Assembly: GCA_902580265.1 (NCBI GenBank)
Contig: CACHJY010000003.1
Coordinates: 1 to 64,000, forward strand
Direction of reading: 5' to 3'
From: an uncultured Alphaproteobacteria bacterium
Lineage (GTDB): Bacteria; Pseudomonadota; Alphaproteobacteria; Rhodobacterales; Rhodobacteraceae
DNA length: 64,000 bases
In this document: positions 1 through 64,000 of the stretch, one piece after another
How positions within the stretch are numbered: position 1 is the first letter of the stretch
Layout of the letters: each line of letters starts with the position of its first letter
Position numbers and translations under genes: made by a program
The notes under the pieces: model-generated
The model's input: only the letters and a program-made list of their open reading frames with translations
Database searches by the model: none
What the model was told of the DNA's origin: nothing

Positions 1-1
1 T

Positions 2-1207
2 CAAATAGGCGCTTTCTTGATGGCATCATGGATCAATGGTTTGAGTGAACGTGAAAAAGTAAACCTAACTAATTCAATGATGAATAGTGGGACGGTTTTG
101 AGGTGGGATTTAAATGGTCCAATAGTTGATAAGCATTCTACAGGAGGAGTGGGTGATACAGTATCTTTAATTCTGGCCCCATTATTGGCTAGTTTAGGTT
201 GTTTTGTTCCTATGATTTCTGGAAAGGGTTTAGGGCATACTGGAGGCACTCTGGATAAGCTGTCCTCAATACCAGGATATCAAGTAGAACAAAGTGAAGA
301 TTCGTTTAAAAAAATTGTTTCAGAAGTAGGCTGTGCGATTGTTGGTCAAACCTCTAAGTTAGTGCCTGCCGATAAAATTCTTTATTCTATAAGGGATGTT
401 ACAAGTACTGTTGACTCGGTTGATTTAATAACAGCATCTATAATCTCTAAAAAGCTGGCTTCTGGAATAGATTACCTAATTCTGGATGTGAAAGTTGGTC
501 GAGGCGCACTAATGGCCAATATTAAACAGGCAAAAAAATTAGCTAAAAGCTTGGTATCTGTCGCAAATGCATCGAATTGTAAAACTAAAGCTCTTATAAC
601 GAACATGGATGACCCTCTTAGCTCATCTATCGGTAATTCTCTTGAAGTAGAAACAGTAGTTGAACTTTTATTAGGTAAAAATAAAAATGAACGTGCTCTC
701 TTGGATACAACAATAGCTTTATCAACTGAATTATATTCAATGGTTTACTCCGAAAAATCTCAATTAGAAATAAAGCAGAAAATCCATTCGTTACTCGATT
801 CAGGATATGTCGCAGAACGCTTTGAAAAAATGGTAGCGGCTGTAGGGGGGCCAAAAAACTTTTTATCAATCTATAAAGAGGTACTCCCAAGAGCTGATTC
901 CCTGGTTGCGGTTAAGGCTAAAAAGGAGGGGTTTATTACTGAAATTAATACGAAAAAATTGGGTGATATTCTTATAAAAATGGGTGGAGGAAGACAAAAA
1001 GCTCTAGATAAGCTTGATCTTTCTGTTGGGTTTACAAAGGTGGCAAGATCAGGGGAAGCGGTTAACACAAAATCAACTCTTCTGTTTTTGCATTGTGCAG
1101 AAAAGTTTCTAACTGCTTCATTGGAAGACGAAATTATTCGCTGCTTTACAATTTCAGAGAGAGAGCCGGAGCGGATTAAGGGTCTTATTTTACAAAAAGT
1201 GAGCTAA
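2..1207 (+). CDS. deoA: Thymidine phosphorylase, 5' end outside window
   Basis: Thymidine phosphorylase cleaves thymidine or deoxyuridine with phosphate to the base and deoxyribose-1-phosphate in cytoplasmic nucleoside salvage. The frame is open from base 2, where it reads [10 protein letters not shown], so the true start and about the first 45 residues lie upstream of the window. The family phosphate-binding signature KHSTGGVGD and the segment [16 protein letters not shown] follow, then DVKVGRGAL and, near the C terminus, [10 protein letters not shown]. The visible 402 codons fit a family of about 440 residues. The stop overlaps the deoB start (TAATG), which points to translational coupling. 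DeoB converts the deoxyribose-1-phosphate made here, so the pair forms a catabolic step sequence. Confidence 0.95.
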
Positions 1208-2388
1208 TGGGTAAGGCTATCTTGATAGTTTTGGATTCACTAGGGATAGGAGGTGCTCCTGATGCAAATATTTATAATGATGAGGGGTCCAACACGTTTG
1301 GTTCTATCGCTATCGCGTGTTCAAATGGTGATGCGGATATTGGACGGAAGGGAGCATTAAAGGTTCCTAACCTCGAGTCTTTGGGTATCTATAGCGCTAC
1401 AAGGCTATCAACTGGTCTAACCCTTCCCAATACTAATAGCACTATTGGATCATATGCTGTAGCTAAAGAGCGCTCAAAGGGGAAAGATACTCCTACCGGT
1501 CATCACGAAATAGTTGGTTTTACGAATCTGGTTGGTTGGTATACCTTCCCCAAAGTTGTACCAGTCTTTCCTGAAAAACAAATGAAAATGCTTATACAGA
1601 AAGCTAAATTGACCGGAGTTTTGGGGAACAAACATTCGTCTGGTGAAGAAATCATCAAAGAATGTGGTAAAGAGCACCTAAAAAGTGGTTGCCCTATAGT
1701 TTATACCTCCGCTGATAGTGTTTTACAAATAGCGGCTCATGAACAAGCTTTTGGATTAGATCGTTTATACGAAACTTGTAAAATCGCTGCTGAAACCTTT
1801 AATGAGTTGAGAGTACAGCGAATAATTGCAAGGCCTTTTCTTGGTGACAATAAAGACGAGTTTTTTCGTACCAAAAATAGAAAGGATTTTATATCACCTC
1901 CACCAATACACACCTTATGTGACAAAGTTATAAAATCTGGAAAAAAATGTTTTGGTATAGGTAAAATTGGAGATATTTTTGGGCATCGTGGAATAAGTAA
2001 GTCTATATCGGGGCTGTCTGATGAAAAATTATTTGATGAGATGCTAAGTATTATTGCAAAAGCAGATGTAGGTGATCTTATCTTCGCAAACTTTGTTGAA
2101 TTTGATACATTATACGGTCATAGAAGGGATTTGTCAGGCTATGCCAGGGCGTTGGAAAAGTTTGATAAGCAACTGCCAAGACTTTTTTCAATTTTGAATA
2201 GAGAAGACCTTTTGATTATAACAGCTGACCACGGAAACGACCCCACCTTTGCAGGTTCAGATCATACCAGGGAACAAGTTCCTGTATTGATAAAAAAACA
2301 TAATTTGATTAATAAATGTTACGGATTGATTAATTTTTCTGATATAGGTTCATTAGTAGAAAATTTCCTTAGATTAGAAGCATACTAA
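1207..2388 (+). CDS. deoB: Phosphopentomutase
   Basis: Phosphopentomutase interconverts (deoxy)ribose-1-phosphate and the 5-phosphate, linking DeoA and other phosphorylases to central metabolism. It belongs to the alkaline phosphatase superfamily with two metal ions. Metal-site signatures are visible: [11 protein letters not shown] at the N terminus (Asp10), and ADHGNDPTF and SDHTRE near the C terminus. GKDTPTGH holds the threonine (about residue 95) that is phosphorylated in the family. The length of 393 residues is normal. The ATG shares its first base with the deoA stop, and no better start exists. It is the second gene of the deoA-deoB-add-upp operon. Confidence 0.96.
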
Positions 2389-2401
2389 TAGGCATTCAAT
2401 T

Positions 2402-3379
2402 ATGAGCTCATTTACGCTATGTAAAAAAGTTGAATTACACATTCACCTTGAGGGAGCAGCTTCACCAGAATTTGTTCGCGAAATATGTTATAGTAGTGGA
2501 ATACAGATCCCAGCAATTTTTGATAAAACTGGGAACTATAATTGGCAGAATTTTGATCAATTTCTTACGATATATGAAACAGTAACAAACTTATTTTTGG
2601 AAGAAAAAAATTTTGAGGCTCTCGTCCGCCACGTACTTGATAAACAGGTCAAGGAAAACGTGATATATAATGAGATTTTTTTGGGGCCTCATCTATGGAG
2701 TGATAGACCCACTGACCGATGGGAACGTTTTTTAAATATTGCTAGCAAAGTCGCTGATGAGTATGAAAAAAAATATGGTATTTATACCTATTTTATAATT
2801 GTGTGCATAAGACACCTTGGTCCTGAGAAGGCTTTAGAAGCCTCTAGTTTTGCCTCAAAGAAAATGGGCAATAATGTGGTTGGTTTTGGTATGGCAGGAG
2901 ATGAAAAAAAATTCAACACATCAGATTTTATTGAAAGCTTTAACTTTGCTAGGAACTCAGGACTTGGGACAACAACCCATGCTGGTGAAATATGTGGAGC
3001 AAAATCTGTAGATGAAGCTATAAAACTTGGAGTGACCAGAGTAGGCCATGGTGTTAGATCAAGCGAAAGCGAAGAAACAATTATGAATCTAATAGAAAAG
3101 AATATATTACTGGAGATATGTCCAGGTTCAAATATAGCACTCGGCTTATATCCATCAATTGAAGACCACCCAATAAAATTTTTATTAAATAAAAATATAC
3201 CAATTTCTATCTCTACAGATGATCCTCCTTTCTTTGCAACAAGTTTATCAAAAGAATACGAAGATCTTCACAACGTTTTTGGTTGGGAGGTTGAGATCTT
3301 TTCAGAAATTAATCGGAAGTCTTTAGAGTTTGCTTTTTGTGAAGCAAAACTCAAAGAAAAATTAATTCAACAACTATAG
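2402..3379 (+). CDS. add: Adenosine deaminase
   Basis: This zinc hydrolase deaminates adenosine or deoxyadenosine to the inosine form. The metal and catalytic residues of the amidohydrolase superfamily are present: HIH at 13-15 (ELHIHLEGAA), HAGE at 193-196, VGHGV with His216, and STDDP with the Asp pair 273-274. At 325 residues it matches bacterial adenosine deaminases. Adenine deaminases share much of this pattern, so the substrate is inferred mainly from salvage-operon context. It follows deoB by 13 bases and precedes upp by 11 bases, consistent with one transcript. Confidence 0.9.
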   Translation: MSSFTLCKKVELHIHLEGAASPEFVREICYSSGIQIPAIFDKTGNYNWQNFDQFLTIYETVTNLFLEEKNFEALVRHVLDKQVKENVIYNEIFLGPHLWSDRPTDRWERFLNIASKVADEYEKKYGIYTYFIIVCIRHLGPEKALEASSFASKKMGNNVVGFGMAGDEKKFNTSDFIESFNFARNSGLGTTTHAGEICGAKSVDEAIKLGVTRVGHGVRSSESEETIMNLIEKNILLEICPGSNIALGLYPSIEDHPIKFLLNKNIPISISTDDPPFFATSLSKEYEDLHNVFGWEVEIFSEINRKSLEFAFCEAKLKEKLIQQL

Positions 3380-3390
3380 AAAGAAAATAA

Positions 3391-4020
3391 ATGGAAAATT
3401 TAACTATAATCAATCACCCATTAATACAACATAAACTTACAGAAATGAGAAAAAAGACAACTTCCTCTAATCATTTTAGAACACTCTTAAAGGAAATAAG
3501 TTTACTGCTTGCTTATGAGATTACAAGAAATTTGCCAATGGAAACAATTTCTATAGAAACACCTCTAGAACGCTATGAGGCATCGACTTTGGCAGGAAAA
3601 AAGTTAGCCTTAATTTCTATTTTGAGAGCTGGTAATGGCTTGCTTGATGGTGTTTTGGATCTAATACCTTCGGCACGTGTAGGCTTTATTGGTTTATATA
3701 GGAACGAAAAAACATTACAACCAGTTGAGTACTACGCTAAGGTTCCTAGTGATTTAAGTAATCGCGTTTGCATTGTCGTTGACCCAATGCTCGCGACTGG
3801 AGGATCTGTATCATTCGCAGTCGATTATCTTAAGAAAAAGGGCGCGCTAGATATAAGGTTTCTGTGCCTCTTGGCTGCACCAGAAGGTGTAGAGGTTATG
3901 CAGAAAAATCACCCAGATGTAAAAGTTTTCACTGCATCTTTGGATAGATCACTCAATGATATTGGATACATATTGCCTGGGCTTGGAGATGCTGGTGATA
4001 GGCTATATGGCACAAAGTAG
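3391..4020 (+). CDS. upp: Uracil phosphoribosyltransferase
   Basis: The enzyme makes UMP from uracil and PRPP, recovering the base released by DeoA-type phosphorolysis. The PRPP-binding loop [10 protein letters not shown] is clear, as are the N-terminal [12 protein letters not shown] and the C-terminal [12 protein letters not shown] signatures of the family. Its 209 residues are the usual length. It is the last gene of the salvage operon, and the next gene converges on it from the other strand after only 9 bases. Confidence 0.96.
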
Positions 4021-4029
4021 ATAAAATAT

Positions 4030-5973
4030 TTATCCAGGAATCCTAAGAGTTTCTTGTCTGCTACCATTTGTAATATGAATTTTATCTAGGTCAATACTTA
4101 TTACCCTCCATCCATTTCCAAATTTTTGTCCTACTTTTACTTTTACCGTATTGCCTGAAGATAGCCTTATTAAAGCGATCCGTCCTGTTCTTTTCCCAAA
4201 AATGCCTATTAGATTTGTTCTATTTAGCTCTATTAAATTTTTAAGTGTTGAGTTTCCAACTATTGACGCCCTTTTTGGTATGCTTGGAGGTTTGCTTCTT
4301 ACGTTCAAGTTTCTAACTGAACTAGCGGCTACTTTTTTCAGATTACTCACAGCAGAAGGCATTTCAGGAGGAAGATCAACAAATGTCACTGCTCCTGTAG
4401 ACTTAGTGGGATTTTCTAAAACTTTAATTGAATCTATGATCTTTGGCTTTATCATAGGGTAATTGCCATTCCATGAAGCTACTTGTGTCGACACTTTTGC
4501 TTGATTGTTGTTTAACAACATAATATTGAGACCTTGCTCTTTAAGTTTTACATTAAGCTGATGGTTCAATTTCAATTCATTCCCATAAGTTGGATTAAGA
4601 ACGCTAATAAAAAGTTCTTCTGCAATTATGTCCGCGGGTCTAATAAAGGCTTTTTCCCCGTCATTAATAAAGTTAAAAACCCTTAACTGATCTGGCACAA
4701 GAATATCTGGCTTCTTGATATCAAAGAAAAGTAATGGGAGAGTACTAGCTCTTTTATTTGCTGTTGTAATTAAAATTTTAGTCGAAGATATGTCCGAAAA
4801 AATCTCTTCAATAACTATTTTTTTGTATCCATGATTTATAACTTTTTCCTTCTTTGGAGTTGAAAAAAAGCTTTTGCTTTCAAGGGTTTTAGAAACAGTT
4901 CTTGATTTTTTCGATGATTTCTTTTTTTTGTTAATTAAATTTGAAAAATCATCATCTATTATTGGAAGCGATTTAAATGTCTTTTTTTGTTGGTTCATAA
5001 AAAAATTTAATGAGTCTAAATTTTTCAAGTTAGAAAACTCTCTAATATCATCATTCTGGTTCGATTTTTCAGGAATTAAATTTGGAACTGATATTTCTTC
5101 CAGGGTAAATTCATTTATTTGTGTTGCTTTCAGGTTGAGATTTAGTTGGACTTCAACTGAGGATCTATTAATTGAATTTAATTCAAGGTGCTGATTTCTA
5201 GGCTTTTGAGGTATGTAAGAAAAGTTCAAACCTTTGGGTTTAAAAATTGAATTGTCTAGTATAGTAGGTGAAAGTTTTTTTACTTTTGCTAACAAAATGA
5301 TTTCGGGTTCTAAACTATTTTCTTTATCATTGAAGTTCCTTGGGTCAGCTAAATAGTTATAGGGTTTATTGTTAGACCTATATTCCAGATAAGTGGAGGC
5401 CAAAGATATTAAAAAGCCTGTGAATAGTAAAATACTGGTCAACGCTAGGACCTTTGTAAATGTTTTGCCTTCTATTTCAAAAAGTCGTTTTGAACTATTA
5501 TCATTAAAAAAAACGGGACTTTTTTTAAATCCAGAAATCTTACTTGAGGCGATATATCTTTCTGGACGAAACCCTGCTTTTTTTACAAAATTTCGAGACT
5601 CATTTATCGAATTCGCAGCTATAGCTGCAACGGGAACTGTACTTCTTGTAGATGATTCTCCGATTGCAATAAAGAGTTCATTTTCATTTAGTCCACAGCG
5701 TTTGGCTGTAACTTTTTTACAGTGTTCGATAGAAAAATTATCTTCAATAACGATGGTTTGTGAAAGGACTAGTTCTCGAGGAAGAAGGACGTCTACTATT
5801 GGCTTCTTTGTTGATAAAGCTGCTGCTTGATTTCTGAGTACTTCAAGATCTTTTTCAAGGTTTTTTGACGAAGGGTCAACTGACCCGAGTACATTCCAAG
5901 ATTTCTTACTACTTTTTTTCAGAAGTTGGATTGATGTCTTTGATAAATTTAAAGCTAGTTTATTTTTATTCAT
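4030..5973 (-). CDS. Bitopic membrane protein with GspC/PilP-like C-terminal domain
   Basis: I recognise no named gene. The 647-residue protein has a cytoplasmic N-terminal part of about 170 residues, one transmembrane helix near 174-196 (VLALTSILLFTGFLIS), a long lysine/serine-rich middle, and a C-terminal domain of about 60 residues (FGKRTGRIALIRLSSG... VKVGQKFGNGWRVISI). That last part has the look of the GspC/PilP homology region of type II secretion or type IV pilus inner-membrane proteins. The N-terminal part reads like a PilM/GspL-type actin-fold remnant, with less certainty. No other secretion or pilus gene lies nearby. The ATG at 5973 has no strong ribosome binding site but no better start is seen. 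Confidence 0.6.
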   Translation of the reverse strand: MNKNKLALNLSKTSIQLLKKSSKKSWNVLGSVDPSSKNLEKDLEVLRNQAAALSTKKPIVDVLLPRELVLSQTIVIEDNFSIEHCKKVTAKRCGLNENELFIAIGESSTRSTVPVAAIAANSINESRNFVKKAGFRPERYIASSKISGFKKSPVFFNDNSSKRLFEIEGKTFTKVLALTSILLFTGFLISLASTYLEYRSNNKPYNYLADPRNFNDKENSLEPEIILLAKVKKLSPTILDNSIFKPKGLNFSYIPQKPRNQHLELNSINRSSVEVQLNLNLKATQINEFTLEEISVPNLIPEKSNQNDDIREFSNLKNLDSLNFFMNQQKKTFKSLPIIDDDFSNLINKKKKSSKKSRTVSKTLESKSFFSTPKKEKVINHGYKKIVIEEIFSDISSTKILITTANKRASTLPLLFFDIKKPDILVPDQLRVFNFINDGEKAFIRPADIIAEELFISVLNPTYGNELKLNHQLNVKLKEQGLNIMLLNNNQAKVSTQVASWNGNYPMIKPKIIDSIKVLENPTKSTGAVTFVDLPPEMPSAVSNLKKVAASSVRNLNVRSKPPSIPKRASIVGNSTLKNLIELNRTNLIGIFGKRTGRIALIRLSSGNTVKVKVGQKFGNGWRVISIDLDKIHITNGSRQETLRIPG

Positions 5974-6068
5974 GTCAAGTTATCATAACAAACTGCAAAG
6001 CAAATATAATATATCATACTACATACAACTAGGAAATCTATTGGTATAAGTAATTGTCTAAACACTAC

Positions 6069-6824
6069 TTAAGCTTTTGATTGTATGTTGAATAGTGTTA
6101 CAGCAACTGCTGTAGATACATTTAATGATGAAAAACTGTGGTTGCCATCTATAGACACTAACATATCACAGTGTTCTCTAGTCAAACGCCTTATTCCTTT
6201 TCCTTCAGCTCCAAAAACGATAGCTAGATCTTTATTTGTTTTTTTGAATGAAGACAATTTATTTATTGAATTTTCATCAAGACCTACGACAAAATAGCCC
6301 AATTTCTTTAATCTAACGATTGTTTGGGAAATGTTTGGTACTTGTATATAACGCACTTGTTCGAATGCTCCTGAAGCCGCTTTAACAAGGCTTCCATTCT
6401 CACTTGAACCGCCATTGAGAGTATTAATGATAGCATTGCAGTTAAAGAAAAGGCTCGATCTAATAATAGCACCAACATTTTGTGGATCACTTACCCTATC
6501 TAAAATAACAACTAGTTTAGGCTGCTCGGTGTTAGGGATTTCATGGATGACGTCCGATTGCTTTAAAGGGCTCACTTTTAAAATTGCTCCTTGATGAACT
6601 TTATTTTCAGGAATTGGTAGTCTTGTTGATTTATCAAGATTAAAAATCGGCATGTTGGGTGTTTTGTTGTAATTGAAAATCTTAGCCCTTGCATTTTGAC
6701 TAATCCATAGCTCGTGTTTCCGACGGTTAGGATTTTCGAGTGCGGCCTTTACTGCGTGTAAACCAAACATATAGTAGTCACTATGTTCTATGATATTTTT
6801 TGACCTCTTAATATATTTGCCCAT
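6069..6824 (-). CDS. rlmB: 23S rRNA (guanosine-2'-O-)-methyltransferase, SpoU/TrmH family
   Basis: A SPOUT (trefoil-knot) methyltransferase that uses SAM to 2'-O-methylate a guanosine of 23S rRNA (G2251 in E. coli numbering). All three SpoU motifs are present: motif 1 VILDRVSDPQNVGAIIRSS, motif 2 AIVFGAEGKGIRRLTREHCD, and motif 3 SSLNVSTAVAVTLFNI. The N-terminal substrate-binding part starts with YYMFGLHAVKAALENP, typical of RlmB rather than of shorter TrmL or TrmH proteins. The length of 251 residues is normal. It stands alone on the minus strand, diverging from the tRNA-Tyr gene upstream of it. Confidence 0.92.
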   Translation of the reverse strand: MGKYIKRSKNIIEHSDYYMFGLHAVKAALENPNRRKHELWISQNARAKIFNYNKTPNMPIFNLDKSTRLPIPENKVHQGAILKVSPLKQSDVIHEIPNTEQPKLVVILDRVSDPQNVGAIIRSSLFFNCNAIINTLNGGSSENGSLVKAASGAFEQVRYIQVPNISQTIVRLKKLGYFVVGLDENSINKLSSFKKTNKDLAIVFGAEGKGIRRLTREHCDMLVSIDGNHSFSSLNVSTAVAVTLFNIQSKA

Positions 6825-6913
6825 CTTTATTTATAATAATTCATTTTAAACTTATATCTTTCTGTTTACACTTCGGCATATCAGTTGTAAAACCCTTTTA
6901 CGTCAAAGTTTCA

Positions 6914-6999
6914 GGAGGGGTGGCAGAGCGGTCAAATGCAACGGACTGTAACTCCGTCGGGGAAACCCTACATAGGTTCGAATCCTATCCCCTCCACCA
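6914..6999 (+). tRNA. tRNA-Tyr (anticodon GTA)
   Basis: A full class II cloverleaf folds here. Acceptor GGAGGGG (6914-6920) pairs with CCCCTCC (6989-6995), the discriminator is A and CCA is encoded (6997-6999). The anticodon stem ACGGA/TCCGT encloses CTGTAAC with anticodon GTA at 6948-6950. A long variable arm and the T arm ATAGG-TTCGAAT-CCTAT follow. Confidence 0.98.
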
Positions 7000-7122
7000 T
7001 TTAGAGCTTATAAAAATAAAAATGCATCTAAGGACTAAATCGAACTTTTGAATTTTCTTAACAAAAAATAGTTCGTGTCGTTTAACAAACTAGGAATTAC
7101 TTTTTAGTTTTTCTTTCAACAG

Positions 7123-7162
7123 GGAGGTCTTCTACTATCGTTAAGGGGTCTCCTTTTTTTTT
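7123..7162 (+). terminator. Rho-independent terminator-like hairpin
   Basis: GGAGGTC (7123-7129) pairs with GGTCTCC (7147-7153), including two G-U pairs, around a 17-base loop, and nine T follow at 7154-7162. This would end the tRNA-Tyr transcript or an unseen short RNA between 7000 and 7160. Confidence 0.6.
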
Positions 7163-7615
7163 GCAATTTCAAATCCTTTATTAGTCTAAAAAACTGCTCC
7201 ATGAGACTTTAAAATTTTATCCAAAATTATTTAAAAGCTAAAGAAAGATATATTTATAGGTTTTCATGACCATATAAAAAATGTTTTTTTATCTTAACTC
7301 CTTCAAGGAAAACGCCTGAGACTACCACGATTTTTTTTGGCTTCGTAACACTTCGCTTCATAATGCACCATTTGATCCTTTATTACAGAGTTGTCCCTTC
7401 GTTAAAAAATTTTCTAAGTATTAAGAAAAATAAAAACAAACTTTATAACAAAAAGATAAGACAAATGGATTTGACTTAATTTTCTTGTTGGTGTAGCTCT
7501 TCTCAGCAAAGCATAATATAATAATCATGTAAGACAGTAGTTAATGATTGAGGTAGTTATATTGTTCAACGGTAAGGATAATATAGATATTTAAATAAAA
7601 ACACTGTTAGAGACA
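7163..7615. other. Gene-free stretch between tRNA-Tyr and kdsD
   Basis: I see no convincing reading frame or RNA gene in this AT-rich stretch, nor between the tRNA and the hairpin at 7123. It should contain the kdsD promoter, but no single -35/-10 pair stands out. No clear ribosome binding site precedes the kdsD ATG at 7616. Confidence 0.5.
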
Positions 7616-8572
7616 ATGAAGAAAAAAACTATTCAAGAAATTGGCAAATTTGTTATAGAAACTGAGGCCTCAGCGCTTTCCAAGTTGGCAACAGATTTAC
7701 CAAAGGATTTTTCAGGTACTATAGAAGCAGTTTTGAAAACAAAGGGAAGAGTTATTGTCTCTGGCGTTGGAAAGTCTGGTCATGTTGGTAGAAAAATTGC
7801 AGCTACCTTGGCAAGCACTGGTACGCCAGCGAGCTTTGTACATGGAACGGAAGCCAGCCATGGTGATTTAGGAATGATCACTCCTGACGATTTTTGTTTA
7901 CTTATTTCTAATTCAGGAGAAACATCGGAGCTAAACGATATTTTGGCACACACCAAAAGGTTTGCTATACTTACAGCTGTCATATCTTCTTCCAAAAATA
8001 GCACTCTTATACAAGCAGCTGACTTTAAGTTATTGCTTACTGATGCTGCTGAAGCCTGCACCATCCGACTAGCTCCAACAACATCAACAATACTTACAAT
8101 GGCGTTGGGAGATGCATTAGCTGTTTCATTGATGGAGCAGCGAGATTTTAAGCCCGAAGATTTTCGGGTTTTGCATCCAGGAGGTAATCTTGGTTCACAA
8201 ATGCTAAAAGTATCGCAACTAATGCGAAAAAGAAGTGAAATGGCCATTGTAAAACATGATTTTTCTATGAGTAATATAATTTCTAGTATGACTGATACTG
8301 GTTTTGGAGTGGCAGTTTTAGTGGATGATAAAGGTATATTATCGGGAATAATAACAGATGGAGATCTAAGAAGAAACATTTATAACCTTCTAACTTATTC
8401 ACCTAGGGACATTGCAACATTGAACCCTAAATCAGTTAAACCAAATGATTTAGTATCTATTGCATTGGAAAAAATGGAAAAATCAAAAATTTATGCTGTC
8501 GTTGTAGTTGAAGAAGACCAGCCAGTTGGCCTTTTACGGATGCATGATATCTTACGATCAGGTATTAAATGA
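7616..8572 (+). CDS. kdsD: D-arabinose-5-phosphate isomerase, KpsF/GutQ type
   Basis: Converts ribulose-5-phosphate to arabinose-5-phosphate, the first step of Kdo synthesis for lipopolysaccharide. An N-terminal SIS sugar-isomerase domain (VSGVGKSGHVGRKIAATLAS, then HGTEASHGDLGMI and ISNSGETSEL) is followed by two CBS domains from about residue 205 (MRKRSEMAIV; LNPKSVKPND). The length of 318 is typical. Its stop overlaps the kdsB start as ATGA, so the two Kdo genes are coupled. Rhodobacterales often place this gene in an lpt cluster; here the partner is kdsB. Confidence 0.94.
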   Translation: MKKKTIQEIGKFVIETEASALSKLATDLPKDFSGTIEAVLKTKGRVIVSGVGKSGHVGRKIAATLASTGTPASFVHGTEASHGDLGMITPDDFCLLISNSGETSELNDILAHTKRFAILTAVISSSKNSTLIQAADFKLLLTDAAEACTIRLAPTTSTILTMALGDALAVSLMEQRDFKPEDFRVLHPGGNLGSQMLKVSQLMRKRSEMAIVKHDFSMSNIISSMTDTGFGVAVLVDDKGILSGIITDGDLRRNIYNLLTYSPRDIATLNPKSVKPNDLVSIALEKMEKSKIYAVVVVEEDQPVGLLRMHDILRSGIK

Positions 8573-9369
8573 AGACAGTGGTTATTATTCCGGCGCGCTA
8601 TTCTTCGGCAAGGTTTCCTGGTAAACCCCTTAAAAGGCTTTCCATTGGTGGCAGACTAGAAAAATCTCTCATTCAGCTTTCTTGGGAGGCAGCCTGTAGG
8701 GTTAAAAGCGTGGAAAAGGTTTTTGTAGCAACGGATGATGAGCGTATCCGAGTTGAAGCAGAGTCTTTCGGAGCTAGCGTGATAATGACCTCAAAAGACT
8801 GCAAAAATGGAACGGAGCGATGTGCAGAGGCAATAGATACTATAAATTTTGACGGCGACATAGTTGTGAACTTTCAGGGAGACGCTCCCTTGACTCCAAA
8901 TTGGTTTGTTGAAGGCTTAATACGAACTTTTAAAGAAAATACAAATACTCAAATAGCTACGCCAGTTTTGAGATTAGATGAAGCGTCTCTCAATGCATTT
9001 AGGCTTGATAGAACTAATGGTCGAGTCGGAGGCACCACTGTTGTGTTTGATAACGACCGTAATGCTTTATATTTTTCTAAAGAGATAATTCCATACTTTG
9101 ATGAAAAACACTTAAAGAAAAGCATTCCTTTTCCAATATTTCATCATATAGGAGTTTATGCCTACAGGCCTGAAATTCTCTTAAATTACAATACATGGAA
9201 AGAAAGCAATCTTGAAGTACTAGAAGGTCTAGAGCAATTAAGATTTCTTGAAAACAGGTGTTCTATAAAATGTGTTTTAGTTGATGGCAAAGGTAGAACT
9301 TTTTGGGAGCTCAATAATCCTGAAGATGTTGCAAGAATTGAAACGATAATTAATAATGATATAAATTGA
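8569..9369 (+). CDS. kdsB: 3-deoxy-manno-octulosonate cytidylyltransferase (CMP-Kdo synthetase)
   Basis: Activates Kdo with CTP to CMP-Kdo for lipid A-core assembly. The nucleotidyltransferase signature is at the N terminus (VVIIPARYSSARFPGKPL), followed by FVATDDERI, NGTERCAEA and VNFQGDAPL. The length of 266 residues is slightly above the usual 245-255. The start overlaps the kdsD stop by four bases, so translation is likely coupled. Downstream lies a hairpin that probably ends this operon. Confidence 0.95.
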   Translation: MKTVVIIPARYSSARFPGKPLKRLSIGGRLEKSLIQLSWEAACRVKSVEKVFVATDDERIRVEAESFGASVIMTSKDCKNGTERCAEAIDTINFDGDIVVNFQGDAPLTPNWFVEGLIRTFKENTNTQIATPVLRLDEASLNAFRLDRTNGRVGGTTVVFDNDRNALYFSKEIIPYFDEKHLKKSIPFPIFHHIGVYAYRPEILLNYNTWKESNLEVLEGLEQLRFLENRCSIKCVLVDGKGRTFWELNNPEDVARIETIINNDIN

Positions 9370-9373
9370 AATC

Positions 9374-9416
9374 GAAAGAGAAATAAAACCACTTAAAATT
9401 TTATTCTGTCTCTTTC
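9374..9416. terminator. Hairpin between convergent genes
   Basis: GAAAGAGA (9374-9381) pairs with TCTCTTTC (9409-9416), and AATAAAA pairs with TTTTATT inside it across a 3-base bulge, giving 15 pairs and a 10-base loop. No strong T run follows, so it may end kdsB transcription weakly. A second small hairpin lies at 9419-9436 (AAGTAAA/TTTACTT). Confidence 0.5.
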
Positions 9417-9519
9417 CAAAGTAAAGTGTTTTACTTCACGCTCATTATCAGTCTTTACAAGAAAACAGTTAAAAACCTTTTTCAATTGGACTAGTTAATT
9501 TGGAGAGAAGGTTGTTAAT

Positions 9520-10143
9520 TTAAGTAATTGATATAGCTATGGATATAATTTTATCAAATATGAAAATTGATAAGACCAACATTGTAAATATAACTACTTT
9601 ATCTATCAATCGCCAGCTTTTTTGATTATTAATAAAATTTGCGAAATAAGATGAGGCATATCCAAGCAAAAAGAAATAGATAAAAGATGCAGTAGTAGCA
9701 CCAATTACGAACAAAATTTTTTCGTTTAAAATAAATTCTCTTGAGACACCGCCAATTATGAAAATCGTATCGGAGTATACGTGCGGGTTTAGATAAGTTA
9801 TAGCCAGAGTTTTAAATAAGACTTTCCCAAGCGAGCCCCGACTATATGTCTTATTAAATGAATGTAAGTCTGCTGAAGTATTAAGTTTATTCCAAATAAA
9901 ATTAAAAATAAAAACTAGCAAGAACAAATTAAGTATTAGATCAACAAACGGATTTATTTGCGAAAAGAAATAAAATGTAGCCGTTCCAATTACTATAAAT
10001 ATAAAATCAGATAGAGAACAAATTAGACATACTAAGAACACATGATTTCTTCTAAGCCCTTGCTCAATGACAAAAAGATTTTGAGGTCCTACAGCCAAAA
10101 TCAAACTCATCCCTAAATAAAATCCAAAAACAAGGGGTTCCAT
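9520..10143 (-). CDS. LysE/ArgO-family amino-acid exporter
   Basis: A membrane exporter of the LysE superfamily, which exports basic amino acids such as lysine and arginine. The N terminus (GFYLGMSLILAVGPQNLFVIEQGLRR) carries the family motif GPQN-x3-x-QG, and about six hydrophobic segments follow over 207 residues. A histidine-containing stretch (YLNPHVYSDTIFIIGG) matches the second conserved block of ArgO-like proteins. It lies 12 bases downstream of cobS on the same strand and may share its transcript. The exact substrate cannot be read from sequence. Confidence 0.85.
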   Translation of the reverse strand: MEPLVFGFYLGMSLILAVGPQNLFVIEQGLRRNHVFLVCLICSLSDFIFIVIGTATFYFFSQINPFVDLILNLFLLVFIFNFIWNKLNTSADLHSFNKTYSRGSLGKVLFKTLAITYLNPHVYSDTIFIIGGVSREFILNEKILFVIGATTASFIYFFLLGYASSYFANFINNQKSWRLIDKVVIFTMLVLSIFIFDKIISIAISIT

Positions 10144-10155
10144 TAAAGAAGAACT

Positions 10156-10914
10156 TTAGTTAAAGAAGATTGTTATAGTTATAAGAGAAAAAAGCTCCAT
10201 TGAAACTACACTTAGGCCTAAAATATCTCCGCTTAATCCTTGATTAAAAGGCACAATTATTTTCACAAAAAAGTACACAAAAACGTATCCAATCAAAATT
10301 GTAAAAATAATTGCAGGAAATCCGGCGGGTATAATCCAAATCATACAAAAACCCCCACAGAATATTAGTGTTCTGTTAGTAACCTTTTTAAGTTGGCTTG
10401 TTAATCCTGCCTGTTTTGAAAGATCACAGTAGTTAACCAAAAGTAAAATAGAAAATCTACCAAGGCTTGAGCACGCGATAAGCCCACAAGCTAATCCCAG
10501 CCATGACTCCAATCCTGATATTAATAAGAATTTCAACAAAAAGACAATTATAAGTGCTAATACGCCATAAGTTCCGAGCGTACTATCTTTTAAAATCTTC
10601 TGTCTAGTCGTATGGTCTTTACCTCCCAAGCTGTCAAAGAAGTCTGCTACTCCGTCCTCATGTATAGCACCGGTCAACAATATACATGCTGACATGGAAA
10701 TAAGAATTGATATTTGACGAGAGATCCCAATATTTTCAAATAAAAATATTAGCAGAAATAAAAAAAAACCAATCAATGATCCGATTAAAGGATAAGCCCA
10801 TTGCCCCCTATGGATCTCAATGTTTTGGTTGGCTGAGAAAAGATTGTAAATTGGTAATCTTGTCAAAACTATTGCTGCAATAGATATATCTTCAAGTATT
10901 CCGTTAATTCTCAT
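10156..10914 (-). CDS. cobS: Adenosylcobinamide-GDP ribazoletransferase (cobalamin synthase)
   Basis: An integral membrane enzyme that joins adenosylcobinamide-GDP and alpha-ribazole (phosphate) to form adenosylcobalamin (phosphate), the last assembly step. The family signature TGAIHEDGVADFFDSLGG near residue 80 is followed by RQKILKDSTLGTYG. Several hydrophobic helices fit the usual topology, and 252 residues is normal. No cobT, cobU or cobalamin riboswitch lies beside it, so the rest of the pathway must be elsewhere. The LysR gene upstream points the same way, 77 bases away. Confidence 0.92.
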   Translation of the reverse strand: MRINGILEDISIAAIVLTRLPIYNLFSANQNIEIHRGQWAYPLIGSLIGFFLFLLIFLFENIGISRQISILISMSACILLTGAIHEDGVADFFDSLGGKDHTTRQKILKDSTLGTYGVLALIIVFLLKFLLISGLESWLGLACGLIACSSLGRFSILLLVNYCDLSKQAGLTSQLKKVTNRTLIFCGGFCMIWIIPAGFPAIIFTILIGYVFVYFFVKIIVPFNQGLSGDILGLSVVSMELFSLITITIFFN

Positions 10915-10991
10915 AAGAGTGCATTCGTATTTTATTCAGTACACTGACGTTAAATAATGTACAGCCACAATATATTTTTTTAAAATTTCGA

Positions 10992-11879
10992 TCAAGTTTT
11001 TCTATTTCTTGATAGCTCATCAATAATAAAGTCTTTAAACGCCTCTACTCTTTTTGATTTTTTTAATTCTTGAGGGTAGGTGATGTGTACGGGAACCATA
11101 TCTGACTGGAATTCAGGTAGTACTTGTACCAATTCAGGAAAGTCGCTGGCTAAATAATCGGGCAAGGTACCTACGCCGAGCCCATTTCTTACTGCTCTGA
11201 ATATTCCGTAATAATTATTTAGAAAAAGCAAAGAAAAGTTCTTTTTTTCAAGAAACGGGGCGATCCATTTTTGTCCCGCAGTAATTTGTGTTGAATTGGG
11301 AGAATAGCAAATTAAACGATGGTTTTTTGCAAGATCATCGATTGTCAATGGCAAACCATTTGTCTCCAAATAATTTTTAGTAGAAAAAAACTTTATCCTT
11401 ACACTTATAAGCTTTCTTTGGATCAAGTCAGCTTGACTTGGTGATTGAAGCCTTATAGCAATATCCGCCTCTCTCATTGAGAGGTTTAAAAGCTTTTCTT
11501 CCAACATTAAGTTAATTTGAATATTTGGATGTCGCTCATAAAGCTTCTTTAATCTTGGAGCCAACCAAAGGGTACCAAAGCCCGTAGTAGTTGTAACTTT
11601 AAGCTCCCCAAAAGCAGTCTCTTTACTATCGTTTATTTTCGCCAAAGTTGAATTAATTTCTAAATATATTTTGTTTGCAGACTTAAAAAGTAATTCTCCC
11701 TGTTCAGTAAGAAGTAAGCCTCTTGGATGCCGGTGAAACAAAACTACTTTCAAGCTATCCTCTAGTTTCTTTATTTGCCTACTAATGGATGATTGCGATA
11801 AGTTAAGACGCTTACTAGCATCCGTTAGGCTACCTTCGTTCGCAACCAATAAAAAAATTCTTAACCTGTCCCAATCCAT
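10992..11879 (-). CDS. LysR-family transcriptional regulator
   Basis: A 295-residue LysR regulator. The N-terminal winged helix (WDRLRIFLLVANEGSLTDAS, then LNLSQSSISRQIKKLE) is intact and is followed by a periplasmic-binding-protein-like effector domain (LTTTTGFGTLWLAPRL-type, here VTTTTGFGTLWLAPRL). It diverges from the indolepyruvate oxidoreductase gene across a 112-base AT-rich intergenic stretch. That arrangement suggests it controls that gene and itself. The effector is unknown. Confidence 0.9.
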   Translation of the reverse strand: MDWDRLRIFLLVANEGSLTDASKRLNLSQSSISRQIKKLEDSLKVVLFHRHPRGLLLTEQGELLFKSANKIYLEINSTLAKINDSKETAFGELKVTTTTGFGTLWLAPRLKKLYERHPNIQINLMLEEKLLNLSMREADIAIRLQSPSQADLIQRKLISVRIKFFSTKNYLETNGLPLTIDDLAKNHRLICYSPNSTQITAGQKWIAPFLEKKNFSLLFLNNYYGIFRAVRNGLGVGTLPDYLASDFPELVQVLPEFQSDMVPVHITYPQELKKSKRVEAFKDFIIDELSRNRKT

Positions 11880-11991
11880 TCTCTTGCCAAATTCAAAATC
11901 TGCATTAATTCTCAGTGATCATTCAATACTTTTATATAATGATTAAATCTGATAAACTATATAAATTAATATAAATTATAAAAGATCGGTT

Positions 11992-14900
11992 ATGACGGTT
12001 AATAAAGTCTCGCTAAACGATAGATTTGACCTTGAAAAAAAGATAGTTATCGCTTCAGGTACTCAGGCTCTTGTTAGATTGATGCTAAATCAGGCTGTTC
12101 GAGATAGGGTTATTGGAATAAATTCAGCGGGCCTAGTTACCGGCTATAGAGGCTCACCACTTGGCGGCGTTGATGCAACGTTTACTAAGGCTGAAAAGTT
12201 TCTTAAGAAAAACAATATAAAATTTCAATATGGTTTGAATGAGGATTTAGCAGCTACTGCGATTTGGGGGTCTCAGCAAACTGAACTGCGCAATGAAGGA
12301 AAATATGATGGGGTTTTTGGTCTTTGGTATGGTAAAGGCCCAGGTGTTGATAGATGTGGAGATGTTTTTAGACATTCTAATTTAGCTGGTACATCTAAGT
12401 ATGGGGGAGTACTCGTGGCAATGGGTGATGATCATTCCGCAGAAAGCTCAACAGAGCTGCATCAGTCAGAATATGCGCTTGTAGATGCAATGATGCCTAT
12501 TCTCTCACCGGCCGGCGTTCAAGATATTTTGGATTTTGGTATTAAGGGGTGGGCTCTCAGTAGATACTCTGGTCTTTGGGTAGGCATAAAATGTTTGAAA
12601 GACACAATAGAAGTTACAGAAGTCGTTGATGCTGCATATGACAGAGTAAAGATAGTTGACCCTGAAGATAAACACCATGAAGAACTGAATATAAGATTGG
12701 GGGATACACCTCCAGCTAGAGAAGATAGGTTGCATAACAAAAAACTCAGAGCCGCAAAGATTTTTGCAAGAGCCAACAAACTTAATAGAGTTGACTATTC
12801 ACCCGCCGAAAAGAAAATAGGAATAATTTCAGCTGGAAAAAGTTGGCTAGACACGGTTCATGCCCTTAGCCTTCTAGGCATAGATAGAGAGGAAGCTGAA
12901 AAATATAAACTTACGACTTTAAAATTAGGAATGGTTTGGCCGATTGATGATGGTTTTGTGAAAGAATGGGCTAACGGACTTGATAAGATTTTAGTTGTTG
13001 AAGAAAAGCGAGGTCTTATTGAGAGCCAAGTTAAAGAAGCTCTTTATGGCACAGTGAATAGTCCAAAAATTATTGGGAAGCATGATGATAACGGTGAGTT
13101 ATTACTTCCCTCAAATGGTGTCTTAGACCCCATTATCGTTGGGAAAGCAATAGCTAACAAATTAATTGGATCATCGAAATCAGAAAAGCTTGAAAATGCA
13201 CTCAATTCGATGTCTATAGGCTCAAGAAGTGAGGCCAATACACCTGCACCTGACAGGATACCGTACTTTTGTTCGGGGTGTCCTCACAATAGTTCAACAA
13301 AAATTCCTGAGGGCTCAATCGCTTACGCCGGGATTGGATGCCATACAATGGCTATATGGATGGATAGAGCAACAGACGGGCCAACGCATATGGGTGGAGA
13401 AGGCATTAATTGGATAGGACAAGCACCCTTTTCGAATAGAAACCATGTGTTTCAAAATCTTGGTGACGGAACCTACAATCATTCTGGGCTTTTGGCAATT
13501 AGAGCTGCTGTGGCGTCAAATGCTAATATAACCTACAAAATATTATTTAATGATGCCGTCGCAATGACTGGAGGACAGTCGCATGAAGGAGATCTTAGCG
13601 CAGATGAAATAATAAAAGAGTTAAATGCTGCAGGTGTCAAACGAGTAGTAGGAGTATTTGATGAAAAGGAAGAGTTTGATCTTAATGACTATCAAAACCT
13701 TTGCGAAATGGTACCTCGATCTGAACTTATGCGAATACAGGAGGAACTAGCGTCAACCTCGGGTGTAACAGCAATTGTTTATATTCAAACCTGTGCCGCT
13801 GAAAAAAGGCGCCGAAGGAAAAAAGGCTTATTCCCGGATCCAAACAAAAGAATTTTTATAAACTCTGAAGTTTGTGAAGGCTGTGGAGATTGTGGCATAA
13901 AATCCAATTGTGTTTCAATCCTTCCCGAGGAAACAGAGCTGGGCAGAAAACGAAAAATTGACCAGAGCTCATGTAATAAAGATTTTTCTTGTGTTAATGG
14001 CTTCTGCCCAAGTTTTGTTTCAGTAATTGGAGCTGAGATTAAAAAAAGTACCACTGAACAGTTAAAAATACCGGATATTCCCGACGTAACTGTCCCAAGC
14101 ATTGATAAAACGTACAACATCGTTGTAACAGGGATAGGTGGTACTGGAGTTGTTACTATAGGGGCCTTATTGGGGATGGCTTCATATATAGAGGGGAAAG
14201 GGGCTGGAGTGATGGAAATGGCTGGTCTTGCGCAGAAAGGTGGAGCAGTTCATATTCATTGTAGAATAGCAGACAGCCCTGAAGATATTAGTGTTGTCAG
14301 AGTAGCATCAGGTGAAGCGCACACTTTGATCGGTGGCGATCTTTTAGTGACAGCTGGTGATAAAACACTTTCCCTTCTAAGGAGAGATAGATCTAAAGTT
14401 GTCTGTAATGAAATGGAAGCAATTACAGGTGAATTTACCCGTGACACTGAATTTACGTTACCATCAGATGGAATGAAATTAGCTCTTAATGCCAAAGTAG
14501 GTCCAGATAGTGTGCACTATATTGATGCAAATAGAATTTCATCAAAGTATTTAGGAGATACTATATTTTCAAATACTGTCCTATTGGGGATGGCATACCA
14601 ATCCGAGTTGTTGCCCCTAAAGAGAGAAAGTTTATTAGAGGCTATTAGGTTGAATGGAGCCGCTGTGGATGGAAACCTATTAGCTTTTGAATTGGGGAGA
14701 TATTATGTTTATCAGCCCGATTTTTTCCAGGAAACTAAAGTGGAGGATATTAACCAGGCAGACCATACTTTTGAGTCAATATTAGCGTACAGATCCAAGC
14801 GGCTTGAGGGGTATCAAAGTAAAAAAATGGCGCGAAAATATGAGGAGCTGTGTAATAAAGCAAAAGACTTCAATGAAAACTTAGGCTTGTCTGTTGCTCG

Positions 14901-15405
14901 CGGTTACTATAAGCTGATCGCTTATAAAGACGAGTATGAAGTTGCTAGACTACATACCGAATATTTGGAAAACCAAGTTAAAAATAGTTTCTCAGGGTAT
15001 AAACAATTGAGATTTAATTTGGCGCCTCCACTTTTTTCAAAGAGGGACAAGAATGGACAACTTATAAAAAGAGAGTACGGTCCTTGGATGTTTACATTGA
15101 TGAAGCTTCTAGCAAAAGGCAAATACTTACGTGGTACTTGGCTGGACCCTTTCCATTTTACAAAAGAACGTTTGAGGGAGAGGAAATTAATCAGTGAATA
15201 CGAAAAAGATATTGAATATATAATGGAAAACTATAGTGAAAATAATCACGATACTTGTATCAACTTGGCTCTTTTACCGTTACAAATAAGAGGGTTCGGT
15301 CACGTTAAAGAGGAAGCCATAACTAAATTTGATAAGATTAGATCGAACCTTAAGGGGATCATTTCCGGTGATCAACCTAATCAAAAACTTTCAGCAGCTG
15401 AATAA
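11992..15405 (+). CDS. Indolepyruvate ferredoxin oxidoreductase, fused subunits
   Basis: Oxidatively decarboxylates aryl (indole)pyruvates, and possibly other 2-oxoacids, to acyl-CoA with reduction of ferredoxin. At 1137 residues it is the long fused form found in proteobacteria. An N-terminal pyrimidine-type domain (AGLVTGYRGSPLGGVD) comes first. A TPP-binding part with FCSGCPHNSS near residue 427 follows, then a cysteine-rich segment near 627-665 (VCEGCGDCG ... SSCNKDFSCVNGFCPS) likely to bind an iron-sulfur cluster. The gamma-type domain starts near 711 (VVTGIGGTGVVTIGALLG ... AGLAQKGGAVH). The divergent LysR gene is the likely regulator. Confidence 0.93.
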   Translation: MTVNKVSLNDRFDLEKKIVIASGTQALVRLMLNQAVRDRVIGINSAGLVTGYRGSPLGGVDATFTKAEKFLKKNNIKFQYGLNEDLAATAIWGSQQTELRNEGKYDGVFGLWYGKGPGVDRCGDVFRHSNLAGTSKYGGVLVAMGDDHSAESSTELHQSEYALVDAMMPILSPAGVQDILDFGIKGWALSRYSGLWVGIKCLKDTIEVTEVVDAAYDRVKIVDPEDKHHEELNIRLGDTPPAREDRLHNKKLRAAKIFARANKLNRVDYSPAEKKIGIISAGKSWLDTVHALSLLGIDREEAEKYKLTTLKLGMVWPIDDGFVKEWANGLDKILVVEEKRGLIESQVKEALYGTVNSPKIIGKHDDNGELLLPSNGVLDPIIVGKAIANKLIGSSKSEKLENALNSMSIGSRSEANTPAPDRIPYFCSGCPHNSSTKIPEGSIAYAGIGCHTMAIWMDRATDGPTHMGGEGINWIGQAPFSNRNHVFQNLGDGTYNHSGLLAIRAAVASNANITYKILFNDAVAMTGGQSHEGDLSADEIIKELNAAGVKRVVGVFDEKEEFDLNDYQNLCEMVPRSELMRIQEELASTSGVTAIVYIQTCAAEKRRRRKKGLFPDPNKRIFINSEVCEGCGDCGIKSNCVSILPEETELGRKRKIDQSSCNKDFSCVNGFCPSFVSVIGAEIKKSTTEQLKIPDIPDVTVPSIDKTYNIVVTGIGGTGVVTIGALLGMASYIEGKGAGVMEMAGLAQKGGAVHIHCRIADSPEDISVVRVASGEAHTLIGGDLLVTAGDKTLSLLRRDRSKVVCNEMEAITGEFTRDTEFTLPSDGMKLALNAKVGPDSVHYIDANRISSKYLGDTIFSNTVLLGMAYQSELLPLKRESLLEAIRLNGAAVDGNLLAFELGRYYVYQPDFFQETKVEDINQADHTFESILAYRSKRLEGYQSKKMARKYEELCNKAKDFNENLGLSVARGYYKLIAYKDEYEVARLHTEYLENQVKNSFSGYKQLRFNLAPPLFSKRDKNGQLIKREYGPWMFTLMKLLAKGKYLRGTWLDPFHFTKERLRERKLISEYEKDIEYIMENYSENNHDTCINLALLPLQIRGFGHVKEEAITKFDKIRSNLKGIISGDQPNQKLSAAE

Positions 15406-15440
15406 CTGGAATTCGCACTAACTATACCATATAAAGACGT

Positions 15441-16199
15441 ATGTTCGGGATAGATATATTTTCTTCATCAATTATTTTTAGCGCGATACTTTGTTTATTT
15501 GCAGGTATACTGAGTTTTTTATCTCCTTGTGTCTTACCCATACTCCCGCCATACTTAGCATATATGGCTGGGACTACAGTCAGTGAAATCAAAAATAAAA
15601 ATGAGACTATAAAAAAAGGTGTCTTGCTAAGTGCCATTAGCTTTTCAATTGGTCTTTCAGTTGTCTTTATTCTTTTAGGCTTGGCGGCCAATTCAATGGC
15701 AACAATATTTATTCTTTACCAAAATGAATTAAGAATTGGGTCAGGGCTTTTAATCATAATATTTGGGTTGCATTTTATCGGATTACTAAGAATAACTTTT
15801 TTACAAAAAGAGCTTCGACTTAACCTTGAATTTAAGCAGAGAGGAAATTTTCTACCGCCATTTTTTTTAGGGTTAACTTTTGCATTTGGGTGGACCCCAT
15901 GCATAGGACCAATACTCGGCTCAATATTGGCAATAATAGCACAAGATGTGTCAGTTTTAAGAGGTTTAGTTTTAATGATTTTTTACTCCCTAGGACTTAG
16001 CCTTCCATTTATAGGTATAGCCTATCTTTTGATTAGAGGAGTATTTATCACAAGATTTATATCCAAGTATTCTCTATATATTGAGCGATCAACTGGTGGT
16101 TTCCTAATAATTATTGGTGTTCTATTTTTAAGTGGATCTTTCCAGTTGATAGGTTTTTTTATTTTAGAATATCTACCTTTTTTGAGTGTATTCGGTTAG
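15441..16199 (+). CDS. ccdA: Cytochrome c biogenesis protein CcdA (DsbD-like transmembrane protein)
   Basis: A six-helix membrane protein that passes reducing equivalents from cytoplasmic thioredoxin to periplasmic partners for cytochrome c maturation. Both redox cysteines sit in their normal contexts: FLSPCVLPILPPYLAYMAG in the first helix and FGWTPCIGPILG in the fourth. The 252 residues are almost entirely hydrophobic. It follows the oxidoreductase gene by 35 bases and may be read from the same promoter, although the functions are not obviously linked. It converges on fumC with 5 bases between the stops. Confidence 0.93.
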   Translation: MFGIDIFSSSIIFSAILCLFAGILSFLSPCVLPILPPYLAYMAGTTVSEIKNKNETIKKGVLLSAISFSIGLSVVFILLGLAANSMATIFILYQNELRIGSGLLIIIFGLHFIGLLRITFLQKELRLNLEFKQRGNFLPPFFLGLTFAFGWTPCIGPILGSILAIIAQDVSVLRGLVLMIFYSLGLSLPFIGIAYLLIRGVFITRFISKYSLYIERSTGGFLIIIGVLFLSGSFQLIGFFILEYLPFLSVFG

Positions 16200-16204
16200 C
16201 GTTA

Positions 16205-17587
16205 CTAAATCATATTTTTGGGATTTACAATTTTAGTAAATTCCTTGTCATCAATTAATCCTGATTTAATGGCCTCAATTCTGAGAGTTGTATTATTTTT
16301 ATGTGCATTTTTTGCAATTTTGGTCGCATTATCATAACCAATTTTTGGTGCCAAAGCAGTTACGAGCATTAAACTATTATCGAGGTGCTTTTTAATTTCA
16401 ACCTCATTTGCTTTTAATCCCTTTACACAATTTTTTGCAAAAGAATTACAAGCATCACCAAGTAATTGCAGTGATTGAAGCGTATTGTAGCTCAATAGCG
16501 GTTTATAAACATTTAACTCAAAATGACCCTGGCTCCCAGCAAACCCTATTGCGGCATCATTACCCATTATCTGAATACAAACCATTGTGGTAGCCTCTGC
16601 TTGAGTTGGGTTTACCTTCCCTGGCATTATAGAACTACCTGGTTCGTTCTCGGGTAGGCTTAGTTCACCGAGACCACACCTAGGACCGGAACCGAGGAAT
16701 CTAATATCATTGGCAATCTTAAAAAGGCTGGAGGCAGCGGTTTTTAATGAGCCGGAAAATTCGACTACAGGGTCATTTGCAGCTAAGGCTTCAAATTTAT
16801 TAGGAGCCGACTTAAAATTTATTTTTGTTATTTTAGAAATTTCCTGTGCTACGCGCTTTGGAAAAGTTTTTGAGGCATTTATTCCAGTCCCAACCGCCGT
16901 TCCGCCTTGAGCTAAAAACAATATATCCTTTAACGAATGGCTTAAGCGTTTCATAGCTTGCTGCATTTGAAAAGTATAACCACTAAATTCCTGGCCAAGA
17001 GTAAGTGGTGTGGCATCTTGAGTATGAGTTCTACCAATTTTTAAAATTTTTTGAAATTTATCCTGTTTTTCTTTTAGGCATTTATGTAAAAACTTCATTT
17101 TTGGTAGCGTTTGCTCCAAAAATTCTGTAGCTATTGCAATGTGAATTGCTGAAGGAAACGTATCATTTGAACTTTGAGACATATTGACATGATCGTTTGG
17201 GTGTATTGGGTGCTTTGAACCTACCTTACCTCCTAAATCCTTTATTGCTAAGTTCGCAATTACCTCGTTTACGTTCATGTTTGTCTGTGTACCGGAGCCA
17301 GTCTGCCAAACTGAAAGAGGAAAGTTATCTTCAAAAGCTCTTTCACGTAATTTTTTGCAAGCTTTTATAATTGCAGAGCCTAATTTTTTATCCAACTTCC
17401 CCTCAGCCATATTGACTTTTGCTGCAGCTTGTTTGATTGCTATCATCGCCCTAATTAAGGGGTAGGGTTGCTTTTCATGTCCTATTGCAAAGTTTTTTAG
17501 TGATCTTTGCGTTTGCGCACCCCAAAACTTATCAGTAGGTACCTCTAGTTCTCCAAAACTGTCAGATTCTACTCGTGTTAGTCTCAT
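16205..17587 (-). CDS. fumC: Class II fumarate hydratase
   Basis: Catalyses reversible hydration of fumarate to malate in the TCA cycle without an iron-sulfur cluster. The superfamily signature [13 protein letters not shown] is intact, as are [19 protein letters not shown] (here [15 protein letters not shown]), [14 protein letters not shown] and [11 protein letters not shown]. The length of 460 matches FumC. The gene lies 20 bases downstream of sspB, which follows the tmRNA gene, so it may be the last member of an ssrA-sspB-fumC transcript. Confidence 0.96.
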
Positions 17588-17607
17588 TTGTTACTCCCAT
17601 TATTCAA

Positions 17608-18078
17608 TTATTTTTTGAAATTTTTTATATTAATTACGTTTTCGTTTTTTTTACTCAAGGCTTCTTTTTTTGTAGAAATTTGGTCGCCAGGCTCTTTATC
17701 AACTTCAGTTTCGTTGCTTGGCATACTATTGACTTGATTAAAGCTTATAGCAAAGTCAACTGATGGATCCGCAAATAATTCAAGGCTATTGAATGGGATA
17801 GTTAACCTTTCTACATTATTATTAAAATTGAGTGATATTTCAAACTTCTTGTCAGTCACACAAAGGTTTTCAAACCAATTTCTAATAATAATCGTCATCT
17901 TATCTGGATACTTTTCCTTCATCCAATCAGGAATGATTACACCTTTTGAATTTGAAAAAAAGGTTATTAGAAAATGGTGGTTTTTTGGCAAGCCGTCTTT
18001 TGATATTTTTTTCAAAATATCCCTTACCATATTTAGCATTGCGTTTTCTATAAGTACTTTATAATTCATGTCTGCCAT
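17608..18078 (-). CDS. sspB: SspB-family ClpXP adaptor
   Basis: SspB binds the C-terminal tag that tmRNA adds to stalled proteins and delivers them to the ClpXP protease. The N-terminal helix (MNYKVLIENAMLNMVRDIL), GLPKNHHFLITF, the IPDWMKEKYPDKMTII block and the strand pattern up to LTIPFNSLELFADPSVDFA match the alphaproteobacterial SspB fold. The charged tail after residue 115 should hold the ClpX-binding motif. The length of 156 is typical. An AGAGGAT ribosome binding site precedes the ATG. Its gene starts about 25 bases after the tmRNA coding piece, so adaptor and tag may share a transcript. Confidence 0.9.
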   Translation of the reverse strand: MADMNYKVLIENAMLNMVRDILKKISKDGLPKNHHFLITFFSNSKGVIIPDWMKEKYPDKMTIIIRNWFENLCVTDKKFEISLNFNNNVERLTIPFNSLELFADPSVDFAISFNQVNSMPSNETEVDKEPGDQISTKKEALSKKNENVINIKNFKK

Positions 18079-18100
18079 TAAGCAATCCTCTGTCTTAGTA

Positions 18101-18395
18101 GCGTAGGCTTCTGTTGCCAGGTGCCTACAAACCCCGCCAATCTGTGCAAACAGATTGGAGTTAAGTTTCGGTATTCGTTACTGCTTACGCTGCAACTGCA
18201 ACCGGAGCATAATCGTCATTTGCAATTATACATTTTGTGCCGATAACGGTGGCGTCCCGCCGAGTAAAAGCAAACATCTTTAGACGTCCGTCGATCCTAT
18301 TTCGGCCCCCTAAATTTTTTTGGTGGAGCCGCCGGGTACCGCCCCCGGGTCCGATCCGTTTATTACATGCGCGTTTATTACCATAGTCAAAAAGA
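18101..18395 (-). ncRNA. ssrA: Two-piece (circularly permuted) tmRNA
   Basis: Read on the minus strand, the acceptor piece comes first and ends in CGGCTCC-A-CCA (CCA at 18323-18321), with a T arm CCGGG-GGCGGTA-CCCGG. An 11-base spacer (18320-18310) follows. The coding piece then starts GGGGCCG at 18309, which pairs with the acceptor strand over 7 bases. The tag frame starts at the resume codon GCA (18223-18221) and reads ANDDYAPVAVAA, with stop TAA at 18187-18185. Two hairpins follow (18137-18158 and 18103-18128). This permuted order is known from alphaproteobacteria. The outer ends are approximate; the pieces would be separated by processing. Confidence 0.95.
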
Positions 18396-18402
18396 CGATG
18401 AC

Positions 18403-18431
18403 ATTATGGTATAATTTTCAAAAATTATCAA
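18403..18431 (-). promoter_or_regulatory. Probable sigma-70-type promoter of ssrA
   Basis: On the minus strand TTGATA (18431-18426) and CATAAT (18408-18403) are separated by exactly 17 bases and lie just upstream of the tmRNA acceptor piece, placing the start near 18396. The box abuts the stop of the glyoxalase gene. No terminator is seen between ssrA and sspB, so this promoter may also serve sspB and fumC. Confidence 0.65.
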
Positions 18432-18860
18432 CTACCAGTGACCAATATTTTCCATCGTATCCCAAGGAGATTGAATCTCTTTGGGTTCACCCTTTTGTAA
18501 AAGTTCTATAGAGATATCGTCTGGTGATCTAACAAAAGCCATACGCCCGTCTCTGGGTGGTCTATTTATACTTACATCATTATCTAGCAAATGCTGACAG
18601 GTTTGATAAATATTATCAACCTCAAAAGCTAAGTGGCCAAAATTTCGTCCCTCTGTATATGTTTCTAAGCTATCCCAGTTATATGTTAACTCAATCATTG
18701 CATCAGGTTGATTAGGTGGTGCAAGAAAAATAAGTGTGAATTTACCTTGTTCATATTCCTTTCTTCGAACTTCCTTTAGTCCAAGCAGGTTACAATAAAA
18801 GTTTAGTGATGCGTCAATATCTCTTACCCTTACCATTGTATGTAAATATTTGATTGCCAT
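18432..18860 (-). CDS. gloA: Lactoylglutathione lyase (glyoxalase I, VOC superfamily)
   Basis: Isomerises the methylglyoxal-glutathione hemithioacetal to lactoylglutathione. The four metal ligands expected for glyoxalase I are in place: His7 (YLHTMVRV), Glu57 (MIELTYNW), His76 (FGHLAFEV) and Glu119 (ISIELLQKG). The motifs DIDASLNFYCNLLGL and GRMAFVRSPDD also match. The length of 142 residues is normal. It ends immediately before the tmRNA promoter and diverges from thyX. Confidence 0.92.
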   Translation of the reverse strand: MAIKYLHTMVRVRDIDASLNFYCNLLGLKEVRRKEYEQGKFTLIFLAPPNQPDAMIELTYNWDSLETYTEGRNFGHLAFEVDNIYQTCQHLLDNDVSINRPPRDGRMAFVRSPDDISIELLQKGEPKEIQSPWDTMENIGHW

Positions 18861-18911
18861 TCTATTCCTATCCTTGTTAAAACTAATGATGAGTATATTT
18901 TATGAGAAAGC

Positions 18912-19832
18912 GTGCAAATGACAATATCTGAAGAAGATAAAAAGTCAGTAGAGGAAGAAAGAAAAAAATCTTTCACTACTAAAAGAGCCACTGTAGAAGG
19001 CCTCGAAAATAGCCTCTTAAAAATTTTTCCTGTTTTAGATCATGGCCTAGTAAGGGTAATAGACTATATGGGGGATGATTACGCAATTGTTCAAGCTGCA
19101 CGGGTTTCATATGGTGCAGGCACTAAGAAAGCTCAAGACGATAATTCCTTAATTCGTTATTTAATGCGGCACTGGCACTCTACGCCATTTGAAATGTGTG
19201 AAATAAAGTTTCATATAAAACTACCTGTATTTGTAGCAAGGCAGTGGATTAGACACAGAACCGCTAACGTTAATGAGTACTCAGCCAGGTACTCTATCCT
19301 TGATAAAGAGTTTTATATCCCTGACCCTAGTAATTTAGCTGCCCAATCGAAGATTAATAACCAGGGTAGGGGACAAGTATTAGAGGCAGAGGAAGCACAG
19401 CGAGTTCTAGAGATTTTAAAAAATGACAGTGATCGTAGTTATGCAAATTACGAACAGTTACTTTCTTCTGACGGGAAACCCGGTTTAGCGAGAGAATTAG
19501 CCAGAATGAATTTGCCAACTAATATTTATACTCAGTGGTACTGGAAAACAGACCTACACAATTTATTTAACTTTTTAAGGTTGAGAGCAGATAAACATGC
19601 TCAATATGAAATTAGGGTATATGCAGAAATAATTGGTGAGATCGTACAAAAATGGGTTCCTAAAGCGTTCCAAGCGTTTCTGGACTATCAATTAAATTCG
19701 ATCCATTTATCTAGTCAGGCGACCGAGTGCCTTAAAAAGAAATTGAAAGGTGAGAAGATAGCCTTTGAAAATTCCGGAATGTCAAAAAGAGAATGGAACG
19801 AATTTCTAGGGTATTTCCCAGAAATGGAGTAG
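18912..19832 (+). CDS. thyX: Flavin-dependent thymidylate synthase
   Basis: Makes dTMP from dUMP using methylenetetrahydrofolate and reduced FAD, replacing ThyA. The diagnostic motif [15 protein letters not shown] spans about residues 114-128, with the RHR triplet and the conserved Ser124. A downstream stretch [24 protein letters not shown] also fits the family. The length of 306 is typical for alphaproteobacteria. The frame opens at GTG 18912, but ATG 18918, two codons later, is an equally good start; the ribosome binding site is weak. Confidence 0.95.
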
Positions 19833-19834
19833 TG

Positions 19835-20497
19835 TCAGCGATACACACCATCCCATTTGTCGACCTGCTCTAGTTTGCCATCAGCATTAATTTTTGGTCT
19901 GTTTTTGGAGAAAATATTTTCTTGACCCACAACGCCATAGTCCATATATCCTAATCTTGCTACAGGTCTTGCTTTCTTAGTATTGAACATTCCATTTTCG
20001 ATGTACTCATCATTAATATGAATGCCAACAACCTCTCCTATTATTGAGTAATTGCCTGTTAAGTTAGATCGATCGGTCCCCGGAAGATCAATTGTTTTCC
20101 ACAATTTACACTCTAAGGCAGCACTGCAGCCACTGACGAAAGGAGATTTGACTAAATTACTTTCTTGTTTTTTTATTCCAGCTAAATTAAATTCGTCAAT
20201 TTTCGGTTCAACAGGAACGGATGAAGAATTCATAGCATCGAACATATCTTCCGTAACAAGAGAACAAGTAAAGTCACCAGTTTCTTCAATATTTCGTACA
20301 GTGTCTTTATATGTAATCGAACCAAAGATAACAAAATAGGGATTATCCGAAATTGCATTAAAATAGCTATGGGGAGCCAAATTGGCAATTCCATCTTTGT
20401 CAATAGAGCCTATCCAGCCTATTGGTCGTGGTGTCACAATTGCTTTGAATGGGTCATGAGGAAAACCATGATCATTTGCATCAGTTGTATAAAACAT
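19835..20497 (-). CDS. Flavin reductase-like FMN-binding protein
   Basis: A 220-residue member of the flavin reductase / DIM6-NTAB family, which binds FMN in a split-barrel fold. The N-terminal core IVTPRPIGWIGSIDKDGIANLAPHS-type block (here from residue 20), YFNAISDNPYFVIFGS and DTVRNIEETGDFTCSL are typical. Related proteins act as reductases supplying FMNH2 or as flavoprotein oxidoreductases. The substrate cannot be told from sequence, and no partner monooxygenase is adjacent. It converges on thyX with 2 bases between the stops. Confidence 0.85.
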   Translation of the reverse strand: MFYTTDANDHGFPHDPFKAIVTPRPIGWIGSIDKDGIANLAPHSYFNAISDNPYFVIFGSITYKDTVRNIEETGDFTCSLVTEDMFDAMNSSSVPVEPKIDEFNLAGIKKQESNLVKSPFVSGCSAALECKLWKTIDLPGTDRSNLTGNYSIIGEVVGIHINDEYIENGMFNTKKARPVARLGYMDYGVVGQENIFSKNRPKINADGKLEQVDKWDGVYR

Positions 20498-20519
20498 TTA
20501 TCCCCTATGAGTGAATTTA

Positions 20520-23096
20520 TTATTTTTCTAACATTTGAAGGACGGCTTCCATCGTAGATTTTACTCTGTTGACCATCGCAGCGGCAATTTCTTGAATATA
20601 ATTTGATTTTTGTAAGGAGACAACTGTTTTAGGGACGTCTACGTCCTCTAATTTTCCAATAGCAATTTGATCCAAAGACGTAATTCGACTTAGATTGCTC
20701 ACTGTTTCTTGAAGCTGATTTGCAAGACCACCAACTTTACTCTGTTCAGCAGCTATGAACTTCATTGAAAATTTAATTACATCAATAGAACTTTTTGCAG
20801 TCTCGAAGGATCTTGCTGCTATCGTTGATAAAGAAGCAAACTCGAGATTTTTTTCGCGAAGTGAAAGTATGCTGTCAGCTTTAGTGGAATTCACAGAGAA
20901 GTGTTTATGGCTTTTAAGAATAATTTCACCAGCAATTCTAGCTGAGTCATTAGCACTTGCACCACTTGAACTCTGGCTAAGCTTTAATGAGGAGGGAGAT
21001 ACTTGCCCAGATGATTTCATCTCATTTAGATACATGAAAACGCTATTGGTATCATTTTTTAAGTTGAAATCTTCTATTAATATGTCAAAGCCCTGTCTCG
21101 TTTTTAAAGTAATTGCCTGCTTGTCATCAGATATATATGCCGTTATACCTGTTTGGCTTGAAAAATTATTGATCTCCGTTTTAAGAGGATCTAAGTCCAT
21201 ATTTTGGTTGCCTGAACCAAAATTAATTTTCGAGCTAATATTTTTCATTGTTCCATCAATACCGTACAGATTGAATGAAACCGTATCATTTAAATTCGTA
21301 TTGCTAGTATTCTCAAAAGACAACATTACCTGTGTTGACGATGTGGCCTCGACGGCGGTATCACCCGTCACAGTATTTATTTTATTTGCAATTACCTCAG
21401 CTATGTCGCCACTTTTCACACCTATTTGTTTTTTGCCAATTGCTCCAAATATAGTGGCATCTTGTCCTGAACTTATGATCGGCTCTGTTAAAAGCGAAGA
21501 TGTTCCAACTGATAAATTACCACTAGAAGTAGCATCTACTTCGCCATATAATAATGAACTAATGTTTTCAATAGCTGAACCACTTAATTTTCTTGCGGCG
21601 TTTGTTACTGACACATCATCAATAAATAATCGAGCACCTAAAGCTCTGCCCCCAGTAGCATCAAAGGAACCACCTACAAAAACAAATTGATATGTTCCTT
21701 CTTGATTAATATTGACAGTTTTTTTTGTCCAAGGAGAGGTGCCTGTGTCATCGTCTGTATGCTCATTAAGCAATGTTATTTTTTTACTTGGGTCATCTAT
21801 GTCTACTAAGTAAGCGTAAACGTCGTACGCATCACCACCGCCCTCAGCCCGCCATTCAAAAGATACTGAACTGGAAGTTCCTAGAGTAACATAGGAGTTG
21901 CTATAAAGGTAGGGCCCTCTGACTGTCGCAAAGCCTGTTGAAGATTGCAAACCAGAGCTCTCTAACCGAACTGCTTTTGATCCAGTTTTCACTTGGGTTG
22001 TGGTAATACCGCCGGACATTGTACCCGGATTAGTCAGTGCATTCCCATCATTTAAACCTCTGCTAGAATTATCAATATGGTAGGTTGAATCTACTGGGGT
22101 CGGTTTCCCATCTATAAGGTCACTTCCATTCAGATATACTCTTTCAGGCTCCACTGTCCAACCCTCTAAATCAGTAGCTGATTCAAAATCGCCATTTGTA
22201 AAAGATGGTTCTTCAATATTAATTCTCAGTTTTTTCCCACTTGTCCCATCAAAAGCACCATCTATCGTGCCGATGTGATCGGCAGAAGTTCCATTTCCAA
22301 CATACACTTTGCTACCAACTACGGAAACGCTATCTGTAGCTGTGGATGCCGTAGCAACAGTTCTCAGCTTAGTTGTCTCGTTATTTAATTCGGCGTCATT
22401 TAATGACAAATCTATATGTGACCCAGAAAAAAATGCTTTTCCATAAGACGGTACTAGACTGTCTCCTAAGTCGATCAATCTACTAGAATTTGTTGAAACG
22501 TTTTTGTATGTAAAGTTTTCCTGATCTGTGCCATCAAAAGTATCTATGCTCAGATCGCTACTGAAATTTAAGGAGCTATGTGAGTACAGACCTACTTTTT
22601 TTGTGTTAATATTGCTTAAATCTAAGGATATTTCCCCAGCTCTTCCTGTTCCCATATCAGTTTTAATTTGCTTAATAGAACTGTTTATCAACGTAGTATC
22701 ATTAAAGCCAATTCCATTAGCGATATTATCTATTTCATTAATAATATTTTGGATTTCATTATTGAGGGCAATTCGATCGGCATCTTTGTAAATCTTATTG
22801 GTGGATTGTAGCGCTAGTTCGTTTGCTCTTAATAGCATTTTATTAATATTCTTATAGCCTTGGTCAGCCAATTGAGCCATAGACATTATGTCTGTTACGC
22901 TTCGGATCGCAGCTTTAGTGCTTAACACTTTTGCCTTCAAGTTATTTACTTTATTAATGTTGCCAGCATCATCTGCACCGGTTATCAGCCTCTTACCGTT
23001 GGAAATTTTTTCCATTAGCTCAGCAGACTGATTTTGCTGTTTGTTCGTAATATTTGCAGCGTTTAAAGCGTTACCACCGGGAAAAATTGAGGTCAT
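20520..23096 (-). CDS. Large flagellin-like protein with carbohydrate-binding-like insert
   Basis: The first 150 residues form a flagellin D0/D1 region (KISNGKRLITGADDAGNINK; ANELALQSTN near 91-100). The last 100 residues give the matching C-terminal coil (SLREKNLEFASLSTIAARSF and the final NYIQEIAAAMVNRV). Flagellins of roseobacters are usually 270-500 residues; this one has 858. The middle holds a jelly-roll-like segment near 300-500 that starts NGDFESATDLEGWTV and ends RLFIDDVSVT, the pattern of family 4/9-type carbohydrate-binding modules. No hook, motor or export gene is in the window, and FlgL-type hook-associated proteins share the same ends, so the exact role is uncertain. Confidence 0.8.
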   Translation of the reverse strand: MTSIFPGGNALNAANITNKQQNQSAELMEKISNGKRLITGADDAGNINKVNNLKAKVLSTKAAIRSVTDIMSMAQLADQGYKNINKMLLRANELALQSTNKIYKDADRIALNNEIQNIINEIDNIANGIGFNDTTLINSSIKQIKTDMGTGRAGEISLDLSNINTKKVGLYSHSSLNFSSDLSIDTFDGTDQENFTYKNVSTNSSRLIDLGDSLVPSYGKAFFSGSHIDLSLNDAELNNETTKLRTVATASTATDSVSVVGSKVYVGNGTSADHIGTIDGAFDGTSGKKLRINIEEPSFTNGDFESATDLEGWTVEPERVYLNGSDLIDGKPTPVDSTYHIDNSSRGLNDGNALTNPGTMSGGITTTQVKTGSKAVRLESSGLQSSTGFATVRGPYLYSNSYVTLGTSSSVSFEWRAEGGGDAYDVYAYLVDIDDPSKKITLLNEHTDDDTGTSPWTKKTVNINQEGTYQFVFVGGSFDATGGRALGARLFIDDVSVTNAARKLSGSAIENISSLLYGEVDATSSGNLSVGTSSLLTEPIISSGQDATIFGAIGKKQIGVKSGDIAEVIANKINTVTGDTAVEATSSTQVMLSFENTSNTNLNDTVSFNLYGIDGTMKNISSKINFGSGNQNMDLDPLKTEINNFSSQTGITAYISDDKQAITLKTRQGFDILIEDFNLKNDTNSVFMYLNEMKSSGQVSPSSLKLSQSSSGASANDSARIAGEIILKSHKHFSVNSTKADSILSLREKNLEFASLSTIAARSFETAKSSIDVIKFSMKFIAAEQSKVGGLANQLQETVSNLSRITSLDQIAIGKLEDVDVPKTVVSLQKSNYIQEIAAAMVNRVKSTMEAVLQMLEK

Positions 23097-23203
23097 TTAA
23101 ATAACTTTTAATAATAAAAGAATATCCTCAATCAATAATCATGCCAAATCTGAATTTTCAGCCAGATTTACTAAATTTTAGGGCTATGTGAAGTGCTTGC
23201 TAC

Positions 23204-25378
<2,175 letters not shown>

Positions 25379-25438
25379 TTAGTCAACAATATATAAACGC
25401 TAATCGAATATTTGCGACACTTTGTCTAGATCCTTAAT

Positions 25439-27739
25439 TCATTTAGATTTTATAATTTTAGGAGGATCAAAAGCCCTAATTTTAGGCGGTTCCTTTTTAT
25501 ACTCTTCAATTTCTACTAGACATGTATGCGATGAAGGGCCTTGAGCCAGCTTGGATGTACCTGCATCCAAAGTCAACACGTTCGGATTGCCATGAACGCA
25601 ACTTATATCATCCTTTTTTGAAGGATCTAACCAGGCACCAGTGGGAATATTGACAACACCCAGTTTAATATTGTCTGATATTTTCAATACTGCAAGGCAG
25701 GATCCTCTATCATTAAAAACTTTCACTACCATTTTATCTGATAAACCTCGAGCTTCTGCATCGCTCCTATTTACCTCAATTACTGATCTACCATCTGATT
25801 TTTCATTGTCTGCAACCTGACCGTTGTCTAATTGAGAATGAAGTTTAAATTTAGGTTGGTTTGATAGAAGATGTAGTTTGTACTTTGAGGCATTACCTAG
25901 GTACTCTTTATCCTCATACCATTTAGGATGACCAACACAATCTGAATAATGAAAGCTGTCTATTTTCTGTGAAAACAGTTCAATCTTTCCACTTGGGGTA
26001 TCTAACGGACTTTTTTCAGGAGAATTTATAAATTCTTTGAGAAATATTTGTTGATCTAGTGGATCAGGATGTTTATGCCATCCTTTCTTTTTAAAGGCGT
26101 CGAAATCTGGAAATTTGTGATTATTCTCTTGTAAAGCATTACTTTCATCATATATCCATTTGATCCATTCTTTTTCCGTCCTATTACCGCTATACTCATC
26201 TTGAATATCAAACTTATCTGCAAGGCCTGAAAATATTTCAAAGTCTGACTTGCTCTCTCCAACCGGATCAATAACCTTTGACATGAAAACCATGTATGGG
26301 TCTCTTGGCGCAAGTGCAATGTCTTCTCTTTCCAAGGTTGTTGTAACAGGTAAAACTATGTCACTATGTTTTGCCAAAGCATTCCAACACCATTCATTTG
26401 AAATGATAGTTTGTGGCAGTTGCCACGCTTTAATCATCCTATTTAAATCCTGATGATGGTGAAAGGGATTGCCTCCTGCCCAGTAAATCAATTTAATGTC
26501 TGGATAAGTTAGTTTTAATCCATTGTAATCAAAGATTTTCCCAGGGCTTTCTAGCATCTCTGAAATTTTTGCAACTGGAATGAATTTTTTGACGCCGTTT
26601 TTTCCTTGAGGCAAAGACACAGCCGGTATTTTTTTGTAATGGTTACCGATACTATTCATCGCACTATACCCAAATCCAATTCCTCCACCTGGTTTCCCAA
26701 TGTCTCCAATAATACAAGCTAGAGCAATTGCTGCCCAGTAAGGTTGTTCTCCATGCGACTGTCTAGTTAGTGACCAGCTCACAGAAATCATTGTTCTTTT
26801 TGACTTTTTTATCTTTTTAACAAGGTCAAAAATAGTGTCTTTGCTTATTCCAGTAATTCCCGATGCCCAATCTGCGTCCTTAACAATCCCATCAGTATTT
26901 CCATCTAAATACTGAGTAAACTTTTCAAAACCCACTGTATACTTATCAATAAAATCTTTATTTGTTATGCCACTTTTATTAATTTCGTAACAAAGCGCTA
27001 GTATTAAAGCAACATCTGTATTTGGCGATACGGGGATCCATTCCACATCTTCAACGTTTTTTAGATCAGATTTTAAAGGACTCACATTTATGAATTGTAC
27101 CCCGTTCGCGGATGCCTTATTTAAATATGCTCTTTGATTATGTGAACCAACTCCTCCTTGATTTATTTGCCCATTTTTCAAAGGAACACCACCAAAGGCG
27201 ACTAGTAGAGAGGTGTGGTCTGCGATGGAGTCCCAAGTCGTCGTATCAAAAAGAAATTTGTAAAAATCTCCTAAAACATGAGGGATTATCACTTCAGCCG
27301 CGGCATAACTGTAGGTATTCTTAGAATAAGTATATCCGCCAATTAGATTTAAAAACCTCCTTAAATGGCTCTGAGCATGGTGAAACCGACCAGCACTAGC
27401 CCAGCCGTATGAACCGGCATAAATACTCTCGTTCCCATAGGTAGCAATAACTCTTTTAATTTCTGTGCCAACCAATTCAAATGCGTCTTCCCACGAAACC
27501 TCTACAAATGTATCCTCTCCTCTTCTAAAGTCTTTTTGTTTGTTATTAGATTTTAACCAACCTTTTCTAATCGCCGGTTTTTGTATGCGTGAACTGTTTT
27601 GTATAGTGGATTCTATTCCCTTTCCTATATCTGATGGATCTTTATCTTGCCCAAAAGGAAGTAGTTTGAAGTCTTTTCCACTTCCTTTAATTACTTTATA
27701 AGTTCCCCAGTGGGCTGCCGTGAAGTTTATTTTTTTCAT
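25439..27739 (-). CDS. Molybdopterin S/N-oxide reductase, BisC/TorA/DorA family
   Basis: A 766-residue DMSO reductase-family enzyme carrying bis-MGD. The N terminus FTAAHWGTYKV and the block AGSYGWASAGRFHHAQSH match biotin sulfoxide and TMAO/DMSO reductases; Ser115 is the likely molybdenum ligand. There is no N-terminal [4Fe-4S] cysteine set and no twin-arginine signal, unlike periplasmic TorA or DorA, which favours a cytoplasmic BisC-like enzyme for biotin or methionine sulfoxide. The C-terminal pterin-binding barrel (LHLLSNQPKFKLHSQLDNG) is present. No cytochrome or TorD-like chaperone gene is adjacent. The substrate is inferred and uncertain. Confidence 0.87.
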   Translation of the reverse strand: MKKINFTAAHWGTYKVIKGSGKDFKLLPFGQDKDPSDIGKGIESTIQNSSRIQKPAIRKGWLKSNNKQKDFRRGEDTFVEVSWEDAFELVGTEIKRVIATYGNESIYAGSYGWASAGRFHHAQSHLRRFLNLIGGYTYSKNTYSYAAAEVIIPHVLGDFYKFLFDTTTWDSIADHTSLLVAFGGVPLKNGQINQGGVGSHNQRAYLNKASANGVQFINVSPLKSDLKNVEDVEWIPVSPNTDVALILALCYEINKSGITNKDFIDKYTVGFEKFTQYLDGNTDGIVKDADWASGITGISKDTIFDLVKKIKKSKRTMISVSWSLTRQSHGEQPYWAAIALACIIGDIGKPGGGIGFGYSAMNSIGNHYKKIPAVSLPQGKNGVKKFIPVAKISEMLESPGKIFDYNGLKLTYPDIKLIYWAGGNPFHHHQDLNRMIKAWQLPQTIISNEWCWNALAKHSDIVLPVTTTLEREDIALAPRDPYMVFMSKVIDPVGESKSDFEIFSGLADKFDIQDEYSGNRTEKEWIKWIYDESNALQENNHKFPDFDAFKKKGWHKHPDPLDQQIFLKEFINSPEKSPLDTPSGKIELFSQKIDSFHYSDCVGHPKWYEDKEYLGNASKYKLHLLSNQPKFKLHSQLDNGQVADNEKSDGRSVIEVNRSDAEARGLSDKMVVKVFNDRGSCLAVLKISDNIKLGVVNIPTGAWLDPSKKDDISCVHGNPNVLTLDAGTSKLAQGPSSHTCLVEIEEYKKEPPKIRAFDPPKIIKSK

Positions 27740-27971
27740 TTTAGAAAGTTTCTCAAATATTATATTGATAATATCAGTTATTTAGTTTTATCAATATCAT
27801 TTTTCTCTGAAAAATGCTTATTTTAACCAAAGCCTTAGAATAGAAAAGCTTCTAAAAAGGGTGTAGCAAAGAATCGTTGCTACCTTCTATTTGTTTGGTA
27901 TTATCAAATAAAGCGCGAGAGACGCTAACCTATTTGGCAGTAATTAAGTTAAACAGTAAAAGGTAAATGCC

Positions 27972-28328
27972 TTGAACGTTAGATCAAAATTCTCAGACGT
28001 TGACTTCCTAACAAAAGCTTCTGGTTCAGGGACAATTATATCTAGTGGTTCAACTTTGGAAGGCCGAATAACCACGCCTAGCTTAATATTGGTTTCAGGA
28101 TATGTTAAAGGCGAACTAAGTGCTTCGGAGATAGTTATTGAGAAAGAAGGAGCGGTTAAGGGATCCATATTTGCTGAGCACTTAATAATTATCGGAGGGT
28201 TTGAAGGCAAAGTGTCTGCAAATAAGATAACTATAGCATCGTCCGGTAGCGTTAAGGGAGAGTTATCCTACAAAAGAGTGGCTATAGACGATGGTGCGAA
28301 ATTGGATGTGAGTTTTCACAAACTTTAA
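27972..28328 (+). CDS. Bactofilin
   Basis: A short bactofilin of 118 residues, a polymer-forming cytoskeletal protein usually involved in localised wall synthesis or cell shape. The core is a run of short beta-helix repeats (GSTLEGRI, GYVKGELSA, GAVKGSIFA, GGFEGKVSA, GSVKGELSY). The start is TTG 27972: AAAGG lies 8 bases upstream, the only nearby ATG is out of frame, and the repeat core needs most of this length. The mltG-like gene follows after 11 bases, so bactofilin and a transglycosylase appear to be co-transcribed, which fits a wall-remodelling role. Confidence 0.88.
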   Translation: MNVRSKFSDVDFLTKASGSGTIISSGSTLEGRITTPSLILVSGYVKGELSASEIVIEKEGAVKGSIFAEHLIIIGGFEGKVSANKITIASSGSVKGELSYKRVAIDDGAKLDVSFHKL

Positions 28329-28339
28329 TTGGTTACTGG

Positions 28340-29575
28340 ATGTCATCCATCATGCTTAGAATTTTTGTGGCAATATTACTATCTCTTTTTGTTTTGCAGA
28401 CATCATCTGAGAGTTTTTCCGACAACTTTCCAAAGGTTTTAAGCTGTGTTAAAGGAAAATCAGATGATTTTACTTTGCATTTAATCACTCTAATTGAACA
28501 AAATGAGGATGGCTCGGGAGAAGCTTTTGTAGATGATAGATTGTTCAAACTTGTTCGGGATGATGGGATCTGGCTTGGTACTAGTGAAAAAGGTACCGAA
28601 TTCTTGATTCTAGAAGACGATAAGATAAAGATTATTTCAGGAAAAACTAATTGGGAAGGAGTGTGTTTCAGATCAGACGATGCGCTTACCCCTCTTGTAA
28701 AGACGGTTTCTCAGCCACTCAGTATTAAAATTGAAAGCCTGACAAAGGAATTACACAAACTAAAGTCAGAACTCGCTTTAATTGAGATAGAAAACTCCAA
28801 GCTTATAGAGAAAATAGAGGACAATATTTCGGATGAAGAAAACTTTCAAGAGAAAGTCAAACTATTTTTGGAGGATGGTATGACCTCTAACGCAATAGTA
28901 AACCAAATCAACAAAACAGAAAATCTGACTGGTTATATTGATTTCGTTCCTGAAGAGGGAAGCCTAGCCACAGGAAAATTATTTTTCAATAAGGGCGAGG
29001 ATAGAGAGAAGGTTTTATCAAAGATTATGCTTTTGCAAAGAGCAAACTTGGGAAAAGCTTGGCTGATGAGATCAAGGAATATAATATTGAAAAGTCCCAG
29101 AGATTTGTTGATCTTAGCTTCTATTTTAGAAAAAGAAACTGGAAATGACTCGGAGAAACAGCTTATTTCGTCAGTTTTTCATAATCGATTATCTAAAGGT
29201 ATGAAACTTCAGGCTGACCCGACAGTCCTCTATGGCCTAACCATGGGAAAAGACGTGATTGCAAGGAGTCCTACTAAAGCAGAGATAAAAGATAAGAATC
29301 CCTATAACACATATATCGTTAAAGGGTTACCCATTGCTCCTATAAGTAATCCCTCAGTAGCATCTCTATTTGCAGCTGCTCGACCATCAAAAACAGAGTT
29401 TCTTTTCTTTGTATCTAACGGAAATGGAGGCCATCGGTTCTCAAAGACATATGATGGTCACAAAAAGGGTATTGAAATTTTACTTACTAGGAAGAGAGAG
29501 CAAAGGAAATCAACAACATCCGGAGCGATGACTTATGTTACTATACCTCCCGCCAAGCCAGTTTTGTTAAAATGA
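28340..29575 (+). CDS. Endolytic transglycosylase-like protein, MltG/YceG family, altered N terminus
   Basis: MltG cleaves nascent glycan strands at the inner membrane. The catalytic domain is well kept: ILASILEKETGND around residue 260 with the catalytic-type E-K-E, LQADPTVLYGLTMG, YNTYIVKGLPIAPISNPS and FVSNGNGGHRFSKTYDGH. The front is unusual. A signal-like hydrophobic stretch (4-20) is followed by a beta-rich part with Cys36 and Cys109, then a coiled coil at about 125-165, before the short LysM-like part at 170-235. A second Met four codons in (28352) gives a cleaner signal sequence. Coupled to the bactofilin gene upstream. Confidence 0.85.
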   Translation: MSSIMLRIFVAILLSLFVLQTSSESFSDNFPKVLSCVKGKSDDFTLHLITLIEQNEDGSGEAFVDDRLFKLVRDDGIWLGTSEKGTEFLILEDDKIKIISGKTNWEGVCFRSDDALTPLVKTVSQPLSIKIESLTKELHKLKSELALIEIENSKLIEKIEDNISDEENFQEKVKLFLEDGMTSNAIVNQINKTENLTGYIDFVPEEGSLATGKLFFNKGEDREKVLSKIMLLQRANLGKAWLMRSRNIILKSPRDLLILASILEKETGNDSEKQLISSVFHNRLSKGMKLQADPTVLYGLTMGKDVIARSPTKAEIKDKNPYNTYIVKGLPIAPISNPSVASLFAAARPSKTEFLFFVSNGNGGHRFSKTYDGHKKGIEILLTRKREQRKSTTSGAMTYVTIPPAKPVLLK

Positions 29576-29576
29576 A

Positions 29577-30206
29577 TCATGTATTAGATCTTAAGTATCC
29601 TCTTAAATAATCCTTAAGAATTCTAATTCTCCCTTCTTCAATGTAACGAGCGTTTGATGCAGGGAAAATAGTTTCTGGCAGTTGTCGATCGAGTTCTGTC
29701 ATAAACTTGTTTAAGGTAGACTGTACGTGTAAGGATAGAGGAATATTTTCATTTAATAAAATTTTAACTATTTTTCTTATTATATCTCTAAATAGATCGT
29801 TTGGCCTAACGTGTTCAAAAGCCTTTTCTGTACTTCCTAAAGCTTTTAAAGCTTCACAAAAACCTTTTATTTCAGAACCAACTTCTCTTTTAACTATATC
29901 TGCAATAAAGGACAAGGCTCTGGTATCATTAGTTTCAATTATATTTTCGATATTTTCTGAAAGGTTCTTTGCATTCTCTCGAAAACTTAACATCTTAGTG
30001 GATCTCTTTTCAGATATCAGTTTCTGAAGCCGGCCTTGTTGTAGTGCTAATTCCTTAGTTATTTCAAACTTAGTCTCGGTAGAAAACCGAAAAGAATTTC
30101 CAAAACACAATTCTAACTTATCCCAAGATAATATTGTATCTACCGTTCCTATGGCATCAATGCCAAGACTTAGCTTTCTTCTATTTGGAGTTTCCTGATC
30201 TCTCAT
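29577..30206 (-). CDS. Hypothetical protein, 209 residues
   Basis: Not recognised. It is a soluble, mostly helical, charged protein with no signal peptide or membrane segment. A heptad-like stretch appears around 50-95 (ELALQQGRLQKLISEK and KNLSENIENIIET). The end is rich in arginine and isoleucine (IEEGRIRILKDYLRGY). It converges on the mltG-like gene with one base between the stops. It lies with two other unrecognised minus-strand genes around a CoA-transferase. Codon use looks like that of its neighbours, so it is probably a real lineage-specific gene. Confidence 0.6.
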   Translation of the reverse strand: MRDQETPNRRKLSLGIDAIGTVDTILSWDKLELCFGNSFRFSTETKFEITKELALQQGRLQKLISEKRSTKMLSFRENAKNLSENIENIIETNDTRALSFIADIVKREVGSEIKGFCEALKALGSTEKAFEHVRPNDLFRDIIRKIVKILLNENIPLSLHVQSTLNKFMTELDRQLPETIFPASNARYIEEGRIRILKDYLRGYLRSNT

Positions 30207-30278
30207 TTACCTGCGCCCAATACCATCTACGTGGTTTCGGATAGGGTATCATGGTAAGAGTTATAATGCTAGGAGTTT

Positions 30279-30596
30279 TTAATTTTCCCATATAGAGATC
30301 ATGACTTCAGGGTTTTTTATGAAACCACCAACAAAAGGAGGTCTAAAATCGCATAACCTCGCTTTAATTTTTTTGCCTGAATATATTTTTTTAGTAACTT
30401 CTCGTGAGCTATTCTCACATAGCTCTCCAAGCTTAATCTCATGAGATCTTAATTTAAAGATACTGGTATCTACTGATGTCACAATTACCTTGCTCTCGGA
30501 CTCTATTGATAAGTTTACCCACTGCCCAAAGCATTCACGTAGTTTTTCGAGATTGTCTGTAATTGAATTAAGAGTTGCTTCGTTAGTTCTGTGCAT
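30279..30596 (-). CDS. Hypothetical protein, 105 residues
   Basis: Not recognised. A small soluble alpha/beta protein that opens with a helix (TLNSITDNLEKLRECFGQW) followed by alternating strands (SKVIVTSVD, VMISIWEN at the end). No signal or membrane segment is visible. It lies 59 bases downstream of the CoA-transferase gene on the same strand and 72 bases upstream of the 209-residue gene, so the three may share a transcript. No function can be assigned. Confidence 0.5.
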   Translation of the reverse strand: MHRTNEATLNSITDNLEKLRECFGQWVNLSIESESKVIVTSVDTSIFKLRSHEIKLGELCENSSREVTKKIYSGKKIKARLCDFRPPFVGGFIKNPEVMISIWEN

Positions 30597-30655
30597 TTCT
30601 TTACCTTGCTGTTTTGATAAAAGACAGCAAGATTAATGCCAACTAAGGCAGAAAA

Positions 30656-32191
30656 TTATGTTTTAACTGATATTAATTTTTCAAATTCAGTATCTATTAC
30701 GGATATCTCAGAAGTACTTTTTTCAGATAGCTTTGTATTCAAAAAATCAATTGCCTCATTGTAATCATCCTCTTCTGTCGTATTTTTTGAAAATTGGAAC
30801 TTTACAGCGCGAACACTATTTGTGGAAGGCATAAGTGCACTTTTTTTCACGCTACAAATTAGATAGGTCTCTTTTGATTTTAACCAGGTGAATGAAGAAG
30901 TGAAAAATTCAATAACTTTATTATCTTTACTATTGAAAGTAATTTTGCACCGATAATCTTTTTTTTGAGGTAGAAATGAGTGCCTGTTTTCACTTAAATT
31001 AATTGCGTCGAGATTATTAGCATAAAGCCCTTTGTGCTCTCCTAGAGCAGGTGGTGACAAATTTAATACTTCAAACCCTAGAAATTTGACTGGATTGCCA
31101 GCTACCTTCCAATTTTTTCCCTTACCAAATGGCTGAGCTATGTCTAATATCATATTCCTGTTTTTAATATGTCTGTCTTCAAAAATTTCTTTAACATTGT
31201 TAACTGGACCGAAAGGAACTTTACCTCCGAGTAAATTGACTAATTCTCTTTTGCTGAACTGTTTTGTCCAAAAGTTGATTTGCTTATTTAAGTCATTTCT
31301 ATTTTGTGCTCTTAATTCAATTGTTCCATATTTCATATCATTAAGAAGATCGTCAAAACCAATTATTTTCTTTAGAACTTGCCAGTAGGCATCTTCTACA
31401 ATCCCTATAGCTACAAAACCATCTTTTGCATTATAAATTCCAAAAGGCGCTAATAATGGGTGCCCGTTACCCTCTGGTCTTGGAATAACTTTATTAAAAT
31501 CATATTGATAAATCGCCCTTTCGCACATGCTCACAATGGCATCATACATAGCAACCTCGACGAATTGAGCCTCACCAGTTTCTCTTGATTTTAAAATTGA
31601 AGCTAAAAGGCCAAAAGATAGTAGAGACCCTGAAAAAATATCTGCGATACCTGGACCTACTTTAAGGGGTGATTTTTCATCATACCCCGTTAAGCTTATC
31701 AAGCCTCCCATGGCTTGGGCAACTACATCATATGAAGGCCAGTTTTTAAAGGGGCTTTCTCCGAAGATCTCTGAACCAAACCCGCTTATAGAACCGTAGA
31801 CAATCCGTGGGTTGAGTTTTGATACCTCATCAAATGAAAGCCCTAGTCGTTTCATAACCCCTGGTCGAAAGTTTTCAACTACTACATCGCTCATTTCAAT
31901 TAGTTTTTTAAAAAAAGCAATGTCATCTCCATTTTTTAAGTTGAGGCTAATACTCTTTTTGTTTCTGTTTAAACTGATAAAATAACCTGACCAATCTTTT
32001 TTTATGTCTTTTTCTTTAAAGGGACCACTTCTTCTACTAGTATCTCCTTCCGCGCTCTCAATCTTGATAACTTCAGCACCATGGTCAGCCAATAACATTG
32101 TAGCGTAAGGACCTGACAACATTCTACTAAGATCCAAGACCCTAATGCCTTCTAGAATTCCCATCTTTTGTGATTTATTTTTAACTTTCAT
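30656..32191 (-). CDS. Family III CoA-transferase (CaiB/BaiF) with C-terminal extension
   Basis: Family III enzymes move CoA between carboxylic acids through an aspartyl-CoA anhydride. The N terminus is canonical (GIRVLDLSRMLSGPYATMLLADHGAEVIKIE), followed by SISLNLKNG, ENFRPGVMKRLGLSFDE and GSISGFG. KVGPGIADIFSGSL holds the catalytic-type Asp. The core ends near residue 395, in the usual place. About 110 further residues follow (from NLSENRHSFLPQKKD) that are not part of the family and look like a small alpha/beta domain. The acyl substrate is unknown, and no acyl-CoA dehydrogenase or hydratase is adjacent. Confidence 0.87.
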   Translation of the reverse strand: MKVKNKSQKMGILEGIRVLDLSRMLSGPYATMLLADHGAEVIKIESAEGDTSRRSGPFKEKDIKKDWSGYFISLNRNKKSISLNLKNGDDIAFFKKLIEMSDVVVENFRPGVMKRLGLSFDEVSKLNPRIVYGSISGFGSEIFGESPFKNWPSYDVVAQAMGGLISLTGYDEKSPLKVGPGIADIFSGSLLSFGLLASILKSRETGEAQFVEVAMYDAIVSMCERAIYQYDFNKVIPRPEGNGHPLLAPFGIYNAKDGFVAIGIVEDAYWQVLKKIIGFDDLLNDMKYGTIELRAQNRNDLNKQINFWTKQFSKRELVNLLGGKVPFGPVNNVKEIFEDRHIKNRNMILDIAQPFGKGKNWKVAGNPVKFLGFEVLNLSPPALGEHKGLYANNLDAINLSENRHSFLPQKKDYRCKITFNSKDNKVIEFFTSSFTWLKSKETYLICSVKKSALMPSTNSVRAVKFQFSKNTTEEDDYNEAIDFLNTKLSEKSTSEISVIDTEFEKLISVKT

Positions 32192-32307
32192 TGAAAACTT
32201 TCAAAACAGCTTATAATGAGGAAATCACAAAAAATATCCCTGATAAATAGTTAGTTACCGACTACACACAATTTCTTTACAAGAAGCGGTAACAGCGTTT
32301 TAAATAG

Positions 32308-32724
32308 TTAAGACTTGGCTTCTCGGTTTAAGTACGGCAACGTATCTGTCCCTTGGGGAACAGAGGTAAGGTTTGGTGAAGAGTCTATAGCATCAGAGCA
32401 AGCTTCTACATAATCTACCTCTTCAGCTTTTCTTTGATAGCTATCTAAATCATACAATTCTCTTTTGTTCACTTCCTCAAGTATTTTTACAGACAGGAGT
32501 TTCAATTCAATTAAATGTCTTTGGAAGTTTAAAAAGGTTTTATCAGCCCTAAAATCGCTATCATTTCTTTTACTTACTTCCTTCTTATTTCGCAAAGTTC
32601 CCTCAGCTGATTGTCTCTCGAGCTTTTTATTTACTGATTCAATAATTGTTGTAGAGGGGACAAGAGATTTGTAAAGCGTCAATATTGTTTCATCAGAAAG
32701 TTCATTTAGTTCTTTTTCAAGCAT
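32308..32724 (-). CDS. Hypothetical protein, 138 residues
   Basis: Not recognised. A soluble, helix-rich protein with strong charge periodicity, for example KELNELSDETILTLYKSL at the N terminus and NFQRHLIELKLLSVKILEE near the middle. The C-terminal 30 residues are acidic and probably disordered. It lies 116 bases upstream of the CoA-transferase gene on the same strand. The gap contains the inverted repeat GTTACCG/CGGTAAC (32254-32260 and 32287-32293). Confidence 0.5.
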   Translation of the reverse strand: MLEKELNELSDETILTLYKSLVPSTTIIESVNKKLERQSAEGTLRNKKEVSKRNDSDFRADKTFLNFQRHLIELKLLSVKILEEVNKRELYDLDSYQRKAEEVDYVEACSDAIDSSPNLTSVPQGTDTLPYLNREAKS

Positions 32725-32889
32725 AGTTATACCACCCTTTGTTTTGCAGATTTTAACTCTGCTATTAATAACGTCCTATGCTGCTCAAAAGTTAGCCTCT
32801 TTTTATTTTTTGTTAACATACTATTTTTTTTTAATTATATCAACTCAATTAGGTTTTTTGGCCAACGAACATTCAAGTTTTTTCAAGGG

Positions 32890-32943
32890 GTTGCACAGGT
32901 CACTTTTAATAGGCAAAGTCAATTATGGTTGAAGATGTGCAAC
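32890..32943. repeat. Inverted repeat upstream of the tandem-repeat protein gene
   Basis: GTTGCACA (32890-32897) and TGTGCAAC (32936-32943) are perfect inverted copies 38 bases apart, in the 310-base AT-rich gap before the gene at 33035. They could be an operator pair or the stem of a leader RNA. No other gene is seen in 32725-33034. Confidence 0.4.
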
Positions 32944-33034
32944 AATTTTAAAAAATTTTATTATTTTGCTATAAAAAAAATAAAAATGTGGTAAAAATTA
33001 AGTTAGTATCTTTCAGTATTCTCTTGGAGGGGAA

Positions 33035-34231
33035 ATGCGTATTAACTTATTATTGAAAATAACATTAGCAGCTTTGGTATTACTAGGGCTCTCATTGAGA
33101 TCTGCAGTCTCTGCTGGAGGATCTGATGAAGAAGTATTTCCTCCCAAAACGCTAGAAAAACTGAAGAAAAATTATACAACTCAGCAAGAGAAATCAAAAA
33201 CTGATAGAGCGGATAAAGAGGGTGGCGAAAGTAAAAAATCAGTAGCAAATGATGCAAAAAGTGTAAGTTCCTCGCAAAATAAAGGGAATAGCACTAGCTC
33301 AAATCAAGACAATTCTAATAAAGTAGAAGGCACTGGTAATGTACTGGAAGACGAGCCATTAATTGCCGATCTTACGTCTATAATCGATAAAGATGGCATT
33401 GGGGAAGTTAATGTTGTTTGGAAGATTTCAAGTGATGGTAATTCTTATAGAAGTATTCCCGGCGCCACAAATCAATCATTCACCCCAAGACAAGAACATG
33501 TAGGTAAAACATTGCGAGTTGTTCTTACATATCTTGATGGACAAGGTAACCTAGAAACACTAACTTCTGCACCCACAACCCCGGTGATTAATGTTAACGA
33601 CAAACCAACTGGCGTAGTTCGGCTGACCGGAGAAAGTGCCGAGGACAGTGCACTAATATTAGATGTTTCTGATGTTTATGATGAGGATGGGATGGGTCCT
33701 TTTAATTTTACCTGGCAGCGGACCTCGCCTAACACTGGTTGGGAGAATTACACTGAAGATGATACGGAAGTTTTAAATCTAAGACAAGAACATGTTTCTT
33801 ACACATATCGTGTGCGTGTAGAATATATTGACGGCTTTGATAATAGAGAAGTTGTATATTCCAATGAAAGTGAAGCGGTACGGAATGTTGATGATCCTGT
33901 TCTAGGTGATGTCGTTATTACAGGTGAAGAAAAGGAAGGAGCCATATTAGAGGCTCGAACTGACTCGCTTTCAGATGACGATGGAATAGCGTCAATCGAT
34001 GTTGCTTGGGAACGAAGCAGAGATGGGAGAAATTGGGTTTCTTTAACAGGACAAAATACAAAAAGGTTAAATCTTGATCAAACAGTAGTTGGAAGTCAAG
34101 TAAGGGTAAAGGCAACATTAGTTGACAGGTTTGGGATTGAAACAGTTCTACATAGCCAACCAACAAGAATTATAGAAAATGTAAATAACGTACCAGTAGG
34201 AAATGTCTTGATAAGAAGAGTTTCTAATTAG
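33035..34231 (+). CDS. Secreted protein with three tandem Ig-like repeats
   Basis: A 398-residue exported protein of unknown function. A clear signal peptide (LLLKITLAALVLLGLSLRSAVSAGG) is followed by a low-complexity linker of Lys, Ser, Asn and Gly to about residue 100. Then come three repeats of about 95 residues. Each runs G-E ... D-x-DG(I/M)G ... W-x-(R/I)-S ... (R/L)-x-L-x-(V/L)-x-Y/L-x-D-x-x-G and ends in NVND, NVDD or NVNN. A fourth unit is cut off at GNVLIRRVSN. Such beta-sandwich repeats occur in adhesins and large surface proteins. A strong GGAGG lies 4-8 bases upstream of the ATG. Confidence 0.75.
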   Translation: MRINLLLKITLAALVLLGLSLRSAVSAGGSDEEVFPPKTLEKLKKNYTTQQEKSKTDRADKEGGESKKSVANDAKSVSSSQNKGNSTSSNQDNSNKVEGTGNVLEDEPLIADLTSIIDKDGIGEVNVVWKISSDGNSYRSIPGATNQSFTPRQEHVGKTLRVVLTYLDGQGNLETLTSAPTTPVINVNDKPTGVVRLTGESAEDSALILDVSDVYDEDGMGPFNFTWQRTSPNTGWENYTEDDTEVLNLRQEHVSYTYRVRVEYIDGFDNREVVYSNESEAVRNVDDPVLGDVVITGEEKEGAILEARTDSLSDDDGIASIDVAWERSRDGRNWVSLTGQNTKRLNLDQTVVGSQVRVKATLVDRFGIETVLHSQPTRIIENVNNVPVGNVLIRRVSN

Positions 34232-34251
34232 CCAGCTAAAATAACTTTATA

Positions 34252-34734
34252 TTAGTTTTTTTTGGATGATGTATTTTTAATCACATCCTTAGGTATTTCA
34301 GACCCAATAGTGTGCCTTCTTATAGAGCCTTCGTAGTATGCTCCATCCTCAATTGCTATTGTTTCATGAAAAGTATCGCCTTCCACTCTTGCTGAAGAAC
34401 CAAATCTAACCTTTTTCCCAAATACCGGTCCAATTATTCTACCCTTTATGACAAGATCCTCAGAAGTGACAGACCCAACAACTTTCGCTGATTTTTCAAT
34501 TACTAACCTTGAGGCTTTTATTTCTCCTTCAAGGACTCCATCTAATTGAAGAGCACCCTTCGAGGATATTTTTCCAATTATTTTGATCTCTTTCCCCAAT
34601 AATGATGGTGAAGAAGTGCCATCAAAACCGCTGCCAGATAAAATGCTAGTACTGTCTTCTTTTTGCTGTTGTTTTGTAAATGATTTTGTCTTATCAGGAT
34701 TTGCTTTTCTATTTTTCCAGGAACTAAAAATCAT
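34252..34734 (-). CDS. Bactofilin
   Basis: A second bactofilin, 160 residues. A charged, disordered head of about 45 residues (starting MIFSSWKNRKANPDKTKSF) precedes the beta-helix core: KIIGKISSKGALQLDGVLEG, IKASRLVIEKSAKVVGSV, EDLVIKGRIIGPVFGKKV and a tail. The N-terminal head resembles membrane-tethering extensions of longer bactofilins. It converges on the tandem-repeat protein gene. The other bactofilin lies 6 kb away with a different, shorter head, so the two probably have separate roles or form mixed polymers. Confidence 0.88.
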   Translation of the reverse strand: MIFSSWKNRKANPDKTKSFTKQQQKEDSTSILSGSGFDGTSSPSLLGKEIKIIGKISSKGALQLDGVLEGEIKASRLVIEKSAKVVGSVTSEDLVIKGRIIGPVFGKKVRFGSSARVEGDTFHETIAIEDGAYYEGSIRRHTIGSEIPKDVIKNTSSKKN

Positions 34735-34897
34735 TGTTTTTATAAACTATTTTTTTGATAAATACTTGTGATATCAAAGTACCACAAAAATAAAAAAAGT
34801 TAATTAAAATAAGGGATTTTAAATAAGTTTTTTGATTGATCGACTATTCATGTATATGGTAACTTGTAAATAACAATTAGAATTGAGGAATAGTGTT

Positions 34898-35017
34898 ATG
34901 AAGAAATATGTTTTACTTTTTGCTATAGCATTTGGGGGACTTTTTATCGCTGGTTGCGAAGCACCAACAGTATCGCCAGATGCAGTGTCTTGTACTAAGA
35001 CAGGGGGATGTAGCTAA
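34898..35017 (+). CDS. Small lipoprotein, 39 residues
   Basis: Starts MKKYVLLFAIAFGGLFIAGC, a textbook lipoprotein signal with lipobox FIAGC. After lipidation at Cys20 only 20 residues remain, including two further cysteines (SCTKTGGC). GAGGA lies 8 bases upstream of the ATG, and an intrinsic-terminator-like hairpin follows 25 bases after the stop, so it looks like a monocistronic unit. Size and layout recall entericidin-type or other tiny stress lipoproteins, but the sequence is not recognised. Confidence 0.7.
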   Translation: MKKYVLLFAIAFGGLFIAGCEAPTVSPDAVSCTKTGGCS

Positions 35018-35041
35018 GCATCTAACCAATAATTGACGTTT

Positions 35042-35076
35042 GGCTCCGAGTTAAACACTTGATTCGGAGCCTTTCA
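35042..35076 (+). terminator. Terminator-like hairpin after the small lipoprotein gene
   Basis: GGCTCCGA (35042-35049) and TCGGAGCC (35064-35071) form a perfect 8-base stem with a 14-base loop, followed by a short, weak T run. It sits between the lipoprotein gene and the convergent lpxL-like gene and may act on both. Confidence 0.6.
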
Positions 35077-35922
35077 CTTCCAACGTCTGTGAGGCCAATA
35101 CCATTGTGTAGGATTGTTTTTGACTCGTTCCTCAAGGCTAGCAATCATGCTCTTGGTAATCGTATCTACCCCTTTCATCTCAATCGGTTTGTCAAAGCTA
35201 ACATCAATACTACCATCATCTCTTCTAATTCCGTAAGCCGGTACTAATAAAGCATTATACTTTAATGCTAATTCGGCAATTGATGTGGAAGTTTTTGCGG
35301 GCCTTCCTAGAAATTGAAAATACTTACCTTCCTTGACCGCTTGATCAATCATAAGCGCTATTATTCCTCCAGACTTAATCAATGAAATCATTTTTCTGGT
35401 TCCAGACGTCCCTACTTCAAGAATAGGCTCGCCACCCTCTTTGATAGCATTGAAGTGGAGTCTTTCATAAAAAATATTTCTGTTTCGCTGATAAAGGGCA
35501 CCAGATGTGAGCCCATAACTTTTCAATATCGCTCTAACAGCTTCCCAGGAGCCAATATGCCCAGATATAATAATTACAGGCCTACTAATTTTTTTTGCCT
35601 CAATAAGAGGCACTAATTCTTTTTTTTTATATATTATTTTTTTGCTGTGCTTCTGAAATTCTCTGTTAAACATTAGCTCTATAAAACTTTTACCAATCAT
35701 TTTTGAGTTTTCTTTAATGAACTCTTTTCTTTTATAGTGTGGCATATTTGGGTAAACAAATCTTAGATTGGTATCAACTCTATTATAGAATTTACTAACC
35801 CAAGGTAATATTAATTTGCACAGTTGCCCTCCCCAATATATTCGTTTTTCAAAAGGCAAAATTTTCAAAATTGTGATCAGGAAATAGAAGGGTATTATCT
35901 CGAGGAATTGACGTAGCATCAC
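35074..35922 (-). CDS. Lipid A acyltransferase, LpxL/HtrB family
   Basis: Inner-membrane enzyme that adds a secondary acyl chain to a Kdo-lipid A precursor. The N-terminal hydrophobic anchor (FLEIIPFYFLITILKILPF) is followed by the catalytic HX4E motif SGHIGSWE (His122, Glu127) and RNRNIFYERL, then MIDQAVKEGKYFQFLGRPA. It ends NPTQWYWPHRRWK, a family hallmark. The length of 282 residues is slightly short but complete. LpxL and LpxM cannot be separated by sight. It follows infC after about 30 bases on the same strand; together with kdsD/kdsB it shows a full Kdo-lipid A pathway. Confidence 0.9.
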   Translation of the reverse strand: MMLRQFLEIIPFYFLITILKILPFEKRIYWGGQLCKLILPWVSKFYNRVDTNLRFVYPNMPHYKRKEFIKENSKMIGKSFIELMFNREFQKHSKKIIYKKKELVPLIEAKKISRPVIIISGHIGSWEAVRAILKSYGLTSGALYQRNRNIFYERLHFNAIKEGGEPILEVGTSGTRKMISLIKSGGIIALMIDQAVKEGKYFQFLGRPAKTSTSIAELALKYNALLVPAYGIRRDDGSIDVSFDKPIEMKGVDTITKSMIASLEERVKNNPTQWYWPHRRWK

Positions 35923-35952
35923 TATTTTTATCTATATCAATAAATTTATAAT

Positions 35953-36498
35953 CTAGGTGTTAGGATATATTATCATAACCATCTGTCTCCCCTCAACTTT
36001 GGGAATAACATCCGGTTTACCAAGGTGGACTGTGTCTTCTGCCACTCTTGCCATTAATTCTGCTCCTAATTCCTGATGAGCCATCTCTCTACCTCTGAAT
36101 CTAAGTGTTATTTTCACTTTATCTCCATTTTCAAGAAATTTTGTAACAGAGCGCATCTTGACTTCGTAGTCATGCTTATCAGTATTGGGCCGGAATTTTA
36201 TTTCCTTAAGCTCAATTGTTTTTTGCCTTTTTCTAGCCTCTGCTTCTCTTTTTTGTTGATCATACTTAAACTTTCCAAAGTCCATAATCTTACAAACGGG
36301 AGGCTTAGCATTAGGAGAAATCTCAACCAGATCGAGGCCGGCTTCGCTTGCCATGACATTTGCCTTCTCAGGGCTAACAATCCCCACCATATTTCCTTCT
36401 GCATCGATTAAACGAACCTCTTCACATATAATTGATGCATTTACCCGAGCCGCAACGTCCTTTTGCCCCGAGTTCATTTCCTGATTTCTTCTTACGAT
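35953..36498 (-). CDS. infC: Translation initiation factor IF-3, probable AUC start
   Basis: IF-3 binds the 30S subunit, prevents premature 50S joining and rejects non-canonical start codons. The N domain ([38 protein letters not shown]) and C domain ([37 protein letters not shown]) are both present. The first ATG (36477) has AGGAA directly against it, with no spacing. Seven codons upstream, in frame, ATC (36498-36496) has AAGGAG 6 bases in front, ideal spacing, giving a start of [11 protein letters not shown]. Non-AUG infC starts are known to allow autoregulation, so I chose ATC. It follows thrS, as in many bacteria; rpmI and rplT are not adjacent. Confidence 0.95.
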
Positions 36499-36504
36499 TT
36501 CAAG

Positions 36505-36510
36505 CTCCTT
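36505..36510 (-). promoter_or_regulatory. Ribosome binding site that decides the infC start
   Basis: AAGGAG on the minus strand (plus-strand CTCCTT) is the only good Shine-Dalgarno before infC. It is 6 bases from ATC 36498 but 27 bases from ATG 36477, which argues for initiation at AUC. Confidence 0.6.
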
Positions 36511-36539
36511 TTTATTGAGTAAATTAGTATAATTATTTG

Positions 36540-38525
36540 CTACAACCTTTCTGCTTTTTGTTCTTTTAGATCTGGTGGTGTAGCTTCTATAGAAAGCTCT
36601 CTGATAGCATCATTTAAAGAAATGGTTTGTGAATCTTTTTGGCCGAGACGCCGAACGTTTATGGATCTAGATTTAATTTCTTTCTCACCCACAACAGCAA
36701 TTATTGGAATTTTTGAAATAGAATGCTCTCTAACTTTATAATTAATTTTCTCGTTTCTATTGTCCACCTTACATCGTAATCCCACGTTTTTGAAAGATCT
36801 AGTGATTTCATCGATGTAGTTGTCCATATTTGTTGTTATCGATGCAATTACGATTTGTATTGGGGCAAGCCAGAGGGGAAGTCTGCCTGTCGTATTTTCA
36901 AGCAAAATCCCAATAAATCTTTCGAAAGACCCAAGTATTGCCCTATGTAGCATGACTGGCATCTGTTTTTCTCCCATATCGTTAATATAGGTTGACCCCA
37001 ACCTGTCTGGTAAAACAAAGTCGACTTGTAATGTCCCACATTGCCAATCTCGGCCCAAGGCATCTGTCAAAACAAATTCTAACTTTGGCCCATAAAAGGC
37101 TCCTTCACCTTTATTTATCGAATAGTCGTATCCCGCCATTTTTGTTGCGCTTTTTAAGGCTTGCTCCGCGCGGTCCCAAACTTGATCGCTACCAGATCTA
37201 TTCTCCGGTCTATCAGAAAATTTTATCTTAAATTCCTTGAATCCAAGTTCTTCATAGACTACCGATAGAAGGCCTATAAATTTTTTTGTTTCACTTTCTA
37301 TTTGTTGCTCAGTACAAAAAATGTGGGCGTCATCTTGCAGAAAAGCTCTAACTCTCATTAGACCATGCAATGCCCCAGATGGCTCATTCCTGTGGCAAGC
37401 TCCAAACTCAGCCATTCGTAAGGGGAGATCCCGATAAGATTTTATACCTTGATTATAAATTTGAACATGACAAGGACAGTTCATTGGCTTTAGTGCATTT
37501 ATCCTTGGGGTTTTTTCCTGCTCATCTACTTCAACAATGAACATATTTTCCCTAAATTTATCCCAGTGCCCAGATTTTTCCCAAAGCTTTCTATCTAAAA
37601 TTTGTGGAGTTTTTACCTCTAAATAACCATTATTTTCAAGCTTTCTGCTCATATATTCTTGTAATGTTGAGTATAGCTTCCATCCTTTTGGGTGCCAAAA
37701 AATACTGCCAGTGGCCTCCTCCTGTAGATGAAATAAGTCCATTTCTCTTCCAAGTTTTCTATGATCTCGTTTTTCGGCTTCCTCTAGTCTGAAAAAATAC
37801 TGTTTCAGCTCCTCTTTACTTCTAAATGCTACTCCATATATCCGCTGAAGCATTTTATTTTTGCTATTACCCTTCCAGTAAGCTCCGGCAACTCTTGTGA
37901 GTTTGAAGGAGTCGGCAGGTATTTGTCCTGTATGAACTAAATGCGGCCCTCTACAGAGATCCTGCCAATCTCCATGCCAATACATTTTTATATCTTCATC
38001 AGCTTGTATGTCATGAACCAGCTCAACTTTATAGGGCTCATTTTTTTCTTTGTAAAAACTAAGGGCCCGTTCACGATCCCATATTTCTTTTTTTACAGGA
38101 TCTTTCTTTTCAATTATTGATCTCATGAGTAATTCAATTTTTTCAATATCATTCTCAGAAAAGGGTTCCTCTTTATCAAAGTCATAAAAAAACCCATCTT
38201 GAATAACTGGACCTATGGTGACTTTTACATTTGGCCATAGCTCTTGAACTGCTCTAGCTAAGATATGGGCACAATCATGCCTAATTAATTCGAGCGCTAT
38301 TTCTTTGTCTTTTGAAGTGTGTATTGTAAGAGAGCAATCATCAGTCAGTTTTGTGGATAAGTCTGTTAAATGACCATTGACGGAGCACGCTATAGATTTT
38401 TTTGCAAGAGATGAAGATATTTCTTTTGCTATTTCGAAGCCTGTTATGCCAGATGGGTAACTTCTTAGGGAGCCGTCAGAAAGCTCAATAGCTATTTTCT
38501 TGTCTTCAGTCAGGTTTAAACTCAA
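36540..38525 (-). CDS. thrS: Threonyl-tRNA synthetase
   Basis: Charges tRNA-Thr, with editing of mischarged serine. The order is complete: TGS domain (about 10-75), second additional (editing) domain with [16 protein letters not shown], the class II catalytic core with motif 2 in [19 protein letters not shown], the Zn-site cysteine in [11 protein letters not shown], and the C-terminal anticodon-binding domain. The length of 661 is normal. It is transcribed with infC behind it, separated by about 40 bases. The glycosyltransferase gene lies upstream with 11 bases between. Confidence 0.97.
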
Positions 38526-38536
38526 TTTATACTTCT

Positions 38537-39688
38537 TTAACTTGCTTTACTAAAAGATAAAGTACTGTATGCATCAATTAATAGCTCTTCCATATTTTTT
38601 ATATTAAAATTGTTTAATACATAATTACGCGAGGTTCGTCCAGTAAAATTCCTTTCTTGTGCATTCATTGTTAGTAGGTTAGCCAAATTTTGTACAAGGA
38701 TCTTTATATCGCCATTTCCAGTCAGGTAATTATGATATTCACGGGGTATAAGCTCTTTATTTACTGGATTTTGCCAACCCACTACTGTGTTGCCCATGGC
38801 CAAGGCATTCAGTATATCTAAAGAATAGTAGTCGTCTTTGGGATTTAGGTCTAAGTATATGGATGATAACTTGAGACCAGCTTCCAAGTCAGATAGCTTA
38901 TCCATCAAACACAAAACACTATTTCTATTTTTAAAGTATTTTTCTTCAAATTCGTTTAACTGCTTCTTATTTGCATTCGTTTTTAAAATAACAATGTAGG
39001 GCTTTATATCTTCTGATAGTTTCTCTAGATTAACTGATAGCTTTATTATCTGATTTTGCCATTTTCTTGAATGAAAATAGGATTTAGTAAAAATTATATG
39101 CCTGGGTTTCTCTAACATTCCCCATTCGGTTGCCAAAGAAATAGTTCTTTCTTGGCTAATTTTCTTTTCATCATATATCGTGAAATCTACTGGTACTGGA
39201 ACATGAAACAAATCAATGTTTTTTCTAGAATATTTGTTTAATAGTGCCCTATATGCTGTTTTGCTAGGTACTAAAGTGGTAGCTCGAGGAATAAATTCCC
39301 CAAAAATGGTCTGATTTATTCTACCCATTACGGTTCGCTCTGATGTATTTTTTAGCAGAGAAAATATTATCTTAATAGAGCAGTGTTTCTTTACCTGGAA
39401 GGCAGCCTTATAGCCGTCGATGTCATATACATGTATTGTAGTTATATGTTTTGATGATATTACTTCGCATATTTTCTTAATGGTTGCTTTAGAGTAAAAC
39501 ATATCTACTGAAGAAGTGCTTTGACTTACAATTTGAGCCCCCCATCGTTTTAAATATGATAATTCTCTACCTAGAGGAGCGAAAACATACGAATTACAAC
39601 TATTATCTTTCAATATTTTAGAATGAGCAGCTATTGCTCTAATCGAAATATCATCATTAAGGCTGGTTAGAAGTTGAAGAATGTTCAT
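38537..39688 (-). CDS. Glycosyltransferase-like protein (GT-B fold)
   Basis: A divergent member of the GT4-type glycosyltransferases, probably acting on a cell-surface glycan; donor and acceptor unknown. It opens [24 protein letters not shown], a typical N-terminal GT-B nucleotide-fold start. The C-terminal donor-binding part contains [20 protein letters not shown] and [15 protein letters not shown], matching the E-x7-E region in position, though the glutamates are replaced. LRNY-type ends ([14 protein letters not shown]) are usual. It is the first gene of the minus-strand run into thrS and infC, and diverges from the hydrolase gene. Confidence 0.65.
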
Positions 39689-39738
39689 GGCTGTGCGATC
39701 ATCTTTTCGAATGTTATAGCTAAAACTAAAATAATGAT

Positions 39739-40506
39739 ATGGTTAAAACGAATTTTTATAGAATTGATGATGGACAAAAACTAGCTTTTTCACAAGTTAT
39801 TGGTGATAAAAATGTAAAAAATTCCCCAGGTGTTGTATTTTTGAGTGGTTTGAAGTCAGATAAAGAAGGAACAAAAGCTGTTTTTCTTTCACAATGGGCA
39901 GAAAAAAACAATAGGGATTTTTTGAGGTTTGACTACAGAGGTCATGGTGCTTCATCAGGAACGTTTGAAGAGACTTCGATTTCAGATTGGCTAGAAGACA
40001 CAAAAAGAATTGTTATGGAGCTAACATCTGGCCCTCAGATTTTGGTTGGATCATCGCTTGGAGGATGGATATCACTATTATTTGCAAGACTGTTTCCTAA
40101 AAAGGTTGCAGGAATAGTTGGTATTGCTGCTGCCCCAGACTTTACTGCCAAATACTCTATTAATAATCTAACCAAGGTTCAAAGGAAGGAACTTTTTAGC
40201 ACTGGAAAACTCTCTTTTTATTCTGAGTATTTTGAACAACCGCTGGTAATTACTGAAAAATTAATTGAAGATGGAAACAAAAATCTAGTCTTGATAAAAG
40301 AGCAATCAATTGACTGTCCAGTAAGGCTTTTACATGGGTCTGATGACAAAGATGTAGCGCTCTCAACAAGCATTGAGATTTTACAAAGGCTAAGTAGTAA
40401 TGATGTAGAGCTTCAGATTATAAAAGGTGTGGACCACAGGTTTTCAACACCACACTGTTTAGAATTAATCCAAAAAGCAGTAGAGCAAATTTCCCTAACT
40501 GAATAA
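39739..40506 (+). CDS. Alpha/beta hydrolase
   Basis: A 255-residue serine hydrolase. The nucleophile elbow is GSSLGGW (Ser within LVGSSLGGWISLLFAR), the oxyanion-side motif is FLSGLKSDKEGTKA, the acid lies in LLHGSDDKDVAL and the histidine in VDHRFSTP. FRFDYRGHGASSG, here FLRFDYRGHGASSG, is a standard strand of the fold. The nearest named relatives I know are ABHD10-like acyl-protein thioesterases and esterases. It diverges from the glycosyltransferase gene and its 3' end overlaps the convergent small membrane-protein gene by 12 bases. Confidence 0.85.
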   Translation: MVKTNFYRIDDGQKLAFSQVIGDKNVKNSPGVVFLSGLKSDKEGTKAVFLSQWAEKNNRDFLRFDYRGHGASSGTFEETSISDWLEDTKRIVMELTSGPQILVGSSLGGWISLLFARLFPKKVAGIVGIAAAPDFTAKYSINNLTKVQRKELFSTGKLSFYSEYFEQPLVITEKLIEDGNKNLVLIKEQSIDCPVRLLHGSDDKDVALSTSIEILQRLSSNDVELQIIKGVDHRFSTPHCLELIQKAVEQISLTE

Positions 40507-40719
40507 AATTCCTACTACTATGATAATAAGACCAAAACTAGCCAGTGAAAGAGCGAGATAATTTAAAATTATTAATCTTTCAAAGGTATTTTTTTTTTCT
40601 TGTGCGGAATGGTGTTTAGGGCTTGTTCTAAGTAAAAACCCATAATATATGACTATAGAAAGCCCTAAGAGACCGAAAAAGCATAAAATACCGCCCAAGA
40701 TTACTAAAATTAAAGTCAT
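40495..40719 (-). CDS. Small two-helix membrane protein, 74 residues
   Basis: Two strongly hydrophobic helices (ILVILGGILCFFGLLGLSIV at 4-23, and NYLALSLASFGLIIIVVGIL at 53-72) flank a charged loop with SPKHHSAQEKKNTFE. Function unknown. Its stop overlaps the convergent hydrolase gene end by 12 bases. The clear two-helix hairpin and the placement just upstream of the tRNA-Thr gene suggest it is a real core-genome gene at the island border. Confidence 0.6.
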   Translation of the reverse strand: MTLILVILGGILCFFGLLGLSIVIYYGFLLRTSPKHHSAQEKKNTFERLIILNYLALSLASFGLIIIVVGILFS

Positions 40720-40822
40720 TATAAGTATGCATTACCTCAAAAATTATGGAAAATATATAAATAGATCACTTGAAATAAAAATTTATTGCAAAAACAACAA
40801 AATGTTTTTAATTTCGGAACGT

Positions 40823-40898
40823 GCCTCTATAGCTCAGCTGGTAGAGCAACTGATTTGTAATCAGTGGGTCGGGAGTTCGAGTCTCTCTGGGGGCACCA
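40823..40898 (+). tRNA. tRNA-Thr (anticodon TGT)
   Basis: Acceptor GCCTCTA (40823-40829) pairs with TGGGGGC with two G-U pairs, the discriminator is A, and CCA is encoded (40896-40898). The D arm is GCTC-GAGC, the anticodon stem ACTGA/TCAGT with loop TTTGTAA holds anticodon TGT (40856-40858), and the T arm is GGGAG-TTCGAGT-CTCTC. This intact tRNA is the integration target of the downstream element. Confidence 0.97.
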
Positions 40899-40906
40899 TC
40901 CAGTTA
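40839..40906 (+). repeat. attL: direct repeat covering the 3' part of tRNA-Thr
   Basis: These 68 bases, from the D loop to 8 bases past the CCA, recur without mismatch at 49324-49391 and in diverged form at 50779-50838. The pattern is the usual product of tyrosine-recombinase integration into a tRNA 3' end that restores the gene. Weaker similarity to the 49324 copy continues about 70 bases downstream, to the integrase start. Confidence 0.9.
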
Positions 40907-40963
40907 CAGTGATGGCTTTATTTACTTGGCTTTGATGAAATTTAGTCAAGGAGGGTAGACCAA

Positions 40964-42103
40964 ATGGTAGACCAAAATGAAGCATATACATTCCAAAAAC
41001 GTGGAATATTTTATTTTTCAAAGCGAGTGCCATCAGATTTAAGAGAGTTTTACAAAGTTAGTCGTTTAACCTACTCGCTTAAAACTAAATGCCCTAAAAC
41101 AGCTAAGAAGCAGGTCAGAGATGCATTACATAAATTAGAGTTATATTGGAATAAAGTACGGATGGATAAGGAATTGCCATGCAGCTTATTTCTTGTATCT
41201 GCCACAAACAATCAAAGCAATGATTTACGCATTAAATTTACAGAGGCGGCCCACCTGTATCTAGAGTCAAAAGGTAAAAATAAAGGTGTTACCTTTTATA
41301 ACTCAGTTCAGAGAGCCACTAGATATATAATAAGCTCAATCGGAGATAAAAATTTAGCCAGTTATACTAGAGCCAATGCAAACTCCTTTAGAGATTATCT
41401 CTTAAAGAGAGAATTAGCAGGAAGTTCTATTACAAGAATCTTAGCTATCGTAAAGGCTATCTTTAACTTTGCTAACAATGAATATGGTTCGAGCTTAAAA
41501 AACTACTTTAGTGGACTCCAATATGACCGATTTGCAAGGGTAGGGAGCAGAGAGCCAATTCCGCTAGATGATATAAGAATTATTCAAAAGAGATGCATTG
41601 AGATTAATGATGAACTGAGATGGCTTGTAGCACTCATATCAGATACTGGGATGAGGTTAGCAGAAGCAACTGGTCTTTTGGTTGAAGATATTACACTAGA
41701 CACAGAGGTACCATGTGTTTTGGTGCAAAGCCATTCTTGGAGACCTTTAAAAACAAAGGGAAGCAGAAGAAATATTCCTTTGGTCGGAAAAGCTTTGTGG
41801 TCAGCCAAGAGAGTCAAGGAAATATCGGAAAGCAAATTTGCATTTCCAAGATATAACAAATCAACCTTTACTAATACAAATACTGCAAGCGCATCGCTTA
41901 ACAAATGGTTGAGAAGTGAAGGCTTTGGTCAGTATAGCATGCATAGCTTTAGACATTCATTGAGAGATAGACTGAGATATGTAGCTTGTCCTAACGAGAT
42001 TAGTGACCAGATAGGTGGTTGGTCCAATAAAACAGTTGGGCAGAATTATGGTGATGGTTACAGGTTATGTGATTTGAATAAATGGATGCAAAAACTGGTA
42101 TGA
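40964..42103 (+). CDS. int: Tyrosine recombinase (integrase)
   Basis: A 379-residue phage-type integrase. The N-terminal part (KRGIFYFSKRVPSDLREFYK, SLKTKCPKTAKKQVRDALHK) is the DNA-binding head seen in many alphaproteobacterial integrases. A SAM-like core-binding domain follows, then the catalytic domain: Arg231 in SDTGMRLAEATGL, LKTKGSRRNIPLV, His327-x-x-Arg330 in MHSFRHSLRD, and Tyr362 in GWSNKTVGQNYGDGY. All key residues are present, so it should be active. AAGGAGGG lies 8 bases before the ATG, and the start codon sits inside a tandem TAGACCAAA repeat, likely an integrase arm site. It begins 66 bases after the tRNA CCA. Confidence 0.94.
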   Translation: MVDQNEAYTFQKRGIFYFSKRVPSDLREFYKVSRLTYSLKTKCPKTAKKQVRDALHKLELYWNKVRMDKELPCSLFLVSATNNQSNDLRIKFTEAAHLYLESKGKNKGVTFYNSVQRATRYIISSIGDKNLASYTRANANSFRDYLLKRELAGSSITRILAIVKAIFNFANNEYGSSLKNYFSGLQYDRFARVGSREPIPLDDIRIIQKRCIEINDELRWLVALISDTGMRLAEATGLLVEDITLDTEVPCVLVQSHSWRPLKTKGSRRNIPLVGKALWSAKRVKEISESKFAFPRYNKSTFTNTNTASASLNKWLRSEGFGQYSMHSFRHSLRDRLRYVACPNEISDQIGGWSNKTVGQNYGDGYRLCDLNKWMQKLV

Positions 42104-42226
42104 AACTTAGCTTGAGTGCTATTTTAAGAGTCATGCAGAACCTGTTCTCACAGCGCATGAGAACTACAGAATAGCCAGAGAAAAGGTCTCAGTGAAACTT
42201 AAATCAAGTCTGATGATAGTTTAGTG

Positions 42227-42367
42227 CTAAGAGCATTTGTTTGATAGAACTAGCTTAAATTTATCTACCTCATACTTTTCATTGTAATAGCTGTCTTCAT
42301 TAAACCAACCAGAGCTGTGCCACTCAGTAACTTTTCTATCAAAATCTATAGTCAATTTATTATCTTT
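42227..42367 (-). pseudogene. Gene remnant (C-terminal fragment), unrecognised
   Basis: An open minus-strand frame of 47 codons with protein-like composition (TIDFDRKVTEWHSSGWFNED, then YEVDKFKLVLSNKCS and a stop). It has no ATG or ribosome binding site; an in-frame stop lies just before it. It looks like the tail of a truncated gene, perhaps a small secreted protein. The rest of the 42104-42427 gap shows nothing recognisable. Confidence 0.35.
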
Positions 42368-42427
42368 TCAAAACTATAAAAATCCATACAGTATAAAATA
42401 TTAAGTAATGTAGCAGTAGGAGTAAAA

Positions 42428-42757
42428 ATGGCTATCTTTGAGAAATTTAACGAAGCTTGGGAAAGTAGAAATATAGATAAATTAACTGAATTCTTCCATC
42501 CAGATTGGGAGTTTCAATTTCACTCAACGGGTAAAGTCATAAAACTTGAGGAATGGAAAGAGTTCTTTGGAAAAATATTACAAAATCCTGATGTAAAACG
42601 TGATAATGTTAGATGCATTTATGAGAATGAGGATATAATAGTCATTCATAGCATTACAACATTTCCGAATGGTAAAGATGCCGTGATGTATGTTGGACTA
42701 AAAAGAGACGGTAAGATTTATCGTTCTGAAACTGGCTCTACACCTCTTCCAGATTAA
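42428..42757 (+). CDS. NTF2-fold (SnoaL-like) small protein
   Basis: A 109-residue protein with the NTF2-like cone fold pattern: N-terminal helices (MAIFEKFNEAWESRNIDKL), then FFHPDWEFQFHSTGKVIKLE, the helix EWKEFFGKIL and four strands (VRCIYENEDIIVIHSIT, VMYVGLKRDGKIYRSETG). Proteins of this fold range from ketosteroid-isomerase-like enzymes to ligand-binding subunits; no catalytic set is clear here. AGTAGGAG lies about 6 bases before the ATG. It is a paralogue of the four NTF2 genes at 46333-47761, sharing HPDxxF, EEW, YE(N/D)E and (D/E)GKI(Y/W)R. Confidence 0.8.
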   Translation: MAIFEKFNEAWESRNIDKLTEFFHPDWEFQFHSTGKVIKLEEWKEFFGKILQNPDVKRDNVRCIYENEDIIVIHSITTFPNGKDAVMYVGLKRDGKIYRSETGSTPLPD

Positions 42758-42842
42758 ACATATTGATAAATTATATGAGTTTTTCAGCATTATAATTTTA
42801 AAGATGACTTGAAGCATTTGTAATCAATCTTTCAAAGAAAAT

Positions 42843-42971
42843 ATGAAAACAATTTTTTTTATTATCAATTACTTTGTGACGTTCCTATTTACAGCCTTTT
42901 TTGGGTTTCAAATGAAAGAGCTTTACCTCAAGCCTATGAGAATTAAAAAATATGAGCGTCCTCGTAGATAG
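42843..42971 (+). CDS. Possible small membrane protein, 42 residues
   Basis: Starts MKTIFFIINYFVTFLFTAFF, one hydrophobic helix, followed by a basic tail ending KKYERPRR. The ribosome binding site is weak (AAAGAAA). The helix-plus-basic-tail layout suits a real small membrane protein, but chance cannot be excluded in AT-rich DNA. Confidence 0.35.
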   Translation: MKTIFFIINYFVTFLFTAFFGFQMKELYLKPMRIKKYERPRR

Positions 42972-42985
42972 AATCTTCCATCTGC

Positions 42986-43174
42986 TCAACACCCTTTGTA
43001 ATTCTTAGCAACGCACTCTCTAGCTAACTCCTGTGCCTTCTCTATTTGAGATGGGGTCATTTGTTCTGTTAAAAGACCGTTCAGATTTATACTCATCTCA
43101 AATCCATTTAAGGAAGCTAGGTTAGTAGGATAGTTTCTTAAGCTGTCTGCAAATAAATTTGTCAAGCAATACAT
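42986..43174 (-). CDS. Small protein with a Sel1-protein-like tail
   Basis: A 62-codon frame whose last 24 residues (QMTPSQIEKAQELARECVAK and a final NYKGC) resemble the conserved end of Sel1-repeat proteins in marine bacteria, as I recall them. The repeats themselves are missing, so this may be a truncated gene. AGAGG touches the ATG too closely, while TTG four codons in is better spaced and may be the real start. No function can be given. Confidence 0.45.
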   Translation of the reverse strand: MYCLTNLFADSLRNYPTNLASLNGFEMSINLNGLLTEQMTPSQIEKAQELARECVAKNYKGC

Positions 43175-43198
43175 ACCTCTTTTAAGGGTAATAATTAA

Positions 43199-43312
43199 CT
43201 AACTATTATCTTTTTTTGCCTTCACTCTAACACGCTTTGGCTGTTGCTTCGGCTTTGCTCCAAGCTTTGTTACAAGGAGGATTGTGGCTAATGTTGCTAC
43301 AAATATACTCAT
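43199..43312 (-). CDS. Possible small membrane protein with basic tail, 37 residues
   Basis: Starts MSIFVATLATILLVTKLG, one hydrophobic helix, and continues with a very basic tail (PKQQPKRVRVKAKKDNS). The segment coding RVRV contains a 13-base string, ACTCTAACACGCT on the plus strand, that recurs in the small membrane-protein gene at 47772-47960. No strong ribosome binding site is seen. Confidence 0.35.
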   Translation of the reverse strand: MSIFVATLATILLVTKLGAKPKQQPKRVRVKAKKDNS

Positions 43313-43531
43313 ATCTTTGATGTAGTGTGGGTTGTTACTTTTACAAGTAAGTATTGACCACTTTTTGGCACTTGTTTCATGTTAAAACAACCATAATCTA
43401 AAAAACCTATTAGTAATGGAAACGAGTGTGCAACTGAGATGGGCTTTGAGTTGCCGTTAAAATTTGATAATTTACTGGATTTAACGTTTAATTGTTTTAT
43501 AAACTAAGTCCTTAAAATATGGAATATAAAT

Positions 43532-43855
43532 ATGTCTGCACTAATCAATTATACTACTATCGCCTTTACATCAGAATTTGAAATGAACGAGATGATAAAG
43601 CATATCGATGATACTAGTAAAGTATGGGCACCTGAAATGAAAAAACGCGGTCTAAAACGTTTTGTTTGTACACGCATTTGGAACAAAGGTGATACATTTA
43701 AGTTAGGGATTTTATTTGAATACGATACAAAAGAAGCATTTCAAGCAAACGTTGCGTATTTAGATGAACAATTTAATACACTTCCCAAAACAAAAGAATT
43801 GATGACTATGGCAAAAATGGAAGGAAGCCGAGGCATTTCAGTTTTTGAAGCTTAA
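43532..43855 (+). CDS. Hypothetical protein, 107 residues, possible dimeric alpha/beta-barrel fold
   Basis: Not recognised. The pattern of strand (LINYTTIAFTS), long helix (FEMNEMIKHIDDTSKVWAPEM), strand (RFVCTRIWNKGD), strand (FKLGILFEYD) and helix fits a ferredoxin-like dimeric alpha/beta-barrel protein, a fold shared by small monooxygenases and stress proteins. This is inference from pattern only. A short GGAA lies 7 bases before the ATG. It stands alone, between remnants, within element 1. Confidence 0.55.
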   Translation: MSALINYTTIAFTSEFEMNEMIKHIDDTSKVWAPEMKKRGLKRFVCTRIWNKGDTFKLGILFEYDTKEAFQANVAYLDEQFNTLPKTKELMTMAKMEGSRGISVFEA

Positions 43856-43934
43856 ATCATAACTTTAGCTGTACCATGACTAAGCAACTCCCCCTATATA
43901 AATCAGATATATAGGGCTACGCCCACAGATTTGG

Positions 43935-44228
43935 TTACTCTTTATCTTCGTTAACCCAGGTACGGCATACATTTTGTACATCAGAAGTTAGAAAAACATT
44001 GGTGAAACAATAAAATACCTTCTTGTCATATTTGATAATATTAATAAAAGAATTGCCAGATATTTGTTGTTGAAATACTTCCCCTTTAGATAAGACAACT
44101 TCTATGTCGCCTTGTGATATTTCTACATACTTTCCTTCTTTCTCCTTCTTAATTGAATATGTTTTCGCAAAGCTTAGAGATGAAAAGATAAAAGTTAGTA
44201 TTGATGTTAGTAGCAAAAGCTTCTTCAT
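43935..44228 (-). CDS. Small secreted protein, 97 residues
   Basis: A clear signal peptide (MKKLLLLTSILTFIFSSLSFA, cleavage likely after SFA) precedes a 76-residue beta-rich mature part with two cysteines (VFYCFTN and VQNVCRTW), which may form a disulfide. GGAG lies upstream of the ATG. No family is recognised. Signal quality and ribosome binding site make it a credible gene. Confidence 0.6.
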   Translation of the reverse strand: MKKLLLLTSILTFIFSSLSFAKTYSIKKEKEGKYVEISQGDIEVVLSKGEVFQQQISGNSFINIIKYDKKVFYCFTNVFLTSDVQNVCRTWVNEDKE

Positions 44229-44320
44229 TATTTATTCTCCTATTTACTGTTCACAGACTTCCCACCATACCTTGTTTCTGTAGAAACTGGTAAACTAACT
44301 ACCTGGGTTTTTAGCAACTA

Positions 44321-44416
44321 ATGGAAAGAGCTAAAAAGTTTTATAAATCAATGATTGGTTTAGATAAAACTTCTCTTAATCATAAACGAGTGTTAACCAC
44401 TTTTCTTCTCTTTTGA
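44321..44416 (+). pseudogene. Possible fragment of a VOC (glyoxalase-like) gene
   Basis: A 31-codon frame opens MERAKKFYKSMIGLDKTS, which matches the usual first helix of VOC proteins (ERAxxFYxxxxGL). The frame then ends without the rest of the fold. It has no ribosome binding site. Best read as a remnant, with modest confidence because the match is short. Confidence 0.3.
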
Positions 44417-44512
44417 AAGGTAGGAGCTTATTACTGAATAGGGTTCGTTTATTACTTCGCACAAACTACATACAAAGTTTGAATCTCTAAGTCACAGAAA
44501 GGAATAAAGACC

Positions 44513-44599
44513 ATGATAAAATATAAGTTAACAACAATGGCCATATTAGCTTTGCTATTTCTATCAGCTTGTAATGATGGGGGAAGCAGTGGGTACTGA
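44513..44599 (+). CDS. Very small lipoprotein, 28 residues
   Basis: Codes MIKYKLTTMAILALLFLSAC followed by NDGGSSGY. The lipobox LSAC is good, and AAAGGA lies about 9 bases upstream. After processing only 9 residues remain, the size of phage or colicin release lipoproteins and of entericidins. Its 3' end overlaps the next small gene in another frame. Confidence 0.5.
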   Translation: MIKYKLTTMAILALLFLSACNDGGSSGY

Positions 44600-44753
44600 G
44601 AAAGCTGTTGAGATAATTGATATATACACTCATAAGGTAGAGAAGAGATTAGATAGACTAGGAACGTACTTAGTCTTTATCGTAATACCTTTGTTATTAC
44701 TTATAGCAATGCAGCTAGGTGCTTTAATTATCTACCTGTTTAGTTCTAGCTAG
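44574..44753 (+). CDS. Small membrane protein, 59 residues
   Basis: The frame opens at tandem ATGs (44574 and 44577) inside the lipoprotein gene. An N-terminal amphipathic, charged helix (EKAVEIIDIYTHKVEKRLDR) is followed by one strong membrane helix (YLVFIVIPLLLLIAMQLGAL). This layout occurs in small phage and plasmid membrane proteins, including holin-like ones, but no family is recognised. The overlap with the lipoprotein gene suggests coupled translation, and the pair sits upstream of the replication genes. Confidence 0.5.
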   Translation: MMGEAVGTEKAVEIIDIYTHKVEKRLDRLGTYLVFIVIPLLLLIAMQLGALIIYLFSSS

Positions 44754-44909
44754 GGTAGGCATGGGCCATAGAGGGGTGCTACGTATATATGTATAAGCTC
44801 TTACACAGATTAGGTATTTAAACTGGAGACTTTAATAAAGTAATAAATATAATTAAGCGTACTACATAGTTATAATATTTATAGTAATAATATATAAAAG
44901 CTATAGTGT

Positions 44910-45296
44910 ATGGTTGTGGCTATACTAATAACAAACTTTTATGACCTTGTTGAGCATACTTGTTCTGCTATACAGACCTTTGAGAAAAGAAAGAATAAGC
45001 GTAGCAAGAGAGAACAGAAAGGCTTTGAACTCGCTGTAAAACATATACTTGAGTTACTTTGGAAGTCACATCAGAGCTACCCATATAGACTACCGAAGAT
45101 TAACTTAAATGGTAACTTTTATAGAAGTTCAAACAGATACAAAGAAGAAGGTTTAACCTATCGCCACCTGATAGAAAATGTATATCAACCATTGCAAAAG
45201 ATGGGATGGATTAAAGAGTATCGTAAGGGCTACAATGACAGGGCTGGAGAGGGCAACTCTGATATCACATGGTTTTCAGACCAAGCAGGAGTTTAA
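44910..45296 (+). CDS. Replication-associated protein, N-terminal partner of the polymerase-like gene
   Basis: A 128-residue basic, helical protein (KRKNKRSKREQKGFELAVKH; LTYRHLIENVYQPLQKMGWI; GYNDRAGEGNSDITWFSD). Motifs of this sort precede the polymerase-like part within single long proteins known to me from proteobacterial elements, so this is probably the detached N-terminal, winged-helix-like part. It ends 2 bases before the next gene, and its last codons contain that gene's ribosome binding site. The first in-frame ATG is used; no strong site precedes it. Confidence 0.55.
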   Translation: MVVAILITNFYDLVEHTCSAIQTFEKRKNKRSKREQKGFELAVKHILELLWKSHQSYPYRLPKINLNGNFYRSSNRYKEEGLTYRHLIENVYQPLQKMGWIKEYRKGYNDRAGEGNSDITWFSDQAGV

Positions 45297-45298
45297 AG

Positions 45299-46330
45299 AT
45301 GACTCTTGAGTCCTTAGAAGGTCACTCAAGCATAACTATAAAGCCAGACTTAACTAGAGAGTGCATCATATTAAGAGACGCAACAGGCAACAATGTACCT
45401 GACTATAAAGATACTGCTGTAACAAGAGTTATGCGAGATAACCTAGTTGCAATAAATGAATTTTATCAGAAGCATCATTTAGACTTACGAATTAAGAATA
45501 CAGACTACAAGAAACTGTCCTGTGAATTACTGCAAAAGAAAAAGACTAACAGAAGGCAAAGACAGCGCCAGCTAGACTTCTCTAGGAAGGTTTTGGCTAG
45601 AATATTTAATGATGGAAAATGGGGAGTTGGTGGACGATTTTACTATGGTTGGTGGCAGGAGATACCAAAGGGATATAGAAAATACATTACCATAGATGAA
45701 GGCTTTACTACAGAACTAGACTACTCTGCTTTACATCCTCATATGGTCTACTACCAAAATGATTTAGAGATGGGAACTATAGACCCTTACACACTCATCC
45801 TGCTCGTGGGTAAGATAGAGCTAAACGACGTTAACAGGAACATTATCAAACAGGTTTTCAATGCAATGCTCAATGCGACGAGAGTAATGATTAGACAACC
45901 AAGAGGACTTGATTTAAAGCCATTAAAAAAGAAGTGGGGAGAGATAGTACCCATTGTTTTACAAGCCCACCACGAGATACAGCATATGTTTTTTAAAGGT
46001 TACGGGGGGCTGCTACAGTATGAAGATAGTTGTATAGCTGAAGATGTAATGTTAGCAGGAATGAAAGAAAACATTGTCTGCCTTCCGGTACATGACTCCT
46101 TCAGAGTGCGTAGACAACATGAGAATTTCTTGCGGAAAACAATGATGGCATCCTTCTTTAAAAGGTGGCGTAAAATTCCCAAAATGAAAGAAGGCGATTT
46201 GCTACAACCTTTTGACTATTATGATGAAGGAGGTAATCCAAGAACTGAAGAGATAGCCAAAGAGGATAGGCTTTATAGTAAGTGGTATGATAGGAACGTT
46301 TTATGGATGCATAGAGAAATAAAGGGGTAA
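45299..46330 (+). CDS. Polymerase-like replication protein
   Basis: A 343-residue protein with motifs reminiscent of a family A-type polymerase palm: GRFYYGWWQEIPKGYRKYIT, a motif-A-like TELDYSALHPHMVYY with an Asp before S-x-LHP, a helix with KQVFNAMLNATR, and a motif-C-like VCLPVHDSF with His-Asp. I recall this architecture from uncharacterised proteins on mobile elements; the polymerase role is inference. The start is ATG 45299 with AGGAG 7 bases upstream, so it need not be a frameshifted end of the previous gene, although homologues may be fused. NTF2-fold genes follow at once, 2 bases after the stop. Confidence 0.6.
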   Translation: MTLESLEGHSSITIKPDLTRECIILRDATGNNVPDYKDTAVTRVMRDNLVAINEFYQKHHLDLRIKNTDYKKLSCELLQKKKTNRRQRQRQLDFSRKVLARIFNDGKWGVGGRFYYGWWQEIPKGYRKYITIDEGFTTELDYSALHPHMVYYQNDLEMGTIDPYTLILLVGKIELNDVNRNIIKQVFNAMLNATRVMIRQPRGLDLKPLKKKWGEIVPIVLQAHHEIQHMFFKGYGGLLQYEDSCIAEDVMLAGMKENIVCLPVHDSFRVRRQHENFLRKTMMASFFKRWRKIPKMKEGDLLQPFDYYDEGGNPRTEEIAKEDRLYSKWYDRNVLWMHREIKG

Positions 46331-46332
46331 AT

Positions 46333-46695
46333 ATGTCAATGAATTGGGAAAGAGTTAAAGGGGTTTTGGAAAGCTCTGACAAAGTTAAAGAAGCCTCAAA
46401 GGTTGGAGAAGAATACGCTCATGATGATTATATGTTTGTATCTGAAACTAAAATGGCTGTTGGCGAAGAAATGGTCGATTTAATACAAGAAGAAGCCGAA
46501 AAAAATAATTACATGCTCGAGGACTACAAACTTCTATACGAAGATAAGTACGTCATACTTTGGAAAGAATTGGGATATTTTAAAGATGGAAAGAAATTTA
46601 TCAAAACTGTTTGTATGTTTTTGAAAGATGGAAAAATTTGGAGAGAAAGTGATAATAGAGTCTTTGTTAAAGAGGACGAAACCATAGATGGTTAG
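46333..46695 (+). CDS. NTF2-fold small protein, array member 1
   Basis: A 120-residue protein that starts 2 bases after the polymerase-like gene, with AAAGGGG 6 bases before its ATG, so it is almost certainly co-transcribed with that gene. It has a helical N terminus (WERVKGVLESSDKVKEASKV), DDYMFVSETKMAVGEEM, LEDYKLLYEDKYVILWKELG and FLKDGKIWRES. The strand-turn LYEDxxVI and the DGKIWR strand align with the other members. It is the most acidic and diverged of the set. No catalytic residue pattern is evident. Confidence 0.75.
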   Translation: MSMNWERVKGVLESSDKVKEASKVGEEYAHDDYMFVSETKMAVGEEMVDLIQEEAEKNNYMLEDYKLLYEDKYVILWKELGYFKDGKKFIKTVCMFLKDGKIWRESDNRVFVKEDETIDG

Positions 46696-46752
46696 AGTGA
46701 ACCTCAAGTTTGTCTATCCTCGATAATGTTAATTGAAATAACAGATTAAGGT

Positions 46753-47106
46753 ATGATGTCTAGCAAGTATGAAATGAGAATCAATATTCTTAAAAATAGA
46801 GACTATGAGTCAGCGATAAATCAGTTACACGAAGATTTCATGTATATTCGAGAAGAGGGCCTGGTAAGTAGGGCAGAATATATTGAATATGCGCGAGAAG
46901 ACCTTGAAGGCGCTAACAAGTTAATTTTTTTAGACTTTAAATGCGTAGTAGAGAATGAAGATTCCCTTGTCTGGCAAGATTTATTTGATGACCAGCAAGG
47001 AAAACGATGGATTACTACCACTTATGAAGCATACAAAGATAAAAAAGTCTGGAGAGCAATGCTTAATAAAAAAGAAGTTAGAAAAGATGTGGAGAAGATA
47101 CCATGA
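46753..47106 (+). CDS. NTF2-fold small protein, array member 2
   Basis: A 117-residue paralogue: YEMRINILKNRDYESAINQL, LHEDFMYIREEGLVSRAEYI, FKCVVENEDSLVWQDLF and AYKDKKVWRAMLN. The HxDF and W-R positions align with members 1, 3 and 4. The 57-base gap before it is the only break in the array. Tandem ATGs at 46753 and 46756 leave a one-codon doubt in the start. Its stop overlaps the next start as ATGA. Confidence 0.75.
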   Translation: MMSSKYEMRINILKNRDYESAINQLHEDFMYIREEGLVSRAEYIEYAREDLEGANKLIFLDFKCVVENEDSLVWQDLFDDQQGKRWITTTYEAYKDKKVWRAMLNKKEVRKDVEKIP

Positions 47107-47444
47107 CGGGATATGAGAAAATGATACGGATACTTCATCAAAAAGATATGATGCTTCTTGAAGCGAGTGTAGCTGATGACTATCTTTGGATTTATGAGAT
47201 GAAGATGTGGACTAAAGATGACTTCCTCAAGCAGATGAGTGAGCTTTTTCAAACGAATATCGTTAGAGACAGATTTTTTGACGAGGAATGTCTATATGAA
47301 GATAAGGACATTGTAAACTATACCAGATTAGAGAAAGAAGAAAGTGGGGAAATATTACGTATTACGGGAACTATCCTTTTAAATGAGGACGGTAAGTTTT
47401 GGAGGAGTATTGAAAAAGGAACAAAGATACAGGATGCCTTATGA
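47103..47444 (+). CDS. NTF2-fold small protein, array member 3
   Basis: A 113-residue paralogue: MTGYEKMIRILHQKDMMLLE, VADDYLWIYEMKMWTKDDFL, DEECLYEDKDIVNYTRLEK and LLNEDGKFWRSIEKG. The short N-terminal helix (YEKMIRILHQKD) aligns with FDKMIKLIEEKD of member 4. Both ends overlap neighbours by four bases (ATGA), a sign of tight translational coupling and fixed stoichiometry. Confidence 0.78.
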   Translation: MTGYEKMIRILHQKDMMLLEASVADDYLWIYEMKMWTKDDFLKQMSELFQTNIVRDRFFDEECLYEDKDIVNYTRLEKEESGEILRITGTILLNEDGKFWRSIEKGTKIQDAL

Positions 47445-47761
47445 GTAACTTTGATAAAATGATTAAGCTTATTGAAGAAAAAGACATTAAAGGGATGGAG
47501 GAGTGGCTTCATCCAGACTTCCTATTTGTAGTTGATTACGAAATGGAAACACGGGAGGAGTGGCTCAAGGAGACAAAGCGATTACTAGACGAGGATGAAT
47601 TTTCAATCCTTAACATTAAACTACTGTACGAAGACGAAAATGTTATTGTTCATCAAGGAAAGTACGATGTTGAAGGCACTCAAAACACTACCGTAAGCAC
47701 TACCCATCTCAGAGAAGGGCGACCTTGGAGGCAGTTAGTCAATAGATTAGCGGTAGGCTAA
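47441..47761 (+). CDS. NTF2-fold small protein, array member 4
   Basis: A 106-residue paralogue, the closest to the solitary copy at 42428: MSNFDKMIKLIEEKDIKGME, LHPDFLFVVDYEMETREEWL, IKLLYEDENVIVHQGKYD and HLREGRPWRQLVNR. HPDFLF and EEW match HPDWEF and EEW of that copy. It starts within the stop of member 3 (ATGA) and ends the array; the next gene faces it after 10 bases. Confidence 0.8.
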   Translation: MSNFDKMIKLIEEKDIKGMEEWLHPDFLFVVDYEMETREEWLKETKRLLDEDEFSILNIKLLYEDENVIVHQGKYDVEGTQNTTVSTTHLREGRPWRQLVNRLAVG

Positions 47762-47771
47762 ATCTTTTGTT

Positions 47772-47960
47772 TTATCTGTAGTTTCTTTTTCCATCTACTC
47801 TAACACGCTGATACAACGTTTCAGGTAGATTGTAGGCTTGGTAGATATTGTTAGATATTGATGTTCTGTTTTGATAAACGGTCTTAACAACCCACTTGGC
47901 TCCTTTGAAGCCAAGAAATCCCAACATGCCGAGAAACATTAAACTTGTCATTACACACAT
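47772..47960 (-). CDS. Possible small membrane protein, 62 residues
   Basis: The N terminus is hydrophobic (MTSLMFLGMLGFLGFKGAKW) and a basic tail ends YQRVRVDGKRNYR. Several in-frame ATGs exist (47960, 47951, 47939) and none has a good ribosome binding site. It shares a 13-base string and the RVRV tail with the small gene at 43199-43312, suggesting a small paralogous pair. Confidence 0.4.
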   Translation of the reverse strand: MCVMTSLMFLGMLGFLGFKGAKWVVKTVYQNRTSISNNIYQAYNLPETLYQRVRVDGKRNYR

Positions 47961-48042
47961 AATGTTAAGATAGCATTGGTTTTTCGATTATCAAATGCGA
48001 CATTTTGTATATTTCACAAATAAAAAAATGCCACCACCAATT

Positions 48043-48351
48043 TTAGCTTGAAATCTTTTGGGTTCTCTTGTGACCCAAACCAGCCTCAATCCATGGCTCA
48101 TCCATTGTGCAGGTAGACAGGTCAGCTAAGTCGAAAAATGTCTTCATTGTTTGACCTGAGGGCTCTACGTTTGGTCCCCATGAGCCATCATGCTCTACTA
48201 TAATTGCCACTACATTAGGATTTTGCCAATAAAACTTTGCGTCGCTAACACCTGAATTAGATTTAGCATTTTTACAAAAATTCAATGCTGCAATACCAAA
48301 GTTATCTCTATTAGCACCACTTTTCATTTCCCATTTTGAGACCTGCAACAT
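48043..48351 (-). CDS. Hypothetical protein, 102 residues
   Basis: Not recognised by family. GGAGG sits 8 bases before the ATG, a strong ribosome binding site, so it is a credible gene. The pattern of strand (MLQVSKWEMKSG), helix (NFGIAALNFCKNAK), strands (DAKFYWQN, VVAIIVEHDGSWG) and helix suggests a ferredoxin-like dimeric alpha/beta-barrel fold, as in small stress-type monooxygenase-like proteins. This is inference. It faces away from the right-end-like repeat at 48501. Confidence 0.6.
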   Translation of the reverse strand: MLQVSKWEMKSGANRDNFGIAALNFCKNAKSNSGVSDAKFYWQNPNVVAIIVEHDGSWGPNVEPSGQTMKTFFDLADLSTCTMDEPWIEAGLGHKRTQKISS

Positions 48352-48500
48352 TTAATGTTCCTCCCTTATTAAGTTTCATATATGGATTATTTAAACAAAT
48401 TTAAATCTTGTGGTCAATTTTTGAAAAAATTTTCAGATAGAGCATATAAATTAGTAATATTGTAGCCTTGAAACTTTTCCGGTAGGTTGAAATCCTATTT

Positions 48501-48570
48501 GCAGGACACCTCCACGAGATACTTCCTGTAAACCCTCTATGCCCCAGCTTGGGAAGGGTAGACAAAAATT
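48501..48570 (+). repeat. Diverged right-end-like repeat (copy 0)
   Basis: Aligns by eye with the stretches before the two att copies (49194-49260 and 50636-50711): a GCAG-rich start, CACGAGATACTTCCTGTAAA, then GGGAAGGGTAGACAAAAA. No att core follows, so it may mark a decayed older junction. The rest of 48352-48710 shows nothing recognisable. Confidence 0.4.
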
Positions 48571-48710
48571 AAGCATGCTCAAAAGAAAATGTTTTATCAA
48601 TTAGTTCTCATTTATGCATTTGAGAAAAAATATATTTTCTAAAATATTGACAAAATGGACATATTCAAATAAATAAGTTCACTTTTAATACTATTTCTTA
48701 TGAGAATTTT

Positions 48711-49157
48711 ATGGAAACAATACTAATTGAGTCTGGGTATTATTCCCATTTATTTAATGATGACCCTGTAAGGCCTCACTTAACAGAAGAATTTAGGTTA
48801 TCCAACAATAGGCTGGGATTAGCTTTAATTGATAATCATAATTGTAAGGCAGCAGTCTGCATCGCAATTTCTAACGAAGTTCCAACAAATGAAATTGAAT
48901 TAGATGAGTTCTCCTCGGACCAGACAGGCATTGAAAAATCGATAGCGATATTTTACACAATTTGGAGTTACGATAAAGGATGTGGTCGAAAGATGTTATT
49001 TAATGCTGTAGATTGGCTTCAAAAGAATAGACCTGAAATTAAGCGCTTTGTTACGCTGAGCCCAAAGAACAATATGGCAAGAAATTTTCATCTTAAAAAT
49101 GGAGCTAAAGAATTAAGTGTTAATTCAGATTCACTTAACTTCGAGTACTTTATATAG
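48711..49157 (+). CDS. GNAT-family N-acetyltransferase-like protein
   Basis: A 148-residue protein with the GNAT pattern: a strand IAIFYTIWSYDKGCGRKMLF covering motif A (with G-x-G-x-K/R), a helix VDWLQKNRPEIK, then RFVTLSPKNNMARNFHLKNG, the typical motif B with LSPxNxxAxxFHLKNGA. The acceptor is unknown. It lies between two right-end-like repeats and just upstream of att copy 2, so it is likely cargo of an older insertion. Confidence 0.7.
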   Translation: METILIESGYYSHLFNDDPVRPHLTEEFRLSNNRLGLALIDNHNCKAAVCIAISNEVPTNEIELDEFSSDQTGIEKSIAIFYTIWSYDKGCGRKMLFNAVDWLQKNRPEIKRFVTLSPKNNMARNFHLKNGAKELSVNSDSLNFEYFI

Positions 49158-49193
49158 ATTACGGTTCTGTTCAATTATTTCTACATTATAACT

Positions 49194-49260
49194 TGCAGTC
49201 CACGAACATACTACTGTAAAACCCCACTGTTTCATGCGTGGAAGGGATAGACCAAAATGG
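49194..49260 (+). repeat. Right-end-like repeat (copy 1) with integrase arm-site motif
   Basis: GCAGTCCACGAACATACTAC and GGATAGACCAAAATGG lie 64 bases before the att copy at 49324, the same arrangement as copy 2 before 50779. TAGACCAAA is the motif found in tandem at the integrase start. After it, AGCCAAGAAAAGCT (shared with copy 2) leads into the att core. Confidence 0.6.
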
Positions 49261-49323
49261 TTTAAATGATGCAAAAATCTATGTTAAACTATACGTAAGT
49301 AGCCAAGAAAAGCTTATCATAGT

Positions 49324-49391
49324 TGGTAGAGCAACTGATTTGTAATCAGTGGGTCGGGAGTTCGAGTCTCTCTGGGGGCACCATCCAGTTA
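49324..49391 (+). repeat. Att copy 2: direct repeat of the tRNA-Thr 3' part
   Basis: Identical over 68 bases to 40839-40906. The tRNA 5' half is missing, so it is not a functional tRNA. Its downstream flank (49392-49463) resembles the integrase-proximal flank of attL, while its upstream flank resembles that of the 50779 copy, so it is both the right end of element 1 and the left end of element 2. Confidence 0.9.
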
Positions 49392-49463
49392 TAATAGTAG
49401 TTTTATTTACTTGGCTTAGATGAAACTTAGTCAAGGAGGGTAAAACAAATAATAGACAAAAGT
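49392..49463 (+). pseudogene. Vestigial integrase start region of element 2
   Basis: About 70 bases align with 40907-40980, including TTTATTTACTTGGCTT and the ribosome binding site GTCAAGGAGGGTA. The base corresponding to the integrase ATG is changed (ATA at 49449-49451) and a stop TAG follows out of frame; no integrase sequence continues. This is the footprint of a deleted integrase gene. The stretch 49158-49500 otherwise holds the repeats listed here. Confidence 0.65.
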
Positions 49464-49500
49464 CGATAAAAGTTCTATTTTAGAACTAAAAATTTTTGGG

Positions 49501-50616
49501 ATGGCTCCTTTGAAATATATAATTTTAGCTATTGCAATGATCATGTGTTTGAAGCCAGTTTTAGCAAAATCTTCTGAAGATTTAATACGTGAAAAGTTAA
49601 GTCGAAGTTATTTGGATCATTTTCAGAAACAAATCAGCATGTATATAGGACCGCCGTCAGTTGATTTTAAAGACCTCAACGAAAAAATTGACTATATGAA
49701 ACCTGAATATTGGTACGTGTTTGGCAAAGGAAATTCTATTACAAAATATATACCAAATGAATTAAATCAATTTGAGCTAGAAGAGAAGAAGGTCGCTGTA
49801 TTCTATTTGCATTCTGCTATTTATTGGGGGTCTGAAAGATGGAATGCTAATATCGATGACGAGGCGAACAGTATAGTAGAAAACCTTTTGCTAGTAAATC
49901 ATGCTTCAATTTTTTCCGCTTGCTGCGAAATCTATGCCCCAAAAAGGAGAAGCGCGCACACATACTCCTCTATAGATAGAACAGGTAATGGAGAAAAGGC
50001 AATACTCCTTGATTATAATGACTCCAGAGCAGCATTTAAAACTTTTCTTGAAATTAACAAAGGTAAGGCATTCATTTTAGCGGGCCACAGTAGCGGCTCG
50101 GCTATGTTGGCATTATTAATAAATGAATTTCAGGAGAAGGAAGATTTTAATCATTTAGTAGCAGCCTATTTACTAGGATGGAACATTCGAAGTGATCACT
50201 TTAGGACTCTACCAGGTTGCCAACATAAGACGCAAACAAAATGCTTTCTGGGTTGGAACAGCACAATGAATAATTCAACTCCAATTTGGAAAGGTGAGAA
50301 AAATCTATTTTGTTCTAATCCCATATCTGCAAAGCAGGGCAATGAGAAAATTCCTTTCAAAAGGTCTCTTGGTGCAATGCCTTTTTCTGACTATTCGTCT
50401 TCGGATCTTAGAGAGGAGAAAAAACGCCAACTAAAAAATCTTAAAGGTTCAGTCTACTGCAAAGATGGACATCTTATTGTAGAGGGGGATCTTTATTTGC
50501 AATTCCCTTATAGGTTTTTTAATTTACATTCTTACGACTACGGTCTTTTTTATGGAGATATAATGAAAGACTCCCTGACAAGGGTAGAATCATTTTTTTC
50601 TCAGATTGACAACTAA
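49501..50616 (+). CDS. Secreted DUF3089 alpha/beta hydrolase
   Basis: A 371-residue exported protein. The signal peptide (KYIILAIAMIMCLKPVLAKS) is followed by blocks typical of DUF3089: VAVFYLHSAIYWGSERWNAN, HASIFSACCEIYAPKRR, AFKTFLEINKGKAFILAGHS. The nucleophile elbow is GHSSGS, as in lipase-like alpha/beta hydrolases. The substrate is unknown. It is the sole gene of element 2 and the largest cargo gene of the island. No strong ribosome binding site is visible before the ATG. Confidence 0.8.
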   Translation: MAPLKYIILAIAMIMCLKPVLAKSSEDLIREKLSRSYLDHFQKQISMYIGPPSVDFKDLNEKIDYMKPEYWYVFGKGNSITKYIPNELNQFELEEKKVAVFYLHSAIYWGSERWNANIDDEANSIVENLLLVNHASIFSACCEIYAPKRRSAHTYSSIDRTGNGEKAILLDYNDSRAAFKTFLEINKGKAFILAGHSSGSAMLALLINEFQEKEDFNHLVAAYLLGWNIRSDHFRTLPGCQHKTQTKCFLGWNSTMNNSTPIWKGEKNLFCSNPISAKQGNEKIPFKRSLGAMPFSDYSSSDLREEKKRQLKNLKGSVYCKDGHLIVEGDLYLQFPYRFFNLHSYDYGLFYGDIMKDSLTRVESFFSQIDN

Positions 50617-50635
50617 TTTCCATCAACTCATCTGC

Positions 50636-50711
50636 TGTAGACTCCAAGAACATAATACTTGAGTACCCCCCAGTGGTGTGGCATAGGGGTAGACCAAATG
50701 GTAGACCAAAA
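50636..50711 (+). repeat. Right-end repeat (copy 2) with tandem arm-site motif
   Basis: Contains CTCCAAGAACATAATACT and, at 50687-50711, a 25-base string identical to 40953-40977 at the integrase start. That string is GGTAGACCAAA twice in tandem. It precedes the att copy at 50779 by about 70 bases. Confidence 0.75.
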
Positions 50712-50778
50712 GTGGTTAATTTAAGCTTAAGTTTGTGATAATCTATTTTAGGAATAGCCAAGAAAAGCTCATCATAAC

Positions 50779-50838
50779 TGGTAGAGCAACTGATTTGTGA
50801 AGAGTGGGTCAGGAGTTCGAGTCTCTCTGGGGGAACCA
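50779..50838 (+). repeat. Att copy 3 (diverged), right border of element 2
   Basis: Matches the tRNA-Thr 3' part over about 60 bases with roughly five differences (TGTGAAGAG for TGTAATCAG, CAGGAG for CGGGAG, GAACC for GCACC). The damage to the anticodon stem and CCA end indicates an old or decaying site. Confidence 0.8.
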
Positions 50839-50991
50839 TGTTTCATAGGCTAAACATAATTCTTCGTCATGAGTAGCAAAGGTTCTTCTTAAATCATGAA
50901 ATGTAAAATTTAGATGGGTAGCTTTCCTAATTCTGTCTAATTGAGATTTTGGTTCTGTCATGTGAGTACCAGTTCTCTCGGAAGGGAACAC
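50839..50991 (-). pseudogene. Fragment of a second, oppositely oriented tyrosine recombinase
   Basis: About 50 codons read FPSERTGTHMTEPKSQLDRI, then RKATHLNFTFHDLRRTFATH. This is the box around the catalytic H-x-x-R (His-Asp-Leu-Arg) of phage-type integrases and differs from the intact integrase (MHSFRHSLRD). The active Arg upstream and the Tyr downstream are gone. It abuts att copy 3, so another element once used the same tRNA site. Confidence 0.75.
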
Positions 50992-51128
50992 AAAGTCGCT
51001 ATCCTTTGCAAATTTATGATGGCGATGAATTTACTTATATTTACCCAGCGCATGTAACTATTAATGGACATGAAATTGTCGGAAAAGAATTCCTTAAATT
51101 ATAGTATTTCTTTAAATTAATGTTTTGT
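50992..51128 (+). other. Possible coding tail at the island border
   Basis: A plus-strand frame from about 50991 to the stop at 51102-51104 reads QIYDGDEFTYIYPAHVTING, then HEIVGKEFLKL. It has protein-like composition but no start, and may be the end of a gene cut by an insertion. Not recognised. Otherwise nothing is seen here. Confidence 0.3.
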
Positions 51129-52868
51129 CTAAACTTGTTCTACTTCTAGTTTTTCGTCTAGCTGCTGCATTACAGTTGTAGAAGAGTTGGATCTAAAATC
51201 TCTATTTCCAGATATTACAGTTAACTCATTTTTATCTATATCGGTAAGATGTCTTTTATATCTGTTATACATACTTGCCGCACGTTGGTCTGTTCTCAAG
51301 AGGTGAATGATTTTCTTCATGTATTTATTTGATAATTTGAAGTCTCTTTTCCCTTTAAAGCATATGTAAATCATATAAAGAGCAACAACATGGTAGGGGT
51401 ATTGATCTGAAATATTTTGAAACATCTTTAACGCTTTAGTGTAGTTGAAGACTTTAACATTGTAATTGTCTATGAAATTTATCATAATATTAGCATCATA
51501 CAGTAGATCATTGAGCTCCTCTTTAGATATCTCTTTCGTATCAAATTCCCTAAGTCCATAAGCAGTTTGATTCCACTGATCTGGTGTGTGATTAATATAA
51601 CCCTCAGCTAACATTTCCTCATATAAAGGAGTTCCAACAAGTGGTTTTACAGCATTGAACGTGCACCAATCTGAGTTAATCTTCTTTGCAAACTCAATCG
51701 TTTCAAAGATCATCTCTTTTGTCTCCCCCGGGAAGCCTAGTATAAAGAAACAAACAGTAGGTACGTCTCGTTCACGAAACATATTGATAACTGCGGGCAC
51801 GGTATCTAAATTAACTCGCTTTTTCATAATATTTTGATTTACATGCTTTGAACCAGACTCTACCGCTAAGTATGCAGTTTCGAGTCCTGTCTTACATAGC
51901 GCGTCAACAACGGGCTCATTGAGAGTATTTACCGAAAGCGCATTTTTCACGCTTAAACCCATCTCAGGAATATTAAGCGATTGTAATTCACTTAACATTT
52001 CAACAGTTCTATCTTTATGAACTGTAAACATATCATCTTGAATTACGAATTCAGTAACGCCAAAGTTCGAATGTAAACCCGTTATAGCTTTTTTTACCCA
52101 GTCAACTCCAAAATACCTCATTTTTCTACCGTGAAGAGTAAATGATGAACAAAATGTACAATGGAAGGGGCACCCTCGAGAAGTCATAATAGAACAAGAG
52201 TATTTAGGAGAGTCATATAAAAATAATTCAGACATACTTCTTTTATAACGTGACATATCAAATAAATGCCAACTAGGCAAAGGAAGGTTTTCTAGAATTG
52301 GATACTCGCTTATTTTTAGTGACTCTTTGCCAAACTCAAATTCTTTTGAGTAAACTCCCTTAATCGCTAGAGCTTTACGTGCCTCTCCACTTGCAATCAA
52401 TTTTAATAGCTGGGCAAAGGACTCTTCTGCTTCGCCTCGCACAACATAATCTAGAGAATGAGTTTCTAAAAGTTCTGCTGTTATGTTCGTAGAATGGGTG
52501 CCTCCTGCAATACTGATTGCATTAGGCCACTTCTTGTTAAGTATTTTTTCACATCTCACAAAAAAATCATGTTGAGTAGAGAAATTCATTGAATATGCAA
52601 GAATGGCTGGTTCATAGGAGTATTTAGAGGCAAGAGAAACAATAAAATTTTCATACGATCCGTAAGTAGGTCCGTTTTCTAGTTCAATGCAGTAGTCTAG
52701 ACATTCTACGCTTCCGATATAATCTTGTTTTTCCAAAACAGAGGCCAGATGAACAATTCCGAGAGGGACTTGAGCCATGTAAGGCGAGGGTTTCACTTTA
52801 AAACAGGCCTCCACATTCTTTGGGCTTATAGTAGGAAAGTTTACAAATAATACGCTTAATTTTTTCAT
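51129..52868 (-). CDS. B12-binding-type radical SAM protein
   Basis: A 579-residue protein with an N-terminal Rossmann-like cobalamin-binding-type domain (VLFVNFPTISPKN; IAGGTHSTNITAELL; DYVVRGEAEESFAQLL), lacking the DxHxxG histidine. The radical SAM domain carries the [4Fe-4S] motif SRGCPFHCTFCSS (Cys233, Cys237, Cys240). The strand segments VQDDMF-type (VIQDDMF), AVESGSKHVNQNIMKKR and FFILGFPGETKEMI are typical. Such proteins methylate or rearrange unreactive carbons in natural products, lipids and cofactors. The last 100 residues are helical and unassigned. It diverges from the acyl-CoA ligase gene, which suggests a shared pathway. Confidence 0.87.
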   Translation of the reverse strand: MKKLSVLFVNFPTISPKNVEACFKVKPSPYMAQVPLGIVHLASVLEKQDYIGSVECLDYCIELENGPTYGSYENFIVSLASKYSYEPAILAYSMNFSTQHDFFVRCEKILNKKWPNAISIAGGTHSTNITAELLETHSLDYVVRGEAEESFAQLLKLIASGEARKALAIKGVYSKEFEFGKESLKISEYPILENLPLPSWHLFDMSRYKRSMSELFLYDSPKYSCSIMTSRGCPFHCTFCSSFTLHGRKMRYFGVDWVKKAITGLHSNFGVTEFVIQDDMFTVHKDRTVEMLSELQSLNIPEMGLSVKNALSVNTLNEPVVDALCKTGLETAYLAVESGSKHVNQNIMKKRVNLDTVPAVINMFRERDVPTVCFFILGFPGETKEMIFETIEFAKKINSDWCTFNAVKPLVGTPLYEEMLAEGYINHTPDQWNQTAYGLREFDTKEISKEELNDLLYDANIMINFIDNYNVKVFNYTKALKMFQNISDQYPYHVVALYMIYICFKGKRDFKLSNKYMKKIIHLLRTDQRAASMYNRYKRHLTDIDKNELTVISGNRDFRSNSSTTVMQQLDEKLEVEQV

Positions 52869-53081
52869 TTTCTACCTACAGCTTTTTCTAACTTAAAACC
52901 ATCTTAGATGCAGGAAAAGTATCATAATAGTATCATAGCAAAATGAACAGGGATATTCTATAAAAACCATCTAACTATTGTATATTAGAGTTCGGGAGTT
53001 TCGATATCTATAATAAAATCGAATTCAAAAACACTAAATAAAACCATTGAAATCTTATATTTTTCTGATTGTAATTGAGTA

Positions 53082-54554
53082 ATGAAAAACAATTTAAAAA
53101 ATGCAAACGTACTCGACCTATTACTTTACACCGCTAAGAATTCGCCAAAAGTAACATATTGTAAATCATCTTCGCATCAATTCACTTATGAGCAATTTGT
53201 CTTCGCTTGTATTAGGCTTTCAAATCAAATAAGAAAAAAAAAATTGAAGAATAGAACTATTGCAATCCTTCTTCCAAATTCAATCTTATTTTTATTGACC
53301 TATTTTGCCATTCTATTATCTGGAAATACCCCCGCATTATTAAACTATTTATTACCTGAATTTGCGCTGAGAAAACTATTAGACAATTTACAGCCATCTT
53401 TAGTTATCTCTGACAAAGAACTAAAAGAACACCAATGTCTAACGATTGAATTAGAAGATTATTCAGCTTTAGAATTGACAGATATTGAAGAAGTAAGTAA
53501 TCCCTGTAATGCTAAAAACATAGGTGCTATTTTATTTTCTGGAGGTACAACTGGTGTTCCCAAGCAAATAAATCATTCTCACAAATGTATAATTTCAATG
53601 ATTGAAGGGATGGAATGGGGATGGCCAACCAGATCAAACGAGAAATGGCTTGTAATTGCGCCATTTACTCATATTTATGGATTTCTAACTGGAGTAACCA
53701 ACCCGCTCTTGAGGGGAGGTTCAGTTTTCATTCCGGAAGCTTTTGAACCAACTCTCATCGTTGAAAAGCTCAAAAGTGAAAGAATAAATGTATTCGGTGG
53801 AGGTCCACCAGCTATTTATCAAGCACTGCTCTCTATTGAAAATTTTGAAAAAAGCCAGGTACCGGATTTGAGAGTATGCCCCGGCGGAGGAGCACCATTC
53901 CCTATAGCTGTTCATAAAATGTGGCTGGAGAGAATTGGTGTTCCTATTTATGAGGGCTATGGAATGACTGAGATTGCTCCTATATCTGTAAATACAATTG
54001 AGAATGGAACTAAGCTCGGGTCAGTAGGTAAGGCGGTTCCAAATACTATAATTGAAATAGTTGATATAGAAACTGGACGGCATGAACTTAAACACGGGGA
54101 AGTAGGTGAGATCCGGGTTAAAGGTCCTCATATGATGCTGAAATATGAAGGAAATGCTGATGAGACTAAAGATACTGTTAGAAATGGGTTTATTTACACA
54201 GGCGATATTGGAGTGCTAGATAGTGATGGCTTTTTATCTATAACCGATAGAAAAAAAGATGTGATATTTGTTAAAGGCTTTAATGTATTCCCAAGAGAAA
54301 TTGAAGAACAATTAATGTCTCAATCAAATATTTCTTCTGTGTGTGTTGTTGGCAAAAAGGATGATAGGAGTGGTGAGACGCCAGTTGCATTTATTACGTT
54401 TAAAACTGCAATGGATATCTCTATCATTAAGAAATATTGTGTAGACACAATGTTACCATATAAGGTTCCTTCGGAATTCATAGTTTTAGAAAATTTACCG
54501 CTAACCCCAGCAAAAAAAGTTGATAGAGCAGCCTTAAAGAACAGGTTAATTTGA
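53082..54554 (+). CDS. Acyl-CoA synthetase / AMP-dependent ligase
   Basis: A 490-residue member of the ANL superfamily that activates a carboxylic acid as an acyl-adenylate, then usually a CoA thioester. The P-loop-like motif ILFSGGTTGVPKQ, YEGYGMTEIAP, the hinge region with YTGDIGVLDSDGFLSITDRKKD and the C-terminal lysine of LTPAKKVDRAAL are all present. The acid is unknown; medium-chain or aromatic acids are both possible. It is divergent from the radical SAM gene across 213 bases that should carry both promoters. Confidence 0.9.
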   Translation: MKNNLKNANVLDLLLYTAKNSPKVTYCKSSSHQFTYEQFVFACIRLSNQIRKKKLKNRTIAILLPNSILFLLTYFAILLSGNTPALLNYLLPEFALRKLLDNLQPSLVISDKELKEHQCLTIELEDYSALELTDIEEVSNPCNAKNIGAILFSGGTTGVPKQINHSHKCIISMIEGMEWGWPTRSNEKWLVIAPFTHIYGFLTGVTNPLLRGGSVFIPEAFEPTLIVEKLKSERINVFGGGPPAIYQALLSIENFEKSQVPDLRVCPGGGAPFPIAVHKMWLERIGVPIYEGYGMTEIAPISVNTIENGTKLGSVGKAVPNTIIEIVDIETGRHELKHGEVGEIRVKGPHMMLKYEGNADETKDTVRNGFIYTGDIGVLDSDGFLSITDRKKDVIFVKGFNVFPREIEEQLMSQSNISSVCVVGKKDDRSGETPVAFITFKTAMDISIIKKYCVDTMLPYKVPSEFIVLENLPLTPAKKVDRAALKNRLI

Positions 54555-54576
54555 TTGCAGAGCCTTTGAGTAAAAA

Positions 54577-55539
54577 TTAATACTTAGCAGATATCAACCT
54601 GAAATGTTTATCCATATTTATATTTCTTCCACACATAAGAGCTACGGCAGGCCCTGTAGGGTTAAATTTTTTATTCAAAAGCGATGCGATAGCCACTGCT
54701 CCAGCCCCCTCAACTATTTGTGACTCACGCCAGTAGGCATAGTGAATTCCTTCTGCAATTTCTTTTTCACTTACAAGAACTATCTCATCGACTAGTTCTT
54801 TTGTAAGATCAAAAGTGTATTTATTATTAAGACCAATTCCTCCTGTTAAAGCATCGGCCAAGCTTTCTTCTTCTTTTACAAAAATCGGTTTTCCAGCTTT
54901 TTGAGATTCATACATTGCAGCGCCCCTATCCATAGAAACTCCAATAACTTTTAATTTTGGGTTCAAGCCTTTTAATGCTTTAGCCACTCCACAAATTAGT
55001 CCACCCCCAGACAAGGGCACAAAAGCAAAATTTAGTTCGGGAACTTGTCGATGAATCTCAATGCCCAGGGTTCCCTGACCTGCAATAACATCAATGTTAT
55101 CAAATGGTGAAATGTAGGTCATGCCCTCATCAATTGAAAGTCTATCAGCTTCCATTTGTGCTTCATCTTGATTTGCCCCACTCAATCTTACTTCAGCGCC
55201 TAGAGCTTTTATCCCTTCTATCTTATTTCTAGGTACTAGTTCTGACATGCATATTATACATCTAATTTTCATCAAATTGGCGGCAAAAGCCAGACCTCTA
55301 CCATGGTTTCCAGTAGATAAGGCGACAACTCCTGCTTTTTTGTGTTCCGGCTTAAGGTTTGATATCGCGTTTATAGCACCTCTGATTTTAAAGCTTCCAG
55401 TTACTTGTTGGTTTTCTAATTTTAAATATATTTTTTCACCAATAGCTTTCGATAAAGTCGTTGAAGAAATCACTGGGGTCGTGACTATATGCTTGGAAAC
55501 TATCTTCTCAGCATTTACTATGTCTTGAAATGAAAGCAT
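54577..55539 (-). CDS. Threonine/serine dehydratase-like PLP enzyme
   Basis: A fold type II PLP enzyme of 320 residues. The Schiff-base lysine is Lys51 in TGSFKIRGA, the substrate loop is STGNHGRGLA, and the phosphate-binding glycine loop is PLSGGGLICGVA. The length matches catabolic threonine dehydratase, serine racemase and the ectoine-pathway EutB-type enzymes; there is no ACT regulatory domain, so it is not biosynthetic IlvA. It converges on the ligase gene and diverges from the dehydrogenase at 55623. The exact substrate is uncertain. Confidence 0.88.
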   Translation of the reverse strand: MLSFQDIVNAEKIVSKHIVTTPVISSTTLSKAIGEKIYLKLENQQVTGSFKIRGAINAISNLKPEHKKAGVVALSTGNHGRGLAFAANLMKIRCIICMSELVPRNKIEGIKALGAEVRLSGANQDEAQMEADRLSIDEGMTYISPFDNIDVIAGQGTLGIEIHRQVPELNFAFVPLSGGGLICGVAKALKGLNPKLKVIGVSMDRGAAMYESQKAGKPIFVKEEESLADALTGGIGLNNKYTFDLTKELVDEIVLVSEKEIAEGIHYAYWRESQIVEGAGAVAIASLLNKKFNPTGPAVALMCGRNINMDKHFRLISAKY

Positions 55540-55622
55540 GTTTGTTCGTTTCCACGTTAACTGAGCGCCGGGTTAAAATTATCTTAGTTTTTATTATGGC
55601 TTTTTTTTGATACGATAACAAT

Positions 55623-56477
55623 ATGAACTCAAAAGGCTTTAATAAGGATATTTTAAAAGAGAAAGTTGGATTAGCTGGCTGTGGAAATATGGGCTTACCT
55701 ATGCTTAATTCAATGTTATCAAAAAATATTGATGCACAAGGATATGATATAGAGAGTAAGAAAGCTTTATTAGGCTTAGAAAAAGACTTTGTAAGTTGTA
55801 AGAAGAAGTTTCTTGATGACAGGAATATTATAATTAGCGTTGTTAGAGACGCATCAGATACCAAAGAGTTGTGTCAAGGAACCAATGGGTTGTTTGAGCA
55901 GCAATCTAGTAAAATTTTAATAATTGCTTCAACACTATCTCCAAAGTTCTTAATGAATTTAAAAGAAAAGGCGCCAAAAAACATTACGGTTATTGATGCT
56001 CCCATGTCTGGCGCAACATTTGCTGCTAATGAAGCAAAATTGACCTTTATGGTTGGGTGCGAAAAAAATTTTTTCAATTATATTGAACCTCTCTTAGGAT
56101 TAATGGGCTCTGAAATAAATCATATTGGAAATTATGGATCAGGTATGATGGTGAAAGTTCTAAATAATTTTATCGCCGCAAGTTCTGTTGTATCCGTTAG
56201 GCATGTGTTGCATCAGGCTCAAAAGTTTGGGCTTGATATAGATGCTTTGTTCAGGACTATTGACACTTCTTCTGGTCAAACTTGGTTTGGTACAAATAGA
56301 GCAGATATAGAATGGTTTAAAGAAAACTTCGAAAATGACAATACTATGGGAATTTTAAGAAAGGACGTTTTGGCCTATGTGGATGCTTGTGAAAATGAAG
56401 ACGATAAAGATAAATTCGTTAATGGTGAGTTAAGTAAATCAATTTTAAAGGCTTTAAAAAATATGCCAGCAGCATAG
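55623..56477 (+). CDS. Beta-hydroxyacid dehydrogenase, 3-hydroxyisobutyrate dehydrogenase family
   Basis: A 284-residue NAD(P)-dependent dehydrogenase. The Rossmann motif is VGLAGCGNMGLPML, the substrate-binding block is DAPMSGATFAANEAKLTFMV, and the catalytic lysine is Lys178 in MVKVLNNF. Relatives oxidise 3-hydroxyisobutyrate, tartronate semialdehyde or L-threonate derivatives. It is followed 30 bases later by a HAD hydrolase gene, suggesting a small catabolic operon for a hydroxy acid. Confidence 0.87.
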   Translation: MNSKGFNKDILKEKVGLAGCGNMGLPMLNSMLSKNIDAQGYDIESKKALLGLEKDFVSCKKKFLDDRNIIISVVRDASDTKELCQGTNGLFEQQSSKILIIASTLSPKFLMNLKEKAPKNITVIDAPMSGATFAANEAKLTFMVGCEKNFFNYIEPLLGLMGSEINHIGNYGSGMMVKVLNNFIAASSVVSVRHVLHQAQKFGLDIDALFRTIDTSSGQTWFGTNRADIEWFKENFENDNTMGILRKDVLAYVDACENEDDKDKFVNGELSKSILKALKNMPAA

Positions 56478-56507
56478 TAATCAAGGGACTTATTTTAGGA
56501 AATTTTT

Positions 56508-57227
56508 ATGAATAATGTTAGAGCACTAACTTTTGATACTGGTGGAACTATATTGGATTGGCATTCGGGCTTTAAAGAAGCATTTAGAATGATTGGTAAA
56601 AGATATAATTATTTTAAAGATTGGGAATTTTTGGCAAATGAGCTTCGAAGAAGGAGTTTAAAGTCGATGCTTAACTTAGGAGAAAATGAAACTCCCAACT
56701 ATAACTTTGATGATGCACATAAGTTTATTCTCTTGGACCTAATAAATGAGCATAATTTAACTAAATTTACAGAAGAGGATATAAACTATATTGCATATGA
56801 GACTCCACACAATTTCAAATGTTGGAGTGATTTTCCTGAAATGCTGCCTAAGCTGAGAGAAATGTACATCGTTTGTTCATTTACTATCCTTAGCTATCGA
56901 ATAATCATAGATACGGCTCGAAAAAATGGCCTTTCGTGGGATGCTGTTTTTTCATGTGAGGGTATTAAAAAATATAAATTACTTCCAGAAGCTTATCAAA
57001 CGGTGGCGCAGAATCTCCAATTGGAACCAGAGCAGTGCTTGATGGTTGCTTGCCATAACTTTGATCTAGATGCAGCAAAAAGGGTCGGCTTCAAAACAGC
57101 TTTTGTTAGACGGCCCGATGAATGGGGAGCGGAAGGGCCACCTGACCCAACCCCTAATCCCAATCACGATATAATTGTTGATAATTTTCCTGATCTGTTG
57201 AAAAAATTAGAGAAGAATTTGTGTTGA
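56508..57227 (+). CDS. HAD-superfamily hydrolase, haloacid dehalogenase type II-like
   Basis: A 239-residue HAD protein. The nucleophile is Asp10 in ALTFDTGGTILDW, with threonine at the usual +2 acid-base position as in dehalogenases rather than phosphatases. The lysine motif is in CEGIKKYKLLPEAYQ and the acidic motif in MVACHNFDLDAAKRVGFKTAFVRR-type, here split as MVACHNFDLDAAKR. The pattern fits L-2-haloacid dehalogenases and their many non-dehalogenating relatives. Ribosome binding site TTAGGA lies 8 bases upstream. It is probably co-transcribed with the dehydrogenase. Confidence 0.85.
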   Translation: MNNVRALTFDTGGTILDWHSGFKEAFRMIGKRYNYFKDWEFLANELRRRSLKSMLNLGENETPNYNFDDAHKFILLDLINEHNLTKFTEEDINYIAYETPHNFKCWSDFPEMLPKLREMYIVCSFTILSYRIIIDTARKNGLSWDAVFSCEGIKKYKLLPEAYQTVAQNLQLEPEQCLMVACHNFDLDAAKRVGFKTAFVRRPDEWGAEGPPDPTPNPNHDIIVDNFPDLLKKLEKNLC

Positions 57228-57247
57228 AACTAAAGACAAACCACTGT

Positions 57248-58015
57248 TTATTTCTTTGAGAAATCATCAGCCATTCTTAATGAGTTCATAAACTCAGCTC
57301 GCCTGAGAACCAAATACAAAATAAGTTGGACTAGAGGTTGTTCACTTTTTAAATTTTTTTCAATTAAATCTTCATCAATTGTCCTGATAAGACAGCTTTC
57401 CAAAGCAAACGCGCTGTTATTATGTTTTTTGCCTCTTATCAATGTACTTTCTCCAAAGCATGTTCCCATTGTTAAAGTAGCTAATTCTCTATTATTTTTT
57501 GTAAATAATTGTACGCTCCCTTTTTCCAAGAAATACATTCTATTATTTGAGAAACCACTTCTGAAAATCCAGGTACCTTCTTCAAACTTTCTAAGCTTTG
57601 TCTCTTTCTCGTTTTTTAAAAGAAATTTCTCTTCAAAAAGTAGGGGTGCTTTATCATCATCAGAAACTTGAAAAATTCTTCTTAAGCTATATTTTATAAT
57701 GGATTTTACTAGAGGCCCTGCGCTATTAATTTGACTTCTTACTGGATCGCCAGACAGGCGGTAAAGATCAACTTTTTTATAGCGCCTATACTTTAGTTCA
57801 TTTGGTCGGCCCAGGATTGTTTCCGCGACACCTATGGGATCGTTGGGTTTTAATAGCTGTGTAAATTTATTTGCCCCATAGCTTAATAGTTCCCCACTTT
57901 TGATGATGTAGCATGCGTCTCGGCAATTGAAATCTATCTCACAATCCTCCGAAAGTGTTAGTTCGCTAATATACTCTTCGGGTACACTTTTTATTAGTTC
58001 AGAGATCTTTAACAT
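57248..58015 (-). CDS. Protein with two cyclic-nucleotide-binding-like domains
   Basis: A 255-residue soluble protein with two domains of the CRP-type beta-roll. The second is clearer (KFEEGTWIFRSGFSNNRMYFLEKGSVQLF, then ELATLTMGTCFGESTLI, with FGE in the phosphate-cassette position). The first is diverged (ACYIIKSGELLSY; KPNDPIGVAETILGR). No DNA-binding helix-turn-helix follows, so it is not a standard CRP/FNR regulator. The second domain lacks an evident R-S/A ending of the cassette, so nucleotide binding is doubtful. It lies 90 bases downstream of bmt and may share its transcript. Confidence 0.75.
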   Translation of the reverse strand: MLKISELIKSVPEEYISELTLSEDCEIDFNCRDACYIIKSGELLSYGANKFTQLLKPNDPIGVAETILGRPNELKYRRYKKVDLYRLSGDPVRSQINSAGPLVKSIIKYSLRRIFQVSDDDKAPLLFEEKFLLKNEKETKLRKFEEGTWIFRSGFSNNRMYFLEKGSVQLFTKNNRELATLTMGTCFGESTLIRGKKHNNSAFALESCLIRTIDEDLIEKNLKSEQPLVQLILYLVLRRAEFMNSLRMADDFSKK

Positions 58016-58105
58016 TTTTTAGAAGAAACTATTTTATTGCACTGTTATTAGCGATACGAAGACAAAAAATCAATAGCCTAATAAGTTCGGAATTGCTCTT
58101 AAAAT

Positions 58106-59113
58106 TTATAAGTTTCTCTTTCTCAAGCTAGACCTTTTAATGCTCTTTTTACTTTTGTCAGTCTCTTGCCACGGTCGTCCTAGTTGTGAAAAATGCTCTT
58201 CTGCGGAATAGGTTGCTGAAATGGGTGCTTTCTCTAACGAGTTTCGCATCGCTCGAATATGTCGAGCCGTTGTACCACAACAACCACCAATTATTTTTGC
58301 TCCGGCTGTAAATGCCATTAGCGCGTATCTGCTCATTATCTCAGGTGTTCCACTGTAAACTATTTTTCCTTCTTGATAAGAAGGTATGCCACAATTTCCT
58401 TTTGCAATGATAGGTAGATCGATATTTTGATTTTTTTTTATTTGTAATACAGTATCTACCATCTCAGAAGGCCCCACGCCACAGTTTGCACCATAAGAAG
58501 AGAGGTTACTATCCTCACAGAAGCGCACAAAGGTTTCGGGACCTATACCCATCATGGTTGATCCATGGGTATCAAAGCTTAAAGTACAGCAAGTTGGTAA
58601 CCCTGTTCGGTTCGCAGCATCTATTGCAGCCTTCAATTCATCAAGCGCGGATATTGTCTCAATCCAAATCATATCTGCTCCACCGCTTTTCAAAGCATCC
58701 ATTTGCTCATGAAAAATCTCAACTGCATCATCATAAGTGAGCAATCCTAGAGGTTCAAATAGCTCTCCTGTTGGTCCTACTGAGCCAGCAACTAATTTTG
58801 TTTCTTGAAATTTATCGGCACATTCTTTAGCAATTTCAGAAGCTATAAAATTTATTTCTGCAACTTTCTTTTCTGCATTATGTAATCTCAATCTACAACT
58901 TGAGCCACCAAAAGAATTTGTGAGAATTAACTGAGATCCTGCCTCCAGAAAATCTGTATGAAGTTCAAAAATTTTATTAGGCTGATTTAAATTCCAAAGT
59001 TCTGGAGCGTCTCCTGTTAACAGACCTTTAAGGAACAAATTAGTGCCTGTGGCTCCATCAGTTAGAAGAAACTTGTCCTCTAAAAGTCGATCAAAACTAG
59101 ATTCTAAAAGCAT
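58106..59113 (-). CDS. bmt: Betaine-homocysteine S-methyltransferase-like enzyme
   Basis: Moves a methyl group, most likely from glycine betaine, to homocysteine, giving methionine and dimethylglycine. The zinc-binding cysteines of the family are present: Cys211 in GANCGVGP and Cys278-Cys279 in IIGGCCGTTARHI. The N-terminal LTDGATGTNLFLKGL and NSFGGSSCRLRLHN blocks match. The length of 335 matches the short alphaproteobacterial enzyme. It is 9 bases downstream of metY and one gene away from the dimethylglycine/sarcosine dehydrogenase that would use its product. Confidence 0.87.
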   Translation of the reverse strand: MLLESSFDRLLEDKFLLTDGATGTNLFLKGLLTGDAPELWNLNQPNKIFELHTDFLEAGSQLILTNSFGGSSCRLRLHNAEKKVAEINFIASEIAKECADKFQETKLVAGSVGPTGELFEPLGLLTYDDAVEIFHEQMDALKSGGADMIWIETISALDELKAAIDAANRTGLPTCCTLSFDTHGSTMMGIGPETFVRFCEDSNLSSYGANCGVGPSEMVDTVLQIKKNQNIDLPIIAKGNCGIPSYQEGKIVYSGTPEIMSRYALMAFTAGAKIIGGCCGTTARHIRAMRNSLEKAPISATYSAEEHFSQLGRPWQETDKSKKSIKRSSLRKRNL

Positions 59114-59122
59114 ATTAAAGGG

Positions 59123-60430
59123 TTACTTTTTATCTGCAATTTTAAGTGCTTGGTCTATATCTGCAATTATATCATCTATATGTTCAATACCAACTGCTAG
59201 CCTAATATATCCAGGAGTAACGCCTGCTTTAAATTGATCTTGCAGTGAAAGTTGGGAATGGGTAGTTGATGAAGGATGAATTGCTAGAGTACGTGTGTCA
59301 CCAATATTAGCAACATGATAAACCATCTTAAGATTATCAATAAATTCCTTGCCCGCATCGGCGCCTCCACGTAAAACCATTCCAACAATTGGGCCATAAC
59401 CAGTTTTAAGATATTTATCAGCTGTTGCTTTATCTTTCCCTTCAAAAAGAGATGGATAAATGACTTGTTGTACTGCTTTGTGCTTCAAAAGATAGTTTGC
59501 CAACTTTTCTGCATTTTCTTGATGCGCTTTAAAACGTAATGGGAGTGTCTCAAGTCCTTGAATTATATTAAATGAGTTCATTGGAGATACTGCTGAACCT
59601 AGGTCCCGTAACAAAACCACTCTGGCTCTGACAGCGAAAGCAATGGGCGCACCTAATGCTTCAGGCACCAATTGTCCCCAAACGGCTCCATGATAGCTTT
59701 CATCTGGTTGATTAAATAATGGTTGTCTTTTAGGATTTGCCGTCCAGTCAAAGTTCCCGCTATCAACTATAATTCCGCCTATAGAATTACCATGCCCACC
59801 TATATACTTTGTTAGTGAATGGATCACAATTGCTGCACCATGTTCGATTGGCCGACAGGTTAGTGGAGAGACCGTATTATCTATAATTAAAGGTATGCCC
59901 AATTCTCTACCTATACTAGCAACTTCTTCAATTGGAAAAACTTTCAATTTAGGATTTGGAACTGTTTCTCCAAAAAAAGCTCTAGTTTTTTCATCTACAA
60001 GCTCCCCAAATGTTTCAGGTTTTTCGGGATCGGCAAAGCGAACTTCAATTCCGAACTGCTTAAACGTGTTCACAAATAAATTCCAAGTTCCACCATAAAG
60101 GTGAGGCGAAGAGACAATATTATCTCCTGCACTGCATAAATTTTGAATTGCTAAAGCAGTTGCTGAAGAACCTGAAGATAGAGCAAGTGCTGCAGCTCCT
60201 CCTTCTATTGAAGCAACTCTTTCTTCAAGAACCGCGTTAGTTGGGTTCATTATACGCGTGTAGATATTGCCCAGTTCTTTTAGGGCAAACAGATTAGCTG
60301 CATGTTCTGTATTTTTAAATTGATAGCTAGTTGTTTGATATATAGGAACAGCTACGGCGTTTGTATTGGTGTCGCTTCTATATTGTCCACCGTGTAGAAC
60401 CAAAGTTTCTGCATTTGTATAATTAGACAT
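59123..60430 (-). CDS. metY: O-acetylhomoserine sulfhydrylase
   Basis: A PLP enzyme that makes homocysteine from O-acetylhomoserine and sulfide. The PLP lysine is Lys208 in HSLTKYIGGHGN; the cofactor-binding blocks SSGSSATALAIQNLCSAGD, YGGTWNLF and LIIDNTVSPLTCRPIEHGA are typical. The length of 435 matches MetY rather than the shorter MetZ or MetB. It is the first gene of the metY-bmt pair, supplying homocysteine for methylation, and is divergent from an Lrp-type regulator. Palindromes between the two genes are the likely control sites. Confidence 0.93.
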   Translation of the reverse strand: MSNYTNAETLVLHGGQYRSDTNTNAVAVPIYQTTSYQFKNTEHAANLFALKELGNIYTRIMNPTNAVLEERVASIEGGAAALALSSGSSATALAIQNLCSAGDNIVSSPHLYGGTWNLFVNTFKQFGIEVRFADPEKPETFGELVDEKTRAFFGETVPNPKLKVFPIEEVASIGRELGIPLIIDNTVSPLTCRPIEHGAAIVIHSLTKYIGGHGNSIGGIIVDSGNFDWTANPKRQPLFNQPDESYHGAVWGQLVPEALGAPIAFAVRARVVLLRDLGSAVSPMNSFNIIQGLETLPLRFKAHQENAEKLANYLLKHKAVQQVIYPSLFEGKDKATADKYLKTGYGPIVGMVLRGGADAGKEFIDNLKMVYHVANIGDTRTLAIHPSSTTHSQLSLQDQFKAGVTPGYIRLAVGIEHIDDIIADIDQALKIADKK

Positions 60431-60462
60431 ATTTCACCTCAATAAATTTTTGTAGACAATAG

Positions 60463-60546
60463 GAAAAATTTTCTTAAATATAAATAAATATTTAGAAAAT
60501 ATACTAAATTATTTAATATTTAATGATTTATTAGAAAATTTTTCTA
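60463..60546. promoter_or_regulatory. Candidate Lrp-type operators between metY and the regulator gene
   Basis: The very AT-rich 136-base gap holds TAGAAAA-T-TTTTCTA (60532-60546, perfect arms), GAAAA-A-TTTTC (60463-60473) and TTTAG-N8-CTAAA (60491-60508). Multiple related palindromes between divergent genes are typical of Lrp/AsnC control. No SAM-II riboswitch fold was found here. Confidence 0.5.
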
Positions 60547-60566
60547 TTATCTGGAATAAAAAAAGA

Positions 60567-61019
60567 ATGGATGACATTGACAGAAAACTTTTAACCCTAC
60601 TTCAAATAAACGCAGATTTACCTTTATCCGAAATCGCAAAGAGAGTAGGTATTTCAGCTACTCCCTGCTGGAATCGGATTAAAAAGCTGGAAGAGCAAGG
60701 CGTCATTAAATACAAAGTATCACTCGTTGACAAAGAAAAGGTAGGTTACTCTGTTACGGTTTTTCTCTCTATCTCAGTAAGTAACCATAACTCAGATTGG
60801 TATGCTGAGTTCGAGAAAGTTGTGATGAGTTACAACAACATTTTAGAAGTACATCGATTAACCGGATCGAGCGCAGACTACTTGTTAAAAATCATTGCAA
60901 AGAGTATTGAAGAATATGACGCCTTTCAGCAACGATTAATATCTGAGATCCAATTTGCTGGTATGTCCTCAAGCATATCTTTGAAAGAGGTGAAAAACAG
61001 CAAGCAGATACCAGTATAA
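60567..61019 (+). CDS. Lrp/AsnC-family transcriptional regulator
   Basis: A 150-residue regulator: an N-terminal helix-turn-helix (DRKLLTLLQINADLPLSEIA, VGISATPCWNRIKKLEEQGV) and a C-terminal RAM ligand-binding domain (VTVFLSISVS, HRLTGSSADYLLKIIAKS). Lrp proteins form octamers and respond to amino acids. Divergent placement from metY-bmt and convergence on the dehydrogenase gene suggest that it senses methionine or a related amino acid; that is inference. Confidence 0.92.
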   Translation: MDDIDRKLLTLLQINADLPLSEIAKRVGISATPCWNRIKKLEEQGVIKYKVSLVDKEKVGYSVTVFLSISVSNHNSDWYAEFEKVVMSYNNILEVHRLTGSSADYLLKIIAKSIEEYDAFQQRLISEIQFAGMSSSISLKEVKNSKQIPV

Positions 61020-61025
61020 CACTTG

Positions 61026-63479
61026 CTATAAACGCATTCTCGATCCTTCAGGATCCCAAGGACTATTACAAAGAACTACACAGCGCTTTTCCTTTCCTAC
61101 TATATGAGTTTTAAGTTCTATGCCTGGTTCAGAAAACTCTGGTTCAACAAAAGCCATTGCCAATGATTTGCCAACATTATGGCCATAACCACCTGATGTT
61201 GTCATGCCAATTCGTTTATTATTTTTGGACCATATAGGTTCATACCCATTTGCCTCCACTTCTGCATCTTTAATTTCTAAGGTGATTAAAGTTTTTTGAA
61301 GTGCTTTTTCTCCTTCTGATAGTTCCTTTAAAGCTGGTGTCTTCCCTACAAACTCCACATTTTTGCCCCTGGATATCCATCGATTTAGCCCTGTTTCGCC
61401 TGGTGTATAGGCTTGCATGAATTCGTAATTCCAAATTCCAAAACTTTTTTCTAGTCTCAGAGTATTAAGAGCATAATAGCCATATTCTTGGACACCAAGG
61501 TCTTTGCCTTGAGAAATAAGTAATTCTCGTAGAGCGTTCAATTCTAAAGCATGACAATTTATCTCGTAACCAAGTTCACCTGCAACTGACAATCGTGCGA
61601 TTTTTGTCTTAATTAGTCCAATGTCGATTTCATTACATGACATGAACTTTAAATTCTCATTAGATACGTCAAAGTTTGTTAATCTTTCAAGCAATTTTCT
61701 AGAATTTGGACCTGAAATTGCGTAGCCGCCAATATTATCACTTATATCTAGTAGCGATATCTCTCCATCTGTGTGAATACTTTTAATTCCACCTGGTAAA
61801 TGATCATGAAACCATCTCAAATGCCACTCTCTCAGATAATAGCTTCCCATAATCCAAAAAACATTATTCCCCCAGTTTAAGCATGTCAGATCTCCCTTGA
61901 GTCTTCCATCATGCCCTAGCATTACCGCAAGCTTTACTTTTTTGTTGCTCGGTATGTCGGTAGCTAATAGTTGATTTAGCCACATCTCAGCCCCTGGCCC
62001 CTTTATTTCAAATCGACTAAACCCAGAACTATCTAATATTCCAGCATTTTCCCTCACATTAAGGTGTTCTTTTTTTACAATTTCAAAAGCATTTGAGCGT
62101 TTTAAACTGGGTGTTTCCTTGAAATTTTTTGGTCCAAATAATAATGGTATCTCAAGCCCCCAACTGTTACCAAATATTGCCCCATTATTCTTTTGAATGT
62201 TCCACACGGCTGTTCGTTTCAGATCTCTGCCTGCTGGTAGCTGCTCATTAGGGTAGCTCATAACAAACCGCCTGCTGTAAAATTGACCTGTTGTTTGCTT
62301 TATATATTCTCTATTTGAAGCAAAATCACCATATCGAGCTATATCCATAGACCATGGATCAGATTCGGTTTCTCCAAAGATCATCCACTCAGCAAGTGTT
62401 TTTCCAACGCCACCTCCCTGAAGAAAGCCTGCCATAACTCCACAAGCAAGCCAGTAGTTTTTAATACCTTTCACAGGCCCTACCAAGGGGTTGCCATCTG
62501 GAGAAAATGTGAACGCTCCGTTTACCCAATTTTTTATCCCAACATTTTTTAAGTCTGGATACCTTTCAAAAGAGAGAGCCAATTCATTCTCTAATCTATC
62601 AAAGTCCTCTTTAAATAACTCCATCCCAAAGTCCCAAGGCGCTCCATCTAGGGCCCAATGCTCATGATTAATTTCGTAAATACCAACCAAAATACCTTGA
62701 TCCCATTGTCTCATGTATGTGAAACCCTCAAGATCTACAGTCATCGGAACCTCAAAATCCATCGCCTCTATAGTAGGAATACTTTCAGTAACCAAGTAAT
62801 GATGTTTTAAGGGTGAAATTGGCAAATTCAATCCTGCCATCTGTCCTACTTGCTTTGCCCAAAGCCCGCCCGCATTCACTACATGCTCAGTAACTAGCGC
62901 TCCTTTTTCGGTGTGTACTTCCCAACATCCGTCAACTCTCTGTTTTAATTCATTTACCTTATTATTCTCAATTACTTCAGCTCCATATTTTTTTGCAGCT
63001 TTAGCATATGCCCAAACGGTGCCTGTCGTATCAACATAGCCCTCTCTATCTGCCCACAGCCCACCCAAAACTCCTTTTGTATCCATTATCGGACATTTGT
63101 TTTTTATCTCCTCTGGGGTCATAAGATAAACGTCTTCTATACCAATAGTTTGATATGTTCTATATGCCGATTGAAGCCATTCCCACCTATCAGAAGTACT
63201 CGCAATTGTTATACCTCCAGTCATATGCAATCCAATGTCCTGACCGCTTTCTTCTTGAATTTTTGAAAGTAAATCTAGGGTATATCCCTGCAATGCTGAC
63301 ATGTTTGGGTCAGCATTCAAAGCGTGCACCCCCCCAGCAGCATGCCAGCTAGAACCTGCAGCTAAAACGGATCTCTCTAGAACAACACAATCAGTCCAAC
63401 CATTTTTAGCGAGGTGATATAGAACAGAAACGCCAACAACTCCTCCACCTATTATAACGACTTGATACCTATCTTTCAT
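61026..63479 (-). CDS. Dimethylglycine/sarcosine dehydrogenase-like flavoprotein with GcvT domain
   Basis: An 817-residue fusion: an N-terminal FAD oxidoreductase (VVIIGGGVVGVSVLYHLA; covalent-type FAD site with His46 in GSSWHAAGGVH) and a C-terminal aminomethyltransferase (GcvT) part (SGFSRFEIKGPGAEMWLNQL; LSVAGELGYEINCHALELNA; FVGKTPALKELSEGEK). This is the architecture of enzymes that demethylate dimethylglycine or sarcosine and pass the methylene group to tetrahydrofolate. With Bmt nearby, dimethylglycine is the best guess, but sarcosine and other N-methyl amines fit the family. Its stop lies 6 bases from the regulator's. Confidence 0.88.
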   Translation of the reverse strand: MKDRYQVVIIGGGVVGVSVLYHLAKNGWTDCVVLERSVLAAGSSWHAAGGVHALNADPNMSALQGYTLDLLSKIQEESGQDIGLHMTGGITIASTSDRWEWLQSAYRTYQTIGIEDVYLMTPEEIKNKCPIMDTKGVLGGLWADREGYVDTTGTVWAYAKAAKKYGAEVIENNKVNELKQRVDGCWEVHTEKGALVTEHVVNAGGLWAKQVGQMAGLNLPISPLKHHYLVTESIPTIEAMDFEVPMTVDLEGFTYMRQWDQGILVGIYEINHEHWALDGAPWDFGMELFKEDFDRLENELALSFERYPDLKNVGIKNWVNGAFTFSPDGNPLVGPVKGIKNYWLACGVMAGFLQGGGVGKTLAEWMIFGETESDPWSMDIARYGDFASNREYIKQTTGQFYSRRFVMSYPNEQLPAGRDLKRTAVWNIQKNNGAIFGNSWGLEIPLLFGPKNFKETPSLKRSNAFEIVKKEHLNVRENAGILDSSGFSRFEIKGPGAEMWLNQLLATDIPSNKKVKLAVMLGHDGRLKGDLTCLNWGNNVFWIMGSYYLREWHLRWFHDHLPGGIKSIHTDGEISLLDISDNIGGYAISGPNSRKLLERLTNFDVSNENLKFMSCNEIDIGLIKTKIARLSVAGELGYEINCHALELNALRELLISQGKDLGVQEYGYYALNTLRLEKSFGIWNYEFMQAYTPGETGLNRWISRGKNVEFVGKTPALKELSEGEKALQKTLITLEIKDAEVEANGYEPIWSKNNKRIGMTTSGGYGHNVGKSLAMAFVEPEFSEPGIELKTHIVGKEKRCVVLCNSPWDPEGSRMRL

Positions 63480-63543
63480 ACTTTCCCCCTTTAAGAAAAA
63501 ATATTTTTCTCCAATTTTGATTACTTAAGTTGAAACTAATAAA

Positions 63544-64000
63544 TTATTTTCCTTTCCACTTTGGGTCTCGTTTTTCAGCAAATGCTTTGGCACCTTCAAT
63601 TTGATCCTCACTTGAATATAAATGATCAACAGTTTTAAATTGCCTTTTGGTTATTCTGTTTAGGGCATCTTGAAATTTTAAATCCTCTGCTTCACGCACA
63701 ATTTCTTTTATGGCTGCATAAACTAGAGGTGGTCCACTCGCTAAAATCTCGGCCAAGTCCCATGCTTTTTTTCTCAGCTTATCGAATTTTACTATTTCTT
63801 TTATTAATCCATACGACATTGCCTCTTGGGCATCAAACCATCGCCCTGTTAACAAAAGGTCCATAGCAACATGGTAAGGTATTCTTTTTGGAAGCTTAAT
63901 AGAGGCTGCATCAGCGACAGTCCCTGAACGAATTTCGGGTAATGCAAAGGTAGCATTTTCTGAGCAGATAATAAGGTCACAAGACAAAGCTATCTCTAAT
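63544..64000 (-). CDS. Enoyl-CoA hydratase/isomerase family protein, 5' end outside window
   Basis: The C-terminal part of a crotonase-fold protein. The frame runs off the window end, reading LEIALSCDLIICSENATFAL, the oxyanion-hole region that normally lies near residue 105. PEIRSGTVADAASIKLPKRI, DAQEAMSYGLIKEIV and the final EDQIEGAKAFAEKRDPKWKG follow. The visible 150 codons end normally. Carnitinyl-CoA dehydratase (CaiD)-like proteins share this look. It lies 64 bases downstream of the dehydrogenase-gene promoter region on the same strand. Confidence 0.88.
   Translation of the reverse strand, partial: LEIALSCDLIICSENATFALPEIRSGTVADAASIKLPKRIPYHVAMDLLLTGRWFDAQEAMSYGLIKEIVKFDKLRKKAWDLAEILASGPPLVYAAIKEIVREAEDLKFQDALNRITKRQFKTVDHLYSSEDQIEGAKAFAEKRDPKWKGK

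Follow-up and report, generated by a model that had tools for sequence, protein, structure and literature searches.

Ketosteroid isomerase, the SnoaL cyclases, and LinA are NTF2-type proteins that bind or convert small organic molecules, and NTF2 folds can also serve proteins without a small-molecule ligand. We examined an array of four tandem NTF2-fold paralogues, here called N1 to N4, in a 64,000-nucleotide stretch of DNA from an uncultured alphaproteobacterium (the whole stretch is referred to as the window). The closest known proteins are the SnoaL-like and ketosteroid isomerase-like proteins of the Pfam families SnoaL_2 and DUF4440, but N1, N2, and N3 reach no curated Pfam cutoff. These genes form a tandem array in the slot of an element, with no pathway context recognized. 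Bal32a, another NTF2-like protein, is encoded by a single gene in a mobile gene cassette, whereas the array studied here is coupled and lies in a tRNA-targeted integrase element. Paired NTF2-fold proteins are described as acting together in the polyether epoxide hydrolases MonBI/MonBII and Lsd19, with MonBI strongly enhancing MonBII (PMC8827043). In contrast to those systems, no polyketide synthase or monooxygenase cluster was recognized here, and the array differs in its members from element to element.

The tRNA-flanked cargo islands of aquatic bacteria, Tycheposons among them, are described as having a tRNA border, a tyrosine recombinase, and cargo genes, with sizes of 4 to 200 kb (PMC10872708). 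The window element shares the tRNA border with its repeat, the tyrosine recombinase, and the cargo genes, but it has a family-A-like polymerase gene and mostly small-protein cargo. PICMI phage satellites are described as small integrative elements with an integrase, a replication gene, and a fis site (PMC10803314). The window element is likewise small and integrative, with an integrase and a replication gene, but its site is tRNA-Thr rather than fis, and neither alpA nor a primase was recognized. No terminase or capsid match at an E value of <0.01 was found by Pfam and PHROG among the window proteins scanned, and PHROG gave only weak matches to a tail fiber (0.083, N1) and a virion protein (0.25, product of 43935 to 44228). 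The array is real and recurrent, and it lies on a known type of element, a cargo island that is integrated at a tRNA gene and has a modular slot. A literature search found no report of such an NTF2-fold array.

An integrative element at tRNA-Thr

The array lies in an integrative element of about 8.5 kb bounded by a tRNA-Thr and a 68-bp exact direct repeat. The integration target, a tRNA-Thr(tgt) gene (40823 to 40898, plus strand), was found by ARAGORN and Rfam. The left repeat copy (attL, 40839 to 40906, plus strand) matches the right copy (attR, 49324 to 49391, plus strand) exactly. The right copy carries a tRNA-Thr fragment, with an Rfam tRNA match at 49312 to 49380 (32.8 bits against a cutoff of 29). 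The tyrosine integrase gene (40964 to 42103, plus strand) matched Pfam DUF6538 (5e-16) and Phage_integrase (3e-12) as well as PHROG 1 (6e-35). Integrase, tRNA gene, and repeat bear out the location on a mobile element that an earlier note on this DNA had proposed.

Several other genes of the element have close copies elsewhere. A DUF6974 protein (43532 to 43855, plus strand; Pfam, 4e-12) has a 100% identical copy in G007:C26, and a 97-amino-acid protein with a signal-like N terminus by eye (43935 to 44228, minus strand), a backbone marker, has counterparts at 96% identity in both G009:C28 and G007:C26. Near the right end are a 102-amino-acid protein (48043 to 48351, minus strand) without a Pfam or NCBIfam match, whose copies in G001 and G002 are 96 to 97% identical, and a GNAT-like acetyltransferase, named by eye (48711 to 49157, plus strand), without an NCBIfam or PADLOC match and 97 to 99% identical in G001 and G019. 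An NCBIfam search with ten window proteins gave none above the cutoff. A scan for promoter-like sites found 7, compared to a shuffle mean of 13.1, and no terminator-like site was found in the same scan.

Two tiny ORFs, both membrane protein-like by eye, flank the polymerase and cargo as conserved backbone markers. The first (59 amino acids; 44574 to 44753, plus strand) is the left border of the polymerase module and precedes the polymerase gene in G017:C33, G009:C28, G007:C26, and G008:C20. The second (62 amino acids; 47772 to 47960, minus strand) is the right border of the cargo slot and is also present in G017:C33, G007:C26, G008:C20, G002:C8, and G017:C27, as well as in L001 by eye.

The tRNA-Thr was present at 8 of the 10 relative loci selected by ThrS, and integrases adjoin it in L002, L007, L009, and L010. 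At the same tRNA-Thr, locus L001 has a 2.8-kb stretch (4850 to 7702) with an exact 30-nucleotide repeat of the att core on both sides. This stretch carries the window's right-end genes at 96 to 99% identity, and no array, polymerase, or integrase was recognized in it.

The NTF2-fold paralogues

The four paralogues occupy 46333 to 47761, downstream of the polymerase-like gene, and all are encoded on the plus strand: N1 at 46333 to 46695, N2 at 46753 to 47106, N3 at 47103 to 47444, and N4 at 47441 to 47761. A fifth, the SnoaL-like N0 (42428 to 42757, plus strand), is 95 to 98% identical in four other genomes and also lies inside the element. N1 starts 2 nucleotides past the end of the polymerase ORF, and N2/N3 and N3/N4 overlap by ATGA. 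The arrangement of four coupled genes and a separate fifth stands as it had been described. Curated Pfam cutoffs were passed by N0 (SnoaL_2, 2.3e-10 and 41.4 bits; DUF4440, 29.8 bits) and by N4 (DUF4440, 25.8 bits). As a control of family membership, a leave-clade-out profile search was preferred over pairwise blastp run without composition correction, and it recovered N1 with an E value of 1.3e-19 and N2 with 1e-24.

Profile searches of the PDB with the NTF2 family gave a best E value of only 0.54. The cone fold claimed in the earlier note was predicted for N3 and N4, the two members modeled. Their single-chain AlphaFold models (pLDDT of 92.6 and 93.5, respectively) have the NTF2/SnoaL cone with helices and strands in NTF2 order, and their top structural matches, obtained with Foldseek and VIA, were designed NTF2-like, SnoaL-like, and ketosteroid isomerase-like proteins. 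D26, E64, and W96 were invariant and R97 nearly so in a 16-member alignment, while in a 50-member alignment E64 alone was invariant and D26 nearly so. These conserved residues need not be catalytic. Judging from the fold, N1 to N4 are probably cup-shaped proteins that bind small molecules.

Recurrence of the array and a possible pairing of its members

The array recurs in other genomes. Neither of the two outcomes that the earlier note had named as refuting, predicted structures lacking the cone fold or an array found nowhere else, was observed. N2, N3, and N4 are found in G002:C8 at 97, 94, and 83% identity, respectively. The ATGA overlaps are kept there, and a broken integrase gene, 82 to 89% like that of the window, lies about 2.4 kb away. 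In G017:C33, the order is an N1-like gene, the small membrane gene, an intact polymerase gene (77%), a further type designated N2', N4, and the right-border gene. In G009:C28, the polymerase gene (39%) is followed by N2' and N4 until the contig ends. N4 is therefore in all four element-borne arrays seen, but the membership changes from N1-N2-N3-N4 in the window to N2-N3-N4 in G002 and N2'-N4 in G017 (with the N1-like gene separate) and in G009 (to the contig end). An obligate four-member complex, which had been suggested for these proteins, is thus unlikely.

Smaller assemblies were also considered. Co-translated paralogues could associate as heterodimers, one partner serving to activate or regulate the other, as with MonBI/MonBII. 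ATGA overlaps are seen in the arrays of the window, G002, G017, and G009, and MonBI/MonBII as well as Lsd19, a protein with tandem NTF2 folds, are among the structural matches of N4. However, the available partners differ among these four elements and many family copies stand alone, and we regard such pairing as distinctly unlikely.

The polymerase-like gene and the cargo slot

The gene upstream of the array is split into two overlapping ORFs (44910 to 46330). The N-terminal piece (44910 to 45296, plus strand) matches the N terminus of intact relatives such as P0001, and the C-terminal piece (45269 to 46330, plus strand) has family-A-like palm motifs and matches PHROG 4756 (E value of 2e-42). 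The nearest full-length relatives are single ORFs of about 450 to 470 amino acids, and the split reflects either a mutation or an assembly error. Among 1698 candidates, 197 relatives were found at an E value of ≤0.001. Residues of the types D-[YF]-S-like, R-x3-K, and HDSF are kept in 21 relatives and resemble motifs A, B, and C of the family A palm. Pfam and PDB profile searches with the polymerase-like protein gave no match, a genome-contig scan using the polymerase piece found nothing, and a pattern search of viral contigs found no relative of P0001. Distant relatives of this compact family-A-like polymerase occur in large Vibrio and Aeromonas phages.

The proximity of N1 to this gene raises the possibility that the array belongs to the replication or maintenance machinery of the element, with its products partnering the polymerase-like protein. 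The polymerase gene is likewise followed by N2' and N4 in G017:C33 and G009:C28. A family copy lies within about 10 kb of 8 of the 16 polymerase genes in the group (within about 2.5 kb of 4 of the 16), compared to a random fraction of 0.036 (binomial, 2.8e-8, a guide only, since copies and genomes are not independent). Distances were taken from start to start with a 1.4-kb tolerance. The 16 genes come from 23 rows, of which three belonging to other genomes than those of the group, two representing pieces of one broken gene, and two that were short fragments were set aside. N3 also has a weak match to Phi29_Phage_SSB (E value of 0.075; 13.7 bits against a cutoff of 25). However, the other 8 of the 16 polymerase genes, some of them on short contigs, have no copy within about 10 kb, and many family copies are at loci without a recognized polymerase gene. 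The idea of a fixed replication partner is further weakened by sister elements that lack the array: G007:C26 and G008:C20 share the border genes, but the profile search found no family copy beside the polymerase gene or elsewhere on those contigs. A role in replication is therefore unlikely.

What occupies the space next to the polymerase gene differs between sister elements. Both border genes are present in 4 of the 16 polymerase loci laid out, the window included. NTF2 genes lie between the polymerase gene and the right border in two of these (the window and G017:C33), and in the other two, G007:C26 and G008:C20 (the latter with a broken polymerase gene), DUF6494/DUF4177 genes fill the slot. 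In G017:C27, an N4-like gene occurs together with DUF6494/DUF4177-type genes, and no polymerase gene was seen. Since sister elements hold NTF2 genes, DUF6494/DUF4177 genes, or both, the stretch from the polymerase gene to the small membrane protein gene at 47772 to 47960 is an exchangeable cargo slot.

Distribution of the family

A ThrS search returned ten loci at 86 to 90% identity to the window (G001 to G010, uncultured Alphaproteobacteria), with the next best at about 59%. We inferred a near group of 22 genomes from this search (G001 to G010) and from the top of the relatives lists (G011 to G022). The host group is probably marine, as suggested by the naming of the single-cell genomes and by one homologue cluster also derived from Tara. 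The array homologue P0137 is labeled Paracoccaceae.

The family profile gave 53 matches in 9 of the 10 ThrS-selected genomes (E value of ≤0.01). Across the 22 nearest genomes, there were 98 matches in 20 genomes, or about four to five per genome, some of which are pieces of broken copies; these genomes are incomplete, and absences from them are weak evidence. At a threshold of 1e-4, 24 of 148 relatives matched, and the four outside the nearest 22 were G055 (1.6e-23) and three weak matches (5e-7 or worse). In a class-wide draw of 385 genomes, 10 matched at 1e-5, one of them G001, and the best of the others reached 6e-15. A protein database search yielded 137 homologues at an E value of ≤0.01, mostly on short contigs. 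From these profile matches, the family appears to be scarce outside the near group and expanded in one, probably marine, alphaproteobacterial group.

Evolution of the paralogues

The earlier note had read the differences among the paralogues as fast divergence, and the substitution rates between orthologues contradict this. Within eight hand-chosen orthologue sets, two of which are chromosomal-locus sets and not array genes, dN/dS was below 0.4 in all 45 defined pairs out of 50 (5 pairs were saturated). The values for element-borne array genes were 0.24 for N1, 0.14 for N2, 0.10 for N2', 0.14 for N3, and 0.03 to 0.11 for N4 (six pairs). The array genes are under purifying selection.

In a tree of 80 copies, limited to those that covered 76 or more profile positions within the retrieved regions and thus short of the full 98 matches, N0 to N4 fell in separate clades, each with members from other loci or elements. 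Support was 1.0 for N1, 1.0 for N3, 0.98 for the wider N2 group, and 0.94 for element-borne N4, with lower values for N4 plus its chromosomal sisters (0.70) and for N2' plus its sisters (0.34). A fresh tandem duplication of N1 to N4 was rejected because their separate clades are shared with genes elsewhere. An apparent arms-race array can thus consist of old, conserved paralogues assembled by recombination.

Synonymous divergence differed among neighboring genes. Between the window and G002, dS was 0.10 for N2, 0.19 for N3, and 0.80 for N4, compared to 1.12 for thrS. Between the window and G001, two right-end genes had values of 0.07 and 0.12, compared to 0.93 for thrS. We read the values below that of thrS as horizontal exchange, with histories that differ within one array. 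In a separate observation, P0130 appears by eye to be a natural chimera, with the front of one subfamily and an N2-type back joined at a shared HEDFMYI motif, which suggests recombination between paralogues.

Possible roles of the array

The mobile location and the co-translation of several paralogues had prompted the suggestion of defense or antidefense, in which the proteins would sequester a signal molecule, such as a nucleotide, in conflicts between phage and host or between elements. The terminase-small-subunit-like genes that adjoin family copies in L130, L137, and L139 point in the same direction. This role gained no support from PADLOC, in which the best E values among ten window proteins were 0.014 (N1) and 0.017 (product of 43532 to 43855), at about 13 bits. 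N0 to N4 had no PHROG match better than an E value of 0.01, a search of IMG/VR viral contigs with a single peptide pattern found no array relative, and the strong purifying selection also argues against such a role, which we hold to be decidedly improbable.

Immunity had been proposed as well. With their small size, their divergence, and their tandem layout next to a recombinase gene, N1 to N4 resemble acquired interbacterial defense clusters, and as an orphan immunity array each paralogue would neutralize a different toxin of competing bacteria. N4 has a weak match to Tli4_N (E value of 0.05; 14.2 bits against a cutoff of 26.5), but no other immunity family was found among the Pfam matches of N0 to N4 at an E value of ≤1. 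The type VI secretion protein VipB was found in 0 of 15 near-group genomes searched, compared to 2 of 8 other genomes. We consider an immunity function the most improbable of the roles discussed here. Scarcely more credible is a plug-in slot for combinatorial, co-translated NTF2 sets, whose mixed oligomers would soak up signaling or defense molecules while elements compete by swapping members; we know of no description of such a modular, swappable NTF2-fold capture system.

The reading that we favor, with a probability of roughly 0.55, is that N1 to N4 are exchangeable SnoaL-like cargo, each retained for a small molecule of its own, to the benefit of the host. The slot of the tRNA-Thr element would take in the paralogues as co-translated cargo from an old SnoaL/NTF2-fold family, and each would most likely bind or convert its own small organic molecule. 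The host may gain a metabolic or detoxifying benefit, which would pay for carriage of the element. The observations favor cargo of this kind over a fixed complex and over an arms race because the paralogues are old and conserved, the membership changes, the slot is exchangeable, and the other cargo is ordinary. Small-molecule capture by the array proteins is plausible. The window element, small and from an uncultured alphaproteobacterial group, shows a cargo slot that takes in sets of ligand-fold proteins from a group-wide reservoir. With their small size and two confident models, these proteins offer a practical way to learn what such bacteria exchange. Should their ligands be found, the array would reveal which chemistry these elements are retained for.

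Neighbors of other family copies

Some neighbors of other family copies are ligand-fold or metabolic genes, namely, SnoaL, DUF1330, YdhR, ABM, cupin, and thioesterase genes, and no biosynthetic cluster was recognized beside the array. A Pfam tally did not show known ligand-fold families to be commoner near the copies than further off. It covered 79 of the 87 near representatives and 87 of the 102 far ones (the rest, window rows or open-ended ORFs, were dropped). DUF6974 was counted 3 times in the near set and 3 times in the far set, DUF1330 once and twice, and 4HBT thioesterase 2 and 3 times, respectively, while ABM occurred twice near copies and did not appear in the list of 25 families for the far set.

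Protein families of about 97 to 138 amino acids without an above-cutoff Pfam match recur next to copies (L111, 9129 to 9422; L119, 8670 to 8969; L140, 3192 to 3521). A cluster of recurrent 97-amino-acid neighbors, whose representative has only a subthreshold Pfam match, was counted 14 times among 279 near ORFs and 4 times among 500 far ORFs, taken from the window and the first 34 loci, a count inflated by synteny between genomes. The terminase-small-subunit-like genes adjoining family copies (L130, 9328 to 9732; L137, 7553 to 7957; L139, 10380 to 10691) form one cluster, the representative of which matches Terminase_2, and these three loci may be satellite or prophage remnants.
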